A stretch of 64,000 nt of DNA from Bacteroidales bacterium (lineage in GTDB: Bacteria > Bacteroidota > Bacteroidia > Bacteroidales > UBA932), in contig JAGAKH010000002.1 in the NCBI GenBank assembly GCA_017625725.1, positions 1 to 64,000 of the forward strand. The letters are read 5' to 3'. Position 1 is the first letter of the stretch. The number at the start of each line of letters is the position of its first letter. Made by a program: the position numbers and the translations under genes. A model generated the notes under the pieces. The model was not told where the DNA came from. It did not search any database and was given only the letters and a program-made list of their open reading frames with translations. This document shows positions 1 to 64,000 of this stretch, one piece after another.

Positions 1-77
1 GAACCTGTGTCAGTATTAGACTTTCCGTACTTCTCGAAAAGCTCCTGTTTTTTCTCTGGTGCCAAATATTCAGCCAT
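1..77 (-). CDS. rpsO: 30S ribosomal protein S15, N-terminal fragment (cut by window edge)
   Basis: Only the first 25 codons lie in the window; the gene runs off the left edge. The reverse strand starts at ATG 77-75 and contains EKYGKSNTDTGS, a conserved N-terminal stretch of bacterial S15, a primary 16S rRNA-binding protein of the small subunit. A -7 promoter element lies about 70 bases upstream. The untranslated leader between them can form competing hairpins (see findings). S15 controls its own translation in several phyla; whether it does so here is inference. Confidence 0.9.
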   Translation of the reverse strand, partial: MAEYLAPEKKQELFEKYGKSNTDTG

Positions 78-115
78 CTTTTGAAAAAATTAGAGGTTAA
101 TAATTAATCGTATGC

Positions 116-156
116 ATCATCACGATGATTTCGTGGATTTTGCGGCCGCAAAGATA
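116..156 (-). promoter_or_regulatory. rpsO promoter and structured 5' leader
   Basis: On the minus strand TATCTTTG (156-149) matches the Bacteroidota -7 consensus TAnnTTTG and runs directly into a GCGGCCGC palindrome. Downstream, ATCATC/GATGAT (116-129) and CACGA/TCGTG (121-135) are two overlapping inverted repeats that cannot form together. This is a possible site for S15 feedback control. Confidence 0.6.
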
Positions 157-225
157 GTTATAAATTCCGATATTACAAAGCTATCCTATAGAAAATCTTA
201 TTATTCCCGGTTTTTTAAAATAAGT

Positions 226-257
226 GTTGTAATTTAAAATCAAATACAATAAATTTG
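226..257 (+). promoter_or_regulatory. Promoter of the leuA unit
   Basis: TTG at 227-229 is followed 20 bases later by TAAATTTG at 250-257, a full match to the Bacteroidota -33/-7 promoter pattern. The predicted transcript start is near 262-265, only a few bases before the leader-peptide ATG at 271. Confidence 0.75.
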
Positions 258-270
258 TCGACCTAAAGAA

Positions 271-330
271 ATGAAAATGTATCAGAATTCACTACAGTCC
301 CTATTGCTATGGAATCGGCCTGAAGCCTGA
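271..330 (+). CDS. leu operon leader peptide (attenuator peptide)
   Basis: A 19-codon ORF reads MKMYQNSLQSLLLWNRPEA and ends at TGA 328-330, about 110 bases before leuA. Four codons are leucine (292, 301, 304, 307) and three of these are CTA, which looks little used in the neighbouring genes. Its position just after a good promoter and just before a terminator hairpin is that of a leader peptide whose translation senses charged tRNA-Leu. The stop codon overlaps the 5' arm of the antiterminator. No family match is expected for such peptides; the call rests on composition and context. Confidence 0.75.
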   Translation: MKMYQNSLQSLLLWNRPEA

Positions 331-413
331 CTCCTGCGGGATTGAATTGATGATGTAGCAGATGCTTGTAGAATCAATATATGTCAGCCTCCGGAGTCAA
401 CCGGAGGCTTTTT
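328..413 (+). promoter_or_regulatory. leu attenuator: antiterminator and intrinsic terminator
   Basis: Terminator: GCCTCCGG (387-394), loop AGTCAA, CCGGAGGC (401-408), then TTTTT. Antiterminator: TGACTCC (328-334) pairs with GGAGTCA (393-399), extended by GGG (338-340) with TCC (390-392) across a 3-base bulge. The two structures share 390-394, so only one can form. A ribosome stalled on the Leu codons leaves 328-340 free, so the operon is read. A ribosome at the stop codon covers it, so transcription ends. Confidence 0.75.
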
Positions 414-438
414 GTTCTGACAGGTAAACGGAAACTAT

Positions 439-1935
439 ATGGAACAGAAACTTTACATTTTTGACACGACACTCAGGGATGGAGAGCAGGTCCCCGGCTG
501 TCAGTTGAACACAATTGAGAAGATCGAACTGGCGAAGATGCTCGAGAACATGAAGGTGGACATCATTGAGTGCGGATTCCCTGTATCAAGTCCTGGAGAT
601 TTCAAGTCAATAGTCGAGATTTCCAAGATTGTGACCGAATCAAGGCTCTGTGCCTTGGCCCGTGCGGTGGAAAAAGATATCGAGGTGGCCGCAGATGCCC
701 TCCATTTTGCACGTCTGAAGAGGATTCACACCGGAATAGGAACTTCAGACTATCATATAATATATAAGTTCAATTCCAACAGAGAGGAAATCCTTCAGCG
801 TGCCGTTGCAGCTGTGAAGTATGCACGCAGATTTGTCGATGATGTGGAATTCTATGCGGAGGATGCAGGAAGGACAGAAAATGAATACCTTGCGAGAGTC
901 GTTGAGGCTGTAATCAAGGCAGGGGCAACCGTAGTGAACATCCCCGACACTACGGGCTACTGTCTTCCGCACGAATATGGTGCGAAGATAAAATACCTTG
1001 TCGACAATGTACCCAATATTGACAAGGCTATCATTTCCACCCATTGCCACAATGATCTTGGAATGGCGACAGCCAATACGATTTCCGGTATATTGAACGG
1101 AGCCAGACAGGTGGAGGTTACAATGAACGGAGTAGGCGAACGTGCTGGAAATACCGCTATGGAGGAGGTTGTAATGGCGGTTAAGAGCCGTAAGGATATT
1201 CCTGTATATACTGATATAGATACTACCTGTTTCCATAAGGCCTCACATTCTGTTTCCACCCTCATGAGGATGCCTGTCCAGCCCAACAAGGCCATAGTCG
1301 GACGTAATGCCTTTGCACATTCATCCGGAATCCATCAGGATGGAGTGCTGAAGAACAGGGAAAGCTATGAAATCATAAAACCGTCCGATGTGGGAGTTGA
1401 TGATTCGACAATAGAGCTGACTGCAAGAAGCGGAAGGACTGCCCTGAATCATCATTTCCAGCGTCTGGGTATCAATCTTTCCAAGGAACTTCTGGATCAG
1501 GCTTATGTAAAGTTCCTCAAGCTTGCAGACTGCAAGACATATATCAATGATTCGGACCTCTATATGATTGCTGGTGTGACACAGGATAACCATGCTCAGA
1601 AGATACGTCTGAAGTATCTGCAGGTGGTGTGCGGCAAAAATGCGATACCGATGGCCACTGTCAAGCTTATGATCGACGGTGAAGAGTGTACGGCGACATC
1701 AAGTGGAAACGGTCCTGTGGATGCAGCCTTCAAGGCGGTGAAAAGCCTCGTGCACAGAAAGATAAATCTTGAAGAATACCTCGTTCAGGCTATTACCAAG
1801 GGAACAGACGATGTCGGAAAAGTACATATACAGATTGAAAACAAGGGTAATATCTACTATGGATTCTCTGCTAACACAGATATTGTCACCGCTTCGGTCG
1901 AGGCCTATGTAAATGCGATATCAAAGATATTGTGA
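439..1935 (+). CDS. leuA: 2-isopropylmalate synthase
   Basis: Condenses 2-ketoisovalerate with acetyl-CoA, the committed step of leucine synthesis in the cytoplasm. At 498 residues it has the usual LeuA length. The N-terminal TIM-barrel HMGL domain shows TTLRDGEQ near residue 10 and the metal-binding HCHNDLG near residue 205. The last 130 or so residues form the LeuA dimerisation/leucine feedback domain, which separates it from homocitrate synthases lacking that domain. It is the first gene after the leu attenuator. leuB, leuC and leuD are not in the window. Citramalate synthase is a less likely alternative. Confidence 0.95.
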
Positions 1936-2579
1936 TGGAAAAAGCTTATTCAGATCCGCTGTTGGGTGACATCATTTTCCGTAAACGGAAAGGGATCCGT
2001 CGCCTGAGTATCCGTGTCCATCCGGTCAAGGGTGTCAGTGTGTCGGTTCCTTATATGGTGCCTTTTGCCGCAGCCCATGCGTTCTTTATACTGAAGCGTG
2101 ATTGGGTGGTCAGGACAGTTGCAAGGCAGAAGGAGGCCTGCAGGGATATTCAGCAGCTGGATTCCGTTCAGGTCGAGGAAATGAGACGTCAGGCGAAAGA
2201 CTTTCTTCCGCTTCGCCTCAGTGAGTTGGCAGGAAGGTATGGATTCTCATATAATAAGGTCACCATAAAGCATAATACCACCAATTGGGGCAGCTGTTCG
2301 GCAAGAAACAATATCAATCTTAATCTAAATCTCATGCGTCTGCCTTCTCTGATGAGGGATTATGTCCTGCTTCATGAACTGTGTCATCTGCGTCATCACG
2401 ACCATGGACAGGCTTTTCATCTGCTTCTGGAGCATCTGTGTACAGACCATGTGCTCAGGCTTATGCAGGAGGGTGATGAAAATGCATCGGAAGTAGCAAG
2501 ACTTGCAGCCTTGTCCAGGGCCAGGTATCCGTTTGACCACATCTTTTCAAAACAGATAAAGCAGTATCGGCTCGTATGA
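1935..2579 (+). CDS. YgjP-like (DUF45) zinc metallopeptidase
   Basis: A protein of about 214 residues carrying the DUF45/YgjP signature: WGSCSARNNI near residue 118, then LHELCHLRHHDHG near residue 148, a HExxH zinc site with a third histidine. Members are predicted intracellular metallopeptidases related to SprT; substrates are mostly unknown. The ATG at 1935 overlaps the leuA stop (TGATG), so it is translationally coupled to leuA and shares its attenuator; GTG at 1932 is an alternative start. It has no known part in leucine synthesis, and its place between leuA and ilvD may be incidental. Confidence 0.85.
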   Translation: MEKAYSDPLLGDIIFRKRKGIRRLSIRVHPVKGVSVSVPYMVPFAAAHAFFILKRDWVVRTVARQKEACRDIQQLDSVQVEEMRRQAKDFLPLRLSELAGRYGFSYNKVTIKHNTTNWGSCSARNNINLNLNLMRLPSLMRDYVLLHELCHLRHHDHGQAFHLLLEHLCTDHVLRLMQEGDENASEVARLAALSRARYPFDHIFSKQIKQYRLV

Positions 2580-2686
2580 TAGCAAAATGAAAGTAGGGAA
2601 AATGGTCTTTGAGTCAGCTTAAATGGACTTTTTTCAAATTTTGCCAAAAAAGTTGTTATAAAGTGATACCATATTGTTTTTTTTCT

Positions 2687-2694
2687 TACATTTG
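2687..2694 (+). promoter_or_regulatory. -7 element of the ilv operon promoter
   Basis: TACATTTG matches TAnnTTTG exactly. No good TTG lies at the standard spacing (GTG at 2663-2665 is the nearest). The predicted start near 2700 is about 35 bases before the ilv leader peptide. Confidence 0.6.
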
Positions 2695-2735
2695 TCTCCG
2701 GCAACATTTAGCCGCACCGGAAAAAGGTATATATA

Positions 2736-2828
2736 ATGAATTTCAGACTTGTCAATAACGTTGCTTCTTCCAAGCTAGGAATCGCTATTCTTGGCGTGGT
2801 CGTCGTTTCCATTATTATTGACATGTAG
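2736..2828 (+). CDS. ilv operon leader peptide (attenuator peptide)
   Basis: A 30-codon ORF ends at TAG 2826-2828, 109 bases before ilvD. Fourteen codons are branched-chain: six Val, five Ile and three Leu. They include an uninterrupted Val-Val-Val-Val run (2796-2807) and Ile-Ile-Ile (2811-2819) just before the stop. A terminator and a competing hairpin follow. Composition and position are those of a leader peptide sensing charged Val, Ile and Leu tRNAs, as in the enteric ilvGMEDA and ilvB leaders, though it shares no sequence with them that I recognise. Confidence 0.78.
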   Translation: MNFRLVNNVASSKLGIAILGVVVVSIIIDM

Positions 2829-2835
2829 TTCTGAA

Positions 2836-2902
2836 ATCCATTGGTGAAATAATCAAGCTGTCTGCAACACCTTTGGAATAGGATGCAGACGGTTATTTTT
2901 TT
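2836..2902 (+). promoter_or_regulatory. ilv attenuator: antiterminator and intrinsic terminator
   Basis: Terminator: AAGCTGTCTGCA (2855-2866) pairs with TGCAGACGGTT (2884-2894), followed by seven T (2896-2902). The alternative structure pairs ATCC (2836-2839) with GGAT (2881-2884), ATT (2840-2842) with AAT (2877-2879), and GGTG (2843-2846) with CACC (2868-2871). It encloses the terminator 5' arm, so the two exclude each other. The antiterminator 5' arm begins 8 bases after the leader stop codon, where a terminating ribosome would mask it. Confidence 0.7.
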
Positions 2903-2937
2903 GTAAGGAACTGAAAATTTGCGAAACAGTAACGGAT

Positions 2938-4764
2938 ATGAAAAAGCTTAGAAGCAGCAGATGTATCGAGGGACCGAAAATGGCTGGAGCCAGGGCCTTG
3001 TGGAGGGCTGATGGAATGAAGGAGGAACAGTTCGGCAAGCCGGTCATAGCTATAGTGAATTCGTTTACTCAGTTTGTTCCCGGTCATGTCCATCTTCATG
3101 AAATCGGTCAGGAAATCAAGGCCAGGATAGAGTCTCTGGGGTGTTTTGCTGCTGAATTCAATACAATAGCCGTGGATGACGGCATAGCCATGGGCCATGA
3201 GGGAATGCTTTACTCCCTGCCATCACGTGACGTAATAGCAGATAGTGTGGAGTATATGTGCAATGCACATTGTGTCGATGCTATGATCTGCATTTCTAAC
3301 TGCGATAAGGTAACTCCAGGTATGCTGATGGCGGCGATGCGTCTGAATATTCCTGCCGTTTTTGTATCCGGAGGCCCTATGGAGGCAGGAAATGTGGCCG
3401 GTAAGGACTACGACCTTGTCGACGTGATGGTAAGAGGTGCAGATCCGAGTGCGTCGAAGGATGAGCTTGATGCTCTCGAGCGTGGAGGATGTCCGGGTTG
3501 CGGATGTTGCTCGGGCATGTTTACTGCCAATTCGATGAACTGTCTCAGTGAGGCTCTCGGGCTTGCTCCAGCCGGCAACGGAACCATTCTTGCCACTCAT
3601 AAGGAAAGACATGCCTTGTTCATGAGGGCGGCGGATATGATTGTCCGCAATGCAAATGCATATTATATGGAAGACGATGATACGGTTCTTCCTCGTTCAA
3701 TAGCTACGAGACAGGCTTTCTTCAATGCAATGTCTCTGGATATCGCCATGGGAGGATCTACAAATACAGTCCTTCATCTTCTTGCGATTGCCCGGGAGGC
3801 TGGTGTGGACTTCACCATGAAGGATATAGATTCACTTTCCAGAAAGATCCCCGTGCTGTGCAAGGTTTCCCCGAACAGCCGTTACCATATTCAGGATGTA
3901 GCCCGTGCAGGTGGTGTCATGGGAATCCTGGCTGAGCTTCATCGTGGCGGCTTTCTTGATGTCAGCACTTTCAGGGTGGATTATCCTGATCTTGCCCAGG
4001 CTCTCGCATCGGAAGATGTCGTGAAGGACAGTAGTTCATCTGCAGTAAGGAAGTATCTTGCTGCTCCTGGAGGACATTTCAATCAGGTCCTCGGCTCGAA
4101 TTATCTGTATAATGAATCGTTTGATACGGACCGGGAGAACGGATGCATACGTGATGTCGACCATGCATATTTCCGTGACGGAGGTCTGGCTGTTCTGTAT
4201 GGCAATCTTGCAGAAGACGGCTGTATAGTCAAGACAGCCGGAGTGGATGAGAAGATATGGCATTTTGTCGGACCGGCAGTCGTGTTCGAGTCTCAGGAGG
4301 AGGCTGTGGAGGGTATCCTTTCCGGTAAAGTAGTGGCAGGCAACGTCGTAGTGATAAGATATGAAGGACCTAAGGGCGGTCCGGGAATGCAGGAGATGCT
4401 TTATCCGACTTCCTATCTCAAAAGCATGAAGCTTGATAAGGATTGTGCGTTGCTTACCGACGGCCGCTTTTCTGGAGGAACGTCCGGACTGTCTTTAGGA
4501 CATGTGTCTCCTGAGGCTGCTTCGGGAGGTGAAATAGCTCTTGTCAAGGATGGTGACATGATAATGATCGACATCCCTTCCAGAACCATATCACTTGATG
4601 TCCCTGAGGATGAACTCAAGAGCAGACGAAATGAGATGGAGGCAAGAGGCAGGATGGCTTGGAAGCCTCAGTCGAGAGATCGAAAGATAAGCAGGGCATT
4701 GAAGGCATACGCTTCGATGGTTTCATCTGCAGATAAAGGTGCAGTAAGATTGTTGGAGGACTGA
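2938..4764 (+). CDS. ilvD: Dihydroxy-acid dehydratase
   Basis: Dehydrates 2,3-dihydroxy-isovalerate and -methylvalerate to the keto acids that give valine and isoleucine. The 608 residues match the family length. The iron-sulfur cysteines are visible in [12 protein letters not shown] and [19 protein letters not shown], together with the SGGPMEAG segment and a C-terminal [10 protein letters not shown] active-site loop. It is the first gene behind the ilv attenuator and lies two bases before ilvB, so the four ilv genes form one operon. Edd (phosphogluconate dehydratase) is the related alternative, excluded by context. Confidence 0.97.
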
Positions 4765-4766
4765 AA

Positions 4767-6470
4767 ATGGGCAATTTGATCAAAGGTGGCAGGGCGATAA
4801 TCGAAGCTCTTGCGGCAGAAGGTGTTGATACGATATTCGGTTATCCAGGCGGTGGCATCATGCCGTTCTATGATGAACTGTACAGATACTCAGGTTCGCT
4901 CAACCATATTCTTGTCAGACATGAACAGGCTGCTGTCCATGCTGCGGAAGGTTATGCGAGGAGTTCCGGAAAAGTGGGCGTATGTGTGGCGACAGCCGGT
5001 CCGGGAGCTACCAATCTTGTTACAGGAATTGCAGATGCAATGATGGATTCGACCCCGGTCGTATGCATTACGGCTCAGGTTCAGAAAGAGGGCCTCGGAG
5101 CTGCTTCATTTCAGGAAGCGGACATCATAAGTATAACCTTGCCGATAACAAAGTGGAATTATGAGGTCACAACTGCACAGGAGATAGGGCCTGTTTTGGC
5201 CAAGGCATTCAGGATCGCCCGTTCCGGTCGTCCCGGTCCTGTGCTTGTCAGTATTACCAAAAATGCTCAAACCGAGGAAGTGGACTTCGCTTATGAGGTT
5301 GAAAAGAATCCAGCACCTTCGGTGACTGATGAACTGGCGGAGAAATTGGATAAGATGGCCGAGATGATCAGGACTTCACAAAGGCCTTTGCTCATTGCAG
5401 GACATGGCGTCACTATCTCCGGAGCGGAAAGGGCCCTTGGCGAAGTGGCTTTGCAGGCAGGCATGCCGGTAGCGACAACTATGCTCGGCCTTTCCTGTAT
5501 TCCGTCCGATCATCCCAATTATATCGGTTGTGTCGGTATGCATGGGTCTCATGCTCCTAACAGGATGACCCAGGCTGCAGACCTGATCATTGCGGTGGGA
5601 ATGAGATTCAGTGACAGGGTCACAGGCAGACCTTCCGATTATGCTCCCAAGGCAAGGATAATCCATGTGGACATCGATCCCGTGGAAATAGGTAAGGTGA
5701 TAAGGGTGGATCTTCCTATAGCCGGAGATGCAAGGACAGTTCTCGAAGGTCTGCTTGAAAGGGATATAAAGTCTGTATGGAGAGGATCCTGGTGGGATAT
5801 GGCACGCGATGTGGCGGTCAGGGAGGCCAAGCTTCTGACCAATGTCCAGCTGGCATCCAACAGGGGACTGACCATGGCTACAGTTGTCCAGAGAATCTCC
5901 ATGCTTGTAGGTAATGACAAGATAGTTGTTACTGATGTAGGACAGAACCAGATGTTTGCTGCAAGATTTTCCTATTTTGCCAACAAAAGAAGCTGGATCT
6001 GTTCCGGGGGACTTGGCACCATGGGCTATGGCCTTCCGGCTGCGATAGGTGCGAAGGTCGCCAATCCTGATAAGACGGTAATTGCATTTATGGGCGATGG
6101 CGGATTTCAGATGAATATTCAGGAACTGGGAACTCTGCTTCAGACAGGTCTTGCCGTAAAGATTGTGCTGATGAATAATTCATGGCTTGGAATGGTACGT
6201 CAGTGGCAGGAACTCTTCTATGATAAGAGATATTCTTTTACTCACCTTGAAAATCCTGATTTTCAAATAGTTGCCAAGGGCTATGGCATACCTTCGGCCA
6301 GGATTGACTCTGTTGAGCATCTGGATGAGGCTATTATGCAGATGATGAACTCAGAAGGATCTTTCCTTCTGGAGGCATGTACTGTGTCGGAGGAAAACAT
6401 ATTTCCTATGATACCGGCAGGAGCTTCAATAGATAAGATATTCATTGATAATGATTTTACAGAACTATGA
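4767..6470 (+). CDS. ilvB: Acetolactate synthase, large (catalytic) subunit
   Basis: ThDP- and FAD-dependent enzyme that joins pyruvate with pyruvate or 2-ketobutyrate, the first common step to valine, leucine and isoleucine. The 567 residues show the three-domain order: N-terminal pyrimidine-binding domain with the catalytic glutamate in VRHEQAAVHAAEG (near residue 49), the central FAD/ThDP fold, and the C-terminal ThDP motif GDGGFQMNIQEL near residue 437. It overlaps the regulatory subunit gene by four bases (ATGA). This coupling to an ACT subunit marks it as the anabolic form rather than AlsS. Confidence 0.97.
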   Translation: MGNLIKGGRAIIEALAAEGVDTIFGYPGGGIMPFYDELYRYSGSLNHILVRHEQAAVHAAEGYARSSGKVGVCVATAGPGATNLVTGIADAMMDSTPVVCITAQVQKEGLGAASFQEADIISITLPITKWNYEVTTAQEIGPVLAKAFRIARSGRPGPVLVSITKNAQTEEVDFAYEVEKNPAPSVTDELAEKLDKMAEMIRTSQRPLLIAGHGVTISGAERALGEVALQAGMPVATTMLGLSCIPSDHPNYIGCVGMHGSHAPNRMTQAADLIIAVGMRFSDRVTGRPSDYAPKARIIHVDIDPVEIGKVIRVDLPIAGDARTVLEGLLERDIKSVWRGSWWDMARDVAVREAKLLTNVQLASNRGLTMATVVQRISMLVGNDKIVVTDVGQNQMFAARFSYFANKRSWICSGGLGTMGYGLPAAIGAKVANPDKTVIAFMGDGGFQMNIQELGTLLQTGLAVKIVLMNNSWLGMVRQWQELFYDKRYSFTHLENPDFQIVAKGYGIPSARIDSVEHLDEAIMQMMNSEGSFLLEACTVSEENIFPMIPAGASIDKIFIDNDFTEL

Positions 6471-6712
6471 TAAGAAAGTTTATTGTTGTTGCGGAAGGTG
6501 AGGGAAGACTTGATATTGTAAGCAGGGTTTCAATGCTTTTCCTGCAGAGACATGTGGATGTGGAAAGTCTGAAGTACCTGCCTTTGGACGGCTGCAGAAG
6601 CCGTTATGAAGTCTGTGCTCTTTCACATGAGAACACGATCCGACAGATTCTCGGTCAGATGGAACATATTGAAGGGCTCGACAAGGTGATAGTTGAAAAT
6701 GAACATAAATAA
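6467..6712 (+). CDS. ilvN: Acetolactate synthase, small (regulatory) subunit
   Basis: An 81-residue ACT-domain protein (beta-alpha-beta pattern starting KFIVVAEGEGRLDIVSRV). It is the size of the minimal small subunits such as E. coli IlvN and IlvM, and lacks the extra C-terminal domain of the 160-residue IlvH type. It binds valine and stabilises and inhibits IlvB. It starts inside the last codons of ilvB and is 18 bases before ilvC. Function follows from family and context; sequence alone is weakly conserved in such short ACT proteins. Confidence 0.9.
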   Translation: MIRKFIVVAEGEGRLDIVSRVSMLFLQRHVDVESLKYLPLDGCRSRYEVCALSHENTIRQILGQMEHIEGLDKVIVENEHK

Positions 6713-6730
6713 CATATAAAACGAAACATT

Positions 6731-7777
6731 ATGGCTATTATGAATTTTGGTGGAGTTGAGGAAAATGTTGTAACCCGCTCCGAGTTCAGTCTTGAAAAGG
6801 CAAAGGAAGTGTTGAAAAATGAGGTGATCGCTGTCATCGGATATGGAGTTCAGGGACCGGGTCAGTCATTGAATCTCAGAGACAATGGTTTCAATGTGAT
6901 TGTGGGTCAGAGGAAGGATTCAAAGAGCTGGGACAAGGCTGTCGAGGACGGTTGGGTACCGGGTGAGACTCTTTTTGAAATCGAGGAAGCGTGCCAAAGG
7001 GGTACGATTATAGAATATCTGCTTTCGGACGCAGGTCAGATCTCTGTGTGGCCGACTGTAGAGAAACATCTTACAACAGGCAAGGCACTGTATTTCTCTC
7101 ATGGCTTCGGAATCACTTATAAGGAGCGTACCGGTATCGTGCCTCCGGCAGATGTGGACGTGATCCTTGTGGCTCCTAAGGGCTCCGGAACATCTCTCCG
7201 CAGACTCTTCCTTCAGGGCAGGGGAATCAATTCCTCATATGCCATCCATCAGGATGCAACAGGCAAGGCCTATGACAGGGTCATTGCTCTCGGTATTGGT
7301 GTCGGCTCCGGATATCTTTTCGAGACAACCTTCCAGAGAGAGGTTTACTCTGATCTTACCGGTGAGCGTGGAACACTCATGGGTGCAATCCAGGGTATCT
7401 TTGCTGCACAGTATCAGGTGTTGAGGGAGAACGGACACACTCCTTCAGAGGCATTCAATGAAACTGTAGAGGAACTCAGCCAGAGTCTTATGCCTCTTGT
7501 TTCCGAGAATGGAATGGACTGGATGTATGCCAACTGTTCAACCACTGCCCAGCGTGGAGCCCTCGACTGGTGGAAGAAGTTCCGTGATGCAACCCTTCCT
7601 GTCTTCAATGAACTTTATGAAAGTGTGAAGACCGGTAATGAGGCTCAGATTTCAATTGATTCGAACAGTCGTCCTGATTATCGTGAGAAGCTTAATGAGG
7701 AACTGAAGGAAATGCGTGAAAGCGAACTTTGGCGTACAGGAGAGACTGTGAGGAAACTCCGTCCGGAGAGAAGCTAG
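6731..7777 (+). CDS. ilvC: Ketol-acid reductoisomerase
   Basis: Isomerises and reduces acetolactate or acetohydroxybutyrate with Mg2+ and NAD(P)H. The Rossmann glycine motif reads IGYGVQGPGQ (near residue 37), with Pro-Gly in place of the His-Ala common in proteobacterial enzymes. SHGFGI (near residue 124) and the C-terminal acidic metal ligands follow. At 348 residues it is close to class I size. It is the last gene of ilvDBNC and its stop overlaps the convergent MATE gene by four bases; no terminator is visible between them. Confidence 0.96.
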   Translation: MAIMNFGGVEENVVTRSEFSLEKAKEVLKNEVIAVIGYGVQGPGQSLNLRDNGFNVIVGQRKDSKSWDKAVEDGWVPGETLFEIEEACQRGTIIEYLLSDAGQISVWPTVEKHLTTGKALYFSHGFGITYKERTGIVPPADVDVILVAPKGSGTSLRRLFLQGRGINSSYAIHQDATGKAYDRVIALGIGVGSGYLFETTFQREVYSDLTGERGTLMGAIQGIFAAQYQVLRENGHTPSEAFNETVEELSQSLMPLVSENGMDWMYANCSTTAQRGALDWWKKFRDATLPVFNELYESVKTGNEAQISIDSNSRPDYREKLNEELKEMRESELWRTGETVRKLRPERS

Positions 7778-9120
7778 ATCATACGGTTCTTCCATCTTCC
7801 GCTCCTTATGTAGGAGTAGCTGATTATCAACATACAGCCGGCATAGACATGCTCTGCAGTCCAGCAGACAGCTATGTCGGCTTTAATTATGCCTATGAGA
7901 ACCGTGCAGTAGACCATATATACGACAAGTGCTGCCAGCTCAAGCCAGAAGGCTGTCTTCGTGCTTCCGGTTCCTGAAACGGCCTGGAACATCACCATGG
8001 CACCGACATTGATGAAATATGATGTCAGCATCACTATCAGTGCCGGGATGGAAGCATCGATAAGTTCCGGTATGTCAGTGTAGATTCTTGCAATCACATG
8101 AGGAAAACAGCAGAAGATGATTACCATCAGTGAAATGATTCCGTATGACATCTTCATTATTCTCTTGATCAGTGACGGCACCATGTCCTGATGACCTTCT
8201 CCGATTATGTTGCTTACAAGGGTGCTGCAGGTGGAGGCGAAGGCCTGTAGTACGACCCATAGAAGTCCTGAAACGCTTCTTGTAATGTTGGATATTGCAA
8301 GGGCACGTTCTCCCAGATGCTCTATGTAGAGGAAGAAGATGAACCAGGTGGATATGGATATGACATTCTGTATCATCGTCCATGAGCATACTGGCATCAT
8401 TCCTTTCAATTCGGCAAGGTCCAGCTTTGCAGGTCTGTCCAGCCCGTATTTTTCCCTGTCGCAACGCAGTCTTGTGTAGACCACGAAGAATATCAGTGAC
8501 ACAAGTTCGGCCAGACTTGAACCGATGGCGGCACCGGTGATGCCGAGAGCAGGGAGCCCGAATTTACCGAAGATGAGGATCCAGTTGAAGACCACATTGG
8601 ATATGACCATCACTATCGAGTTGAGTGTCAGAGTCTTGGTCTGTGTCGTTCCAATGTAGAAGGCTCTGTACATTGAGGTGATGAAGGCGAAGACCATGCC
8701 CGGAAGCCTCCATCTTACGTAGCTCAGAGCTGCCCCGTATATGGAGTCGGATGACACCATCAGACGCATCAATGCCGGTGAAAACAGTTCGGAAAGCAGG
8801 ATTATCACTCCGGAAAGTCCAAGTACAAAGTAGAGTCCGTTCCAGAAGACCTTTCCGGTCTGCCTGTATTCTCCTTCTCCGTTTCTCCTTCCTATGATGA
8901 TCTGTGCACCAAGACTGAATCCGAAGCCGATCATGAACAGGACCATGTAATAGATGATGGCGATTGCTGATGCTCCAAGTTCGATCTCACCGACTCTTCC
9001 AAGAAAAGCCGTGTCGGTCAGACCGATCATCTGCTCCATCACAAGACTGATCAGGATAGGGTATGCCACTTTCCAGATGTTCCTGTATGAATATGTGGTG
9101 TTCTTGATGCTCTGGCTCAT
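7774..9120 (-). CDS. MATE family efflux transporter
   Basis: A 448-residue inner-membrane protein with about 12 hydrophobic segments and the two-half MatE arrangement; the N-terminal half contains YPILISLVMEQMIGLTDTAF. Family members use a Na+ or H+ gradient to export drugs, dyes or metabolites; the substrate cannot be read from sequence. It is the last gene of an apparent rpiB-truB-MATE unit, nine bases after truB. This family placement is firm, subfamily (NorM or DinF) is not. Confidence 0.9.
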   Translation of the reverse strand: MSQSIKNTTYSYRNIWKVAYPILISLVMEQMIGLTDTAFLGRVGEIELGASAIAIIYYMVLFMIGFGFSLGAQIIIGRRNGEGEYRQTGKVFWNGLYFVLGLSGVIILLSELFSPALMRLMVSSDSIYGAALSYVRWRLPGMVFAFITSMYRAFYIGTTQTKTLTLNSIVMVISNVVFNWILIFGKFGLPALGITGAAIGSSLAELVSLIFFVVYTRLRCDREKYGLDRPAKLDLAELKGMMPVCSWTMIQNVISISTWFIFFLYIEHLGERALAISNITRSVSGLLWVVLQAFASTCSTLVSNIIGEGHQDMVPSLIKRIMKMSYGIISLMVIIFCCFPHVIARIYTDIPELIDASIPALIVMLTSYFINVGAMVMFQAVSGTGSTKTAFWLELAALVVYMVYCTVLIGIIKADIAVCWTAEHVYAGCMLIISYSYIRSGRWKNRMI

Positions 9121-9129
9121 TGGATGATC

Positions 9130-9972
9130 TTATTGTAGGGCGGATATAGCCTGTTCTATTGAAAGGGATTCTTCAACTTTGAATACGCCGCTGCGGCTTC
9201 TTTGAAGGGAATCGAGGTGGGCTCCGCTATGAAGACTCTCACCAAGATCACGGGCAAACGCACGCACATATGTACCCTTGCTGCAGGCCATGCGTATTGC
9301 GGCACGGGGCAGTCCGAGTGCCGAATTGTCAGTTACATTTATTCTTCCTGAAGCTGATGAGCAGTCATCCGTTCTGTCAGCAGGAACAGTGTTTTCTCCG
9401 AAGCTGATCAGTTCCAGTTCATTGATACGTATGCGTGCAGTACGGATCAGTTCTTTGGCGGCTTCGTCAAGTGTCTTTCCTTCCTTATGAAGCTTGCGGG
9501 CCAGTTCGTAGGCACGTACACCGTCAACCGATTTGGCCGAGAAAAGGGGAGCAACCTGGTCCTGTTCTCCTATGAAGGACGGAAGTACAGACTTTATGGA
9601 TTCTTCGTTTATGTGTTCATATGGAAAGAACCTGTCGATTTCCTTTTCAAGGTCATAGGATGGAGTCGTGGCACCGAATGTTATCCCTGCGACGTATTCC
9701 TTGTCATGTGACTGAAGTTCTTCGGCCAGTTTAGTGGCTTTTCCGATGCACACCAGAAGCACTCCGGTCGCAAGGGGATCGAGGGTCCCTGCATGACCGA
9801 CCTTAAGATTCTTTTTCCCGAAATGACGGATAGCGGCGAACTTGACCTTTCTGATCACGTCCGCCGAAGTCCATCTGTATGGTTTGTCTATAGGGATTAT
9901 GATCCCTTCGGGATAGTCCTCGATGGTTTTTGAAAGAGGACCTGATCCCGGTCTGAGAATAAGTGCGTCCAA
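9130..9972 (-). CDS. truB: tRNA pseudouridine(55) synthase
   Basis: Isomerises U55 in the T-loop of tRNAs. The catalytic aspartate lies in GHAGTLDPLATGVL, preceded by the TruB N-terminal signature DKPYRWTSADVIRKVK; the C-terminal part contains KGTYVRAFARDLG. The 280 residues are a little longer than many homologues because of a polar insert near residue 200 (DRTDDCSSASGRINVTDNSA). The start is TTG at 9972: no ATG or GTG lies between the in-frame upstream stop at 9981-9979 and the conserved core, so a TTG start looks genuine. Confidence 0.95.
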   Translation of the reverse strand: MDALILRPGSGPLSKTIEDYPEGIIIPIDKPYRWTSADVIRKVKFAAIRHFGKKNLKVGHAGTLDPLATGVLLVCIGKATKLAEELQSHDKEYVAGITFGATTPSYDLEKEIDRFFPYEHINEESIKSVLPSFIGEQDQVAPLFSAKSVDGVRAYELARKLHKEGKTLDEAAKELIRTARIRINELELISFGENTVPADRTDDCSSASGRINVTDNSALGLPRAAIRMACSKGTYVRAFARDLGESLHSGAHLDSLQRSRSGVFKVEESLSIEQAISALQ

Positions 9973-9978
9973 ACTGTA

Positions 9979-10410
9979 TTATTTACAAGGTATCTTGTCG
10001 ATTCTTCCCTGATGACGGCCACCTTCGAATTCTTCATTGAGCCATGCATCTGTAATTTCTATTACGGTCTCGAACGGAATGAAACGTGCCGGCATGACAA
10101 GGACATTTGCATTGTTGTGCTGCTTGATGAGCTTTCCGATCTCCACTGACCAGCAAAGACCTGCACGTATGCCCTGATGTTTGTTCAGAGCCATCTGCAT
10201 TCCGTTTCCAGTGCCGCAGAATGCTATGCCGAGGTCTACCTTTCCGCATTCGACCGCATCTGCAAGCGGGTGTGCAGCATCAGGGTAGTCCATGCTTGCT
10301 GTGGTATCCGTGCCGAAATTCACCATTTCGTATCCTTTGCCGGACAGGTATTCGACAAGTCTGTTCTTGTAGTCCACGCCAGCGTGATCGTTACATATTC
10401 CTATTTTCAT
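9979..10410 (-). CDS. rpiB: Ribose-5-phosphate isomerase B
   Basis: Interconverts ribose 5-phosphate and ribulose 5-phosphate in the pentose phosphate pathway. The 143 residues starting MKIGICNDHAGVDYK fit the RpiB/LacAB family; CGTGNGM carries the cysteine of the active site. The reading frame stays open upstream to 10488, but the conserved protein begins at ATG 10410, and the -7 promoter element TATATTTG at 10438-10431 lies in that extension, so the longer form is unlikely. truB follows six bases downstream. Confidence 0.95.
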   Translation of the reverse strand: MKIGICNDHAGVDYKNRLVEYLSGKGYEMVNFGTDTTASMDYPDAAHPLADAVECGKVDLGIAFCGTGNGMQMALNKHQGIRAGLCWSVEIGKLIKQHNNANVLVMPARFIPFETVIEITDAWLNEEFEGGRHQGRIDKIPCK

Positions 10411-10430
10411 GACATTTGAAATTTGTTGTG

Positions 10431-10438
10431 CAAATATA
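10431..10438 (-). promoter_or_regulatory. -7 element of the rpiB promoter
   Basis: On the minus strand TATATTTG matches TAnnTTTG, 20 bases upstream of the chosen rpiB start. It lies back to back with the esterase promoter. Confidence 0.6.
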
Positions 10439-10489
10439 ACCTCATATTGTCTTTTTTGAAAATAATTTTCAGATGGCATCCAAAACACT

Positions 10490-10497
10490 TACATTTG
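10490..10497 (+). promoter_or_regulatory. -7 element of the esterase promoter
   Basis: TACATTTG matches TAnnTTTG and ends 21 bases before the ATG at 10519. The -33 region is poor. Confidence 0.55.
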
Positions 10498-10518
10498 CAT
10501 GACTAAACACATACTATC

Positions 10519-11283
10519 ATGCACAGAATCTTTACGGTTATCTCTCTCTTTTTCCTGTCGCTTTTCTATATGAACGCTCAGGATGCCTTCGAATACAGGA
10601 CTTTTGTGTCTGCAGAAGGAGACAGTCTCAATTACAGGATGATTTCTCCGGAGAATATGAAGGAGAAAGGCAAGTATCCTCTTGTACTCTTCCTTCATGG
10701 TGCGGGTGAGAGAGGAAATGAGAATGAGAGACAGCTGATCCATGGCAGCCAGATGTTTCTGAATCCTGTCAACCGTGAGAAGTATCCGGCTTTCGTACTT
10801 TTCCCACAATGTCCTCAGAGTGGTTATTGGGCATACGAGGGACGTCCTGCATCCTTCCTCGACATGCCTGCAGAGATGGAGATCTCACGTGTTTTCAAGG
10901 CCTTGAAGCAGTTGCTTGATTCATATATCGCAAACCCGAATGTGGATGCTTCACGAATATATATAATGGGCCTGTCGATGGGTGCAATGGGTACTTTTGA
11001 TATGGTTGTCCGTTTCCCTGAGGTGTTTGCCGCTGCAGTTCCAATCTGCGGTACTGTGAATCCTGACCGTCTTGCAGCAGCCAAGGATGTGAAGTTCAGG
11101 ATTTTCCATGGTGATGCAGATGATGTCGTGCCTGTTGAATGTTCACGCAAGGCATACAGGGCTTTGAAGGCAGCTGGAGCTGATGTCGAGTATATAGAGT
11201 TCCCCGGCTGCAATCACGGCAGCTGGAATCCGGCATTCTCAACTCCGGATTTCATGAAGTGGCTTTTCAAGCAGAAAAAGTAA
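10519..11283 (+). CDS. Secreted alpha/beta-hydrolase (esterase family)
   Basis: A 254-residue protein with a cleavable signal peptide (MHRIFTVISLFFLSLFYMNAQ). The alpha/beta-hydrolase core has the oxyanion strand LVLFLHGAGERG (near residue 55), the nucleophile elbow GLSMGAMG (Ser near residue 154), an Asp in GDADDVVP and a His in GCNHGSW, giving a complete Ser-Asp-His triad. It resembles bacterial phospholipase/carboxylesterase and polyhydroxybutyrate-depolymerase-like proteins; in Bacteroidales these are often periplasmic carbohydrate or feruloyl esterases. The substrate cannot be assigned. Monocistronic, ending four bases from the convergent NlpC/P60 gene. Confidence 0.85.
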   Translation: MHRIFTVISLFFLSLFYMNAQDAFEYRTFVSAEGDSLNYRMISPENMKEKGKYPLVLFLHGAGERGNENERQLIHGSQMFLNPVNREKYPAFVLFPQCPQSGYWAYEGRPASFLDMPAEMEISRVFKALKQLLDSYIANPNVDASRIYIMGLSMGAMGTFDMVVRFPEVFAAAVPICGTVNPDRLAAAKDVKFRIFHGDADDVVPVECSRKAYRALKAAGADVEYIEFPGCNHGSWNPAFSTPDFMKWLFKQKK

Positions 11284-11286
11284 TTT

Positions 11287-12216
11287 CTATAGACGTCGTG
11301 CCGCAATGAGGCGGTGCGAGTTCTCATAATAATCCTTTTCTTCTGGAATCAGGGAGTTGATCCTGACCATGTGTGAAGAATGTATGAATCTGTTATCTCC
11401 CAGATAGATTCCTACATGGGTGATGCGTTGTGGCTTGCCCTCGGAGGCTGGGGTGCCGAAGAAAAGAAGGTCGCCTCTTTCAAGGTTATCCAGACTTGAC
11501 ATGTTGACTTCATCTCCGCATCTTATCTGCTGGGAGGCATTTCTTGGAAGAAGTATGCCGTTCATCAGGAAGGAGATGCGGACAAGTCCGCTGCAGTCGA
11601 CTCCTTTGGCTGTCATGCCACCCCATAGGTATGGGACTCCGACCAGTTTTTCGGCCTCAGCGATTATGTTTTCCGTTTCCTTCGGTGAAATGGAACTGCT
11701 GTCTCCTTCACCCATCTTTATGGAACGGAAACCCTTGTGTGCTTTCAGATCTGCCGAAGGTACCCATCCTGTCTTTCCGGATGGCAGCATCACCTTGGTC
11801 CATCTTCCTTTGCGGCCTGCATATCTTAATATGTCTCCTCCTACCAGATCACAGATGCTTCGGCTTTTTATTGATGGCTTTTCCTGGATATGGCCGTAAA
11901 GACCGGTATATATGCATTTTTGAGCATCATTGTATGTCTTGATCTGCTCCTCGTCCATTTCGGTCAGTCCCTTTTCCGTGCACCATGCCTTATAGGGCTG
12001 TGGAGAGACAATCTCCCTCCAGTATCCCTGCTCTGATGTAATTTCGACCACCGTGCCCATGAGCTCCTGTGTTTCCAGTGCCGATTCGTAATCAGGGGCG
12101 ATCCTCATGTAGACGGATGAAAGTTCCACAACAGCCCATCTCTTCGATGTCTGTCCGCTGGAAATCTGGATGCCGAGCATGATGAGTGCAAGGCAGAGAA
12201 TGATGTGTCTATTCAT
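11287..12216 (-). CDS. Secreted SH3-NlpC/P60 peptidoglycan endopeptidase
   Basis: The 309-residue protein has a signal peptide (first 21 residues), two bacterial SH3-like segments (about 25-85 and 95-160) and a C-terminal NlpC/P60 domain. The catalytic cysteine is in GVDCSGLV, the histidine in THVGIYLG, and the third polar residue is probably the His in RFIHSSH. Such proteins cleave the gamma-D-glutamyl-diaminopimelate bond of stem peptides, often during recycling (YkfC type). It overlaps the upstream DUF4491 gene by eight bases. Action in the periplasm is inferred from the signal peptide. Confidence 0.9.
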   Translation of the reverse strand: MNRHIILCLALIMLGIQISSGQTSKRWAVVELSSVYMRIAPDYESALETQELMGTVVEITSEQGYWREIVSPQPYKAWCTEKGLTEMDEEQIKTYNDAQKCIYTGLYGHIQEKPSIKSRSICDLVGGDILRYAGRKGRWTKVMLPSGKTGWVPSADLKAHKGFRSIKMGEGDSSSISPKETENIIAEAEKLVGVPYLWGGMTAKGVDCSGLVRISFLMNGILLPRNASQQIRCGDEVNMSSLDNLERGDLLFFGTPASEGKPQRITHVGIYLGDNRFIHSSHMVRINSLIPEEKDYYENSHRLIAARRL

Positions 12217-12496
12217 GATGTCCCGGTCCTTTTGGAAACCATCCCTTTCTCACGCGTTCCTTCTGATGTACAAGTTCGAGTATGCTCCAGAATGAGGAGA
12301 AGGCTATGACTCCCAGAATTGTTGAAAGAATCAGATTGGCTACGATGATTGATAATATGCAGAAGATGATTCCGGACACCAGAAAAATCCACCAGCATCT
12401 TATGCCGAGGTAATATTCTGCCTTTATGACAAGAGGGTGGAACAGACCGATGATGAGGAATGTAGCCAGTCCCGTAATTATTCCAGTAAAGTTCAT
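12209..12496 (-). CDS. DUF4491 family membrane protein
   Basis: A small 95-residue inner-membrane protein with about three hydrophobic helices (residues 5-25, 33-52 and 55-75) and a short basic tail. I recognise it as DUF4491, a family of unknown function common in Bacteroidales. It is the first gene of a two-gene unit with the NlpC/P60 hydrolase, overlapping it by eight bases, which could mean a linked envelope role. No catalytic residues are evident. Confidence 0.8.
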   Translation of the reverse strand: MNFTGIITGLATFLIIGLFHPLVIKAEYYLGIRCWWIFLVSGIIFCILSIIVANLILSTILGVIAFSSFWSILELVHQKERVRKGWFPKGPGHHE

Positions 12497-12522
12497 TTAT
12501 GATAGGTGAAAATGTTCAACTG

Positions 12523-12560
12523 TAAATTTCAAAGTTGCAAATTTAATGTTTAAAGTTGCA
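12523..12560. promoter_or_regulatory. Divergent promoter region with repeated sequence
   Basis: Minus-strand TAAATTTG (12545-12538) is a perfect -7 element for the DUF4491 gene. Around it lie AAAGTTGCA twice (12531-12539 and 12552-12560, spaced 21 bases) and an inverted repeat TAAATTT-N9-AAATTTA (12523-12545). These are candidate operators for the XRE-cupin regulator encoded to the right. Confidence 0.45.
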
Positions 12561-12618
12561 TTTCTCGCATTTTATTCCAATCTTGTGGGTTCTTTTTTAT
12601 AAACGGACAAAATAACAT

Positions 12619-13197
12619 ATGGACAAGACAGGAATTGTAGGCGAAAAGATCAGATCTATTCGCGAATCGAGGCAGCTGACTGTGGCTGAACTTGCCGAAC
12701 ATACCTCCCTTGCTGTGGAGCAGATCGAGCGTATTGAAAATAACATAGATATTCCTTCGCTGGCGCCGCTTATCAAGATAGCTCGTGCCCTTGGAGTGCG
12801 TCTGGGAACGTTTCTGGATGATCAGGACGAGGTCGGTGCAGTGGTGTGCAGAAAAGAGGAACTTACCCGCAAGACCATCAGTTTTTCAAATAATGCCATG
12901 AATGCCCGGACCCACATGCAGTATCATTCCCTATCTGCATCCAAGTCGGACAGACACATGGAGCCTTTTATCATAGATATAGAAGAAACCGATGAGACAT
13001 CTTATGAACTGTCATCCCATGAAGGTGAGGAGTTCATCTTTGTGATGGAGGGTGCTGTTGAAATTTCATATGGAAAGAAGAGTCATCTGATTGAAGCCGG
13101 GGACAGCATCTATTATGATTCCATCGTGCCTCATCATGTCCATGGATATAATGGCCAGGCGGCAAAAATATTGGCAGTAGTCTATACTCCTATCTAA
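12619..13197 (+). CDS. XRE-family regulator with C-terminal cupin domain
   Basis: 192 residues: an N-terminal helix-turn-helix of the Cro/cI type (about 6-65, [20 protein letters not shown]) and a C-terminal cupin_2 beta-barrel (about 115-190, with [19 protein letters not shown] and PHHVHGY). This HTH-cupin layout is that of small-molecule-responsive regulators such as PuuR. It is 10 bases before an acyl-CoA ligase, a pair that suggests control by a fatty or aromatic acid or its CoA ester; that link is inference. Candidate operators lie upstream at 12523-12560. Confidence 0.88.
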
Positions 13198-13207
13198 TCT
13201 TCTGCAT

Positions 13208-14845
13208 ATGGAATTATTCGAAAGGACACTCGGTGACTGGTTGGAGTACTGGGCCGAGACCACTCCGGATAGGGAGTATATAGTCTATTCAGACAGGAAT
13301 CTCCGTTTTACATGGTCACGTTTCAACGAGCGTGTCGACAATATGGCGAAGGGACTGCTTTCCATCGGTGTGGAAAGGGGAACCCATGTCGGAATCTGGG
13401 CAGGAAACGTACCTGATTGGCTGACATTTCTTTATGCCTGTGCAAAGATAGGTGCAGTGGCGGTGACGGTGAATACGAATTATCGTCAGGCGGAGCTTGA
13501 ATATCTTTGTGAGAATTCGGATATGCACACCTTGTGCATCGTGAACGGCGACCGTGGCAGTGATGATTTCGTCAATATGGTTTATGCCATGCTGCCTGAA
13601 CTGAGAACCTGCCAGAGGGGATATCTCAAGAGCGAGAGGTTCCCTCGTATGAAGAATGTCGTCTACATTGGTCAGGAAAAGTACCGTGGAATGTACAATA
13701 CGGCAGAAATTCTTCTTCTTGGGAACAACGTTGATGATGAACTTCTTTCTGAAGCGAAGGCAAAGGTCAGCTGTCATGATGTGGTGAACATGCAGTATAC
13801 TTCGGGAACGACAGGTTTCCCGAAAGGTGTGATGCTTACCCATTACAACATAGCCAACAACGGCTTCCTTACCGGTGAGCATATGAAGTTCACATCAGAG
13901 GACAAGCTTTGCGTCTGCGTCCCTCTTTTCCACTGCTTCGGTGTCGTGCTTGCTACAATGAACTGTCTGACACATGGCTGTACCCAGGTGATGGTGGAGC
14001 GTTTCGATCCTCTTGTGGTCCTTGCTTCCATCCATAAGGAGAGGTGTACTTCCGTCTATGGCGTTCCTACCATGTTCATCGCGGAACTCAATCATCCGAT
14101 GTTCGATATGTTCGATATGTCCAGCCTTCGCGTGGGCATCATGGCCGGAGCCCTGTGCCCTATAGAACTGATGCGTCAGGTGGAGGAGAAGATGTATATG
14201 AAGGTAACGAGTGTATATGGTCTGACAGAAGCTTCACCAGGAATGACGCATACACGTGTAGACGATCCTTTTGAGGTACGTTGCACTACCGTAGGCCGTG
14301 AATTCGAGTTTACGGAGGTCAAGGTCATAGATCCGGAAACAGGTGAAGAATGTCCGGTCGGTGTCCAGGGTGAGATGTGCAATCGAGGCTACAATACGAT
14401 GAAAGGGTATTACAAGAATCAGAAGGCTACCGATGAGGTGATAGATGAAAACGGTTTTCTGCATTCTGGCGACCTCGGTGTGAAGGATGAGAACGGCAAT
14501 TACAGGATTACCGGACGAATAAAGGATATGATAATCCGTGGAGGAGAGAATATCTATCCCCGGGAAATAGAGGAATTCCTTTATAGGCTTGAAGGTGTCA
14601 AGGATGTCCAGGTGGTGGGTATTCCGTCAGAACGCTATGGTGAAGAAGTCGGAGCATTCATAATTCCGCATGAAGGAGTGGAACTGTCGGAATTGGATGT
14701 AAAGGAATTCTGTACCGGAAAGATTGCCAGGTTCAAGATCCCGAAGCATATATTCTTTGTCAAGGAATATCCTATGACGGGTAGCGGAAAGATCCAGAAA
14801 TTCAAGTTGAAGGAGCTGGGAGAAAAACTGCTGGCAAACAAATGA
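13208..14845 (+). CDS. AMP-binding acyl-CoA ligase
   Basis: 545 residues of the ANL adenylating superfamily. The P-loop-like motif reads [17 protein letters not shown] (near residue 196), followed by [10 protein letters not shown] (near 338), HSGDLG in the hinge region and the C-terminal catalytic lysine in GSGKIQKFK. It activates a carboxylic acid as acyl-AMP and transfers it to CoA. The overall pattern is that of medium/long-chain fatty-acyl-CoA ligases (FadK/AlkK-like), but chain length is not readable. It is co-transcribed with the XRE-cupin regulator and ends before a strong bidirectional terminator. Confidence 0.88.
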
Positions 14846-14888
14846 TCTGGAAAGTTCTATATTTCCCTAAGCGCATGAATCAATGTTG

Positions 14889-14940
14889 AAAAGAATGTGC
14901 CCAATGCTGTCAGTTCTGACAGTGTTGGGCACATTCTTTT
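14889..14940. terminator. Bidirectional intrinsic terminator
   Basis: A 24-base inverted repeat (14889-14912 with 14917-14940, two G-U pairs, loop GTTC) has an A-rich 5' flank and a T-rich 3' flank. It sits between the convergent acyl-CoA ligase and gltX and can stop transcription on both strands. Confidence 0.88.
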
Positions 14941-14954
14941 CAATATAATGAGAA

Positions 14955-16592
14955 TCAGGCGTTCAGTGTAGCCTTGATGAAGTCGATTCTCTTGGCAAAT
15001 TCTTTCTTTCCGATAAGCGTCACGATGTCTGCGATGCCGAGTCCGTTTGAACCGCCGACAAGGGCAAGACGGAGACAGTTCATGACCTTTCCCATCGGCC
15101 ACTCATTGCCGCGGATGAACTCTTCAAGCGGTCCTTCGAGGGATTCTTTTGTGAATTCGCCCTTGAAGTCAAGAATGAAGTCAGCTACCTGAAGTGCAAG
15201 CGTGTAGTTCTCTTCTTTCCAGAACTTTGCAGCATCCTTTTCTACAAATGATGAAGGTGCTATGAAGAGATAAGGTGCTATGTCCCAGAAGTCAGCAACG
15301 AATGTAGCCCTTTCCTGGATCAACGACACTATTCTTTCTACATACTGGCGGGAGAAGATCCTGTTTTCAAAATCAGCACCTGATGCTGTCATTTCCGAAC
15401 CTGCAGTGATGGCGTTGCAAGGACAGTCAACGATTTTCAGACCTTTGGATTCAAGGACAGGTATGTACAGCGAGGTGAGTTCCTCGACGGATTTCATCCT
15501 GAGATACTCCTTGTTGAACCATTTGGCCTTGTCTGCATTGAAGCGGGCACCGGACTTGATTACTCTTTCAAGCGAGAATGCTGCAGTCAGTTCTTCAAGT
15601 GTGAAAAGTTCCTGGTCGTTACCCGGATTCCATCCAAGCATCGCAAGAAGATTTACGAAAGCTTCCGGGAAGTAGCCGTCTTCGCGGTATCCTCTTGAAA
15701 CCTCTCCTTCAGCATTTGTCCATTTCAGTGGGAATACTGGGAAGCCGAGACGGTCACCGTCGCGTTTGCTTAGCTTGCCTTTTCCATCCGGCTTGAGAAG
15801 GAGGGAAAGGTGTGCGAAGCGAGGCTGTGTCTCTGTCCATCCGAATGCCTCATATAGCAGGTAATGGAGGGGGAGCGACGGAAGCCATTCTTCACCGCGG
15901 ATGACCTCGGTAATCTCCATAAGATGGTCGTCCACAATGTTTGCAAGGTGATAGGTAGGGAGCTCATCAGCCCTTTTCCAAAGCACCTTATCATCGAGGG
16001 TGTCTGTGTTCACTTCAACATGTCCTCTGATAAGGTCGTCCATCTTCACGACCCTGTTCTGAGGCATCTTGAAACGGATTGTCCAGTCGGTTCGCGTCTC
16101 AAGCAGCTCCTTCCATTCAGCCTCAGGCATTGACAGAGAGTTGCGGAGCTCCATTCTTGTGCTCTGGTTGTAGATGAAAGTCTGGCCGGATGCTTCCATC
16201 TCGGCCCTCTTGGCACCGAGTTCTTCAGCTGTGTCAAATGCATAGTATGCAAATCCGCCTTCTACAAGCTGCTCTGCGTACTTGCGGTATATAGGCTTTC
16301 TCTGACTCTGCCTGTATGGAGCGTGCGGATGACGTTCGGAAGCTGTCTCTACGACTTTTCCTTCCGAGTCCACTCCTTCGTCAGGAATTATCCCGCACCA
16401 GTTGAGAGCCTCGATGATATATTGTTCGGCTCCGGGAACAAACCTCTGTGAGTCGGTGTCTTCGATTCTGATGATGAAGTCTCCGCCGCGCTGTTTGGCG
16501 AAAAGGTAGTTGTAAAGAGCTGTTCTTACGCCGCCCATATGCAGCGGACCTGTTGGAGAGGGAGCAAATCTCACTCTTGTCTTTCTTTCCAT
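14955..16592 (-). CDS. gltX: Glutamate--tRNA ligase
   Basis: Charges tRNA-Glu with glutamate. The class I HIGH motif appears as PSPTGPLHMGG near the N-terminus and the KMSKS motif as KLSKRDGDR near residue 265. At about 545 residues it is longer than the E. coli enzyme (471), with a lengthened C-terminal anticodon-binding part. The frame is open to a TTG at 16601, but ATG 16592 (MERKTRVRFAPSPTG) is the better start. A promoter at 16641-16634 separates it from ftsZ upstream. Confidence 0.96.
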   Translation of the reverse strand: MERKTRVRFAPSPTGPLHMGGVRTALYNYLFAKQRGGDFIIRIEDTDSQRFVPGAEQYIIEALNWCGIIPDEGVDSEGKVVETASERHPHAPYRQSQRKPIYRKYAEQLVEGGFAYYAFDTAEELGAKRAEMEASGQTFIYNQSTRMELRNSLSMPEAEWKELLETRTDWTIRFKMPQNRVVKMDDLIRGHVEVNTDTLDDKVLWKRADELPTYHLANIVDDHLMEITEVIRGEEWLPSLPLHYLLYEAFGWTETQPRFAHLSLLLKPDGKGKLSKRDGDRLGFPVFPLKWTNAEGEVSRGYREDGYFPEAFVNLLAMLGWNPGNDQELFTLEELTAAFSLERVIKSGARFNADKAKWFNKEYLRMKSVEELTSLYIPVLESKGLKIVDCPCNAITAGSEMTASGADFENRIFSRQYVERIVSLIQERATFVADFWDIAPYLFIAPSSFVEKDAAKFWKEENYTLALQVADFILDFKGEFTKESLEGPLEEFIRGNEWPMGKVMNCLRLALVGGSNGLGIADIVTLIGKKEFAKRIDFIKATLNA

Positions 16593-16633
16593 ATCTGTCA
16601 AGGATAAATCTGTTTCAATTCTGATTGCGGCCG

Positions 16634-16641
16634 CAAAAATA
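16634..16641 (-). promoter_or_regulatory. -7 element of the gltX promoter
   Basis: Minus-strand TATTTTTG matches TAnnTTTG and is followed by GCGGCCGC at the expected start point, as at rpsO. Confidence 0.6.
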
Positions 16642-16651
16642 GTAAAAAATC

Positions 16652-17914
16652 CTATTCTTCCCTCTTCTGCGGTCTGTTTGTCTTTCTGCGTATCGCAGCT
16701 ATGTTCTCCAGTTCGCTTCTGTCTTCGTTGATAGCTGTCAGAAGAAATGGTTTCTGACCGTCTTTAAAGAGGTCTTTCTTGCGTACGGCTGCATTGTTGT
16801 AGCCGATCTTCTCCCCTCTGACTTCCGGCAGCTCTATGCCGTCTTCCGTAACCGGACTGTTTTTCTGGTATTCGAAGTCGCTGTTTACAGTGATGAAGTT
16901 TCCCATGTCGGTCTGTGGAGGCAGCATGGACATCTTTATTCCGGTGACGATGACTGTGATGTTTACCTTGTCACCGAATTCGGGATCCTCATCGAAGACA
17001 AGTCCGCTTTTGAAATTGTTGGCCTTGCCTGTGTACTTCTTGATCAGTTCGTTCACCATTCCGTACTGAGTCGCTGTCACTCCTTGCTCATTCTTTCCTA
17101 CTGTGATGTTTATGAGGAAGTTCTTGGCGGTGGTCAGGTCGTAATCGTTCAGAAGAGGGGATTCCAGAGCGAGTCTTACAGCATCTTCGATTCTGGTCTC
17201 GCCGGTTCCTGAACCGCATCCCATGAGGGCGAATCCGCTGTTCTTCATCATTGTCCTGACGTCCTTGAAGTCGACGTTTATATATCCGCGTTTCTTTATG
17301 ATTTCCGTGATGCCTCTGACTGCGGTGGCAAGCACTTCATCTGCTTTAGGGAATGCATCGTGCAGCAGCAGGTCGCCGTAGACCTCAAGAAGTTTCTCGT
17401 TGTCGATAATCAGGAGGCTGTCTACGTTCTTTTCAAGTTCGTTGATTCCGTCGATGGCCTTCAGCATGGTTTCGTTGCCCTGGCTCCTGAATGGAATGGT
17501 TACGACTCCTACTGTAAGTATGCCCTTCTTTCTCGCCATAGAGGCAATGACAGGAGCGGCACCTGTACCTGTTCCTCCTCCCATTCCAGCTGTGATGAAC
17601 AACATCTCTGTCTTGTTGTCGAGAACCTTTTCTGCAATCTCGTCCTGGGAGTTGAGGGCGGCGTTTCGTCCTTCCGTAGGATTGGTTCCGGCACCTAGTC
17701 CTTCATCACCCAGCTGTATCTTAACCGGAACATCGCATTTGTTCAGGGCCTGTGAGTCGGTGTTGCATACTACAAATGTACAACCTTCGATTTTCTGATT
17801 GAACATGTAGTTGACCGCATTGCAGCCTCCACCACCTACACCTATGACTTTGATTATAGAATCTACCGGTACCCAGTCGGTCGGGGTTATGTCTATGTTG
17901 TCGAAGTTTTCCAT
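16652..17914 (-). CDS. ftsZ: Cell division protein FtsZ
   Basis: Tubulin-like GTPase that forms the Z ring. The 420 residues show the N-terminal GGGGCNAVNYM loop, the tubulin signature GGGTGTGAAPVIA (near residue 114) and the synergy-loop region NVDFKDVRTMM, which holds the catalytic aspartate. A variable linker and a basic C-terminal tail rich in Arg and Lys follow; the usual hydrophobic FtsA-binding peptide is not obvious to me. It is the last gene of the dcw cluster, two bases after ftsA. Confidence 0.97.
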   Translation of the reverse strand: MENFDNIDITPTDWVPVDSIIKVIGVGGGGCNAVNYMFNQKIEGCTFVVCNTDSQALNKCDVPVKIQLGDEGLGAGTNPTEGRNAALNSQDEIAEKVLDNKTEMLFITAGMGGGTGTGAAPVIASMARKKGILTVGVVTIPFRSQGNETMLKAIDGINELEKNVDSLLIIDNEKLLEVYGDLLLHDAFPKADEVLATAVRGITEIIKKRGYINVDFKDVRTMMKNSGFALMGCGSGTGETRIEDAVRLALESPLLNDYDLTTAKNFLINITVGKNEQGVTATQYGMVNELIKKYTGKANNFKSGLVFDEDPEFGDKVNITVIVTGIKMSMLPPQTDMGNFITVNSDFEYQKNSPVTEDGIELPEVRGEKIGYNNAAVRKKDLFKDGQKPFLLTAINEDRSELENIAAIRRKTNRPQKREE

Positions 17915-17916
17915 GT

Positions 17917-19338
17917 CTAAACCTCCTCGTTTTCAATGTTTTCGTTAACGCTTTCATAAAGGCTTCCGAAGAAGCTTGAAACCTTTTCAGTCCATTTTAC
18001 CTTTGGCCGTGGTTTTGGTTTCGGCTTAGGATCCGCTTGCGGATCTATTTTTTCTATATCGCCATCCGCGAAGATCGTGTCGCGGTATTCCTCTTCTTTA
18101 GCTGGTTTGTCTTTTGTGTCGCTCAGTCCCGGGAAGGCTCCATCAGTGCTTGCACAGTTCAGGCATGCTTCATCTTTGGCCGAGAGAATGAGACCTACAG
18201 ATGTTGCAGCTGAAGTTTCCAGGATGTCGTCGCATCCCTGATGCAGGAACAGGTGCTTTGGATATCCCGTGCGGGTCTTGTATCCGGAGATGTCATATAT
18301 GAAATTTCCGAGATTAGGGAGTTGTGCACAGCCTCCTGTTATCACGATTCCGCTCCTCAGCCTGTCAGCGAATCCGCTCTGTTCGATTTCATAGAGTATG
18401 GCCATCATGATTTCCTCGACTCTGGCAGTGATGATCTCTGACAGATATTTCACCGGAAGCTGTTTGTCCTGCTCGATTCCGTTACCTTGGATTATAAGTA
18501 TCTTTTCGCTGAGACTCTGAAGCTTCTCAGGCATGCATGCACCGAAGGCCAGCTTTATGTTTTCTGCCAGTTTCTCGGTAATCCTGCACTCCGTCTTGAT
18601 GTCGTCGGTGATGTTCTTTCCACCGAATGGAATAGATGCATAGTGTCTCATCACGTTGCCGTGATAGATAGATACTGATGTGCAGCCTGCACCAAAGTCT
18701 ATCAGGGCTACTCCATTCTCCATCTCTGATGATGTAAGGACCGCCTTTGCTGTGGAGTCGGCGGTAAAATATTTGCGGATTGCAGGTATGCCGACCTTGT
18801 TCATCACATTGTCAATCTTGTTGAGGTCATTCTTCTTGCCTATGAAGATCTTGAAGTGGCCTTCCAGGACATCGCTCGCCATTCCTACGATGTCTTCCTC
18901 GATGATCTGGAAGTTCTCTCCGTCAGAAAATGACTGTGCTACAGCACCATATACGACTTCCTTGTCGGCATCAGCCAGAGGGTAGGAGTCTTGTGCGAAG
19001 CTTTTCAATGACTCTATATCTTCTGCTGTTATGTCGGTGTCGAAGCCTCTGTCTACAATCTTTCCTGTATTGGATTCCTGACGCACAGGATATTTCGGCA
19101 TTCCAATAACGGCCTGTATGATCTTGATGCCAAGTTCTTCTTCAGCATCCTGAATGGCCTTTGCAAGAGGGCCTGTCACCTGGGTTCCGTTGAATACGCT
19201 GCTGTACCTTATTCCAGCTGACGGAGTCTCCTTGTAGTAAATGATCTGAACGTCATTTCCATTCACCTTTGCAACAGTGAGGGCGATTCTGTATGAACCG
19301 AGGTCTATTGCAACTATGTATCTGTCAGTGTTGAACAT
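17917..19338 (-). CDS. ftsA: Cell division protein FtsA
   Basis: Actin-like ATPase that links FtsZ filaments to the membrane. The 473 residues begin VAIDLGSYRIALTVAKV (phosphate-1 motif) and carry the second phosphate motif ALIDFGAGCTSVSIY near residue 206 and VITGGCAQLPNLG near residue 323. The C-terminal 90 residues diverge: a low-complexity Lys-Pro stretch (KPKPKPRPK) precedes an amphipathic end (VSSFFGSLYESV) likely to be the membrane-targeting helix. Between ftsQ and ftsZ, as in most dcw clusters. Confidence 0.96.
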   Translation of the reverse strand: MFNTDRYIVAIDLGSYRIALTVAKVNGNDVQIIYYKETPSAGIRYSSVFNGTQVTGPLAKAIQDAEEELGIKIIQAVIGMPKYPVRQESNTGKIVDRGFDTDITAEDIESLKSFAQDSYPLADADKEVVYGAVAQSFSDGENFQIIEEDIVGMASDVLEGHFKIFIGKKNDLNKIDNVMNKVGIPAIRKYFTADSTAKAVLTSSEMENGVALIDFGAGCTSVSIYHGNVMRHYASIPFGGKNITDDIKTECRITEKLAENIKLAFGACMPEKLQSLSEKILIIQGNGIEQDKQLPVKYLSEIITARVEEIMMAILYEIEQSGFADRLRSGIVITGGCAQLPNLGNFIYDISGYKTRTGYPKHLFLHQGCDDILETSAATSVGLILSAKDEACLNCASTDGAFPGLSDTKDKPAKEEEYRDTIFADGDIEKIDPQADPKPKPKPRPKVKWTEKVSSFFGSLYESVNENIENEEV

Positions 19339-19360
19339 ATTGTATATCTTCTTTATCTGT

Positions 19361-20146
19361 TTATTTCTGTCTGCATACTATCCGGTCGTCAAATCTGAGG
19401 TCTATCCATCTGTAATGTCCGCTTCCCTTTTCCGGAAGAATAGTGGTATAGTACCTTTCCATCTTTTCGAATTTTTCTTTCGTGTTTTCCGGTTTCCCGA
19501 ATATGAATCTTTCATTCCCTTCCCTCGGTATCATGACCAGATTACTGTTCTCATCCACATGTATCTGGACGATTTTCCCTTTCCATGTCCTGCTGTCATC
19601 CATGAAGTTTATTATATCCATGATGCCGTCGAACCATTCCTTTTCCTTCCTGTCTTCAATGTATCCCTTGTGTCCTGTATTTGCCTTTAGGGGAATGTTT
19701 CCGTCAACGACCTGCACATGGGAGGCGAAGCTGTTCTGGAGAGGGAAGAGGCAGCCTTCGGCATCAGCATAGAAACCGCCGTCCGTCTTCTGAAATCTGA
19801 CCACAGGCCTTCTTTGGGTTACCGATATGTTCAGGTAGCCGTCTCTTGTTACGTATGCTTCGCTTTTCTTTACGGCACTTCTGGAGTCTATGACATCTTC
19901 CATTCTGGTGAGGTCCATGCTGTCAAGCGGCATTCCCATATATTTTCCATAACTCTTGTCCAGATAGGTCTTGATGTCCTCGACACTTACAAAACTGTTG
20001 GTCAGACTGTCTTTGATCACCACTCTGATTCCTTCACACTTCAGTGGCCTGCGAGCTTCGGCTCCGGCAATGTATGCTGCAGTGATGCCTGCCGCCACAA
20101 GGAGGCCGCAGAATGCCGTGATGATATGTCTGATTACAGGTTTCAT
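19361..20146 (-). CDS. ftsQ: Cell division protein FtsQ
   Basis: A 261-residue bitopic division protein. It has a short cytoplasmic N-terminus, one membrane helix (about residues 8-28), then a periplasmic POTRA-like domain and beta domain (CEGIRVVIKDSLTNSFVSVEDI onward in two parts). FtsQ is poorly conserved and the assignment leans on topology and on its position between murC and ftsA. It overlaps murC by four bases. In the divisome it bridges to the FtsL/FtsB-type proteins and the FtsWI synthase. Confidence 0.88.
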   Translation of the reverse strand: MKPVIRHIITAFCGLLVAAGITAAYIAGAEARRPLKCEGIRVVIKDSLTNSFVSVEDIKTYLDKSYGKYMGMPLDSMDLTRMEDVIDSRSAVKKSEAYVTRDGYLNISVTQRRPVVRFQKTDGGFYADAEGCLFPLQNSFASHVQVVDGNIPLKANTGHKGYIEDRKEKEWFDGIMDIINFMDDSRTWKGKIVQIHVDENSNLVMIPREGNERFIFGKPENTKEKFEKMERYYTTILPEKGSGHYRWIDLRFDDRIVCRQK

Positions 20147-21492
20147 TTTCTTGTAAGGAGTTCTGTGATAGGTCTGATGAATCTGTCGATATTTCCTGCA
20201 CCAAAAGTTATCAATGTGTCTATTTCTTCATTTCGGAGGTAGTCCATAAGTTCTTCTTTAGTAAGAAGCACTTTTTCCGGCCCCTTTACTTTATTGAAGA
20301 TGATTTCAGATGTGACTCCCGGAATCGGTTCTTCCCTTGCGGGATAGATGTCAAGAAGTATCAGTTTGTCTACCTTGCTGAGGGCTTCTGCGAATTCATC
20401 CGCAAAATCCCTTGTCCTGGTGTAGAGATGCGGCTGGAATACGGCTGTCAGCTTTCTTCCCTGAAATATATTCCTCATTGAGCTGACCGCAGCGGCTATT
20501 TCCTTCGGATGGTGTGCGTAGTCGTCTATATAGGAACATTCAGGGGTGTTGACATGGATGTCGAAACGCCTCTTGACTCCCTGGAATGATGCAAGACCCT
20601 TCTTGACCTTTTCCGGATCAAGCCCATATGTCAGTGCGATTGCGGATGCTGCTATTCCATTCTCGACGTTTACCCATCCTGGTATGCCTGTCCTGCAGCC
20701 TTCAATCACTCCGCCGGGATAGTGCAGGTCGAAGGTGAAATAACCGCACTTATCCTGACTAAGGTTTTCTGCGTGGAAGTCAGCCTCGGTGTTGTCGAAT
20801 GAGTATCTCAGGATATCTGCCTCTGTGTCATCTTGGCTGATGTCGAGCCCGTATTTGATGATGACAGTTCCTTTTACCTGTGAGGCGAATGCTTTGAATG
20901 CCTCCCTTATATGGCTTTCGTCTCCGTAGATGTCGAGATGGTCTGCATCCATGGAGGTTATCACTGCAATTTCAGGAAAGAGCTGAAGGAACGAACGGTC
21001 GAATTCATCTGCTTCAGCAACTATTACGGGATTCCTGCTCACGAGCAGGTTGGTGTCATAATTCTTGGAGATTCCGCCGAGAAATGCAGAGCATCCCTCT
21101 CCGCTGTCCTGGAACAGATGGGCAAGCATTGTGCTCGTAGTCGTCTTTCCATGGGTTCCGGCCACAGCCAGGCATGACTGTCCTTCTGCAATCTCTCCAA
21201 GCATTCTTGACCTTTTGATTACTCTGTAACCCTTCTCCTGGACATATACCAGTTCACCCATATCCTTCGGAATAGCAGGAGTATAGACTACAAGAGTGTG
21301 CTCTATGTCCTTAGGTACAAAGTCGATATTGTCTTCGTAGTGGACTTCGATGCCTTCCGCTTCCAGGGCATGTGTCAGATCCGAGGGTGTCTTGTCATAG
21401 CCGGACACCTTCAGTCCCTTGAAATTGTAATAGCGTGCGATGGCACTCATGCCGATGCCGCCTATTCCTATGAAATATATATCAGTATACAT
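20143..21492 (-). CDS. murC: UDP-N-acetylmuramate--L-alanine ligase
   Basis: Adds L-Ala to UDP-MurNAc, the first stem-peptide step. The 449 residues show the Mur ligase N-terminal domain (IGIGGIGMSAIARY), the ATP-binding GTHGKTTTSTMLAH near residue 113 and the central DEFDRSFL. The downstream segment DDYAHHPKEIAA is characteristic of MurC as opposed to MurD, E and F. It is followed by ftsQ with a four-base overlap and preceded by murG at three bases. Confidence 0.97.
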   Translation of the reverse strand: MYTDIYFIGIGGIGMSAIARYYNFKGLKVSGYDKTPSDLTHALEAEGIEVHYEDNIDFVPKDIEHTLVVYTPAIPKDMGELVYVQEKGYRVIKRSRMLGEIAEGQSCLAVAGTHGKTTTSTMLAHLFQDSGEGCSAFLGGISKNYDTNLLVSRNPVIVAEADEFDRSFLQLFPEIAVITSMDADHLDIYGDESHIREAFKAFASQVKGTVIIKYGLDISQDDTEADILRYSFDNTEADFHAENLSQDKCGYFTFDLHYPGGVIEGCRTGIPGWVNVENGIAASAIALTYGLDPEKVKKGLASFQGVKRRFDIHVNTPECSYIDDYAHHPKEIAAAVSSMRNIFQGRKLTAVFQPHLYTRTRDFADEFAEALSKVDKLILLDIYPAREEPIPGVTSEIIFNKVKGPEKVLLTKEELMDYLRNEEIDTLITFGAGNIDRFIRPITELLTRK

Positions 21493-21495
21493 CTT

Positions 21496-22623
21496 TCAGA
21501 CTATTCTATAGATTTCTTCCGCTATGCTCATTGCTGCTTCGGGCTTTGCCATAGCGGCTATGTTCTTTTCCATCTGTGATATCCTTGCCGGATCGTTCAT
21601 AAGTGCACATGCCTGGGTCATCAGATTTTCGACTGCTTCAGCGTCCTTGACGAGGATTCCTGCATCCTTCTTTACAAGTGCCATGGCATTATGTGTCTGA
21701 TGGTCTTCTGCAACATTCGGAGAAGGGACAAGGATGGCGGCTTTGTGTGCTGCACAGAGTTCCGACACCGAACTGGCTCCGGAGCGTGATATTACTATAT
21801 CAGCTGCAGCATAGGCAAGATCCATTCTGGATATGAAGTCAGAATGAAGTATGCCCTTGACAGGTTTACCGGCTTCCTGAGCTTCTTTCATAAAGGTGTC
21901 CGTTGCGGCCTTATACCATTTTCCACACTGCCAGATTACCTCTATGTCTTTACCTCCGGGACATCCGTCATTTATCCATTTCTTCATCGCATTGTTCAGC
22001 GTTCCGCTTCCCAGACTGCCTCCGACTATGAATATATGCTTCTTTTCGGGATCCAGCCCATATTGGCTGAATGCCTCCTGTTTCATCTGTTCTGTTGCCG
22101 GTACAATCTCTTTCCTTATAGGGTTGCCGGTCAGAATGATCCTGTCTGCAGGAAAGAACCTTTCCATTCCTTCATAGGCTACGCATATTTTTCTTGCCTT
22201 CTTTCCCACTATCTTGTTCGTGAGCCCTGCAAATCCGTTCTGTTCCTGGATAAGAGTCGGTATCCCTAGCCTTCCGGCAGCCCAAAGCAGGGGAGCACTG
22301 GCGAATCCTCCTACACCGACAGCAATGTCAGGCTTGAATTCCTTAAGTATCTTTCTTGCTTTCCTGATGCTTTTGATCACCTTGAAAGGGAGGGCGAAGT
22401 TGGATAGTGTCAGTTTCCTCTGAAGACCGGCGACAGGAAGTCCTATGATATCATACCCGGCAGCAGGGACCTTTTCCATTTCCATCTTACCTTCTGCTCC
22501 GACGAAAAGGATCTCGCTCTCAGGGTTCAGTTCCTTGAGCTTAGCGGCAATGGACAAGGCCGGGAATATGTGTCCTCCCGTTCCTCCTCCGCTTATTATG
22601 ACTCTTAATTTTCTATATTCCAT
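21496..22623 (-). CDS. murG: UDP-GlcNAc--undecaprenyl-PP-MurNAc-pentapeptide GlcNAc transferase
   Basis: Converts lipid I to lipid II on the cytoplasmic face of the membrane. The 375 residues are of GT-B fold with the N-terminal SGGGTGGHIFPALS motif, GGFASAPLLWAA (near residue 105) and the donor-site signature SRSGASSVSELCA near residue 270. The length is typical. It lies between ftsW and murC with gaps of one and three bases. Confidence 0.97.
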   Translation of the reverse strand: MEYRKLRVIISGGGTGGHIFPALSIAAKLKELNPESEILFVGAEGKMEMEKVPAAGYDIIGLPVAGLQRKLTLSNFALPFKVIKSIRKARKILKEFKPDIAVGVGGFASAPLLWAAGRLGIPTLIQEQNGFAGLTNKIVGKKARKICVAYEGMERFFPADRIILTGNPIRKEIVPATEQMKQEAFSQYGLDPEKKHIFIVGGSLGSGTLNNAMKKWINDGCPGGKDIEVIWQCGKWYKAATDTFMKEAQEAGKPVKGILHSDFISRMDLAYAAADIVISRSGASSVSELCAAHKAAILVPSPNVAEDHQTHNAMALVKKDAGILVKDAEAVENLMTQACALMNDPARISQMEKNIAAMAKPEAAMSIAEEIYRIV

Positions 22624-22624
22624 T

Positions 22625-24046
22625 TCAGCTGTCTATTTCTTCTATTGTATCCAATGCTGCCTGAATATCATCCCTCTCGCTTTCATATATCGGTTTTGCC
22701 GCGAGTTCCTCTTCCTGAATCTTCTTCTTGGCCATCCTGCTGATGGACAATATGATGCCGAAGGCGACACTGAACATGAGGAAGGAACTGCTTCCGTGGC
22801 TTATCAGCGGAAGGGTCTGTCCGGTCAGAGGACCTATCCCGACATTGACCATCATGTGCATGAATGCCTGTCCGGTTATCAGCAGCGACAGACCGCCGAC
22901 AGCAGTCTTGGCGAACTGATTGTCGCAGTTGCGGGAAATGGTCGATCCCCTGGCAAGGAGACTTACATATAATATTATAATGAATATACCTCCCAATAAA
23001 CCATATTCTTCGACAAGGAAACTGAATATATAGTCTCCGAACATTACCGGAACAGCGTATTTCTGTGTGCTGTTTCCCGGTCCCTTTCCTGTCAGTCCTC
23101 CTTCGTGGATGGCTATCAATGCTGCGTTCGGCTGCTTGATCTGACCTAGTTTTTTGTCGTATGCAGGTGTGTCCGGAGTGAGTCCTTTCATCGCGATCTT
23201 CGGGTCGATTTCCATTGTCATTCTTGTTACACCGGTTTCAATCCTGCTGAAGACCGGCTTGAGGAATGTCTTGTCGGATGCAAAATAAATGCTCAATCCT
23301 ATTCCCAGAACGGTTGCACCTATTGCCGCGGTTATTATGATTTCCTTCATCGGAAGTCCTCCCAACAGCAGGGTGGCGACCATGATTACGGATATGAAAA
23401 GCATGCTCGAGTTACTTCCCGGCAATATCATTCCTGCAGTTATGGCTATTGGCAGGTACAGGTAGAATATCCTTTTCCATAGCGGCAGCTTCAGGAAGGC
23501 GAAGTTCTTGTTCCTGCCAATTCTGTTGAGAATCCAGAGGGTGCCGCTCTCCTGACCCTGGTCCATAGCTTCCAGGTCCTTTTTATATGCGTGCAGTGCC
23601 CATGCCAGATACATTATCATGGCAACCTTTACAACCTCATACACATGAACCTGTAACTTGAATATCTCAAGCGTTCGTTGTGCCTCATTCAAATTTTGTG
23701 ATACTACGACTCCCTTGATGTCGATGTCGAATACCAGAAAGATCAGAAGTACCAGTGAAACAAAGAATCCAAGCTGGGAGAAGATTCTGAATATACCTAT
23801 CTTCTTTATGCTGTATAGGCCAAATATGACTCCAAGGCCGACCGCAACTATGGCGATCTGCTCCTTCATTATGCTGATCCTGTCTGTATGCTGCTGGAGA
23901 GCCAGAAGTGGAGTTGAAGAGAATATGGCAAGAATGGAGAATATGATCAGCATGAATACGATGATCCATACGATCTTATCCCCCTCTATGTTGTCTATGA
24001 AATTCCAGAACCCTTTTTTTCTGTTTCCGTTTTCTGAATTGTCCAT
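22625..24046 (-). CDS. ftsW: SEDS-family peptidoglycan polymerase FtsW
   Basis: A 473-residue polytopic membrane protein of the SEDS family that polymerises lipid II at the septum with FtsI. About ten hydrophobic helices are visible; the C-terminal half contains VEEYGLLGGIFIIILY, then GLSLLITGQAFMHMMVNVG and SHGSSSFLMF, all hallmarks of FtsW/RodA. Position next to murG and murD identifies it as FtsW rather than RodA. An extended periplasmic loop (about residues 270-330) is longer than in E. coli. Confidence 0.95.
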   Translation of the reverse strand: MDNSENGNRKKGFWNFIDNIEGDKIVWIIVFMLIIFSILAIFSSTPLLALQQHTDRISIMKEQIAIVAVGLGVIFGLYSIKKIGIFRIFSQLGFFVSLVLLIFLVFDIDIKGVVVSQNLNEAQRTLEIFKLQVHVYEVVKVAMIMYLAWALHAYKKDLEAMDQGQESGTLWILNRIGRNKNFAFLKLPLWKRIFYLYLPIAITAGMILPGSNSSMLFISVIMVATLLLGGLPMKEIIITAAIGATVLGIGLSIYFASDKTFLKPVFSRIETGVTRMTMEIDPKIAMKGLTPDTPAYDKKLGQIKQPNAALIAIHEGGLTGKGPGNSTQKYAVPVMFGDYIFSFLVEEYGLLGGIFIIILYVSLLARGSTISRNCDNQFAKTAVGGLSLLITGQAFMHMMVNVGIGPLTGQTLPLISHGSSSFLMFSVAFGIILSISRMAKKKIQEEELAAKPIYESERDDIQAALDTIEEIDS

Positions 24047-24053
24047 ATTCTTG

Positions 24054-25388
24054 TTAAAGGTTTCTTACAGCCTCCTTGAATTTACGGCCTCTGTCTTCAT
24101 AATTCTTGAAAAGATCGAAACTTGCACAACAAGGTGAGAGAAGAACCACATCTCCTGATGCTGCGAGCTTGTCGGCAAGCTTCACGGCTTCTTCTGCTGA
24201 TGTCACGTCAGCTATCTTCGGTACTATGCCTTCGAATGACTCATGGAATTTCCTGTTGTCGACACCCATGCATATCATTGCCTTTACCTTCTCCTTTGCA
24301 AGAGGGACCAATGAACTGTAGTCATTCCCCTTGTCGGTTCCGCCCACAATCCAGATTACAGGTCTGGTCTGACATTCGAGTGCATACCATGCGGCATCTA
24401 CATTAGTGGCCTTAGAGTCGTTGATGTAAAGTACATCCCTGATGCTGAGAACCTTTTCCAGTCTGTGTTCTACAGCCTGGAATGTAGCAAGACCGTTTCT
24501 GATCGATTCGTTGTCGATGTCCATCACCTTCGCTGCAATGGCTGCAGCAAGGGAGTTGTATACATTGTGTCTTCCTCCCAGGGCAAGTTCCTGAAGGTAC
24601 ATGTCACATTCCTGCTCCTTGTATCTTACTATCATCTTGTCATCGCGGACGAATCCTCCCTGTTCGACCTCGGTCTTCTGCGTGAAAGGAAGCTTCTGTG
24701 CCTTGATTACAATCTGGTTCAGATGGTTGATGGTGATCTCGTCATCCGAGCAGAAGATAAAGCAGTCGTCGCTTGCCATGTTACGTGTGATGCGGAACTT
24801 TGACTTCACATAGTTCTCCATGTTGTGACCATATCTGTCAAGATGGTCAGGAGTGATGTTCGTGATGATCGCTATGTCTGCCTTGAAGTCGTAGACATTG
24901 TCAAGCTGGAAGCTGCTGAGCTCCAGCACGTAGATGTCGTGCTGTTCGGTCGCCACCTGATATGCGTAGCTCTTGCCGATGTTGCCTCCAAGCCCCACGT
25001 TCATACCGGCCTGCTTCAGCAGGTGGTAGATAAGGGAAGTGGTAGTAGTCTTGCCGTTGCTTCCGGTGATGCAGACCTTTTTTGCCGAATCATATCTTCC
25101 GGCGAATTCAATTTCGGATATTATGTTAATTCCTTTCTCAATGATATCTTTTACCATAGGGGCGGTATCCGGAATGCCCGGGCTTTTGATCACCTCATCA
25201 GCATTCAGGATGAATGATTCTGTGTGTCCGCCTTCTTCGTAAGGAATATCCCATTCCTTGAGGGTAGCAATATAATCGTCGGATATCTTGCCCATATCCG
25301 AGAGAAATACATCAAATCCTTTTACTTTTGCGAGAACGGCAGAACCTACACCGCTCTCACCTCCACCTAATACTACAATTCTTGACAT
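24054..25388 (-). CDS. murD: UDP-N-acetylmuramoyl-L-alanine--D-glutamate ligase
   Basis: Adds D-Glu to UDP-MurNAc-L-Ala. The N-terminal nucleotide-binding loop reads LGGGESGVGSAVLAK, the ATP motif GSNGKTTTTSLIYH lies near residue 108, and NDSKATNVDAAWYAL near residue 323 and the C-terminal LLSPCCASFDLF are MurD-specific. At 444 residues the length is normal. It lies seven bases before ftsW and 22 bases after mraY. Confidence 0.97.
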   Translation of the reverse strand: MSRIVVLGGGESGVGSAVLAKVKGFDVFLSDMGKISDDYIATLKEWDIPYEEGGHTESFILNADEVIKSPGIPDTAPMVKDIIEKGINIISEIEFAGRYDSAKKVCITGSNGKTTTTSLIYHLLKQAGMNVGLGGNIGKSYAYQVATEQHDIYVLELSSFQLDNVYDFKADIAIITNITPDHLDRYGHNMENYVKSKFRITRNMASDDCFIFCSDDEITINHLNQIVIKAQKLPFTQKTEVEQGGFVRDDKMIVRYKEQECDMYLQELALGGRHNVYNSLAAAIAAKVMDIDNESIRNGLATFQAVEHRLEKVLSIRDVLYINDSKATNVDAAWYALECQTRPVIWIVGGTDKGNDYSSLVPLAKEKVKAMICMGVDNRKFHESFEGIVPKIADVTSAEEAVKLADKLAASGDVVLLSPCCASFDLFKNYEDRGRKFKEAVRNL

Positions 25389-25410
25389 TTCGATCAGTTC
25401 AGTATGTTGT

Positions 25411-26643
25411 TTATCTAAGTTTCAATAATGCTATGGTAATTACGGCCAGGATCATTCCTATGATCCAGAATCTGACCGTTATCTTTGCTTCATGCAGGGC
25501 CCTTGCCGGACTCTTTATCACTGCAGGTATGCCTTCCTTCTGGAAATGGTGATGAAGCGGGGACATCTTGAATATCCTGCGTCCTTCTCCATATTTCTTT
25601 TTCGTGTATTTGAAATATCCGGTCTGCATGAGTACGGAAAGACTTTCCACGAAGAAGATTCCGCAAAGAATCGGCAGTAGCAGCTCCTTTCTGATCAGGA
25701 TGGCACAGACGCCTATGATGCCTCCGAGCATAAGGCTTCCGGTATCTCCCATGAACACCTGTGCAGGGAATGAATTATACCATAGGAATCCGATCAGGGC
25801 TCCTACAAAGGCTGCCATGAAGACTCCGATCTCTCCACTGTCCGGTATGTACATGATGTTCAGGTATTCTGCATTCACCACATTGCCTGAAAGCCATGCG
25901 AATATGCCCAGGACGACTCCAACTATCGCCGAGGACCCGGTCGCCAGTCCGTCCAGACCGTCTGTAAGGTTTACGCCATTTGAGCAGGCTGTGACGACGA
26001 TGACTATCATCATTACGTAAATGGCCCATTTTGCATACCATCCCCATGCACCTTTGACTGGGGAGAGCCATTTGTAGTCGAATTCATGATCCTTTATGAA
26101 AGGTATGGTGGTCTTTGTGCTCTTGACCATATCATGTTTCTCAATACCCTGTTCCACAGCAACTTCTTCCCTTACCACAATCTGGTCGCTGAAGCATACG
26201 GTGAGTCCGATTGCGAGTCCGAGCAAGGTCTGTGCGATGAGCTTCATCTTGGGACTCATTCCTTCCTTGTTCTTTCTGAAGACCTTGATGTAGTCATCCG
26301 CGAAGCCGATAAGGAAGAACCAGACGGTTGAAATCAGCAGCAGGATGATATATATGTTGTCTAGTCTGGCAAACAGAAGGACAGGAACTATGATTGACAG
26401 GAATATGATGATTCCTCCCATTGTAGGAGTACCCTTCTTCTGCATCTGTCCTTCAAGTCCCAGATCCCGGATCTCCTCTCCGATCTGTTTCCTCTGTATC
26501 CATCGTATGATTCTCTTGCCTGCAATTATAGAAATCAGCAGGGCAGTGGTAAATGTAAGTATAGCTCTGAAGGACAGGTAGTTGAACAGGCCCTGTCCCG
26601 GTATGTCATAATCTCTGAGCAATTCAAACAGATGATATATCAT
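25411..26643 (-). CDS. mraY: Phospho-N-acetylmuramoyl-pentapeptide-transferase
   Basis: Makes lipid I by transferring phospho-MurNAc-pentapeptide to undecaprenyl phosphate. A 410-residue protein with about ten membrane helices; catalytic aspartates are visible in [10 protein letters not shown], then [12 protein letters not shown] and [11 protein letters not shown]. The cytoplasmic loop after residue 150 ([14 protein letters not shown]) makes it longer than the 360-residue E. coli enzyme, a feature I associate with Bacteroidota homologues. Between murE and murD in the cluster. Confidence 0.97.
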
Positions 26644-26647
26644 TTTC

Positions 26648-28117
26648 TTACTTTGTTAGTTCGTTGAATATTCCTGCGACGATTTCCTTTTCGTCAAAGT
26701 GTATCTTACCTTTTTCTGTTATCTGATAGGTCTCATGGCCTTTTCCTGCGAGAAGGATTGTCGCCCCTTGTCCTGCAATCATTATTGCCGTCCTTATCGC
26801 TTCTTCTCTGTCTTCTATGAAAAGAGATCTTGCCCTTCCGCTCAGGTCCATGCCAGACTTGATGTCGGCCATTATGTCCGAAGTCTTCTCGCTTCTGCTG
26901 TTATCTGAAGTCACTATTATCCTGTCTGCGAGTTTCTGTGCGATTCCGGCCATTTCAGGTCGTTTGGTCTTGTCCCTGTCCCCGCCGCAGCCGAAGAGAC
27001 ATATCAGTTCTCTGTCCGGTGCTATCTTTCTGAGGGTACCGAGCACGTTTTCAAGTGCGTCCGGAGTGTGAGCGTAGTCGATTATCACAGAGATGTCACG
27101 AGGCCCTTTCATGTTCTCCAGTCTTCCTGGTGCAGGAAGAAGCCTGCTCAGTGCAATCAGCACTTCGTCTTCGTCTGCTCCCAGTACCATTGCAGTGGTG
27201 TAGATGGCGAGAAGGTTGTAGGCATTGTGCATTCCGATAAGACAGCTCCAGCTTTCGCGGTTGTCAATTCTCAGAAGCATTCCGTCAAAGCTTTGCTCTA
27301 CTATCCGGCATGTATGGTCTGCTATGCTTCTGCATGAATAGGTCACAACCTTGGCTCTTGTGTTCTGCATCATCACCATTCCGTTTCTGTCATCGATGTT
27401 GGTGATGGCATAGGCATCGGCAGAAAGATCATCAAAGAACTTCTTCTTGCATCTGAGATATTCTGCGAATGTCTTGTGATAGTCCAGATGGTCGTGGGTA
27501 AGGTTGGAGAAGATTCCTACCTTGAAGTCAAGTCCTGCTACCCTGTCCTGCTCGACTCCTATGGAACTGACTTCCATAAAGCAATATTCACATCCTGCCA
27601 GAGTCATCTCATACAGCAGGGAGTTGATAGTGATCGGGTCTGAAGTAGTGTTTACGGCTTCACTTCCTTTCTCTCCTACATAATTCGCTATGGTTGAAAG
27701 AAGACCGCAGCTGTAACCCATGGATGTGAATATCCGGTATAGCAGCGTAGCTGTCGTGGTCTTTCCGTTCGTTCCGGTGATTCCTACGAGTTTCAGTTTT
27801 CTGGAAGGATTGTCGTAGAAGTTTGCAGCCATGACTGCCAATGCATGTCTTGAGGATGCGACCTTGACAAATGTCGTATCCTTATCACCCATATACTTTT
27901 CAGCGGCATCGCTGTCTTCGTATACTATCACTGATGCACCGTTTTCGAGGGCCTTTCCTATGTATTCGTGTCCGTCGATTGCGAAACCCCTGACGGCAAC
28001 AAACATCGCTCCCGGAACCACCTTCCTGGAGTCATTGCAGATTGCGGTCACGTCAATGTCCGTCCTGCCCTTCGTTACAGCATCTCCGCTGCCGGTCAAT
28101 ATCTTTTCCAGTCTCAT
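26648..28117 (-). CDS. murE: UDP-MurNAc-L-alanyl-D-glutamate--diamino acid ligase
   Basis: Adds the third stem-peptide residue. The 489 residues show the ATP loop [14 protein letters not shown] (near residue 115), HDHLDYHKT and [13 protein letters not shown]. The substrate-recognition motif that is usually DNPR in meso-diaminopimelate enzymes reads DNSR here (SDNSRSEKT); the arginine that contacts the diaminopimelate carboxylate is kept, so this is probably still a diaminopimelate ligase. It overlaps ftsI by four bases. Confidence 0.95.
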
Positions 28118-30249
28118 TTCAGCACAATCCTTATTGTCTCACCTTTCTTGTATTCTTTCCCTGGTTCGGGTGTCTGTTCCACCACATGGCCCATTCCTTC
28201 GTAGTGGCATCTGTATCCGCTGTTCTCTATTGCATAGAGTGCGTCCATAAGCCCATATCCTTTGACATCAGGAACCGGAGCGCTCCCTTTCCTACCTGTG
28301 GCAATGAATCCGCTCTTCATTTCAGGCACTGAATTTCTCTCTTCCAGCTTTCTGCTCCATTCCGTATCTCTTGCCCAAAGGTTGTCCACGATTTCCCTGT
28401 AAGCCTTAGCCGGGGAGTCTCCTCCGTACAAACTGCCTTTGGAAAGGGTTGTGTAGGCAGTTATTATGGCTGTATATTTCGGCTCGTCGGCAGGGAAGAA
28501 TCCGACGAATGTAGCTTGATAGCGTCTTTCATTGTTTTCGTTAATATACGGATCCTTGCTGCCTCCTCTTTCCTTTTTGCTGAGTGCCACTCGTGCGGTA
28601 CCTGTCTTTCCGGCAACCTTGCATTTCGCATTCTTCAGCTGCCTTCCTGTTCCCTCGGCAGTCACAGCCTTCAGTGCCCTTGTCATTGTATCTGCCGTCG
28701 CTTTAGAACAGATGGAGGCGTTCAGGATGGATGGTCCGAACTTCTCTACAACCTTCCCGTCGCTTTCAAATGACTCTATCAGGTACGGCTTCATCATTTT
28801 TCCGCCGTTGGCGATGGCATTATATAATGTTACGATCTGCAGAGGGGTTTCCATTACTGCATATCCTATGGATGACTGCACCAGGTCTGTCTTCCAGCTT
28901 ATCCTTGACATGTCTGGCAGCTTGGAACCGCCTCCTCCCTTTTCTGTAATGTCAAATTCGAAATCTTCTCCGAGCCTGTACTCGTGTAGCCTTCTGATGA
29001 AAGCATGAGGGTCGTCTTCGTAATTATCCTTTACAAGACGTCTGAAGACATAGTTGGAAGATATCTTGAAACCGTCGAGGACTGAAATCCTGTCGGTTTT
29101 ATTGTTCTTCTCGTAATTGATGATATATTGGTCCTTTTCTATATGCCCCATGTCCTTCATCACTCCGCCGCAGGTAGGAATCATCGTATTGAGTGTTACA
29201 TCCGTGTCATCCAGAAGGGTCATGAGGGTCGCGGTCTTGAATACCGATCCGGGTTCTCCGGGTCTTCCAATTGCCATATTGTAGTATTCACCGAATTCTC
29301 CTTTACTGTTTCTTGACAGATTCACCATCGCCCTTACCGCACCACTCTCCACATCCATTATCACGCAGCAGGCTCCTTCCACCCGTTCATCTGCTGTGAT
29401 GTGTCTGCGCATAGCCTTATCGGCAATGTCCTGGATTTCAATGTCCAGGGTTGTCCTGATGTCCTTTCCATGCTCAACGGGTATGGATGTGCTGTCGTTG
29501 TCCTTTATCCATCCCCTTTTGTCCGTTACCCTTCTCCATTCTACTCCTTCCTTTCCATGCAGGATGTAATTGTACTGTCCTTCAATTCCGATATATTTAT
29601 CCTTTTTCGGGTCTGAACTGTTATATCTTATATATCCGAGTACTCGTCCTGCAAGATCTTCATAAGGGAAATGCCTGGCCTCGTTTTTAGTCACCTTGAG
29701 CCCACCTTTGTATCTGCCTTCGCGGAAAAGAGGTAGAGCCTTGATCTTCATCATGGTGTCGTAATCAACACCTCTTGTTATGCAGAAATTCTTTCTTCCA
29801 TCGTTCTTCTCTCTGCTATCCCTCTTGGTTATGATATTACGGTAATACCAGTCTTTGTCGTGTTCTCCAAGTAGCTCAGCCAGTCCTTTTGACAGGGCTT
29901 CAGCACTTCTTCTCCATTCTTTCTCCAGTTTTTCTCCATTCTTTTTGTCTCCAGCGTAATAGGCTTTCCTCACCGTACAGTCCATGTATATGTCATATTC
30001 CGGTACTGAGGTTACGAGTAGTCTGCCTTTGTGGTCAAGGATGGAGCCTTTGTCTGGCTTTATCTTTTGTTCGCTCTTGCCGGGGCGGAACTTGCTCTCC
30101 CAATCAGAGTCTGGTTCCCATGCGGTCTGAAGGTAGATGATCTTGCCGATGATGGCTATAGAACACAGAAGGAACAGACCGTAGAAATACCACAGGATCC
30201 TGCTGGTCCTGTGTTTCTCTCCATTCTGTATGTCTGTTCTTTTCTTCAT
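28114..30249 (-). CDS. ftsI: Septal transpeptidase (penicillin-binding protein) FtsI with PASTA domain
   Basis: Class B PBP that cross-links septal peptidoglycan. 711 residues: one N-terminal membrane helix (about 20-40), a PBP dimer domain, and a transpeptidase domain with the catalytic motifs SVFK (in GEPGSVFKTATLM), SSN (KISSNYVF) and KTGTA. The last 65 residues form a single PASTA domain (PVPDVKGYGLMDALYAIENS), absent from E. coli FtsI but common in Bacteroidota. It precedes murE (overlap) and follows ftsL by four bases. Confidence 0.95.
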   Translation of the reverse strand: MKKRTDIQNGEKHRTSRILWYFYGLFLLCSIAIIGKIIYLQTAWEPDSDWESKFRPGKSEQKIKPDKGSILDHKGRLLVTSVPEYDIYMDCTVRKAYYAGDKKNGEKLEKEWRRSAEALSKGLAELLGEHDKDWYYRNIITKRDSREKNDGRKNFCITRGVDYDTMMKIKALPLFREGRYKGGLKVTKNEARHFPYEDLAGRVLGYIRYNSSDPKKDKYIGIEGQYNYILHGKEGVEWRRVTDKRGWIKDNDSTSIPVEHGKDIRTTLDIEIQDIADKAMRRHITADERVEGACCVIMDVESGAVRAMVNLSRNSKGEFGEYYNMAIGRPGEPGSVFKTATLMTLLDDTDVTLNTMIPTCGGVMKDMGHIEKDQYIINYEKNNKTDRISVLDGFKISSNYVFRRLVKDNYEDDPHAFIRRLHEYRLGEDFEFDITEKGGGGSKLPDMSRISWKTDLVQSSIGYAVMETPLQIVTLYNAIANGGKMMKPYLIESFESDGKVVEKFGPSILNASICSKATADTMTRALKAVTAEGTGRQLKNAKCKVAGKTGTARVALSKKERGGSKDPYINENNERRYQATFVGFFPADEPKYTAIITAYTTLSKGSLYGGDSPAKAYREIVDNLWARDTEWSRKLEERNSVPEMKSGFIATGRKGSAPVPDVKGYGLMDALYAIENSGYRCHYEGMGHVVEQTPEPGKEYKKGETIRIVLK

Positions 30250-30253
30250 CTGT

Positions 30254-30613
30254 TTATTTCAATATGTCTGCCGGCTTTTCCGGGGCCATCAATTCAGATC
30301 CGCTTTCAATCAACATCTGCTCTATTGTGCTCATCCTGTTCATGCTGGCGATTTCACAGGTCTTTTCCGCATGCCTTATCTTCAGGGTGTCGATTGTGTA
30401 TTTGTTTCTTTCCACAGCCAGCATAGCCTGTTCCGTCTTGTAGCTCAGCCATATGCTCACCCATCCAAGAATAAAGGCATACAATATGAATGGGAAAAGC
30501 CGATGGACCTGCATCCTCATCAATATGTCCCCTCGGCCGATGGAAAGAACAGTTTCCTTTATGGCTTTGATTATTGCTTTCCAATCAATATCCTTAAAAC
30601 TCACTATCTTCAT
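30254..30613 (-). CDS. ftsL: FtsL-like cell division protein
   Basis: A 119-residue bitopic protein with a basic N-terminus, one hydrophobic helix (about residues 37-57) and a periplasmic heptad-like coiled coil (KTEQAMLAVERNKYTIDTLK). Sequence similarity to E. coli FtsL is not visible; the call comes from topology, size and its fixed place between rsmH and ftsI. The frame is open to a TTG at 30634 inside rsmH, but ATG 30613 starts one base after the rsmH stop and is preferred. Confidence 0.82.
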   Translation of the reverse strand: MKIVSFKDIDWKAIIKAIKETVLSIGRGDILMRMQVHRLFPFILYAFILGWVSIWLSYKTEQAMLAVERNKYTIDTLKIRHAEKTCEIASMNRMSTIEQMLIESGSELMAPEKPADILK

Positions 30614-30614
30614 C

Positions 30615-31523
30615 TTATTCCTCCTTCTGAGCAATTCTCAATTTTGCACTCCTGGCTCTTGTATTGGAAGCTATTTCACTTTCCTGAGGAAGAATCGGCT
30701 TGCGGTTTACTGCAGTAAGCGGTGCTGTCGTGTTCCCGAAGAAATCCTTCTCGGCTCTGCCGTCAATATTTCCGGTCTTTATGAAATTCTTGACCATCCT
30801 GTCTTCAAGAGAATGATAGGTGATGACGACCAGCTTTCCTCCCGGCTTCAAAGCTTCAGCAGCTCCGCTAAGGAATTTTTCAAGGGACCTCATTTCCTGA
30901 TTCACTTCAATTCTCAATGCCTGATATACCTTGGCCAGAAACTTATGCTCTGCGAATTTCGGAAGGGCGCTTTCAATGGCTTTGCCAAGGTCTGTGGTTG
31001 TCAGGATAGGGGAGACATTCCTTGCTTTGCAGATAAGATTTGAAATCTTACGGCTGTTGTCTACTTCTCCGTACATCCTCAGTATCCTTTCCAGGTCCTC
31101 CTGCTCGTAGCTGTTCACTATGTCTGCAGCATTTCTGTCGGCTTCCTGATTCATCCTCATATCCAGAGGAGCTTCATATCTGAAGGAGAAGCCTCTTTCG
31201 GCCGTGTCGAACTGGTGAGAGGATACTCCCAGATCGGCCAGAACTCCGTCTATCCCGTCTTTGAAACCCTGGTGAAGGACGTGGTTGTGTATCCAGCGGA
31301 AATCGCTGCGTATCAATGTAAGGCGAGAGTCATCGATGCGGTTGCCTATTGCATCCATGTCGCGGTCAAAAGCGAGCACACGGCCATTTTGTGATAAGCG
31401 TGAAAGAATTTCGGCTGTGTGCCCGCCTCCGCCGAATGTGGCATCAGCGTAGACCCCGTCAACAGGACCTACCAAAGCGGACACACTCTCGTCCAATAGT
31501 ACTGATGTATGATATTCTGACAT
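30615..31523 (-). CDS. rsmH: 16S rRNA (cytosine(1402)-N(4))-methyltransferase
   Basis: Methylates N4 of C1402 in the decoding centre. The 302 residues begin YHTSVLLDESVSAL and carry the SAM-binding DATFGGGGHTAEIL, then DLGVSSHQFDTAERGFSFR, a hallmark of RsmH (MraW). Second gene of the dcw cluster, 14 bases after mraZ, as in most bacteria. Confidence 0.97.
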   Translation of the reverse strand: MSEYHTSVLLDESVSALVGPVDGVYADATFGGGGHTAEILSRLSQNGRVLAFDRDMDAIGNRIDDSRLTLIRSDFRWIHNHVLHQGFKDGIDGVLADLGVSSHQFDTAERGFSFRYEAPLDMRMNQEADRNAADIVNSYEQEDLERILRMYGEVDNSRKISNLICKARNVSPILTTTDLGKAIESALPKFAEHKFLAKVYQALRIEVNQEMRSLEKFLSGAAEALKPGGKLVVITYHSLEDRMVKNFIKTGNIDGRAEKDFFGNTTAPLTAVNRKPILPQESEIASNTRARSAKLRIAQKEE

Positions 31524-31537
31524 TTCCGGCCCTCCTT

Positions 31538-31993
31538 CTATCTAAGATCAGACAGTGAACCGGCAATTGAAATGAATTCTTCGTTGGAAATGAAGCTGGA
31601 CTCAAAATTCTCTTTGGCCCAGATTTCGATCTTGTAATCGTTGCCGGAGAAAACGACTTCCTTGTTCACACCGATCATTTCCAGAAGTTTCTTTGGAATG
31701 GAGATTCTGCCGAGTCTTGCATCGGGCTCTACCATTGCACAATTGTGCATGTATGCTCTCCAGAATTTAGCGTGATTTTCATTGAAAGTCGGGTTGAGTC
31801 TTGATCGTACCTCCTCCGACTGGCGTTCCCACTCGCTGACAGTGTACATCTCGAGGCATTTCGCGAAATTGTCCTTGTGGACAACGAACCTCATGTCGCT
31901 GCCGGCGGGCATAATGCTTTTGAAGGCGGCAGGGAAAATCAGTCTTCCCTTGTCGTCAACCTTAACATTATATTCGCCAAAAAACTTAACCAT
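31538..31993 (-). CDS. mraZ: Transcriptional regulator MraZ
   Basis: DNA-binding regulator of the dcw cluster with the double SpoVT/AbrB-like fold. The first half begins FFGEYNVKVDDKGRLIFP and the second half repeats the DxxGR-type motif (VEPDARLGRISIPKKLLE). The 151 residues are close to E. coli MraZ (152). In E. coli and Mycoplasma MraZ binds short direct repeats upstream of its own gene; a matching triple repeat lies at 32039-32068. First gene of the 15 kb division operon. Confidence 0.95.
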   Translation of the reverse strand: MVKFFGEYNVKVDDKGRLIFPAAFKSIMPAGSDMRFVVHKDNFAKCLEMYTVSEWERQSEEVRSRLNPTFNENHAKFWRAYMHNCAMVEPDARLGRISIPKKLLEMIGVNKEVVFSGNDYKIEIWAKENFESSFISNEEFISIAGSLSDLR

Positions 31994-32027
31994 TTTTTAT
32001 GTCTTCTTTCTTTCACGCTTATGGGTA

Positions 32028-32068
32028 CAAAAATAGGCATATTTTTCCATTTTCTTCCACTTTCTTAC
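32028..32068 (-). promoter_or_regulatory. dcw promoter with candidate MraZ operator
   Basis: Minus-strand TATTTTTG (32035-32028) is a perfect -7 element. Immediately upstream are three 10-base direct repeats in reverse-strand order: GTAAGAAAGT (32068-32059), GGAAGAAAAT (32058-32049) and GGAAAAATAT (32048-32039). Three purine-rich boxes at a 10-base period next to the mraZ promoter match the layout of MraZ sites in other bacteria, although those have the core TGGGA or GTGG. Confidence 0.55.
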
Positions 32069-32249
32069 AAATTTTTACACAATTTTTTCAACATCCTTCC
32101 CTTGGGATTTGTGGAAAAGTAGGCTGTTTTGCAGGTCTTGATATTTTTTATAGCGATGGTCAGTCATCGCGTCATAACCAGAATGATGTGGGAAGCAAGA
32201 TATCAGACAATTATATCTTTTGACTATACTTTAAATCTTAAATAGTTAG

Positions 32250-32257
32250 TAACTTTG
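32250..32257 (+). promoter_or_regulatory. -7 element before the M23 lipoprotein gene
   Basis: TAACTTTG matches TAnnTTTG and ends 17 bases before the ATG at 32275; the -33 element is displaced (TTTG at 32219-32222). The rest of 32069-32249 shows no gene. Confidence 0.55.
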
Positions 32258-32274
32258 CCTGCAAACGTACAGAT

Positions 32275-33531
32275 ATGCGAAGGTTAAATATGATATTGAT
32301 TGCTGTCGCTGTTGTAGTTGCATGCGGCAGGGGACAGGAAGATGGGTTGTCAGAATCAGCTTATGAGGTGTGTCAAGCAAAGGAGCATCAAGGGGAGGCA
32401 TGTCCTGATTCTTTGACCTGTGTGGCGGGAAAGGTAAAGAAGGGTCAGTTCTTTTCTAACCTGATGACTGATCTGGGAATGACTGCCCAGGAGGCTTACG
32501 ACCTGACCCAAGCATGCGATACAGTTTTCGACGTACGTTCTCTGCGTGTAGGCAATGCCTATAAGGCGTATTACGATGAAGATGAATCCGGCTCAGAGAT
32601 GCTTGTAAAGGTGGTCTATGACCGTGACAGATCATCTCAGATCATCTTTGACTGTATCCCACCATATGAAGTGAGCCTTTTTGAGAAACCGGTAACAGTT
32701 GAGAGCCGCTATGCGGAAGTGACCATAACCACCTCCCTTTGGAATGACATGCTTGATGCCGGGGTGTCTCCACTCCTGATTGTCGACCTTTCGGATATAT
32801 ATGCATGGACCGTAGATTTCTTCGCACTTCAGAAGGGGGACAGATTCAAGGTCCTTTATGATGAAAGGATATGCGACGGTGAAGTCATCGCAATAGACAC
32901 GGTAAGATATGCTCTTTTTACCCATGACAGCCAGGAACTTCCCATGGTCATGTACAATCAGCATGACGGAGGCAATATCTGGTGGAATGAAAAGGGGGAG
33001 AGCATGAGAAAGGCCTTCCTGAAGGCTCCTCTTAAATACTCCAGAATCAGTTCCGGATTTTCATATGCACGTAGACATCCTGTCACCCGTAAGGTCAGGC
33101 CTCATACCGGAGTGGATTATGCAGCTCCTAAGGGAACGCCGGTGATGAGCATCGGAGACGGAGTGGTTACAAGCAAGAAATATGAAGGGGCAGGCGGAAA
33201 TACGGTAAGGATCCGACACAATTCTGTCTATTCGACAGCTTATCTCCATCTTTCAGGATATGCAAAAGGACTGAAGGTCGGTCAGAGGGTCCGTCAGGGT
33301 GAAGTGATCGGATATGTAGGCTCTACTGGCCGCTCTACAGGGCCTCATCTGGATTTCCGTGTATGGAAGAACGGCACGCCGATAAATCCTCTTAAGATGG
33401 ATTCTCCTCCGGCAGAGCCGCTTAAGAAAGAAAATATGCCGGCTTTTGAAAAAGCGGCAGCGGCATGCCGTGCAAGGATAGATACCATCCAGGCACGATC
33501 TGCCGCCGCTGTTCTGTTTGAAAGACTCTGA
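32275..33531 (+). CDS. M23-family peptidase, predicted lipoprotein
   Basis: A 418-residue envelope protein. The first 17 residues form a signal sequence with a lipobox (VVVAC), so it is probably lipid-anchored. The middle resembles the OapA/LysM-like N-terminal region of M23 proteins. The C-terminal M23 (LytM) domain has HTGVDYAAPKGTPV near residue 280, but the usual HxH zinc/catalytic motif reads HLD in TGPHLDFRVW, replacing the last zinc-ligand histidine by aspartate. It may still bind zinc through Asp, or act as an activator like EnvC. Ends two bases from the convergent glpF. Confidence 0.86.
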   Translation: MRRLNMILIAVAVVVACGRGQEDGLSESAYEVCQAKEHQGEACPDSLTCVAGKVKKGQFFSNLMTDLGMTAQEAYDLTQACDTVFDVRSLRVGNAYKAYYDEDESGSEMLVKVVYDRDRSSQIIFDCIPPYEVSLFEKPVTVESRYAEVTITTSLWNDMLDAGVSPLLIVDLSDIYAWTVDFFALQKGDRFKVLYDERICDGEVIAIDTVRYALFTHDSQELPMVMYNQHDGGNIWWNEKGESMRKAFLKAPLKYSRISSGFSYARRHPVTRKVRPHTGVDYAAPKGTPVMSIGDGVVTSKKYEGAGGNTVRIRHNSVYSTAYLHLSGYAKGLKVGQRVRQGEVIGYVGSTGRSTGPHLDFRVWKNGTPINPLKMDSPPAEPLKKENMPAFEKAAAACRARIDTIQARSAAAVLFERL

Positions 33532-33532
33532 T

Positions 33533-34291
33533 CTAGAACAAGAGAAGGTAGGTGAGTGCAGCCAGGACTCCTCCGGCGATAGGGCCGGCAACCGGAACCC
33601 AGCTGTATGCCCATCCGCTGTCACGTTTTCCCTTCATAGGAAGAATCGCATGTGCGATGCGTGGTGCAAGGTCTCTTGCAGGATTGATCGCATATCCGGT
33701 AGCTCCTCCGAGCGACATTCCTATCGCCATGATAAGGCAGGTTACAGGAATTGCTCCCAATTCTCCCATTCCGATGTGGAGATGTGCTCCTTCGGCATCA
33801 AGTGTAGGAATGTTTGCGTCGAGTCCGAATACCAGAATCACAAATACAAGCAGCCAGGTGCCTACTGTCTCGCAGAAGAAGTTGCGAAGCTTGTGTCCCT
33901 CGATTGCCGGCATTGTACAGAATGTGCCGAGTTTTGTGTCGGGATCTTCTGTGGCATCGTAATGGTCTTTGTAGAACAGCCATACAAGGACAGCTCCCAT
34001 GAATCCTCCCAACATCTGGGCTATGATATAGCCGGGAACGGCACTCCATGCCATGGTTCCGGCTATGGCACATCCGATGCTTACTGCTGGATTGAGGTGG
34101 GCACCGGAAACTGAGCCCGCAATGAAGACTCCCACCATTACTGCGAATCCCCATCCCATTGTGATGACGATCCAGCCTGCTCCCTGAGCCTTGCTTCTGT
34201 TAAGGCCTGTTGCAGCACATACGCCGTCTCCAAGGAGTATCAGCACCATTGTGCCGAGGAACTCGAATAAATACTGATTGAACATTTCCAT
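33533..34291 (-). CDS. glpF: Glycerol uptake facilitator (aquaglyceroporin)
   Basis: A 252-residue MIP-family channel with six membrane helices and both NPA half-helices: SGAHLNPAVSIG near residue 65 and GYAINPARDLAPR near residue 200. The Asp directly after NPAR (NPARD) is diagnostic of glycerol facilitators as opposed to water-only aquaporins. It lies 32 bases after glpK, so glycerol uptake and phosphorylation are coupled in one unit. Confidence 0.93.
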   Translation of the reverse strand: MEMFNQYLFEFLGTMVLILLGDGVCAATGLNRSKAQGAGWIVITMGWGFAVMVGVFIAGSVSGAHLNPAVSIGCAIAGTMAWSAVPGYIIAQMLGGFMGAVLVWLFYKDHYDATEDPDTKLGTFCTMPAIEGHKLRNFFCETVGTWLLVFVILVFGLDANIPTLDAEGAHLHIGMGELGAIPVTCLIMAIGMSLGGATGYAINPARDLAPRIAHAILPMKGKRDSGWAYSWVPVAGPIAGGVLAALTYLLLF

Positions 34292-34323
34292 GCTTAGATA
34301 TTGTTTCAGTTGTTATAAATATG

Positions 34324-35811
34324 TCATTTTCCTGTCAGAGTGCGACGGATGGCATCTGCCCATCCTTCTTTGAGGGTGGTTACCGCTTCTGCCGGTGCTT
34401 CCGGTCTGAATTCGGTCTCGACTCCCCATTGGCTCTTTATGTGGTCGATGCTTTCCCAATATCCCACAGCCAGTCCTGCCAGGTAGGCCGCTCCAAGAGC
34501 TGTCGTTTCCGTAACGGTAGGTCTGATTACGGATGTCCCGAGAATATCGGCCTGGAACTGCATCAGAAGATTGTTCCTGGAGGCTCCTCCGTCAACCTTC
34601 AGCTCCTTCAATGTGCAGCCGGCATCCCTCTGCATGGCATTTACTATATCCATTGTCTGGAATGCGATCCCTTCAAGTGCAGCCCTTGCAATGTGGGCAG
34701 CAGTTGTGCCTCTGCTGATTCCGTAGATGCTACCTTTGGCATACTGATCCCAGTGCGGGGCACCTAATCCGGTAAGGGCGGGTACGAAGTAGACGCCGCC
34801 ATTGTCCGGAACGCTGGCAGCCAGCTCTTCTACCTCTGATGATGAACGGATGATTCCAAGTCCGTCACGCAGCCACTGTACTACGGATCCTGCCACGAAG
34901 ATACTTCCCTCAAGGGCATAGTTCACTGTATCTCCTATTTTCCATGCAATTGTAGTGAGAAGGTTGTTGGATGACATGATAGGCCTTTCACCGCTGTTCA
35001 TCAGGAGAAAACATCCTGTTCCGTATGTGTTCTTTACTGAGCCCGGTTCCGTGCACATCTGTCCGAACAAGGCTGCCTGCTGGTCTCCTGCAATGCCCGC
35101 GATAGGCACTTCATGTGCAAAGAGGGTGGTCTTGGTGTATCCGTATACCTCGCTTGAAGACTTCACTTGTGGCATCATGGATTCCGGTATGTCGAAAAGG
35201 CTCAGGAGCTCCTTGTCCCACTCAAGGCTGTGGATGTTGAAAAGCATTGTCCTGGATGCATTGGTCACATCCGTCACATGGACCTCACCTCGTGTAAGCA
35301 TCCATATCAGCCATGTGTCCACAGTTCCGAATCTGAGCCGTCCTTCCTCTGCCTTCTGCCTTGCACCGGGTACGTTTTCCAGAATCCATCTTATCTTGGT
35401 CGCACTGAAGTAGGCGTCTATTATAAGACCTGTCTTGCTGCGGATCAGGTCGGTACGTCCGTCCCTTTTGAGATGGTCGCAGAATTCGGAAGTTCTTCTG
35501 TCCTGCCATACTATGGCGTTGTATACAGGCTCTCCGGTCTCTGCATCCCAAACGATAGTGGTTTCCCTCTGGTTCGTGATTCCGATGGCTGCTATGTTCA
35601 GTCCGTTGATGTCAATGGATGTGATTGCCTCAGCTATGACAGAAGCCTGTGATGACCAGATCTCCATCGGATTGTGCTCAACCCAGCCCGGTTTAGGGAA
35701 TATCTGGGTGAACTCTTTCTGTGACACGGCCTTTGTGTGGCCATGCTCGTCAAAAACTATTGCCCTGGAACTGCTGGTTCCCTGGTCAAGGGCAAGTATG
35801 TACCTGTTCAT
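34324..35811 (-). CDS. glpK: Glycerol kinase
   Basis: Phosphorylates glycerol to sn-glycerol 3-phosphate, trapping it after entry through GlpF. The 495 residues are of the FGGY family: N-terminal [15 protein letters not shown] phosphate-binding loop, GVTNQRETT-type segment ([13 protein letters not shown]) and the C-terminal [15 protein letters not shown]. glpD is not in the window. It lies 12 bases after miaB and before glpF. The link to miaB is probably only transcriptional. Confidence 0.97.
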
Positions 35812-35823
35812 CTTATGTGGTTA

Positions 35824-37179
35824 TTAGTCTATTCTGCTGCAAAGAAGTGTGGCTGAAGTCACTCCGGTTACCTCCACTTCGCAATAATCTCCCGGCTTTT
35901 CTCCGCGTGAGGGGAATACGCACATCTTGTTGCTGCCTGCCCTTCCACAGAGCTCGTCAGGGTTTTTCTTTGAAGGACCCTCGACCAGTACCTTAAGTCT
36001 GCGTCCGATTTCCCTCTCATTGCTTTTCAGGCTCATCCTTCCCTGAAGTGCTATGATCTCGTTCAGCCTCTGTGTCTTGACCTCGTATGGAATGTCGTCT
36101 GGATATTTCTTTGAAGCCAGAGTTCCAGGACGTTCCGAATAGGCGAACATGAAAGCCGAATCGAATACAACTTCCTCCATAAGCGTCAGGGTGTCAGTGT
36201 GGTCCTGCTCAGTTTCGCCGGAGAATCCTGCTATCACATCTGTCGTGATGCCGCAGTCAGGAATGACTGACCTGATCTTGCGAACTCTTTCAAGGTACCA
36301 TTCCCTATCGTATTTTCTCCTCATCTTCTCAAGCATTATGCTGCTTCCAGACTGTACTGGGAGATGGATATGGTTGCAGATGTTGTCATATGCGGCCATT
36401 GTATGGATGACTTCGTCACTGATGTCTTTAGGATGTGATGTAGAGAACCTTACTCTCATATCAGGGCTTATGCCGGCTACCATTTCAAGAAGTCTTGCGA
36501 AATTCACCTGTTCTCCGTCTTCGCTTTTCCATAGGTATGAGTCTACGTTCTGCCCCAGAAGGGTCACTTCCTTGTATCCGTTGTCAAAGAGTTCCTGAGC
36601 CTCTCTTACGATTGAATACGGGTCGCGGCTTCTTTCCGCACCTCTTGTGTAAGGTACTATGCAATAAGAACATACGTTATTACATCCTCTCATGATGGAA
36701 ACAAATCCCGAAATACCGTTCCTGTCCATCCTGACCGGAGAAATGTCGGCATAAGTCTCTTCGTGGGAGAGGAGAGTGTCTATCTGAGGATTCTCCGGAG
36801 TTATGGCTCTCAAGAGCATAGGAAGATTCCTGTATGCATCAGGGCCGGCTACAAGGTCAACGACATGTCCCTCAAGCAGCTTGTCCTTGAGCCTTTCCGC
36901 CATGCAGCCGACAATTCCGATGACTACACCGTCGCGTCTTCTTTTCTGAAGCTTGAACTGGTCGACCCTGCCCCAGATCCTCTGTTCTGCATTGTCTCTG
37001 ATCGAACATGTGTTGGCAAGGATGACATTGGCTTCGTCCATGTTTTCTGTCAGGGCATAACCCTCATCCTGAAGTATTGAAAGTATGACTTCGCTGTCAT
37101 TGACATTCATCTGGCAGCCGTATGTCTCTATATAGACCTTCGGTCTGGAAGGATCTTGAATCGGTCTGATATTCTTCAT
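35824..37179 (-). CDS. miaB: tRNA-2-methylthio-N(6)-dimethylallyladenosine synthase
   Basis: Radical-SAM methylthiotransferase that modifies A37 of tRNAs reading UNN codons. Three parts are visible: N-terminal MTTase domain with YIETYGCQMNVNDSE, the radical-SAM cluster CNNVCSYC in RGCNNVCSYCIVPYTRG, and a C-terminal TRAM domain. The frame is open to 37239, but ATG 37179 (MKNIRPIQ) is chosen because a promoter (37209-37202) lies within the extension. First gene of miaB-glpK-glpF. Confidence 0.96.
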   Translation of the reverse strand: MKNIRPIQDPSRPKVYIETYGCQMNVNDSEVILSILQDEGYALTENMDEANVILANTCSIRDNAEQRIWGRVDQFKLQKRRRDGVVIGIVGCMAERLKDKLLEGHVVDLVAGPDAYRNLPMLLRAITPENPQIDTLLSHEETYADISPVRMDRNGISGFVSIMRGCNNVCSYCIVPYTRGAERSRDPYSIVREAQELFDNGYKEVTLLGQNVDSYLWKSEDGEQVNFARLLEMVAGISPDMRVRFSTSHPKDISDEVIHTMAAYDNICNHIHLPVQSGSSIMLEKMRRKYDREWYLERVRKIRSVIPDCGITTDVIAGFSGETEQDHTDTLTLMEEVVFDSAFMFAYSERPGTLASKKYPDDIPYEVKTQRLNEIIALQGRMSLKSNEREIGRRLKVLVEGPSKKNPDELCGRAGSNKMCVFPSRGEKPGDYCEVEVTGVTSATLLCSRID

Positions 37180-37201
37180 ATATATGTATTGAATCGGATA
37201 A

Positions 37202-37209
37202 CAAAGATA
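37202..37209 (-). promoter_or_regulatory. -7 element of the miaB promoter
   Basis: Minus-strand TATCTTTG matches TAnnTTTG, 22 bases upstream of the chosen miaB ATG. It is divergent from the promoter at 37251. Confidence 0.6.
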
Positions 37210-37250
37210 TAATTTTTCGATGAATATAATCTCAGACATACTTAATTTGT

Positions 37251-37258
37251 TATCTTTG
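37251..37258 (+). promoter_or_regulatory. -7 element of the lipoprotein-SPOR-rpoN promoter
   Basis: TATCTTTG matches TAnnTTTG, 22 bases before the first ATG at 37281, symmetrical with the divergent miaB element. Confidence 0.55.
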
Positions 37259-37280
37259 CAATGATATAAATGTCGTGCAA

Positions 37281-37757
37281 ATGATGATGAAAACCATTAA
37301 AAGGCTTGTGCTTCTGACTTTTGCAGTTGTGCTATGCCTGTCCTCATGCTCTAAATACAAGCAGATAGAGATTGAAAGTGCAAAGATGGAATCTGTCAGA
37401 ATGTCGGGCATGCGGGGAGTTTCGGCAGATGTCGTCATTGTGATCAGCAATCCTGCTGGAAAAGTGAAGCTCTCAAATTTGTCTGCAGATGTTTTCCAGT
37501 CTGGCAAGATTATTGGTAAGGTCGCTGTTGATCCTTTTTCTATCAAGGCGAGAAGTACAGAGGAGTATACTCTGGAGGCGGAATTGGTCTTGGATAAAGG
37601 TATCTCGGCTTTTGAAATCTTAGGGATGATAAAGAATGTCTCAAAAGATTCAATCACTTTTGATATCACGGCTGATGTGAAGGTCGGTGGTTTTACAAGA
37701 CATCTGAAATTTGACGGAATACCTATGAGTCATATCATGAAATCAATCAGGAAATGA
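37281..37757 (+). CDS. LEA14-like lipoprotein
   Basis: About 158 residues with a signal peptide ending in a lipobox (CLSSC). The mature part has the beta-sandwich pattern of late-embryogenesis-abundant type 2 (WHy/LEA14) domains: SADVVIVISNPAGKVKLSN followed by KARSTEEYTLEAEL. Function in bacteria is unclear; probably an inner or outer membrane-anchored periplasmic protein. ATG codons at 37281, 37284 and 37287 and a GTG at 37275 are all possible starts. It overlaps the SPOR gene by four bases. Confidence 0.75.
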   Translation: MMMKTIKRLVLLTFAVVLCLSSCSKYKQIEIESAKMESVRMSGMRGVSADVVIVISNPAGKVKLSNLSADVFQSGKIIGKVAVDPFSIKARSTEEYTLEAELVLDKGISAFEILGMIKNVSKDSITFDITADVKVGGFTRHLKFDGIPMSHIMKSIRK

Positions 37758-38359
37758 AAAAGTTAATATACGTCTTTACATTCTTTTCGGCTTTTGTCCT
37801 TAATGCCGGTCTTGACCTTGGTGCCCAAGAAGTATCCGGAGATGGTAAGTCCCAATATAAGGATTCCATTGTCTTCAAACCTGCTACGACGGTCGATTCG
37901 CAGCTGAGCGGCAAGGATATTCTTCATATTATGCCTTCGAGACAGAATGGGGATAAAGCAGATGTGAATGTATATCAGTCTGCTGAGGTGTCTTCATCAT
38001 TGAAGGCGCATATTTCAGCTAACAACAACAGGACGATAAGCGGCTATCGTGTCCGTATATTCTTTGACAACAAGCAGACGGCACGTGTTGAGTCTGAAGA
38101 AGCCTTGAAAAAGTTCAATGTACTGTATCCGGGAATTGCGGCATACAGAACCTACGCAAATCCTTATTTCAAGGTGACTGTCGGTGATTTCCGTACCAAG
38201 TCAGAAGCAATGGAAATGCTTACACGGATCAGAAGGGAATTTCCATCTGCTTTCGTAGTGAAGGAATCTGTCAATTATCCTGTCGTAGATAAGGCTAAAC
38301 CTTATGTCATAGATACCTTGAAGGTCCTTGTACCTCAAGAGACAAGTATGGTAGATTAG
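37754..38359 (+). CDS. SPOR-domain exported protein
   Basis: 201 residues with a signal peptide (first 24) and a C-terminal SPOR-type peptidoglycan-binding region (about 95-170: ISGYRVRIFFDNKQTARVE, then YFKVTVGDFRTKSEAMEML). SPOR domains bind denuded glycan at the septum, so a division-site role is plausible. It is translationally coupled to the LEA-like lipoprotein and lies 17 bases before rpoN. Confidence 0.85.
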   Translation: MKKLIYVFTFFSAFVLNAGLDLGAQEVSGDGKSQYKDSIVFKPATTVDSQLSGKDILHIMPSRQNGDKADVNVYQSAEVSSSLKAHISANNNRTISGYRVRIFFDNKQTARVESEEALKKFNVLYPGIAAYRTYANPYFKVTVGDFRTKSEAMEMLTRIRREFPSAFVVKESVNYPVVDKAKPYVIDTLKVLVPQETSMVD

Positions 38360-38376
38360 TCAAACAGTTAGTGGTT

Positions 38377-39789
38377 ATGTTAAAGCAAGGATTAGAACTA
38401 AAGCAGACTCAGAAATTATCTCCGCTGCAGATCCAGACCATAAAGCTGATCGAGCTTCCGGTTCAGGAGCTTGAACAGAGAATCCGCAAGGAACTGGAAG
38501 AAAATCCGGTGCTTGATGAGGATCTTCCCGGCGATAATGATGAGGATGCAGCTCCTAGGGAAGTGTCATTGTCTGAGTACAAGGAAGATGATTCTATCCC
38601 AAGTTATCGTCTCAGGTCTGATAACTATAATTCAAAGGAGGAAAGGCCTCAGTACAGCACTTTTTCTGTAAAGGAAAGTTTTACCCAGAGCCTGCAGGAG
38701 CAGCTCGGATACCGCAATCTGAGCGAACATCAGTATGCTGTAGCATCCTTTATAATAGGTAGTCTGGATGATGACGGTTATCTTAGAAGAAGTCTTGACA
38801 GCATTGTGGATGATCTGTCTTTCAGGGCTAATGTCGAGACTGATGAGGAGGAGGTTGCCCAGATGCTCCAGGTGATTCAGGAATTTGAACCGTCGGGTGT
38901 CGGTGCCAGGGATTTGCGTGAATGTCTGCTTCTTCAGATCAGGAACTGCAGGAAATCTCCTGAAATGGAGAATGCCACGAAGATACTTAAGAACCATTTC
39001 CATGAATTCACCAGCAAGCATTATCAGAAGATAATGACCAGGATGAATCTTACGGAAACAGAATTGAAGGCTGCTATAGCAAAAATCCTTAAGTTGAATC
39101 CTTCACCAGGTGGCCAGATTGATGATTCGTATAATGACCAGGCTCAACAGATAGTCCCGGATTTTCTCTTGGAGTATAAAGATGGCGAGATGAAACTTTC
39201 CATGCCTCGCTTTTCGGTCCCGGAACTCAGGGTGAATCGCAAGTATGCAGACATCCTCATCGAGGCTGCAAATTCTTCGGAGAGAGAAAAGAAGGAAGCT
39301 GCGGCTTTTGTAAAGAAAAAGCTGGATTCTGCAAAATGGTTTGTTGAAGCAGTCAAGCAGCGTCATAATACATTGTACAGCACGATGCAGGCGATACTTG
39401 ACTATCAGCGTGAGTATTTTATAGATGGGGATGAGACCAATCTCAAGCCTATGGTGCTTAAGGATATTGCTGAGAAGACTGGCTTTGATATATCGACGAT
39501 TTCCCGTGTCGTTAACAGCAAATATATCGAGACCCACTTCGGTATTTATTCCCTCAAGTATTTCTTTTCCGAGGGATTGGAAAATCAGGATGGTGAAGAA
39601 GTGTCTACCAGGGAATTGAAGATGGCTCTTCAGGAATGTGTAGACACCGAAGACAAAAGAAAGCCTTTGACTGACGATGAACTGGTTGAAAAAATGACGG
39701 AGAAAGGGTATAAGGTAGCAAGAAGGACGATAGCTAAGTATCGCGATCAGCTGGGAATACCGAAGGCGAGACTCAGAAAAGAGCTTTAG
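38377..39789 (+). CDS. rpoN: RNA polymerase sigma-54 factor
   Basis: The sole sigma-54-type factor, which needs AAA+ activators. About 470 residues: region I glutamine/leucine-rich activator domain (LKQTQKLSPLQIQTIKLIEL), acidic region II, the core-binding domain, and the DNA-binding end with the RpoN box ARRTIAKYRDQLGIP. ATG 38377 gives the conserved LKQGLELKQ start; the GTG at 38371 is less likely. Ends before a strong terminator at 39847. No sigma-54 activator gene is in the window. Confidence 0.96.
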   Translation: MLKQGLELKQTQKLSPLQIQTIKLIELPVQELEQRIRKELEENPVLDEDLPGDNDEDAAPREVSLSEYKEDDSIPSYRLRSDNYNSKEERPQYSTFSVKESFTQSLQEQLGYRNLSEHQYAVASFIIGSLDDDGYLRRSLDSIVDDLSFRANVETDEEEVAQMLQVIQEFEPSGVGARDLRECLLLQIRNCRKSPEMENATKILKNHFHEFTSKHYQKIMTRMNLTETELKAAIAKILKLNPSPGGQIDDSYNDQAQQIVPDFLLEYKDGEMKLSMPRFSVPELRVNRKYADILIEAANSSEREKKEAAAFVKKKLDSAKWFVEAVKQRHNTLYSTMQAILDYQREYFIDGDETNLKPMVLKDIAEKTGFDISTISRVVNSKYIETHFGIYSLKYFFSEGLENQDGEEVSTRELKMALQECVDTEDKRKPLTDDELVEKMTEKGYKVARRTIAKYRDQLGIPKARLRKEL

Positions 39790-39846
39790 ACATTCTGCGG
39801 ACTATAAAAAAAGTAAAAAATCTTAAAAAAGATAAAAAGTTGCAGT

Positions 39847-39881
39847 GACACCGGATGAAACAATCCCGGTGTCTTTTTTTT
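39847..39881 (+). terminator. Intrinsic terminator after rpoN
   Basis: GACACCGG (39847-39854) pairs with CCGGTGTC (39866-39873), followed by eight T. The ORF that reads upstream from radC through this hairpin is therefore not the true start. Confidence 0.88.
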
Positions 39882-39901
39882 GTTCTAACTTCAAAATAAA
39901 A

Positions 39902-40612
39902 ATGAAACTGAAGGAGTTGGGTCTCGATGAAAGACCGAGGGAAAAAATGATGGAAAGGGGAACTGATTCCCTGACAAATGCGGAGCTTCTGGCGATAATC
40001 CTGAGGACGGGGACAGCAAGGAAGAATGTTCTGGATCTTGCCAGAGAACTTCTTAAGGAGGCAGATGGAAGACTATGGGAGGTGGCCCGGATGACAATAG
40101 ACCGCCTGTGTCATGTAGATGGTATTGGACCTGGCAAGGCAGTCTCGCTGGCGGCTGCTTTCGAACTTGGCAAAAGGCTTTCTCAAGAGGCTTTCAATTC
40201 TGACCGGACACCCGTGTCATCTCCAAAGGTAGTTTATTCGATGATGGCTCCTTTGTTGAGGACTTTGGATCACGAGGAATGTTGGGCCATATATCTGAAC
40301 CATTCCAATCTAATGGTTGCAAGAGACAGGATGACCAGCGGAGGAGAGGAGGCGACAGTCATTGACAGCAAGGCAGTCTTGCGACGTGCCTTGGACAGGA
40401 GGGCTTCGGCCGTGATCATAGTCCATAATCATCCTTCCGGCAACCCTCTCCCAAGCAAAGCCGATATCGTCCAGACGCAGAATCTCCGTAAGGTGCTGTC
40501 TTCTTGTGATATTTCTCTCCTAGATCATGTGATTCTGTCTCCAGCCAGTTATTATAGTTTTGCGGACGAGGAACTTGTTGATATGCCACCCGGTCTTGTT
40601 AAGACAGAATAG
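39902..40612 (+). CDS. radC: RadC-family JAB/MPN protein
   Basis: 236 residues: an N-terminal helix-hairpin-helix region (about 1-100, DSLTNAELLAIILRTGT) and a C-terminal RadC/MPN+ domain with the metalloprotease-like motif VHNHPSGNPLPSKADI (H-x-H-x7-S-x2-D). Once linked to DNA repair, RadC has no proven biochemical role. Start chosen at ATG 39902, after the rpoN terminator; homologues begin with a similar KLKELGLDERPREKM. Confidence 0.92.
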   Translation: MKLKELGLDERPREKMMERGTDSLTNAELLAIILRTGTARKNVLDLARELLKEADGRLWEVARMTIDRLCHVDGIGPGKAVSLAAAFELGKRLSQEAFNSDRTPVSSPKVVYSMMAPLLRTLDHEECWAIYLNHSNLMVARDRMTSGGEEATVIDSKAVLRRALDRRASAVIIVHNHPSGNPLPSKADIVQTQNLRKVLSSCDISLLDHVILSPASYYSFADEELVDMPPGLVKTE

Positions 40613-40643
40613 TGCCGATTGTTCTTATATTGCCATAAAATGG

Positions 40644-40673
40644 TTTGTTAGTATGAAAAAATGGTTATATTTG
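40644..40673 (+). promoter_or_regulatory. Promoter of upp
   Basis: TTTG (40644-40647), 18 bases, then TATATTTG (40666-40673). It fixes the upp start at ATG 40697, since the upstream alternative lies within the promoter. Confidence 0.7.
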
Positions 40674-40696
40674 CTGATTGTAATCTGTATAAAACC

Positions 40697-41350
40697 ATGA
40701 GGGTAATCAATTTAGGCGAGAAGAATTCTGTGCTGAACAAGTTCGTTGCACAGATGCGTGACAGCAAGGTCCAGAAGGATAGCATGCGTTTTCGAAGAAA
40801 TCTTGAACGTCTGGGTGAGATTTTCGCATACGAGATAAGCCAGACCTTTAATTATTCTGAGAAGCCGGTTCAGACTCCGTTGGGAATTGCGGATATGCGT
40901 CTTTATGATGACAAGCTTGTCGTCGCTACAATTCTTCGGGCAGGATTGCCGCTTCATCAGGGTATTCTCAACTATTTTGATGATGCCCAGAATGCCTTTG
41001 TCGCTGCATATCGCAAGTATGACAAGGGAGAGGATTTCCATATAAACATTGAATACGCAAGTTCTCCTGGTCTCGAGGGCAAGATCCTGATTCTCGCAGA
41101 CACAATGCTTGCAACAGGAGCTTCATTGGAGATTACATACAGGAGACTTTGTGAGGAGGGTGAACCATTGCATACCCACCTTGTATGTCCGATTGCAAGT
41201 ACTTATGCTGTAGAGTTTCTGAAGAAGCACCTTCCTGCAGACAAGGTTACCTTATGGGTGGCGGCAATTGACGAAGAACTAACCGGAAAGTCTTATATCG
41301 TACCGGGGCTTGGCGATGCCGGAGATCTTGCTTTTGGAATAAAGAAATGA
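40697..41350 (+). CDS. upp: Uracil phosphoribosyltransferase
   Basis: Pyrimidine salvage: uracil plus PRPP gives UMP. 217 residues; the PRPP-binding loop reads LADTMLATGAS near residue 135 and the C-terminal uracil site YIVPGLGDAGD is intact. Start at ATG 40697 (MRVINLGEKNSV) agrees with homologues and the promoter. The downstream exported-protein gene is 29 bases away and may be co-transcribed. Confidence 0.95.
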   Translation: MRVINLGEKNSVLNKFVAQMRDSKVQKDSMRFRRNLERLGEIFAYEISQTFNYSEKPVQTPLGIADMRLYDDKLVVATILRAGLPLHQGILNYFDDAQNAFVAAYRKYDKGEDFHINIEYASSPGLEGKILILADTMLATGASLEITYRRLCEEGEPLHTHLVCPIASTYAVEFLKKHLPADKVTLWVAAIDEELTGKSYIVPGLGDAGDLAFGIKK

Positions 41351-41379
41351 TTATAAATATTTTAAAAACTTAATCGATT

Positions 41380-42141
41380 ATGAAAAGAATTCTTGTGATT
41401 TTGTCTGCCCTGCTTATCAGTGCAGCATCTGTAATGGCTCAGGATATAATTACTAAGAAGAATGGTGAGGATATCAAGGCAAAGGTGATGGAGGTTGATA
41501 ACTCTAATGTGAAGTATAAGCTCTTTGATGAGCCAGACGGGGTTACCTATACGCTTCGCAAGTCAGATATCCTTATGATACGTTATCAGTCAGGAAGAAA
41601 CGAAGTGTTCAATACAGCCTCGACTCCATTTTATGGCTATGGAAATGACAGGGAACCTATCGAAAACCTCAGACTGGGAATGAAGTACAAGGAGTTGAAG
41701 CACTACTACCATCCTTCGCAGTACATCTCTGGATTCGGTGACCGTTACAATCCTGCTCTTATGGGAGTATGTTCTTGGATCGTTCCTGGACTTGGTCAGG
41801 CGATCAGCGGTGAAGTCGGACGTGGTATAGGCTATTTTGTAGGAATGATGGGATGCTCTGTCCTTGCTGGTATCGGAGCCGGTCTTTCTTCTGTCAATGC
41901 CGATGATGAGGAGACAATAGTGGCAGGTTCCATATTGAGCCTGTTTGCTTCGATAGGTATTCTTACTGTCGATATCTGTGCAATCGTTGACGCAGTCAAA
42001 GTGGCAAAGGTAAAGAATATGTATGAGCAGGATCTTAGAAAGATGAACTATTCATTGAATCTATATCCTTCAGTTAATTACGTCCGCCAGCCAAACGGCG
42101 TTCAGCCTACTGCAGGCTTTACACTTGCAATGAATTTCTAA
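41380..42141 (+). CDS. Uncharacterised exported protein
   Basis: 253 residues, not recognised beyond general Bacteroidales occurrence. A signal peptide (first 20, ending VMAQ) is followed by a short beta-rich segment (DIITKKNGEDIKAKVMEVD) seen at the start of many Bacteroidales exported proteins. A C-terminal half with two hydrophobic stretches (about 128-160 and 175-205) follows. The middle SWIVPGLGQAISGEVGRGI looks like the small-TM motif of TM2-like proteins. Membrane-bound or periplasmic; no catalytic residues seen. A terminator follows at 42168. Confidence 0.7.
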   Translation: MKRILVILSALLISAASVMAQDIITKKNGEDIKAKVMEVDNSNVKYKLFDEPDGVTYTLRKSDILMIRYQSGRNEVFNTASTPFYGYGNDREPIENLRLGMKYKELKHYYHPSQYISGFGDRYNPALMGVCSWIVPGLGQAISGEVGRGIGYFVGMMGCSVLAGIGAGLSSVNADDEETIVAGSILSLFASIGILTVDICAIVDAVKVAKVKNMYEQDLRKMNYSLNLYPSVNYVRQPNGVQPTAGFTLAMNF

Positions 42142-42167
42142 GTCTTACCTGAATGATATTCATAGAG

Positions 42168-42201
42168 GCCTGTCTCCGACCGGAGGCAGGCTGTTTTTTT
42201 T
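42168..42201 (+). terminator. Intrinsic terminator after the exported-protein gene
   Basis: GCCTGTCTCC (42168-42177), loop GACC, GGAGGCAGGC (42182-42191), then eight T after TG. Confidence 0.88.
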
Positions 42202-42255
42202 GTCCACTCCATCTGGCGTCGGTAATGCACATACATGGTTGATGGCACCCAACGA

Positions 42256-42338
42256 TGGTACCGCGAGCGCTTTCCCCGTGTTTCCGCCCGCAGTCCCCAC
42301 CAGAACTGTGGTACCGCGAGCACTTTCCCCGTGTTTCC
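42256..42338. repeat. Two near-identical 30-base direct repeats, 53 bases apart
   Basis: Copies at 42256-42285 and 42309-42338 share TGGTACCGCGAGC, one differing base, then CTTTCCCCGTGTTTCC. The bases before each copy (CACCCAACGA and CACCAGAACTG) are also similar, so a longer unit may have been duplicated. The remaining intergenic 42202-42444 holds no gene I can support. Confidence 0.8.
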
Positions 42339-42444
42339 CGCTCACCTGCAAAACCTGATTCCAGGTGTCTCTGTTGGCACAAAAATAAAAGCGATGACCA
42401 TTATGATCATCGCTTTACAGCTATAAGAAAACCCTTAAAGGATC

Positions 42445-42699
42445 TTAAGAAAGCTTGTTGATGTAAACTGCTATACCGCTCTTGAGGTTTGCAGCCTTGT
42501 TCTTGTGAATTACTCCGATCTTAGCAAGCTTGTCAATCATCGCGTAAACCTTAGGAGCATTTGCCTCTGCGGCTGCCTTGTCGGATGTGTTTCTCAACGC
42601 ACGGATTGCGTTCCTTGTAGTCTTTGCATAATACTTATTATGCAATCTGCGCCTTTCGCTCTGGCGATAGCGCTTGTCTGCTGAAGCGTGATTTGCCAT
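42445..42699 (-). CDS. rpsT: 30S ribosomal protein S20
   Basis: A basic, all-helical 84-residue protein that binds 16S rRNA early in 30S assembly. The N-terminus [20 protein letters not shown] and the spacing of basic residues are those of S20. It lies 25 bases downstream of tRNA-Glu on the same strand, and the only promoter seen is upstream of the tRNA, so the two are probably co-transcribed. Confidence 0.95.
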
Positions 42700-42724
42700 T
42701 ATTTCTATTTTTTATATTTTCTAG

Positions 42725-42796
42725 TAGTCGGTAGGGGAATCGAACCCCTCTTGCAAGAATGAAAATCTTGAGTCCTAACCGATAGACGAACCGACC
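42725..42796 (-). tRNA. tRNA-Glu (anticodon TTC)
   Basis: On the minus strand, GGTCGGT (5' acceptor) pairs with ACCGACT, with discriminator A. The D-arm, the anticodon arm with loop containing TTC, and the T-arm GGGGTTCGATTCCCC all fold. No CCA is encoded, as is usual in Bacteroidota. It precedes rpsT. Confidence 0.95.
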
Positions 42797-42825
42797 AAAC
42801 TGACCATTTTCTGTAAATGGGAGTG

Positions 42826-42856
42826 CAAAGGTATGAATTAAATCTGAAAACACAAA
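42826..42856 (-). promoter_or_regulatory. Promoter of tRNA-Glu and rpsT
   Basis: On the minus strand TTTG (42856-42853), 19 bases, then TACCTTTG (42833-42826): a full consensus Bacteroidota promoter, 30 bases before the tRNA. Confidence 0.75.
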
Positions 42857-42862
42857 ATATTT

Positions 42863-43885
42863 TTACATTTTTGTTTCTTCGTTTTCAGGTTTTTTCCATT
42901 TGAATGAGTATAACAGTGATTCAACCTGCCTGAGGTAGTGTCTTTTGTCATATTTAGGTGCATAGACGAATGAGAGCATGACGATAATTTCCTGGCCGTC
43001 CTGACTGTAGAATGCATGTGCCACGAAAGGTCCACCCATGTAGTCGTTATGAACGTCCCACAGACCTCTTATTTCAGCAAATTCATGCCCTTTGTAATTC
43101 ATATATTTTACAGCCGGGGAAATTCCAGGTGCGATTGTCATGTATGTGTTGTCAAACATTCCGGGAACATTTTTCTGGAGCATGGCGTTGATATTCTCAA
43201 CAAGACTTGTCTTGCTCATCATGTCCTGGCCTTCCTGAACAGGGTATCTGAAGATAAGGACACTCTGCTGTGTGTATTGAGGTGTGTATGTTATCCACAG
43301 GAAGTCTGATGTCTTCATCTTGAGTTTGTAGCCTGAAGGGAAGTTGACGCTTCCTCCTATCATATCTTCGACGACAGGGGCGAGGCTTCTTTCTTCATAC
43401 TTTCTGGCATTGGCAATAACTCGGTCTCTCTCGGCCTGCTCCAGTGTGGCTATGATCCTCTGGCTGTTGTCCTTGAACAGCTGGGATGCGGATTCGTTGT
43501 CAATTGCATTGAGGTAAATCACACACTGCGGAGTTGCCCACACATCTTTCTTGATGACGATTCCGGGCTCTGTGACGCTTTTGCTGATATTGACAATCAG
43601 AATGTTACGGTGTATCTGGAACATATTGGAAAAGCCGCTGGGTATGATGTCTACAAGAGAATACAGCGGTTCTCTCTGTGGGAGGTACGGACAATCTGCT
43701 GCCAGGGTATCTCTTATGACGCTGCCTATCTGGCCTTCCCAATCGGCCTTGTCAATCACTACTATGACTTCACCGGCTTTGCCGCTGATGTTGGGAAGGA
43801 GAGCCTTCTTGCGCGAATTTTCATTACATGAACATGCCATGATGAGCAAGGCAACAGTAATGATGGATTTTAAAACTCTTTTCAT
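42863..43885 (-). CDS. DUF4837 family lipoprotein
   Basis: 340 residues with a lipoprotein signal (ACSC near residue 20). I recognise it as DUF4837, a Bacteroidota-specific family of unknown function. The mature part is mixed alpha/beta with no visible catalytic motif (GEVIVVIDKADWEGQIG near residue 38). It is the last gene of an M23-dxr-rseP-DUF4837 unit, 11 bases after rseP, which suggests an envelope-stress or envelope-assembly setting. Confidence 0.82.
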   Translation of the reverse strand: MKRVLKSIITVALLIMACSCNENSRKKALLPNISGKAGEVIVVIDKADWEGQIGSVIRDTLAADCPYLPQREPLYSLVDIIPSGFSNMFQIHRNILIVNISKSVTEPGIVIKKDVWATPQCVIYLNAIDNESASQLFKDNSQRIIATLEQAERDRVIANARKYEERSLAPVVEDMIGGSVNFPSGYKLKMKTSDFLWITYTPQYTQQSVLIFRYPVQEGQDMMSKTSLVENINAMLQKNVPGMFDNTYMTIAPGISPAVKYMNYKGHEFAEIRGLWDVHNDYMGGPFVAHAFYSQDGQEIIVMLSFVYAPKYDKRHYLRQVESLLYSFKWKKPENEETKM

Positions 43886-43896
43886 GTTATATCTGT

Positions 43897-45234
43897 TTAT
43901 CTGAATAATCTTGCAATATCATTGCCGAAGGCCAGGAACATAAGTCCGAATATAAGTATCATTCCTATGATCTGAGTTATATACAGGAACTTGTCGCTTG
44001 GCTTTTTCCCGGTGATGATTTCATAAATTGTAAAAAGGATGTGGCCACCGTCAAGAGCCGGTATCGGGATAAGGTTCATGACACCCAGCATTACGGAAAG
44101 CAGGGCAAGTATGCTGAGGAATGCGTACCAGTCCCAGGTTGATGGGAATATCTGTCCGATGGCGATGAAACTTCCTACAGATTTGTATGCTCCCGTGCTT
44201 GGCGTGAAAACAAGCTTGAGGTCTTTCAGGTAGTCTCCTATGGCAGAGAATGTCTTCTTGAATCCAGCAGGTATAGCAGTCAATGCCGTATATTCCTTTT
44301 TACTTATTTCCGGTGTCTGCAGAATGATGCCAAGCATGCCGGTAGTGTCGACCTGCATATCCAGCTCCAAGGTGTCGTGCTCCCGGAGAATCTTTACAGG
44401 GACAGTTCTTCCTGCATTTTCCTTGAGAACCGGTCTTGAATCCTGTACAAATTCTGTTCTGGTACCGGCAATCTCAATGATGCGGTCTCCTTCACGAATT
44501 CCACTTTCCCTATTGATGGAGTTTTCCTGAAACTGTCTGATGCTGAAAGGTATAGCAAGGTCGAACATTCCGGGTGTCTGGAGTACTTCCCCTATAAGAT
44601 TCTGGTCTATATATAGTGTAAGCGTGTCTTCACCTCTCAGTACTTTTGCTGTTTCAGCGGTTCGACGTGCAAGATCGGCCTGAAGCATGGCGAAATCTTC
44701 CGGGATGTAATCGTCGTAGCTCAGGATGTGGTCGCCGTTTCTGAAGCCCATCTCGTATGCCAGATCATTGACGTAGACCTGTTTGCCTTCGTTGCTTAAA
44801 TAATTTTCTCCCCATCCGGCAAGCAGGCAGGAATATACTATAATGGCAAGGATGAAGTTGAAAAGTACTCCGCCGGCCATTACGAAAAGTCTCTGCCACG
44901 CCGGTTTGGTCCTGAACTCCCAAGGCTGAGGTTCTCCACTCAATTGTTCGGTGTCCATGGACTCGTCAATCATGCCGGCAATCTTGCAGTATCCTCCTAA
45001 AGGCAGCCATCCGATGCCGTACTCGGTTTCCCATTGGGCTGCTTTGGGGCAAATCTTGAGAAACCATTTGTCTCTGGTGCTGAAAAGCTTGAATCCTCCG
45101 GCGTCAAAGAAAAGGAAGAATTTGTCGACTCGTATGCCGAATATCTTTGCAAATGTGAAATGTCCAAGTTCGTGTATCAGGATCAATATTGCCAAGGCAA
45201 GAATGACCTGTAGCGTCTTTATAAGTATAACCAT
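43897..45234 (-). CDS. rseP: RseP-type site-2 intramembrane zinc metalloprotease
   Basis: 445 residues, polytopic. The active-site HELGHFTFAKIFG lies near residue 21 in the first membrane helix and the partner motif PALDGGHILF near residue 385. Two PDZ domains sit between them. In E. coli RseP cleaves anti-sigma-E and signal peptide remnants; in Bacteroidota the substrates are less known. Positioned 23 bases after dxr, a common arrangement together with the isoprenoid gene. Confidence 0.94.
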   Translation of the reverse strand: MVILIKTLQVILALAILILIHELGHFTFAKIFGIRVDKFFLFFDAGGFKLFSTRDKWFLKICPKAAQWETEYGIGWLPLGGYCKIAGMIDESMDTEQLSGEPQPWEFRTKPAWQRLFVMAGGVLFNFILAIIVYSCLLAGWGENYLSNEGKQVYVNDLAYEMGFRNGDHILSYDDYIPEDFAMLQADLARRTAETAKVLRGEDTLTLYIDQNLIGEVLQTPGMFDLAIPFSIRQFQENSINRESGIREGDRIIEIAGTRTEFVQDSRPVLKENAGRTVPVKILREHDTLELDMQVDTTGMLGIILQTPEISKKEYTALTAIPAGFKKTFSAIGDYLKDLKLVFTPSTGAYKSVGSFIAIGQIFPSTWDWYAFLSILALLSVMLGVMNLIPIPALDGGHILFTIYEIITGKKPSDKFLYITQIIGMILIFGLMFLAFGNDIARLFR

Positions 45235-45257
45235 CTTGAAATGTTATTTAAGGATTG

Positions 45258-46424
45258 TCATCTACTGATTTTGCTGATCAGCTCAGCTGCGGATGCAAGA
45301 GTTTTTTCATTGGTTTCGAAAATAGCATCGAGGTCGGGATCTGCTACAAAATCCGCACCAGCCATGCACTCTGCGACAATGTCAGTGATGTCGTAGAAGC
45401 CGATCCTTTCCTGCAGGAATGCATTTACTGCAGCTTCATTGGCTGCATTCATGACGCATGCCATGTTTCCTCCCTTGGCCAAGGCTGAGTACGCAAGTCC
45501 CAAGGCAGGGAAACGTTCTACGTCAGGTGCTGAAAATGACAGTTGTCCTAGCTCTGCAAAATTAAGCTTCCTGTTGTCAAGAGGCAGTCTGAATGGAAAA
45601 CTGAATGCAAACTGGATGGCTTCCCTCATGTCAGGATGTCCCATCTGGGCGATTACCGAGCCATCCGCATATTCAATCATGGAGTGGATTATTGATTCCG
45701 GATGAACCACGACTTCGATCTTGTCGCCAGGGGTGTTGAACAGCCACCTTGCCTCTATTATTTCCAATCCTTTGTTCATCATGGTTGCAGAGTCGATCGT
45801 AATCTTGCTACCCATGCTCCAGTTAGGATGATTCAGTGCTTGGGCTCTGGTAGCCTTTGCAATATCTTCCTTTTTCCAAGTTCGGAATGGTCCTCCAGAG
45901 GCAGTCAGGTGTATCTTCTCTATTTCCGCTCCGGCTGATCCCATAAGGCACTGAAAGATAGCCGAGTGTTCTGAATCGACCGGCAGGATTCTGGCACCGT
46001 GTCTCTCTGCAAGTTTCATTACGATGCTTCCTGCGGCAACAAGCGTTTCCTTGTTTGCCAATGCAATTGTCTTTCCTGCCTTGACGGCCGAAATTGTTGA
46101 TGAAAGCCCGCTGAATCCGACCATTGATGTCAGGACTATATCTATATTGTCTGATGCTGCCAGGTCGCACACCGATTGCATTCCGGCGAACACCTTTATA
46201 TAATGTGGCTTAAGGGCTTCAGAGACTTCCTGATATTTCTCCTCATTGCATATGACAACGGAATTGGCTTCGAATTCAATAGCCTGGCTTATCAGAAGCT
46301 CGCTGCTGTTATTTGCTGTAAGCAGTTCTACCTCAAATAGATCTCTGTGCTGTCTGATTACGTCCAGTGCTTGTCTTCCTATAGACCCGGTGGATCCGAG
46401 AATGGCTATATGTCTTTTCTCCAT
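45258..46424 (-). CDS. dxr: 1-deoxy-D-xylulose 5-phosphate reductoisomerase
   Basis: Second step of the MEP isoprenoid pathway, feeding undecaprenyl phosphate for the wall genes in this window. 388 residues: NADPH loop LGSTGSIGRQALDV at the N-terminus, metal-binding PVDSEHSAIFQCL near residue 150, and a C-terminal helical domain (MNAANEAAVNAFL). Normal length. Five bases after the membrane M23 gene. Confidence 0.97.
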   Translation of the reverse strand: MEKRHIAILGSTGSIGRQALDVIRQHRDLFEVELLTANNSSELLISQAIEFEANSVVICNEEKYQEVSEALKPHYIKVFAGMQSVCDLAASDNIDIVLTSMVGFSGLSSTISAVKAGKTIALANKETLVAAGSIVMKLAERHGARILPVDSEHSAIFQCLMGSAGAEIEKIHLTASGGPFRTWKKEDIAKATRAQALNHPNWSMGSKITIDSATMMNKGLEIIEARWLFNTPGDKIEVVVHPESIIHSMIEYADGSVIAQMGHPDMREAIQFAFSFPFRLPLDNRKLNFAELGQLSFSAPDVERFPALGLAYSALAKGGNMACVMNAANEAAVNAFLQERIGFYDITDIVAECMAGADFVADPDLDAIFETNEKTLASAAELISKISR

Positions 46425-46429
46425 ATCTG

Positions 46430-47290
46430 TCAGAAGTTGATGTGTTTTGTAGGATCGACAGTCTCGCCTTTATACCACAGCTCAAAATGCAGGTGATCGC
46501 CGGTGGAGATCTTTCCGGTGTCGCCTATCAAGGCTATAGGGGCCCCGGCTGTCACCTTGTCTCCGGTCTTTTTTAGAAGTTTTTCGTTGTGCTTGTATAT
46601 TGAAACGATGTCACCTTCATGCTGTATCTGAATCGTATAGCCAGTGTCGTCGTTCCAGGCATCGAAGATGACTGTGCCGTCAAGAATTGCCTTTACTACA
46701 GAGCCTGATGCGGCGGTGATGTCTATGTATGGATGCACGATAGGGTCATAACCTTGTGATATGACTCCTTTTAAAGGCGTGAAGAAAAGCAGCCCTTCTA
46801 TGGGTAGGTCTCTTCTTTCCCTTGCAGAAATATCAAACTGTTCTTCCTCTTTTACATGCTGCCTGAGCAGAGAGTCCTGTCTGTTGATTTCTGATAGATC
46901 TCTATCCTGTTCTACAGGGAGTTTCCTGATGTTTATGATGCTGTCAAGGTTGATGGTCCGGTCTCCCTCCATTACTCTTTTCAGATTTTCTGAGTAGAGT
47001 TCCCAGCGAAGTATCACGTTCTCCAGAGAGTCTACTCTGATAGCATTCTGTATAGCTGCACGTTTCGATCTGGCGTCAGGATATCCGGGTATGAATGTTC
47101 TGATAGGCGTGAATGCGATTGTAGAATAAATGACCGCACATAATACAACCGTAAAACTGAAGGCTACCAAGACCAGTCTTGTCCTGGTAAAATGCCCCGT
47201 CCAAAGCTGCTTGTGTGTCCTGTCGTCAATCAGGGCCAGTCTGAAATGCTTAATCTTCTTTTCTCTATTGCTGTTCTGAGTGTCTGCCAT
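46430..47290 (-). CDS. Membrane-anchored M23-family peptidase
   Basis: 286 residues with a basic cytoplasmic N-terminus, one membrane helix (about 38-60), a helical linker (about 70-160) and a C-terminal LytM/M23 domain. Zinc and catalytic residues are intact: HPYIDITAASGSVV (HxxxD) and GDHLHFELW (HxH). Probably a periplasmic DD-endopeptidase or a cross-wall activator. First gene of the M23-dxr-rseP-DUF4837 unit; the repeat-rich region 47326-47611 lies immediately upstream. Confidence 0.92.
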   Translation of the reverse strand: MADTQNSNREKKIKHFRLALIDDRTHKQLWTGHFTRTRLVLVAFSFTVVLCAVIYSTIAFTPIRTFIPGYPDARSKRAAIQNAIRVDSLENVILRWELYSENLKRVMEGDRTINLDSIINIRKLPVEQDRDLSEINRQDSLLRQHVKEEEQFDISARERRDLPIEGLLFFTPLKGVISQGYDPIVHPYIDITAASGSVVKAILDGTVIFDAWNDDTGYTIQIQHEGDIVSIYKHNEKLLKKTGDKVTAGAPIALIGDTGKISTGDHLHFELWYKGETVDPTKHINF

Positions 47291-47325
47291 CGTCTGTCTT
47301 ATAATTATGTTACCTGTCTCTCATT

Positions 47326-47611
47326 TTGCTAACCTTAAGCCTTCCCATTTTATATTTCCGTAGGTTTTTGCTAACCTTAAGCCTCTCCCGGGGGGAGAGG
47401 TTTGGAGAGGGTCTGGCTTAAAGGCCCGTAGGGCAAAGTTAGCCATCCTCCTTCTCCCCATTTTATATTTCCGTAGCTTTTTGCTAACCTTAAGCCTCTC
47501 CCAGGGGGAGAGGTTTGGAGAGGGTCTGGATCAAAGGCCCGCAGGGCAAAGTTAGCCACCCTCCTCCTTCCCATTTTCTTATTCCGTAGCTTTTTGCTAA
47601 CTTTGCCCCTT
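47326..47611. repeat. Tandem 113-base repeats carrying promoter-like cores
   Basis: Units at 47344-47456 and 47457-47569 are nearly identical and exactly 113 bases long. A third, truncated unit starts at 47570 and runs into the ruvX promoter; a deleted copy lies at 47326-47343. Each full unit has an imperfect inverted structure (GCTAACCTTAAGCC on the left and its approximate complement on the right) with a central CCTCTCCC/GGGAGAGG hairpin. ORFs reading through this block are artefacts of the repeat. Confidence 0.9.
47598..47605 (+). promoter_or_regulatory. -7 element of the ruvX promoter
   Basis: TAACTTTG ends only seven bases before the ATG at 47613, so the transcript probably begins at or beside the start codon. 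It belongs to the last repeat unit. Confidence 0.55.
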
Positions 47612-47612
47612 G

Positions 47613-48104
47613 ATGGACAGAATAATAGGCATAGACTACGGACGTAAGCGTGTGGGCGTCGCTGTGAGTGACCCTCTTGGAATCTTTGCTTCAGCATTGG
47701 ATACAGTCCAATCTGCAAAGATAATAGAATATCTCAGAAATTACGCTCAAAAGGAGACTGTCGTACGTTTTGTTGTCGGCTATCCGGTCAATATGAATGG
47801 AGCTCCATCAGAAGCGGCAAAGGACGTTGACGTATTTCTGAAACAGTTAGGCAAGGCCTTTCCGGATATTCCGATAAGTCTTGAAGATGAGAGATTTACC
47901 TCGGTTCTCGCTCATCGTGCAATGATCGACGGGGGAATGAAGGCCAGTGCCAGACGTGACAAGGAGTCTGTCGATAAGATAAGTGCGACAATAATATTGC
48001 AGGGCTTTATGGATAGACAGTCAGGAGGTGCGAAATTTGCAGTCGACCCTTCTCTTGTGCCTGATTCAATGTCAAGAAATGTGACACGTAAGAAAAGAAG
48101 ATAA
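47613..48104 (+). CDS. ruvX: Putative pre-16S rRNA nuclease (Holliday junction resolvase-like)
   Basis: 163 residues of the YqgF/RuvX family, RNase H fold. The metal-binding start RIIGIDYGRKRVGVAVSD, the mid-strand GYPVNMNGAPSEAA and the acidic LEDERFTSV are all present. E. coli YqgF is needed for 16S rRNA 5' end processing. ATG 47613 is preferred over TTG 47610. First gene of ruvX-def-phosphohexomutase-M23. Confidence 0.93.
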   Translation: MDRIIGIDYGRKRVGVAVSDPLGIFASALDTVQSAKIIEYLRNYAQKETVVRFVVGYPVNMNGAPSEAAKDVDVFLKQLGKAFPDIPISLEDERFTSVLAHRAMIDGGMKASARRDKESVDKISATIILQGFMDRQSGGAKFAVDPSLVPDSMSRNVTRKKRR

Positions 48105-48114
48105 CATAATAATC

Positions 48115-48666
48115 ATGATATTACCAATTTATCTCTATGGCTCGGATGTGCTCAGAAGGGAGAACACCGAAGCCGATCTGAATGATAAGGAGTCGATCCT
48201 CAAACTGGTCGAGGATATGAAGGAAACACTGAAGGTGGCGGACGGATGTGGTCTAGCAGCTCCGCAGGTCGGTGTAAACCAGAAGGTTGTGATAGTCGAT
48301 GGCCGCGACTTGACAGAGACTTACAGTGAACTCAAGGATTTCTTCAGGGTAATGATCAATCCGGTTGTGGTCGAGGAGAGCGAAGAAACCTGCGAATTTT
48401 CCGAAGGTTGTCTCAGTGTGCCAGGAATTTATGCCGAGGTAAGGCGTCCTTCTGTGATCAAGGTCGAGTATTATGACGAGAACTTTGAGAAGAAGTCAGA
48501 GGTCTTCGAAGGATTCGCATGCAGAATGGTGCAGCATGAACTCTCTCACCTGGAGGGAAATCTATTCGTCGATAATGTGTCGACCATACGCAAGAAGATG
48601 ATTGCACGTAAGCTTCAGGCAATTTCTAAGGGTGCAGTCCAGACACGTTATAAATCCAAGAGATAG
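48115..48666 (+). CDS. def: Peptide deformylase
   Basis: Removes the N-formyl group from nascent proteins. 183 residues with all three motifs: GCGLAAPQVG (near residue 43), EGCLSVPG with the metal-ligand cysteine, and QHELSHLEG with the HExxH histidines. Ten bases after ruvX. A common genomic neighbour of ruvX in Bacteroidota. Confidence 0.97.
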   Translation: MILPIYLYGSDVLRRENTEADLNDKESILKLVEDMKETLKVADGCGLAAPQVGVNQKVVIVDGRDLTETYSELKDFFRVMINPVVVEESEETCEFSEGCLSVPGIYAEVRRPSVIKVEYYDENFEKKSEVFEGFACRMVQHELSHLEGNLFVDNVSTIRKKMIARKLQAISKGAVQTRYKSKR

Positions 48667-48668
48667 CA

Positions 48669-50024
48669 ATGGGAGCATTTCATGCCTACGATATCAGAGG
48701 AGTCTATGGAGTAGACTTCGATAAGGATGTGGCCTATAAGGTCGGTTTTTTTCTCCCCGAACTCCTTTCTGCCGGCAAGGTCCTGGTCGGCAGAGACGCA
48801 AGGGTGTCTTCGGATGAAATACATGAATACCTTCTGAAAGGTTTGACAGATGCAGGGGCGGATGTCTATGATATAGGTCTCAGTACGACTCCTATGGTGT
48901 ACTTCGGTACTGCAAACTATGGGTTCAAGGCTTCAGTACAGATTACGGCCTCACATAATCCTGCAGAATATAACGGAATGAAGGTCTCCCGTGAAAATGC
49001 CCTTCCTGTTGGCCTTGATACCGGTCTGGGCCAGATCCGTGACTGGATAGAGCAAGGACGTGAGTGTGTTCCTGCTTCTGTAAGAGGTAGGGTCCATGAA
49101 ATGGATATCCGAAAGGATTATCTTGCATTTCTCCTCAAGTACAAAGGTGACTGGTCAGGACTGAAGATAGCCATGGATGTTTCAAATGGAATGGCATCTC
49201 TGTTTGTCCGTGATATTTTCGGCGACACTCCTTCGTACATATATGAAGAGATGGACGGAAGGTTTCCGAATCACGAACCGAATCCTCTGGTCCAGAAGAA
49301 TGTCGAGGATCTGAAGAAGCTTGTAGTTGCGACAGGTTCTGATATAGGAGTCATTTTTGACGGAGATGCGGACAGGGTCATGTTCGTGGATGAGAACGGA
49401 AGATTCGTCTCACCTGACCTTATGATTGCAGTTCTTGGACATTATTTCCTTGAAGAGAGAGGTGAGTCTGGATATGTCCATCAGGATATCAGAAGTTCCA
49501 AGGCAGTAGGTGAGTATCTTGCCCCTATGGGTGGAGTGATGAATACATGGAGGGTGGGGCGTGCATATGCAGCCCATAAACTTCGTGAGATCAACGGAGT
49601 ATTCGGTGGAGAACTTGCAGGTCATTATTATTTCCGTGATTTCTTCTATTCCGACAGCGGACTCCTTGCTGCAATTCTGATTCTCAATGTGGTGGCAAAG
49701 ATGAAGACCAGGGGAATCAGTCTCAGCCAGCTTATAGGAAAGATAGAGAAATATCATAATTCGGGGGAAATCAATTTCCGTGTAGAGGACAAGAAAGGGG
49801 CAATGGATGCAGTCCGTGACTATTTCGTGGAGCAGGAAAAACCGGTTGCATATATGGATTTTGATGGCTATCGTGTTGAGTTTTCGGATTGGTGGTTCAA
49901 TATAAGACCTTCAAACACAGAACCTTATCTTAGATTTTTATGTGAGGCTACCAGCCTGGATCTTCTCGAAGAGAAGGTCGCACAAGTGAGAAGAATAATC
50001 GAAACACAATTTGGAGGAAGATAG
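48669..50024 (+). CDS. Phosphohexomutase (phosphomannomutase/phosphoglucomutase type)
   Basis: 451 residues of the alpha-D-phosphohexomutase family. The phosphoserine loop reads TASHNPAEYNGMKVS (near residue 95), the metal loop DGDADRVMFVD (near residue 230), the sugar-binding loop GELAGHYYF and the C-terminal phosphate-binding RPSNTEPYLR are intact. It interconverts hexose 1- and 6-phosphates; mannose versus glucose preference cannot be read from the sequence. Two bases after def and three before the M23-LysM gene. Confidence 0.93.
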   Translation: MGAFHAYDIRGVYGVDFDKDVAYKVGFFLPELLSAGKVLVGRDARVSSDEIHEYLLKGLTDAGADVYDIGLSTTPMVYFGTANYGFKASVQITASHNPAEYNGMKVSRENALPVGLDTGLGQIRDWIEQGRECVPASVRGRVHEMDIRKDYLAFLLKYKGDWSGLKIAMDVSNGMASLFVRDIFGDTPSYIYEEMDGRFPNHEPNPLVQKNVEDLKKLVVATGSDIGVIFDGDADRVMFVDENGRFVSPDLMIAVLGHYFLEERGESGYVHQDIRSSKAVGEYLAPMGGVMNTWRVGRAYAAHKLREINGVFGGELAGHYYFRDFFYSDSGLLAAILILNVVAKMKTRGISLSQLIGKIEKYHNSGEINFRVEDKKGAMDAVRDYFVEQEKPVAYMDFDGYRVEFSDWWFNIRPSNTEPYLRFLCEATSLDLLEEKVAQVRRIIETQFGGR

Positions 50025-50027
50025 GAT

Positions 50028-51044
50028 ATGAAGATTGGAGGTAGATTGCTATTGCTTGTCCTTATGTTGCTCCCGCCGGTAATTGAAGCCCGTAATACTG
50101 TAAGGATAGACACAGTCAGGACACGTCTTGTCATTCCTCGACCGGGGATGCAGCCATTGAAATCTCTGATTGTTTCCGATACGGATCCGATAGATACTCT
50201 CGATACGGCAAATGAATATATAAAGGTAATACTTTATGCCGATAATACCTGGCAGTATTACAAGACCCCTGAGTTCATGCAGGCAAGGGATATCTTTAAC
50301 AAACATTGGGATGCATCCGTGTCAAATCCATATAAGATGTCTCAGGAGGATCTGCCATATTCATGGGCAGTGTGGCTTGTAGATAGTCTGGATCAGTATC
50401 ATTGTCCTTTTCAGGGGGATGTCCACCCTCGTGGCAAATTCGGTCCTAGACGCGGCCGTCGTCATCAGGGTGTAGACCTGCCGCTCAAGACAGGAGATCC
50501 TATATATGCAACCTTTACAGGTAAGGTGAGGATGTCCAGGTATATGGGTGGATTCGGTAATCTGATAATCATACGCCATGAGAATGGTCTTGAAACCTTT
50601 TATGCTCATCTTTCCAAAAGGAATGTAGAGGAAGGGGATTGGGTCAACGCCGGAGATGTCATAGGTCTTGGAGGATCGACAGGAAGATCGACAGGTCCTC
50701 ACTTACATTTCGAGACCAGATATAATGGTTTTGCTTTTGACCCTCAATGGCTTATAGATTTCAAGACAGGAGAGCTCCGCCACCGTCTCTTCTTGCTCAA
50801 GAAGAGGTATTTCAATATCTACAGCAATTACGAGCAGGATTTCGAGGATGAGTGGAAGAATGAAGAGGAGGATAGGAAAGAGGATGCAGAACGTGCTGCA
50901 ATGCGTTGGTATACGATTAAGTCAGGAGATACGCTTGGCAGGATAGCAATCAACAACGGTACCACTATCAGCGAACTTTGCAGGCTCAACGGTATCACCC
51001 GCACGACCACGCTTCGCATAGGTCGTAGAATCAGAGTGCGTTAA
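50028..51044 (+). CDS. Secreted M23 peptidase with C-terminal LysM domain
   Basis: 338 residues: signal peptide (first 22), an M23 domain with both metal motifs (HQGVDLPLKTGDPI near residue 146, GPHLHFETRYNG near residue 223), an acidic helical linker (EWKNEEEDRKEDAERAAM) and a LysM peptidoglycan-binding domain at the end (YTIKSGDTLGRIAINNGTTI). Likely a periplasmic wall hydrolase for growth or septum splitting. Last gene of the ruvX unit, followed by a terminator. Confidence 0.93.
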   Translation: MKIGGRLLLLVLMLLPPVIEARNTVRIDTVRTRLVIPRPGMQPLKSLIVSDTDPIDTLDTANEYIKVILYADNTWQYYKTPEFMQARDIFNKHWDASVSNPYKMSQEDLPYSWAVWLVDSLDQYHCPFQGDVHPRGKFGPRRGRRHQGVDLPLKTGDPIYATFTGKVRMSRYMGGFGNLIIIRHENGLETFYAHLSKRNVEEGDWVNAGDVIGLGGSTGRSTGPHLHFETRYNGFAFDPQWLIDFKTGELRHRLFLLKKRYFNIYSNYEQDFEDEWKNEEEDRKEDAERAAMRWYTIKSGDTLGRIAINNGTTISELCRLNGITRTTTLRIGRRIRVR

Positions 51045-51058
51045 CAATCCTGTATATG

Positions 51059-51097
51059 AAAAAAGAGAGCAGTTCCGATGGAGCTGCTCTCTCTTGT
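51059..51097. terminator. Bidirectional intrinsic terminator
   Basis: AGAGAGCAGTTCC (51064-51076) pairs with 51080-51092 through one G-U; an A run (51059-51064) on the left and T-rich sequence on the right. It serves the convergent M23-LysM and guaA genes. Confidence 0.85.
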
Positions 51098-51116
51098 TGT
51101 GTATGTCTTAGCGGAA

Positions 51117-52424
51117 TTATTCCCACTCTATTGTTGCAGATGGCTTTGGAGAAAGATCGTAGCATACGCGATTGACATTCGGAACCTCTGCGAGGATTCT
51201 GTCTGTAATCTTGAGGAGGATAGGCCACTCGATCTGTTCGATGCTGGCAGTCATAGCGTCTATGGTGTTGACTGCACGTATGATTACCGGCCAGTCATAA
51301 GAGCGTGCATTGTTGCGTACTCCTACTGACTTGAAATCAGGAACGACAGTGAAATATTGCCATACCTTCTTGTCAAGACCTGCAATCGCAAATTCCTCAC
51401 GGAGAATAGCGTCAGCCTCACGCAGAGCCTCGAGACGGTCGCGTGTTATGGCTCCGAGGCAGCGGACTCCGAGACCTGGGCCTGGGAACGGCTGGCGGTA
51501 TACCATTTCGTAAGGAAGACCAAGCTCGACACCGCATGCACGTACCTCATCCTTGAAAAGCTGCTTAAGAGGCTCGACCAGCTCGAACTGCAGGTCTTCT
51601 GGAAGACCTCCTACGTTATGATGGGATTTTACCATCTTGGCAGTCTTGGTTCCGCTTTCTACAATGTCCGGATATATTGTACCCTGTCCGAGGAAATCAA
51701 TTCCGTCAAGCTTGCGGGCTTCTTCTTCAAATACGCGGATGAATTCTCCACCGATGATCTTTCTCTTTGCTTCAGGGTCTTCCACTCCTTCGAGAAGTCC
51801 GAGGAAACGGTCTGTTGCATCAACGTAAATGAGGTTGGCGGAGAGCTGGTTGCGGAAGACTTCAATTACATTTTCCGACTCACCTTTACGCATCAGACCA
51901 TGGTTCACGTGAACACATACAAGGTTGTCGCCGATGGCCTTGAGAAGCAGTGCTGCAACAACAGAACTGTCTACACCGCCAGAAAGGGCGAGAAGAACCT
52001 TTTTGTCTCCAACCTGCTTGCGGACAAGTTCTACCTGGTCAGCAACGAAATTCTTCATGTTCCAGTTGGCTTCAGCTTTGCAGGTCTCGAATACGAATCC
52101 CTTTACAGCAACTTTGATGGCTTCCTCATCATTTGTGAATTCGGGAAGCTTTACCTCGCAAAGGGCTTTGTCGTGTCCGGCTGCCATGACAGGAAAACCG
52201 GATTCGTAGATTTCCGGAAGTACGTCGATTGCAGCTCCGTCAATGACATTGTTAGGACCACCGTTTATGATGATACCTTTTACATTGGGAAGTGCCTTGA
52301 GCTCGGCAGCAGTAATGTCGTGCGGGTATATTTCACTGTATACACCCAATGCGCGGATTGCCCTGGCTACCACGGTGTTTTCATGGCTTCCAAGGTCAAG
52401 AATTACAATCATGTCCTGTTTCAT
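51117..52424 (-). CDS. guaA: GMP synthase with truncated glutaminase domain
   Basis: Converts XMP to GMP. The C-terminal ATP-pyrophosphatase and dimerisation domains are complete: LALSGGVDSSVVA near residue 148, RQPFPGPGLGVR, and the C-terminal SPKPSATIEWE. The N-terminal class I glutamine amidotransferase domain is reduced to about 130 residues instead of about 200. The nucleophile elbow that should read GICYGMQ is replaced by MAAGHDKAL, and the catalytic His-Glu pair is gone. At 435 residues it is about 90 shorter than E. coli GuaA. The frame is single and uninterrupted. It probably uses free ammonia or a separate glutaminase subunit. Confidence 0.93.
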   Translation of the reverse strand: MKQDMIVILDLGSHENTVVARAIRALGVYSEIYPHDITAAELKALPNVKGIIINGGPNNVIDGAAIDVLPEIYESGFPVMAAGHDKALCEVKLPEFTNDEEAIKVAVKGFVFETCKAEANWNMKNFVADQVELVRKQVGDKKVLLALSGGVDSSVVAALLLKAIGDNLVCVHVNHGLMRKGESENVIEVFRNQLSANLIYVDATDRFLGLLEGVEDPEAKRKIIGGEFIRVFEEEARKLDGIDFLGQGTIYPDIVESGTKTAKMVKSHHNVGGLPEDLQFELVEPLKQLFKDEVRACGVELGLPYEMVYRQPFPGPGLGVRCLGAITRDRLEALREADAILREEFAIAGLDKKVWQYFTVVPDFKSVGVRNNARSYDWPVIIRAVNTIDAMTASIEQIEWPILLKITDRILAEVPNVNRVCYDLSPKPSATIEWE

Positions 52425-52460
52425 ATTGTTCGTGTTGTATTGTTGTCAGAATTAAGCCGC

Positions 52461-52468
52461 AAAAATAG
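52461..52468 (-). promoter_or_regulatory. -7 element of the guaA promoter
   Basis: Minus-strand TATTTTTG matches TAnnTTTG, with TTTG 23 bases further upstream (52495-52492). Confidence 0.55.
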
Positions 52469-52501
52469 AAAAAGTGTTTTAAATATTTTACAAAAATATC
52501 T

Positions 52502-52538
52502 AATTTTGCAAATCTTTTTTGACCGGTATGGCCGGTCA
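52502..52538 (+). promoter_or_regulatory. typA promoter and leader hairpin
   Basis: TAATTTTG (52502-52509) is a perfect -7 element. The transcribed leader has GACCGG (52522-52527) pairing with CCGGTC (52533-52538) around TATGG. Its role is unknown. Confidence 0.5.
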
Positions 52539-52578
52539 TATGGCTTTATGCTTTCAAATGATTAATTGTTAGGTAATT

Positions 52579-54384
52579 ATGCAGGAAATCAGAAATATTG
52601 CGATCATCGCCCATGTGGACCATGGAAAGACTACATTGGTTGACAGGATGATTTATCAGGCACGTCAGGCACGTGAGCAGGAAAAGCTTGGAGAACTTAT
52701 CCTTGATAATAATGATCTTGAAAGGGAGAGAGGTATCACGATTCTGGCCAAGAATGTTTCTGTTGTATATAAGGGAGTGAAGATTAATGTGATAGATACT
52801 CCTGGCCATAGTGATTTCGGTGGAGAGGTAGAGCGTGTCCTCAATATGGCTGATGGAGTGATCCTGCTTGTTGACGCTTTTGAAGGATGTATGCCACAGA
52901 CAAGGTTCGTTCTTCAGAAGGCCATCGAAATGGGTAAGAAACCGGTCCTCGTAATCAATAAGGTAGATAAACTGAATTGCCGTCCTGATGAGGTACAGGA
53001 AGAAGTATTCGATCTGATGTTTTCTCTCGGAGCTACTGAGGATCAGCTCGATTTCCGTACAGTCTATGGCAGTGCAAAGCAGGGATGGATGTCACATGAT
53101 TGGAAGCAGCCGACTAATGATATAACAGCCCTTCTTGATACGATTCTTGAAGTGATTCCAGCTCCTGAGATCGTTGAGGGAACGCCTCAGATGCTGATTT
53201 CTTCCCTCGAATACTCGCCTTATGTAGGTCGTATTGCGGTTGGAAGGGTAACAAGGGGACTGCTTAAGGCAGGAATGAATATAACTCTATGCAAGCGGTA
53301 TGATATTCAGCAGAAGCAGAAGATCAAGGAACTTATGATCTTTGACGGTCTCGGAAAATCCAAGGTGGAAACAGTGGAGTGCGGAGACATCTGTGCTGTG
53401 GTAGGACTTGAGGGATTTGAAATCGGAGACACGGTTGCAGATTTTGAAAATCCGGAAGCATTGCCACCTATCGAGGTAGATGAGCCGACCATGAGCATGT
53501 TGTTCTGCATCAACAATTCCCCTTTCTTCGGACGGGAGGGTAAGTTTGTCACATCAAGGCATCTTAAGGAGCGTCTGGAAAAGGAGCTTGAGAAAAATCT
53601 TGCCCTTAGGGTGAAGCCGGGCCCTAATGCGGATTCTTTCATCGTGTATGGACGAGGTGTCCTTCATCTGTCTGTTCTTATCGAGACAATGCGTAGGGAG
53701 GGATTTGAACTCCAGGTCGGACAGCCTAAGGTCCTTGACAAGGTTATCGGCGGACAGAGATGCGAGCCTATAGAAATGCTGACCATTGACCTTCCTGAAG
53801 AGTTCGTGGGAAAGGCTATCGAGATGGTGACCAGGAGAAAAGGTGCTCTGATCCAGATGGAAGGCAGGGGAGACAGGACTCATCTTGAGTTTGATATACC
53901 TTCACGCGGTCTCATGGGTCTGAGGAGCAACCTGCTCACGGCTACTCAGGGAGAGGCTGTGGTTGCACATCGTCTCAAGGGATATGAACCGTATAAAGGT
54001 GATATCGAACGTAGGACGAATGGTTCTCTTGTGTCTCTGGAGACAGGCCTGTCTGTTGCCTATTCAATGGATAAGCTTCAGGATAGAGGACGCTTCTTCA
54101 TTGAGCCGGGCGTGGATATATATGAAGGTCAGGTGGTAGGAGAACATACCCGTGACAGGGATCTTAATATAAATATCTGCAAGACCAAGAAACTGACCAA
54201 TATGCGAGCTTCCGGAAGTGATGATAAGGTCATGCTTCCTCCACCGGTTGTTTTCTCCCTTGAAGAAGCTCTTGAATACATCCAGGAGGATGAACTTGTT
54301 GAGGTTACACCTAAGTCTATGAGACTCAGGAAGATAATTCTCAATGAGCTTGAAAGGAAGAGAAAAAACAATGATTTGGATTGA
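52579..54384 (+). CDS. typA: Ribosome-associated GTPase TypA/BipA
   Basis: Translational GTPase that aids 50S assembly and growth under stress. 601 residues in EF-G-like order: G domain with AHVDHGKTTLVD, DTPGHSDFGG and NKVDKL, domain II, two alpha/beta domains and a BipA-specific C-terminal domain (GSLVSLETGLSVAYSMDKLQ). All nucleotide motifs are intact. Divergent from guaA. Confidence 0.97.
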   Translation: MQEIRNIAIIAHVDHGKTTLVDRMIYQARQAREQEKLGELILDNNDLERERGITILAKNVSVVYKGVKINVIDTPGHSDFGGEVERVLNMADGVILLVDAFEGCMPQTRFVLQKAIEMGKKPVLVINKVDKLNCRPDEVQEEVFDLMFSLGATEDQLDFRTVYGSAKQGWMSHDWKQPTNDITALLDTILEVIPAPEIVEGTPQMLISSLEYSPYVGRIAVGRVTRGLLKAGMNITLCKRYDIQQKQKIKELMIFDGLGKSKVETVECGDICAVVGLEGFEIGDTVADFENPEALPPIEVDEPTMSMLFCINNSPFFGREGKFVTSRHLKERLEKELEKNLALRVKPGPNADSFIVYGRGVLHLSVLIETMRREGFELQVGQPKVLDKVIGGQRCEPIEMLTIDLPEEFVGKAIEMVTRRKGALIQMEGRGDRTHLEFDIPSRGLMGLRSNLLTATQGEAVVAHRLKGYEPYKGDIERRTNGSLVSLETGLSVAYSMDKLQDRGRFFIEPGVDIYEGQVVGEHTRDRDLNINICKTKKLTNMRASGSDDKVMLPPPVVFSLEEALEYIQEDELVEVTPKSMRLRKIILNELERKRKNNDLD

Positions 54385-54410
54385 TAATCAAAAAGTTTTT
54401 GTTAACTTTG
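54381..54410 (+). promoter_or_regulatory. Promoter of yceD-rpmF
   Basis: TTG (54381-54383), 19 bases, TAACTTTG (54403-54410). It overlaps the end of typA and shows that the downstream gene starts at ATG 54438. Confidence 0.7.
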
Positions 54411-54437
54411 CGGGCTCAAATCTGTTTACGGGTCAGT

Positions 54438-54959
54438 ATGAATGAAAGATTTATCATACCTTTAAATGGATTGGCTGCCGGAGAGAATCTGTTTTTCTGG
54501 AAGGCAGGCAAAGAGTTCTTCGATAGTTTTGAAAACTCGGAAATCCTTGATGCACATCTGGATGCAGATGTGAGAGTCGAGAAATCAGGCCGCTACATCG
54601 GAGTAGATTGTGATGTAACGGGGGCGGTTGTGGTAGAGTGTGACAGGTGTCTTGATGAGCTTGATATGCCGGTTGATGTTGAGATACGTCTCAGTGTCAA
54701 ATATGGCAGCGAGGACAGTTCGGAGGAGCAGTCAAGTGATCGGGAGATAGTCTTTATCCCTGAAACTGATGCGGAACTTGACATGAGTCAGATAATATAT
54801 GATTATGTCTGTCTCTCTCTTCCGATGCAGAGAGTTCATCCTGAAGGATCATGCAATCCTGAGGCGATGAAGTATTTCTGCTCTCCTGTAGGATGCGATG
54901 AGGGAGCGGAGAAGTGTGACAGCAATCCCTTCTCAGCCTTGAAAGATATGTTCAAGTAA
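54438..54959 (+). CDS. DUF177 (YceD-family) protein
   Basis: About 173 residues of the YceD/DUF177 family, recognised by the central CDRCLDELDMPVDVEIRL and its fixed place before rpmF. YceD proteins are needed for 23S rRNA accumulation or 50S maturation in plants and bacteria; the mechanism is unclear. Four further cysteines near the C-terminus (CNP, FCSPVGC, KC) could bind metal. The frame is open to 54381, but the promoter excludes the longer form. Confidence 0.88.
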   Translation: MNERFIIPLNGLAAGENLFFWKAGKEFFDSFENSEILDAHLDADVRVEKSGRYIGVDCDVTGAVVVECDRCLDELDMPVDVEIRLSVKYGSEDSSEEQSSDREIVFIPETDAELDMSQIIYDYVCLSLPMQRVHPEGSCNPEAMKYFCSPVGCDEGAEKCDSNPFSALKDMFK

Positions 54960-55011
54960 CCTGCGAAGAAACTCTTTTATTTGATTATTAATAATTTAAA
55001 AATATAAAACC

Positions 55012-55194
55012 ATGGCACATCCAAAACACAAGGTCTCTAAGCAGAGACGTGACAAAAGAAGAACACACGACGTGGCTGTAGTTCCAACACTTGCTACATG
55101 TTCAAACTGCGGAGCAACTATCATGTTCCACAGAGTATGTCCTGAGTGCGGCTACTATAGAGGCCGTCAGATCATCGAGAAGAAGGCTGAGTAA
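55012..55194 (+). CDS. rpmF: 50S ribosomal protein L32
   Basis: 60 residues; begins MAHPKHKVSKQRRDKRRTH and carries the four-cysteine zinc ribbon CSNCG and CPECGYY. Zinc-type L32. It is 52 bases after yceD with no separate promoter seen, and 15 bases before tRNA-Arg. Confidence 0.96.
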   Translation: MAHPKHKVSKQRRDKRRTHDVAVVPTLATCSNCGATIMFHRVCPECGYYRGRQIIEKKAE

Positions 55195-55209
55195 TCAGTT
55201 TTCTTACTT

Positions 55210-55281
55210 GGCCCTGTAGTTCAACGGATAGAATGGAAGTTTCCTAAACTTTAGATAGCAGTTCGATTCTGCTCGGGGCTA
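55210..55281 (+). tRNA. tRNA-Arg (anticodon CCT)
   Basis: The acceptor GGCCCTG pairs with CGGGGCT (G-U at two places), discriminator A. The D-arm, anticodon stem GAAGT/ACTTT with loop TTCCTAA (anticodon CCT), and T-arm GCAGTTCGATTCTGC fold well. No CCA is encoded. Its last 22 bases begin the 26-base repeat found again at 56069. Confidence 0.93.
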
Positions 55282-55285
55282 CAAA
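55260..55285 (+). repeat. Left att-like direct repeat (tRNA-Arg 3' end)
   Basis: A 26-base sequence (AGTTCGATTCTGCTC onward) covering the tRNA T-arm to just past the discriminator. It is repeated perfectly at 56069-56094. This arrangement is typical of attachment sites at tRNA genes. Confidence 0.75.
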
Positions 55286-55326
55286 CTCGCAAATCGCTTA
55301 GCAGTGGTTTGCGAGTTTTGTTTTTT
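55284..55326 (+). terminator. Intrinsic terminator of tRNA-Arg
   Basis: A 15-base-pair stem (55284-55298 with 55303-55317, loop TAGC) is followed by TTGTTTTTT. Confidence 0.85.
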
Positions 55327-55335
55327 GGGGGATTC

Positions 55336-55382
55336 TTTGGATATTCTCGTAAATGCATTATATTTGTACATTATAATGTACA
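55336..55382 (+). promoter_or_regulatory. Toxin-antitoxin promoter with palindromic operator
   Basis: TTTG (55336-55339), 19 bases, TATATTTG (55359-55366). The perfect palindrome TGTACATTATAATGTACA (55365-55382) overlaps its end and the expected start point, the usual place for an autorepression operator bound by the antitoxin. Confidence 0.75.
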
Positions 55383-55398
55383 TAAATTTACATACTTT

Positions 55399-55635
55399 AT
55401 GGTTATTATCAGTTCTGCGGAGTTACGCAATAATATGAAGAAGTATCTGGATATTGCCAAAAATGAAAAAGTTGTGATCCAGAGAGGTAGGAATGAGACA
55501 TTTGTTCTCGTTGCACAGAATACTGCGGCGGAAGAAGATTTGAATCGTGCAATTACTGTGGATGATGTCCTTGCTCGGGTGCGTGAGGGGTTGAATGAGA
55601 TGTTTGAGCGCAAGGAGGGCCACAATATAGCATGA
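55399..55635 (+). CDS. Phd/YefM-family antitoxin
   Basis: 78 residues: N-terminal DNA-binding Phd/YefM fold (MVIISSAELRNNMKKYLD, with the basic VIQRGRNETFVLV strand) and a C-terminal acidic-basic tail that would wrap the toxin. The frame is open upstream to 55309, but that part contains the promoter and palindrome, so ATG 55399 is the start. It overlaps the toxin by four bases, antitoxin first, as is usual for this type II class. Confidence 0.85.
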   Translation: MVIISSAELRNNMKKYLDIAKNEKVVIQRGRNETFVLVAQNTAAEEDLNRAITVDDVLARVREGLNEMFERKEGHNIA

Positions 55636-55979
55636 AAAAAGTTTTGTTTCTACCTGAGGTAGTTGACCAGTTTCTTGAAGTTGCAGAAGTCTTGTATCAG
55701 AAAGGGTATTTGGGATTTAAGGAGGTGGCGATTGAGTATTCTGAACGATTATTCAGAGATATTCAGACAAATTTGCCGTTGAAGGTAAAGAAGGATGCTC
55801 CGTCTTATTTCAAGCGATATGGAAATGATTTGTTTTATTCATCATTTTCCGCAAATAAGCATACCACTTGGTATGTATTCTATAGTATTCATGAACAAGA
55901 TGGACAGATTGTCTTTCTGGTCAGATATTTAGGAAATAATCACGTAATTGCCCATCATCTGGTAGAAGACTTGGACTGA
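55632..55979 (+). CDS. RelE/ParE-superfamily toxin
   Basis: 115 residues. The protein starts VLFLPEVVDQFLEVAEVLYQ and has the strand pattern FKRYGNDLFYSSFSANKHTTW, YVFYSIHEQDGQIVFLVRYLGN of RelE/ParE folds; the coupled antitoxin supports it. Whether it is an mRNA endonuclease or a gyrase poison cannot be read. It ends 90 bases before the right-hand att-like repeat. Codon usage looks more AT-rich than neighbouring genes, in line with acquisition. Confidence 0.8.
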   Translation: MKKVLFLPEVVDQFLEVAEVLYQKGYLGFKEVAIEYSERLFRDIQTNLPLKVKKDAPSYFKRYGNDLFYSSFSANKHTTWYVFYSIHEQDGQIVFLVRYLGNNHVIAHHLVEDLD

Positions 55980-56068
55980 TGTAATTGCATCTATGCAACA
56001 CTATAAGCAGATACCGTTCTGCTCCCAATATTCAATGAATTTCAGGAGCTTACAGTAATCGGCATAAA

Positions 56069-56094
56069 AGTTCGATTCTGCTCGGGGCTACAAA
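56069..56094 (+). repeat. Right att-like direct repeat (copy of tRNA-Arg 3' end)
   Basis: Perfect 26-base copy of 55260-55285. The bases upstream of it do not resemble the rest of a tRNA, so it is not a second tRNA gene. It is followed directly by a terminator that would suit the original tRNA. Confidence 0.75.
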
Positions 56095-56125
56095 GGAGCC
56101 TGACTTTTCAGTCAGGCTCCTTTTG
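56092..56125 (+). terminator. Intrinsic terminator beyond the island
   Basis: AAAGGAGCCTGAC (56092-56104), loop TTTTCA, then GTCAGGCTCCTTT (56111-56123) and TTG. Probably the ancestral terminator of tRNA-Arg before insertion. Confidence 0.82.
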
Positions 56126-56127
56126 TG

Positions 56128-56158
56128 TTGTCAAATCTGAGTATAATTGCTATATTTG
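56128..56158 (+). promoter_or_regulatory. Promoter of ridA
   Basis: TTG (56128-56130), 20 bases, TATATTTG (56151-56158): consensus Bacteroidota promoter, 45 bases before the gene. Confidence 0.7.
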
Positions 56159-56202
56159 CATGTTAACATGTAGACGTAATAACAACTAATAAATGAATGA
56201 TT

Positions 56203-56577
56203 ATGAAAAGAGTAATTGCAACTCCTGATGCACCCAAGGCAGTGGGACCATATTCACAGGCTATTGAAGTAAACGGAACACTTTATATTTCCGGACAGAT
56301 TCCGGTCAACCCAGCTGACGGAAAGGTGCAGGACGATATCGTGGCTGCTGCTCATCAATCACTTAAGAATATCGGAGCCATTCTTAAGGAAGCGGGAATG
56401 ACTTATGATAATGTGGTCAAGACTACTGTCCTGCTTGCTGATATAGCAGACTTCAAGGCTGTGAATGAGGTGTATGCTGAGTATTTTACCGGAGACAAGC
56501 CGGCAAGAGCCTGCTATCAGGCAGCTGCCCTTCCGCTTGGTGTGAAGGTTGAGATTGAGGCGATTGCGGTGAAATAA
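56203..56577 (+). CDS. ridA: RidA-family enamine/imine deaminase
   Basis: About 124 residues of the YjgF/RidA family; the start KRVIATPDAPKAVGPYSQA and the end RACYQAAALPLGVKVEIEA include the conserved arginine of the active site. RidA clears reactive 2-aminoacrylate and imines from PLP enzymes such as threonine dehydratase. ATG 56203 fits homologues; ATG 56197 is possible. It abuts the next gene with no gap. Confidence 0.94.
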   Translation: MKRVIATPDAPKAVGPYSQAIEVNGTLYISGQIPVNPADGKVQDDIVAAAHQSLKNIGAILKEAGMTYDNVVKTTVLLADIADFKAVNEVYAEYFTGDKPARACYQAAALPLGVKVEIEAIAVK

Positions 56578-58716
56578 ATGAACAGAAAGACAATCATAAT
56601 CTGTTTGATAGCCATTGCAGTGATGATTTTAGGAATCGGTGTTGCAGTGGCAATCTTATACTCTGGAACCGGACAGACCTTTGGCGGAAGAAAGTCAGTA
56701 AGGAGTTCTTCCTCTGAAGTGCTTCTGCGTGCAATTCCATCTGATGCAGCATTGGTAGCCTGCGTTTCGGATGCAGGAGATGTATTCGAGGTTGAACTTC
56801 AGGAAAGAATGGCTGTTTCTTTGCATTATGCCGGAAACCTGTCTTCATTGTATGTTTTTGATGCCGGCCAGGCAGGAGCGTCCTCCGATGCATATGTGAA
56901 GATGCTCATCCAGGCGGCAAAGGAGAAAGGCCTCAAGACAGAATGTATCGAACGTTTTTCTCACTGTCTTGTTCTTGCTTCTGCGTCTGAGTCCCTGATT
57001 GCATCTTCAGTAAGACATATGGATAAGGAGGTTTCCATCCTCGATGCGGAAGGCTTCATGGAATCTCTGGGTAACGTTTCAGCAAGAGATTATGTGTTGG
57101 TTAATTGCAGGCAGTCCTCTCATCTGGCAGGAGCATTGATGAACAAGAGGTTTTTATCATATTCTTCTTTCTTTGCAGACCTGACGGATTGGGCTTCTTT
57201 TGAAATAGAGTCGAAGGTGGGTGAATATGTGAGGTTTGACGGTAAGATAGACTATGACAGGTCTGCGTCAAATTTCATGAATGTCTTTGCTTCGGCCTCT
57301 TCCGGCAAGAGCGAGATGGCTGATGTTCTTCCTTCGGTAACGTGTTTTGCCATGTCTTTCCCTTCCGGCAGCTATGAATCTTATATTGAATCATATGATC
57401 TTTATCTGGCATCCTGCCGAAAGCAGAGTATGGCGGAAAACATAAAGGCCGGCCTGAAGTCACAGACAGGCATGGATCCGGATGACTATCTTAAAGTTTT
57501 TGATGTCAAGGAAGTTGCCACAGCTTCTTTCCGTATGGGAGGAAGCATTGAGAGAGTCAATCTCATCCGTATAGGCAATAGAGGGTTTAAGGCTTTAATC
57601 GGCAGTGAAAAGGCTGACAAAGACCAGAATGTGACAGTAAGACCTTTCAGGTATGGCTCTTTCCTGGCTTCTGTTTTCGGAGATGTCTTCAGTCTGGAGG
57701 ATGAGACATCTTTCGTTTTCATCAATGGCTGGGTCATTTCCGGAAGCGAGATGGCCGTAAGTGGATATGTGGACGGACATATATTGGATTATACTCTGAA
57801 TGAATATCTTGGGGATTCGGGTATGGAGCGTATGATGTCCTCGTCATCTTCGTTGCTTGCGTATATGTCTCTTTCCGGTCTTGATGCGCTTCCTTCATCG
57901 GTGTTTGCGAAGCGTGTTTCTTCGATTCTGAAGAAATACAGTTCATCTTGTGACCATATCCCATCGGTTCTTACTATAAGGAATGAGGGAAAATGTGCTG
58001 AACTGAAGGTGGAAATGGCTAGTGCCCATATGCATAAGTCCAGTGCGTCTGCATCAGGTCAGGACAATACTGTTGTTGTTCCGGAGGGGCCTTTCCGAGT
58101 AAAGAATTCCGGCACAGGAAAGATGAATATCTTCTGCCAGAACAAGGAGATGTCCCTCTGTCTTCAGGAAGAGGACGGAACCGAACTATGGAATGTACCT
58201 TTTGATGAGCCTCTTTGTGGCCGTGCCACGACAATCGATAATTTCGCAAACGGCAAGCTGCAGATCATTTTCGCGGCCGGAACGAAGATCCATCTGATAG
58301 ACAGATTGGGACGTTTTGTCAAAGGATTTCCGATAGACCTGATGCGTAAAGTAAGATTGGGACCTGATGTGTATGACTTCAATGGTGCGAGGAAATATAA
58401 TGTCATGGTTCTTCACGATGACAATACAATAGATATGTATAATCTCAAGGGACAGAAGCCAGCGTCTTGGAAGTCAATCACCTCAGCAGATGTGATAAAG
58501 ACTCTTCCAGAACGTATTGTTGTCGGAGGCAGTTCCTTCTGGGTTGTACGGACATCCCTTCAGACCCTTATATTCCCTTTCTATGGCGGTGAACCTCTCA
58601 CTGTATTTGAGCAGGGAGAGATGATTAGGCCGGATAGCAGGATCACGGTCTTGGACGGAATGTCGGTAAGTGCGGAATGTTATGATGGAAAGGTCCGCAC
58701 CATCAAATTGAAATGA
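56578..58716 (+). CDS. Uncharacterised membrane-anchored protein
   Basis: 712 residues, no family I can name with certainty. One N-terminal membrane helix (about residues 6-28) anchors a large exported part. Residues 45-480 look like a DUF3352-type mixed fold (substrate-free repeats with SSLYVFDAGQAG and VLVNCRQSSHL). Residues 500-710 carry short beta repeats (KMNIFCQNKEMSL, KLQIIFAAGTKIHLIDRLG, YNVMVLHDDNTIDMYNLKG) suggestive of a beta-propeller. Serine-rich patches are frequent. It is directly after ridA and before an acyl-CoA ligase; no catalytic residues are evident. Confidence 0.7.
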   Translation: MNRKTIIICLIAIAVMILGIGVAVAILYSGTGQTFGGRKSVRSSSSEVLLRAIPSDAALVACVSDAGDVFEVELQERMAVSLHYAGNLSSLYVFDAGQAGASSDAYVKMLIQAAKEKGLKTECIERFSHCLVLASASESLIASSVRHMDKEVSILDAEGFMESLGNVSARDYVLVNCRQSSHLAGALMNKRFLSYSSFFADLTDWASFEIESKVGEYVRFDGKIDYDRSASNFMNVFASASSGKSEMADVLPSVTCFAMSFPSGSYESYIESYDLYLASCRKQSMAENIKAGLKSQTGMDPDDYLKVFDVKEVATASFRMGGSIERVNLIRIGNRGFKALIGSEKADKDQNVTVRPFRYGSFLASVFGDVFSLEDETSFVFINGWVISGSEMAVSGYVDGHILDYTLNEYLGDSGMERMMSSSSSLLAYMSLSGLDALPSSVFAKRVSSILKKYSSSCDHIPSVLTIRNEGKCAELKVEMASAHMHKSSASASGQDNTVVVPEGPFRVKNSGTGKMNIFCQNKEMSLCLQEEDGTELWNVPFDEPLCGRATTIDNFANGKLQIIFAAGTKIHLIDRLGRFVKGFPIDLMRKVRLGPDVYDFNGARKYNVMVLHDDNTIDMYNLKGQKPASWKSITSADVIKTLPERIVVGGSSFWVVRTSLQTLIFPFYGGEPLTVFEQGEMIRPDSRITVLDGMSVSAECYDGKVRTIKLK

Positions 58717-58745
58717 ATTGAAAATGTACTTTAACTTAATGAATT

Positions 58746-60404
58746 ATGGAATTTAGATCAGTTAACAAACTTTATCAGGAGGCCTTCAGGAAGTATTGGG
58801 ACAGGCCAGCCATTTCCAATTACCAGGGTGTCACCCTCCATTACAGGGATGTGGCACGCAGGATTGAGAAAATGCATATAATGTTTGAGGAGTGTGGACT
58901 TCAGAAAGGAGATAAGGTTGCGATCTGTTCAAGGAATCAGGCAAATTGGGCTGTTGCCTTTCTTTCGGCAATGACTTATGGTGCAGTTCCTGTACCACTT
59001 CTTCATGAATTCAAATCCAGCAATATACACCATCTGGTAAATCATTCTGAAGCCAAGATACTTTTTGTGGATGATGTTATCTGGGAAGGACTTACTGAGA
59101 CTGAGATGCCTGAACTTCATGCTATCATTCACGTCAATACGTTCAAGCTCCTGTATGCCTCTGAGGAAAAGATCGTCGAAGCAAGAGAACATCTTAATGA
59201 ACTCTTCGGTAGAAAGTATCCGATGTCATTCACACCGGATTCAATAAACTATTATGAGGATTCTGCAGAAGAACTGGCAGTCATTAATTACACATCTGGC
59301 ACTTCAGGATTTTCTAAGGGAGTTATGATACCGTATAGGGCGATACTTTCGAACCTTCAGTTTGCAGAAAAGGTGCTTCCAGGCCTCGACTGTACGAAGA
59401 GCGTAGTCTCAATGCTGCCGTCTGCTCATATGTATGGTCTGATGTTCGAACTTCTTTATGAACTCAGTGTCGGTGCCCATGTCCATTTCCTCTCAAGAGT
59501 TCCTAGCCCTAAGATCATCATGCAGGCGATGGCTGAAGTGAAGCCATACGTAGTGATTGCGGTTCCTCTTGTGATCGAGAAGATATACAAGAGCAAGGTG
59601 AAACCGGTGCTTGAGAAGGAAGGAATCCGTTTCCTTATGAAGCTCCCTGTGCTTAATCAGGTGGTGATGAATAAGATACGTGCAGAGCTTGTGAATGCAT
59701 TCGGAGGTGAGTTCTATGAAGTGATCATTGGTGGTGCAGCATTCAACAAGGAAGTTGAAGCATTCTTCAAGAAAATCAACTTCCCGTTCACAGTGGGTTA
59801 TGGAATGACGGAGTGTGCCCCTATTATCTCGTATGATGACTGGTCTGTAGAAAAGCTTTATTCTTGCGGTAAGGCAGCACCTAATATGGAGATAAGGATT
59901 GATTCCGATTCTCCTCAGACTGTTCCAGGTGAGATTCTGATCAAGGGTGATAACGTTTTCCTCGGATATTATAAGAATGAGGATGCAACCAGAGGAGTCT
60001 TTACCGATGACGGATGGTTCCGTACCGGTGATATGGGTATTCTTGATGCTGATGGTTCACTCTTCATCAAGGGACGTTCGAAATGTATGATTCTTGGACC
60101 AAGCGGTCAGAATATATATCCTGAGGAGGTAGAGACTGTCCTGAACAGTCAGCCTTACGTCGTAGATTCTCTTGTTGTCGAGGAGGATGGTGGTCTGACT
60201 GCATTGATTTATCCGGACTTCCAGCAGGGAGCGAGGGATGGAATGAATCAGGATGCATTCGTAAGGTTCATAGAGGGTATGCTTCCTGAGCTCAATAAGG
60301 AACTTCCTAACTATGCCCGTCTCAAGAAGATCAAGGTGATGTCGGAGGATTTTGAAAGAACTCCGAAGAAGAGCATAAAGAGGTATCTCTATCAGAGATC
60401 ATAA
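58746..60404 (+). CDS. AMP-binding long-chain acyl-CoA ligase
   Basis: 552 residues of the ANL superfamily: NYTSGTSGFSKGVMIPY near residue 180, YGMTECAPIIS near residue 350, RTGDMGILD and a C-terminal RTPKKSIKRYLY with the likely catalytic lysine. It has the pattern of FadD/long-chain ligases, distinct from the ligase at 13208. Probably a soluble or peripheral enzyme that loads fatty acids onto CoA. It leads a run with the dCMP deaminase and the S41 protease. Confidence 0.88.
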   Translation: MEFRSVNKLYQEAFRKYWDRPAISNYQGVTLHYRDVARRIEKMHIMFEECGLQKGDKVAICSRNQANWAVAFLSAMTYGAVPVPLLHEFKSSNIHHLVNHSEAKILFVDDVIWEGLTETEMPELHAIIHVNTFKLLYASEEKIVEAREHLNELFGRKYPMSFTPDSINYYEDSAEELAVINYTSGTSGFSKGVMIPYRAILSNLQFAEKVLPGLDCTKSVVSMLPSAHMYGLMFELLYELSVGAHVHFLSRVPSPKIIMQAMAEVKPYVVIAVPLVIEKIYKSKVKPVLEKEGIRFLMKLPVLNQVVMNKIRAELVNAFGGEFYEVIIGGAAFNKEVEAFFKKINFPFTVGYGMTECAPIISYDDWSVEKLYSCGKAAPNMEIRIDSDSPQTVPGEILIKGDNVFLGYYKNEDATRGVFTDDGWFRTGDMGILDADGSLFIKGRSKCMILGPSGQNIYPEEVETVLNSQPYVVDSLVVEEDGGLTALIYPDFQQGARDGMNQDAFVRFIEGMLPELNKELPNYARLKKIKVMSEDFERTPKKSIKRYLYQRS

Positions 60405-60415
60405 TTTTTATCATA

Positions 60416-60820
60416 ATGAAGAAATTCGACCATAGTTACATAGAGATGGCGGGGGTCTGGGCGCAGAACTCCTATTGCAAGCGTCGCCAGGTCGGTGCCC
60501 TGCTTGTCAAGGACAGAATGATAATTTCTGACGGGTATAACGGTACTCCTTCCGGATTTGAGAATATATGTGAGGATGAAAACGGGGTTACAAAACCTTA
60601 TGTCCTTCATGCAGAGGCAAATGCCATCACCAAGGTTGCCAAATCAGGTAACAGCAGCAAGGATGCAACTCTTTATGTGACTGCTGCCCCATGTATGGAG
60701 TGTGCCAAACTTATCATCCAGGCCGGTATACGACGTGTGGTTTATCGTGACGCCTATCGTCTTACAGACGGCATAGACCTTCTGAGGGTTGCTGGAATTG
60801 AAGTTGAACAGGTCGATTAA
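60416..60820 (+). CDS. Deoxycytidylate (dCMP) deaminase family protein
   Basis: 134 residues; zinc-binding HAEANAITK (near residue 67) and PCMECAKLIIQ (near residue 92) of the cytidine/dCMP deaminase fold, with the N-terminal SYCKRRQVGALLVKD. The product dUMP feeds thymidylate synthesis. Bacteroidota often carry this ComEB-like form. It is 11 bases after the acyl-CoA ligase and seven before the protease. Confidence 0.9.
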   Translation: MKKFDHSYIEMAGVWAQNSYCKRRQVGALLVKDRMIISDGYNGTPSGFENICEDENGVTKPYVLHAEANAITKVAKSGNSSKDATLYVTAAPCMECAKLIIQAGIRRVVYRDAYRLTDGIDLLRVAGIEVEQVD

Positions 60821-60827
60821 TCTTGGT

Positions 60828-62426
60828 ATGTTGAAAAGAAACACAACTTATATTACGGCACTCCTTGGTGTAATCCTGGGAGTGCTTCTGACTTTACTGG
60901 TTGTCAAGGTCGTTTCATCGGAAAGGAAGTTCGATGGGGATTACAACAGGTGGCGTAAGCTGAATCTCATACTCCAGGAGGTACAGGCAAATTATGTGGA
61001 TACCATAGATATGGCTGCTATGACAGATGCTGCCGTGGCAGCTGCATTGGCCAAACTGGATCCTCATTCGGTATATCTTCCTCCAGTTGAACTTACGGAA
61101 TCGGAGTCTGAACTTTCCGGAAACTTTGAGGGTATCGGAATCACTTTCAATGTTCCGAATGACACTGCTATCGTTCTTAATCCCGTACCGGGCGGACCTT
61201 CGGAAAAGGCCGGCTTGCGTCAGGGGGACAGGATAGTGAAGGTGAATGAGAGGAGTGTCGCAGGTGTGAAGATGCCCCAGGACAGCATGGTACGCCTGAT
61301 GAAGGGCCCTAAAGGGACAAAAGTCAAGATCACGGTAAGCCGTGACGGTGTACTTATTCCTTTTGACATCACCAGAGACAAGATTCCAGTTAATTCAATC
61401 GATGCCGCCTTTATGATTGATGAGACGACAGGCTATGTGAAACTATCCAAATTCACCAGAACCACTTATAAGGAGTTCAAGGAGGCCACTCAAAAACTTC
61501 TGGATGCAGGAATGCAGCATCTCCTCTTTGACTTGAGAAACAATTCGGGCGGCTATTTCGATCAGTCCCTTCTTCTGGCGAACGAGTTCCTTGAGAACGG
61601 TGATCAGATTGTATATATGGAGGGCTTGCACAGGCCACGTCAGGAATATGATGCCGACGGCCGCGGAAGTCTTAAGGATGTCAGGCTGTCTGTGCTCATC
61701 GATGAAGGTTCTGCGTCCTCAAGTGAAATATTCTCAGGTGCTGTTCAGGACAATGACAGAGGTGTTATCTATGGCCGCAGGTCTTTTGGTAAGGGCCTTG
61801 TTCAGGAACCGATCAACTTCACTGACGGGTCCGGACTGCGTCTGACTGTTGCACGTTTCCACACACCATCCGGTCGTTGTATTCAGAAACCTTATGACAA
61901 GGACTATGCGTATGACATATATGAAAGATATGTCCACGGAGAAATGACTTCTGCTGATAGCATGAAGATTGACACGACATCTGTTTATTATACTGTCAAG
62001 GGACGTCGAGTGTATGGAGGTGGAGGCATTGTCCCTGATGTATTTGTCCCTATGGATACCACAAAAGCGACCTCTTTCTATATCAAGTGCAACAAGAAGG
62101 CAACTACTGTGAGATTTGCATCCGCAATGTTTGACAAATATCGCAGTTCACTTTCACAAATCTCTGATTTCAGAAGCCTGTGCACTTATCTGGGAAGTCT
62201 TGATCTGGAACGGCAGTTCCTGGAATACGCTGAAAAGACAGATGGAATAAAGCCTGGTCCCGGGGAGTGGGAAAAGTCGAAGGAGTATATGATGCCTCAG
62301 ATTCTGGGTCTTACCGGACGTTACTCGAAGCTTGAAGAAGAAGCCTTCCATAGATTCTATCTTCCGATCGATGATGTGATTCAGGCTGTCCTGGCTGATA
62401 AGAAATCTTCCTCTACTGTGCTATAA
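60828..62426 (+). CDS. S41-family C-terminal processing peptidase
   Basis: About 532 residues. One N-terminal membrane helix or signal (residues 7-27), a PDZ domain (about 85-170, FEGIGITFNVPND), then the S41 protease core with the catalytic serine in DEGSASSSEIF and the general base lysine in RRSFGKGLVQ. A C-terminal helical extension of about 110 residues follows. Tail-specific protease of the periplasm. ATG 60828 is chosen because the longer frame starts inside the deaminase. It overlaps the convergent TonB-like gene by 14 bases. Confidence 0.93.
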   Translation: MLKRNTTYITALLGVILGVLLTLLVVKVVSSERKFDGDYNRWRKLNLILQEVQANYVDTIDMAAMTDAAVAAALAKLDPHSVYLPPVELTESESELSGNFEGIGITFNVPNDTAIVLNPVPGGPSEKAGLRQGDRIVKVNERSVAGVKMPQDSMVRLMKGPKGTKVKITVSRDGVLIPFDITRDKIPVNSIDAAFMIDETTGYVKLSKFTRTTYKEFKEATQKLLDAGMQHLLFDLRNNSGGYFDQSLLLANEFLENGDQIVYMEGLHRPRQEYDADGRGSLKDVRLSVLIDEGSASSSEIFSGAVQDNDRGVIYGRRSFGKGLVQEPINFTDGSGLRLTVARFHTPSGRCIQKPYDKDYAYDIYERYVHGEMTSADSMKIDTTSVYYTVKGRRVYGGGGIVPDVFVPMDTTKATSFYIKCNKKATTVRFASAMFDKYRSSLSQISDFRSLCTYLGSLDLERQFLEYAEKTDGIKPGPGEWEKSKEYMMPQILGLTGRYSKLEEEAFHRFYLPIDDVIQAVLADKKSSSTVL

Positions 62427-63141
62427 ACCGGTAGAGGATTTCTCCTTTCTGATTTGATGGAGCCGTCTGTGATGCAGAAAAACGGGAAAGACGGGCTGCT
62501 CTGACGGCAAAGTCACGCAGACATTTATCATCAGCTGAAATCTCATCCATGACTTTTGCAGCCACTACTGCTCCTGCGTTATTGACGGTGATGATTACAG
62601 TCACATCTCCTGCTCCGTAGCAGCGGTATGCTGGAATCTTCAGATGACTCGCCTTCCTTCCGTCCAATGTGTACGATACTACGGATGGACCGCTGTAAGC
62701 TTTGCCTTTATTGTCGGTTTTCTTCTGATGCTGCATCTCTACGGTTTCATCCCTTGCATCCTCCTCGATACCGTCCTTCTGCCCGTTCTTGAGCTCTTTT
62801 GCGAGGCGTTCTGCATCTTTGTATAACTGATCGGCATCAGTACCGCGGTCATCTTTCAGTGTGCTTCCTGCATCGACAGCGATATTCCTTATCTGGGACC
62901 CTGATACCTGTGCAGCAGCAATCAGTTCGTCCAGCTTCTTGCTTATGTCTTCCTTGAATGCGACTTCCTTCTGCTTCTTTTCTATTTCTTCCTGTTTAGA
63001 GAAGTCCAGAACGAAGCTTTCTTCACGCCTTATATTTGAATCGATCTGGTATGCGAGTAAGACAATTATCACCGTGAGATGAAATATCACGGTGAGATAT
63101 AGACCGGCACGGTCTTCTTTATTTTTGAATGGTCTGCTCAC
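62413..63141 (-). CDS. TonB-like envelope protein
   Basis: 242 residues with one N-terminal membrane helix (about 13-33), a charged coiled-coil linker (about 45-130) and a C-terminal region (about 150-240: GDVTVIITVNNAGAVVAAKV) with the beta-alpha-beta order of TonB/TolA C-terminal domains. Energy transduction to outer-membrane receptors is the family role. It overlaps udk by four bases; the exbB and exbD genes are not present, so its partner system is unknown. Confidence 0.72.
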   Translation of the reverse strand: MSRPFKNKEDRAGLYLTVIFHLTVIIVLLAYQIDSNIRREESFVLDFSKQEEIEKKQKEVAFKEDISKKLDELIAAAQVSGSQIRNIAVDAGSTLKDDRGTDADQLYKDAERLAKELKNGQKDGIEEDARDETVEMQHQKKTDNKGKAYSGPSVVSYTLDGRKASHLKIPAYRCYGAGDVTVIITVNNAGAVVAAKVMDEISADDKCLRDFAVRAARLSRFSASQTAPSNQKGEILYRFIAQ

Positions 63142-63758
63142 TTCTTACATTCAGCAAGAGATTTCTCGATAGTGGCTGAAATGACGTCGATAGCTACCTT
63201 ATTATGTCCACCCTGAGGGATGATCATGTCTGCATATCTCTTGCTTGGCTCAATGAACTGAAGATACATTGGCTTGACGGTCTTTGAGTACCTTTCGATT
63301 ACCCAGTCCACAGTCTTGCCTCTTTCAAGGATGTCTCGTGACATCACTCTCATGAGCCTGTCATCATCGTCTGCATCTACAAATAGTTTGATATCCAGCT
63401 GTTCGCGGAGTTTCGAACATGTGAATATCAGAATCCCTTCGACAATTATGACGTCGGCAGGTCTGACTTTTACAGTCTCTTCCTGCGATCTTGAGCATGT
63501 TATATAGGAATATACAGGCTGCTCAATGCTCTTACCCTCCTTAAGGTCCTTAAGCTGTTCGCAGAGAAACTCAAAGTCGATTGAATCAGGATGATCGAAG
63601 TTATGGTCTCTTTTTTCCTGTGCAGTGCAGTGACTAAGGTCTTTGTAGTAGGCATCCTGAGGGATGACTACTACATTTTCCTTAAGTTGTTCTGTTATTG
63701 CTTTTACGACTGTTGTCTTTCCGGAACCAGATCCTCCGGCAATTCCTATGATCAGCAT
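63138..63758 (-). CDS. udk: Uridine kinase
   Basis: Salvages uridine and cytidine to monophosphates with GTP or ATP. 206 residues: P-loop GIAGGSGSGKTTVV at the N-terminus, the DHPDSIDFEFL base-recognition segment and the C-terminal IEPSKRYADMIIPQGG. The length matches the bacterial enzyme. Ten bases after asnS, and before the TonB-like gene. Confidence 0.96.
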   Translation of the reverse strand: MLIIGIAGGSGSGKTTVVKAITEQLKENVVVIPQDAYYKDLSHCTAQEKRDHNFDHPDSIDFEFLCEQLKDLKEGKSIEQPVYSYITCSRSQEETVKVRPADVIIVEGILIFTCSKLREQLDIKLFVDADDDDRLMRVMSRDILERGKTVDWVIERYSKTVKPMYLQFIEPSKRYADMIIPQGGHNKVAIDVISATIEKSLAECKK

Positions 63759-63768
63759 CTTATGTATT

Positions 63769-64000
63769 TTAATATTCTGCGTTCTTTGGAGTACGTGGGA
63801 ATGGGATCACATCTCTGATATTGCTCATTCCTGTCACGAAGAGAAGGAGTCTCTCGAATCCAAGGCCAAATCCGCTATGCGGTGCAGAACCGAAACGCCT
63901 TGTGTCGAGGTACCATTCAAGACCCTTACGACTCATGCCTGTCTCTTCGATACGTGCTTCAAGTTTCTGAAGAGAAGCCTCACGCTCAGAGCCGCCGATG
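63769..64000 (-). CDS. asnS: Asparagine--tRNA ligase, C-terminal fragment (cut by window edge)
   Basis: The last 77 codons of the gene; the rest lies beyond the right edge. The reverse strand reads [19 protein letters not shown], then [19 protein letters not shown], and ends [20 protein letters not shown]. That is motif 3 and the C-terminus of a class IIb synthetase, with the tail typical of AsnRS rather than AspRS. It attaches Asn to tRNA-Asn. Confidence 0.93.

Follow-up and report, generated by a model that had tools for sequence, protein, structure and literature searches.

The window, that is, the whole 64,000-nt stretch of Bacteroidales DNA analyzed here, opens with a minus-strand gene whose 5' end (MAEYLAPEKKQELFEKYGKSNTDTG) resembles an ORF found at some distance before leuA in the related locus L032; we take this gene to be rpsO. 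On the opposite strand lie leuA and, after an ORF at 1935-2579, a valine/isoleucine operon. The intervening ORF has no NCBIfam match and is, judged by its motif, presumably a YgjP-type metallohydrolase. An 81-aa ORF (6467-6712), also with no NCBIfam match, stands between ilvB and ilvC at the place of ilvN, the gene for the acetolactate synthase small subunit. Across window positions 439-7777, leuA has no leuC, leuD or leuB behind it, and in our search leuC was absent from the contigs of this genome (G000, about 80% complete). In genus relatives with contigs reaching far enough, the gene order is leuA-leuC-leuD-leuB. No phage record carrying the region was matched. Both leuA and ilvD are preceded by a putative leader region, and the features are as follows.

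227..257, plus strand: predicted promoter with a -33 element TTG (227-229) and a -7 element TAAATTTG (250-257), from sequence and motif scan
271..330, plus strand: leader peptide ORF MKMYQNSLQSLLLWNRPEA of 19 codons, with a second in-frame ATG at 277, from sequence and relatives' leader ORFs
292..309, plus strand: putative regulatory Leu codons CTA 292, CTA 301, TTG 304 and CTA 307, from sequence and codon bias
328-330, plus strand: leader stop codon TGA, read from the sequence
328..340, plus strand: predicted antiterminator 5' arm, starting within the leader stop, from duplex prediction and covariation
388..399, plus strand: predicted antiterminator 3' arm, made up of the terminator 5' strand and loop, from duplex prediction and covariation
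386..413, plus strand: predicted intrinsic terminator, stem 386-394/401-409 and T run 409-413, from fold and relatives' terminators
439..1935, plus strand: leuA, 2-isopropylmalate synthase (NCBIfam NF002086 and TIGR00973, above cut-off), the putative controlled gene
2687..2694, plus strand: predicted -7 promoter element TACATTTG before the ilvD leader, from sequence
2736..2828, plus strand: second leader ORF MNFRLVNNVASSKLGIAILGVVVVSIIIDM with VVVV and III runs, from sequence and comparable family leaders
2856..2902, plus strand: predicted intrinsic terminator before ilvD, stem 2856-2866/2884-2894 and T run 2896-2902, from fold
2938..7777, plus strand: ilvD-ilvB-(81-aa ORF)-ilvC, the valine/isoleucine operon; ilvD, ilvB and ilvC named by NCBIfam

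The leader, terminator and antiterminator reported before leuA in a preliminary description of this DNA are confirmed. The promoter, the 19-codon peptide with four Leu codons (three CTA) and the terminator are all present; the four Leu codons fall within eight codons, and the predicted energy of the terminator stem is -18.1 kcal/mol. The antiterminator core pairs TGACTCC (328-334) with GGAGTCA (393-399), with a predicted extension to about 340/388. As described earlier, the two predicted foldings have bases in common and the leader stop lies on the 5' arm; by the present prediction the common bases are 388-399, and the TGA at 328-330 opens the arm. The promoter element is separated from the ATG at 271 by 13 nt. 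Since transcription is expected to start 5-7 nt past a -7 element, a 5' UTR of about 7 nt is predicted, in keeping with the earlier remark that the transcript starts only a few bases before the peptide. In 53 of 71 loci the pattern TAnnTT[TC]G lies at most 40 nt ahead of the leader ATG, as against 3.1% of shuffles; a short predicted 5' UTR is the rule among these leaders.

In 3000 dinucleotide shuffles of window positions 171-438, a terminator of -15 kcal/mol or stronger appeared five times, once with a short ORF before it and never with a Leu-rich one, and a chance ORF was rejected on the ground that 0 of 3000 shuffles gave both a terminator and a Leu-rich leader. The count of terminator patterns taken alone is unremarkable (one in window positions 1-1000 versus 0.6 expected), and the window antiterminator alone is marginal when set against shuffles of the upstream region (z = -2.0, p = 0.045); the case for it lies in the comparison between loci.

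The promoter and terminator enclose about 150 nt, which would be enough on its own for a small RNA, and the best Rfam score at the window leader is a sub-threshold likeness to OmrA-B (25.6 bits, gathering cut-off 40), with no leader or T-box family found there. One alternative to an attenuator is thus a terminator that closes a small RNA or stops transcription arriving from upstream, with the leader ORF incidental. We consider this very improbable, and codon usage is the first argument against it. CTA accounts for only 47 of the 1540 Leu codons (3.1%) in the 44 window ORFs of at least 200 aa, and for three of four in the leader; by arithmetic from the window usage, at least three CTA among four Leu codons would arise by chance about once in 9000 cases. 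The enrichment of this rare codon extends to the 16 same-genus leaders (44 of 77 Leu codons), while in sister genus leaders CTA makes up 18 of 65 and CTG is commoner. A passage on the modelling of enteric attenuators names CUA as the codon best suited to leu control and reports that changing three CUA to CUG lowered the sensitivity of the Salmonella leu leader (PMC1183508). The enteric leu leader shows this preference for rare CTA too, and the two seem to have converged on one and the same use of a tRNA isoacceptor.

Within the family, leuA was matched at E <= 1e-180 in 149 of 398 genomes, the window's own included. The best 29 matches besides the window were fetched; the 18 from the same genus are 88-91% identical to the window leuA, and the other 11 (ten from the sister genus g35 and one from another genus) 79-81%. 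A Leu-rich leader precedes leuA in 28 of these 29 loci and in all 18 of the genus (the leaders of L127 and L128 were read by eye); no leader was found before leuA in L139. Terminators were called in 17 of the 18 genus loci, and L123 has a hairpin without a T run. Among 20 more distant family loci, eight have a credible leader and terminator (L181-L184, L186, L189, L190, and L193), the leader call at L185 was judged not credible, and no credible leader was seen in the remaining 11. The latter comprise four loci with a divergent ilvD upstream (L191, L192, L194, and L195), four with ilvC upstream (L196, L197, L199, and L200), and L187, L188, and L198. The arrangement of ilvD divergent from a leuA with no leader seen before it is also found at L139.

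Two samples extended the comparison to Bacteroidales: 61 genomes from the same genus and from the order, 29 of them with a leuA match (own included), and a species-level collection represented by the best 80 of a longer list of matches. The 106 upstream regions compared are the window, 25 regions from the first sample, and these best 80; the partial or paralogous loci L027-L030 were left out of all upstream counts. A leader was defined as an ATG-initiated ORF with at least five L/I/V in eight codons and a terminator within 80 nt. Such L/I/V-rich leaders with a terminator precede leuA in 54 of the 106 regions (the best 80 of the longer list included) versus 2 of 318 shuffles. The window leader itself scores 4, just under the cut of 5, and the caller is conservative: the evident leader of L082 scored 2 in one scan and less than 4 in the other. 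A common leader type across Bacteroidales leuA loci is ILLSGIIILL-like. A frequent terminator is AAGCCTTTCTCACTTCC...GTGAGAAAGGCTT, and its matching antiterminator arm GGAAGTGAG lies in the last leader codons or directly past the stop. Among the 56 loci with a leader score of at least 4, the antiterminator beats shuffled arms in 40 (p <= 0.05), and its 5' arm overlaps the leader-stop zone in 53, a count that speaks of geometry only.

No leader candidate was found before leuA in 47 of the 106 regions, 23 of which have ilvC directly upstream and 24 do not; L019 and L085, where no leader was found, are on the same contig. Several operons with ilvC upstream of leuA have a leader before ilvD instead. 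Genus g1 possesses two leuA lineages, which share about 89% and about 66% identity with the window leuA, and in the second type ilvC is just upstream in 10 of 12 loci of the first sample. In two records labelled Lentisphaerae/Lentisphaeria (L074 and L080), leuA resembles that of Bacteroidales (67%) and has an L/I-rich leader with a terminator; this leuA reflects either transfer or a binning error.

The preliminary description had expected a working attenuator to show conserved Leu codons and paired covariation of the competing arms in relatives. The former is seen in the family loci above, and the latter is borne out by a swap test, in which the pairing energy of each leader-end region was calculated with every terminator 5' half and own partners were compared with foreign ones. 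Own pairings average -17.43 kcal/mol and foreign pairings -12.59 (81 sequences), with p = 0.0002, the smallest value possible in this permutation; the permutation tests ignore the tree, so their p values are not exact probabilities. Excluded from the 81 were L059 (repetitive, no pairing, p = 0.955), L032, with the same upstream region as L122, and L011, dropped with a leader score of 4. A control region upstream of the leader gave no effect (-8.39 versus -8.18 kcal/mol, p = 0.20, 71 sequences). By subset, the test gave p = 0.0002 for the 52 other loci and p = 0.0004 for the ten sister genus loci; for the 19 loci of the genus the result of this looser test is not significant (p = 0.076), the own partner beating the median swap in only nine. 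Pairs were also counted on ungapped blocks, because the MAFFT alignment A1 misplaces the terminator 3' side, and here own pairings within the genus are stronger (-13.6 versus -12.3, p = 0.006; L123, where the terminator was anchored at a wrong position, is kept in this test).

Most arms of the genus read AAACTC/GAGTTT, as against TGACTCC/GGAGTCA in the window; the letters differ, and the pairing is preserved. Two positions most often filled by A-T (10 of 19 and 8 of 19 loci) are G-C and T-A in the window. In the 81-sequence test, 11 terminator halves pair with the window arm more strongly than the window's own half does, and 13 foreign arms bind the window terminator half more strongly than its own arm. 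Covariation between the stop-codon arm and the terminator is a second argument against a terminator that merely ends a small RNA. The protector (1:2) hairpin, which doubles as a pause site in the trp attenuator, has a median z of -0.65 in 52 loci and -0.80 in 19 loci, and of -1.96 in the window; these predictions do not support it as a general feature, in which case ribosome masking at the stop codon may suffice.

The second leader region of the window precedes ilvD; no good -33 partner for TACATTTG was found in the motif scan. Of the 21 ilvD loci of the family that were fetched, 18 have Val/Ile-type leaders, for instance MILNGNISIIISLLVVVVVVISIIVP, and L145, L148, and L149 have none. In the swap test on 19 ilvD sequences, own pairings average -14.87 versus -13.02 (p = 0.001); the window ilvD antiterminator alone is not significant (z = -1.1). 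In genomes G442 (L148) and G167 (L149), the ilvD match starts 26 nt past the leuB match and belongs to one operon with leuA (L164 and L163, respectively), forming a fused leuACDB-ilvD operon. The leuA leaders of these fused operons, MHNIIVISILSLLRNFIS (L164) and MRNIINISILSLLRNFGS (L163), contain four and five Ile codons besides Leu. At least three Ile in the densest 14 residues are found in both fused leaders of the genus and in none of the 15 unfused leaders compared. The two leu-ilvD fusions may be one event.

The L/I/V totals are 155/26/6 in window-type leuA leaders without cimA (29 loci), 140/136/17 in leuA leaders with cimA (33 loci), 33/98/118 in ilvD leaders (21 loci), and 37/24/21 in ilvD leaders of fused ilv-leu operons (8 loci). 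Left out of this comparison were L046 (doubtful leader), L099 (duplicated locus), L123 (no T run), L127 (context cut), the near-duplicates L133, L135, L138, and L184, and the leaderless L139. At least two Ile in the densest 14 residues occur in 33 of 33 cimA-bearing loci versus 7 of 29 cimA-free loci of the window leuA type. The idea that Ile codons track cimA in the operon nevertheless failed in part: it does not hold in six of eight further cimA-free loci, two from the same genus with the other leuA type (L012 and L014) and six from other groups: L014, L025, L033, L074, L080, and L097 keep several Ile, and L011 and L012 do not. Phylogeny thus confounds the link between Ile and cimA. No credible leader was seen at ilvD in L040, L061, L068, L093, and L102, and L033, L044, and L046 have two leaders each.

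Other amino-acid operons were checked in seven genomes of the genus, G000 included. The hisG gene was found in six of them, each time with a His-rich ORF and a terminator upstream (L220-L225), for instance MTLRLSYRLHHHHIYGI; it was absent from the roughly 80% complete G000 in this search. All seven have a Phe/Tyr-rich leader with a terminator before pheA (L246-L252, of which L248 is in the window's genome), MGIYRFSSFGLGYFYYLTR. Bifunctional-length aspartokinase genes have a leader with a terminator in none of the seven genomes, and among the ORFs listed with a terminator at six shorter aspartokinase genes, none has more than three K/T/M in eight codons. No trpE was detected by TIGR00564 in the seven genomes. 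The leader codons therefore match the pathway, with Leu at leuA, Val/Ile at ilvD, His at hisG, Phe/Tyr at pheA, and none at the bifunctional aspartokinase genes. Such agreement between ORF residues and the downstream pathway across the leu, ilv, his, and phe operons is the third argument against an incidental ORF.

Two further alternatives to ribosome-mediated termination are still less probable. Control of the terminator by a T-box or riboswitch sensing tRNA or a metabolite would find room in positions 341-385, which lie between the arms and are predicted to be able to fold, and in other phyla T-boxes control leucine genes. This candidate was rejected: Rfam contains no such match in window positions 1-6000 (E <= 1) or, at the gathering cut-off, in 19 related loci, where only 5S rRNA and a group II intron were found, both elsewhere, and the codon content makes sense only if the ORF is translated. 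It is equally hard to credit that the leader acts mainly via translation (coupling, re-initiation, or mRNA stability), as a passage proposing leader genes near structural genes as re-initiation aids might suggest, since its stop is 108 nt from leuA, far above the 11-14 bp peak for Bacteroidetes in the same passage (PMC4833913), and a terminator and a co-varying antiterminator sit between the two.

We therefore favor the view that the stretch 227-413 is a ribosome-mediated attenuator through which leucine controls leuA, with a rough probability of 0.88. This reading is based on what sequence and computation show: the parts themselves, the fact that they recur, the joint change of the competing arms, and the biased codon use. 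The leuA product is an enzyme of the pathway of the sensed amino acid (2-isopropylmalate synthase, by NCBIfam). The attenuator reading of the preliminary description is very probably right; the leu site is not a single case but belongs to a putative set that also takes in ilv, his, and phe/tyr.

The transcription start, leader translation, stalling, and effect on leuA mRNA that we infer would combine as follows. RNA polymerase would start just before the leader ATG, with a ribosome behind it. When charged tRNA-Leu is ample, the ribosome would clear the four Leu codons, halt at the stop codon 328-330, and mask the antiterminator 5' arm; positions 388-399 would then be free for the terminator, and transcription would end near 413. 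When Leu-tRNA is short, above all the CUA-reading isoacceptor, the ribosome would stall at 292-309, the arm 328-340 would pair with 388-399, and polymerase would continue into leuA. A Val/Ile version of the same logic likely governs ilvD-ilvB-ilvC.

The enteric leu attenuator is laid out with a terminator/antiterminator switch, as is predicted for the window leader region. Enteric leuL of Escherichia and Salmonella is alike also in the Leu-rich leader before leuA and the CUA-biased control codons described in a passage of PMC1183508. Unlike it, the window has a Bacteroidota-type promoter, a very short predicted 5' UTR, an unsupported 1:2 hairpin, and a leuA without leuCDB after it, and with no Rfam match no sequence-level relation is seen. 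Attenuators of the trp/his type in Proteobacteria and Actinobacteria follow the same logic with pathway-matched codons, in other phyla; those of Actinobacteria are treated in a survey (PMC1262725).

Within Bacteroidota, descriptions of such attenuators are few, as had been stated earlier. The Bacteroid-trp RNA motif (RF01692), presumably an attenuator, has no match in the loci scanned here. In a passage of PMC2864571 this motif is assigned to Bacteroidetes and marked as a likely RNA and likely cis-regulatory. For Flavobacterium psychrophilum, of the same phylum and another class, a passage sees "strong clues" to attenuation by leader peptides upstream of amino-acid operons and names no leu/ilv leader and no antiterminator (PMC9723704). 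Short ORFs "reminiscent of leader peptides" are mentioned for long 5' UTRs of B. thetaiotaomicron (a passage of PMC7366714), and the word "leader" is absent from the main text of a survey of his genes in the superphylum (PMC8305728). No leu/ilv attenuator for Bacteroidales was found in the literature searched; the 2010 survey by Lopatovskaya and colleagues may include some. The mechanism is textbook, and the wider pathway-matched set is the new part.

Classic attenuation needs a ribosome close behind RNA polymerase, and this phylum has unusual promoters and little use of the Shine-Dalgarno sequence. If many Bacteroidales do have co-varying attenuators matched to the pathway, coupling there would be good enough to serve as a sensor. 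Such attenuators would also provide a rule, open to test, for how the synthesis of branched-chain amino acids, histidine, and aromatic amino acids is regulated in an order frequent in gut communities, with the fused operons as natural experiments on the rewriting of the leader code. We see about an even chance for a broader proposal: that Bacteroidales, whose ribosomes hardly use Shine-Dalgarno sequences, possess an attenuator regulon (leu, ilv, his, and phe/tyr), in which the leader code evolves with operon fusion or gain of citramalate synthase, and in which a leader at the very 5' end allows instant ribosome loading and tight transcription-translation coupling.

Finally, a short ORF at window positions 45781-45831 (MVAESIVILLPMLQLG) is followed by a terminator-like hairpin.
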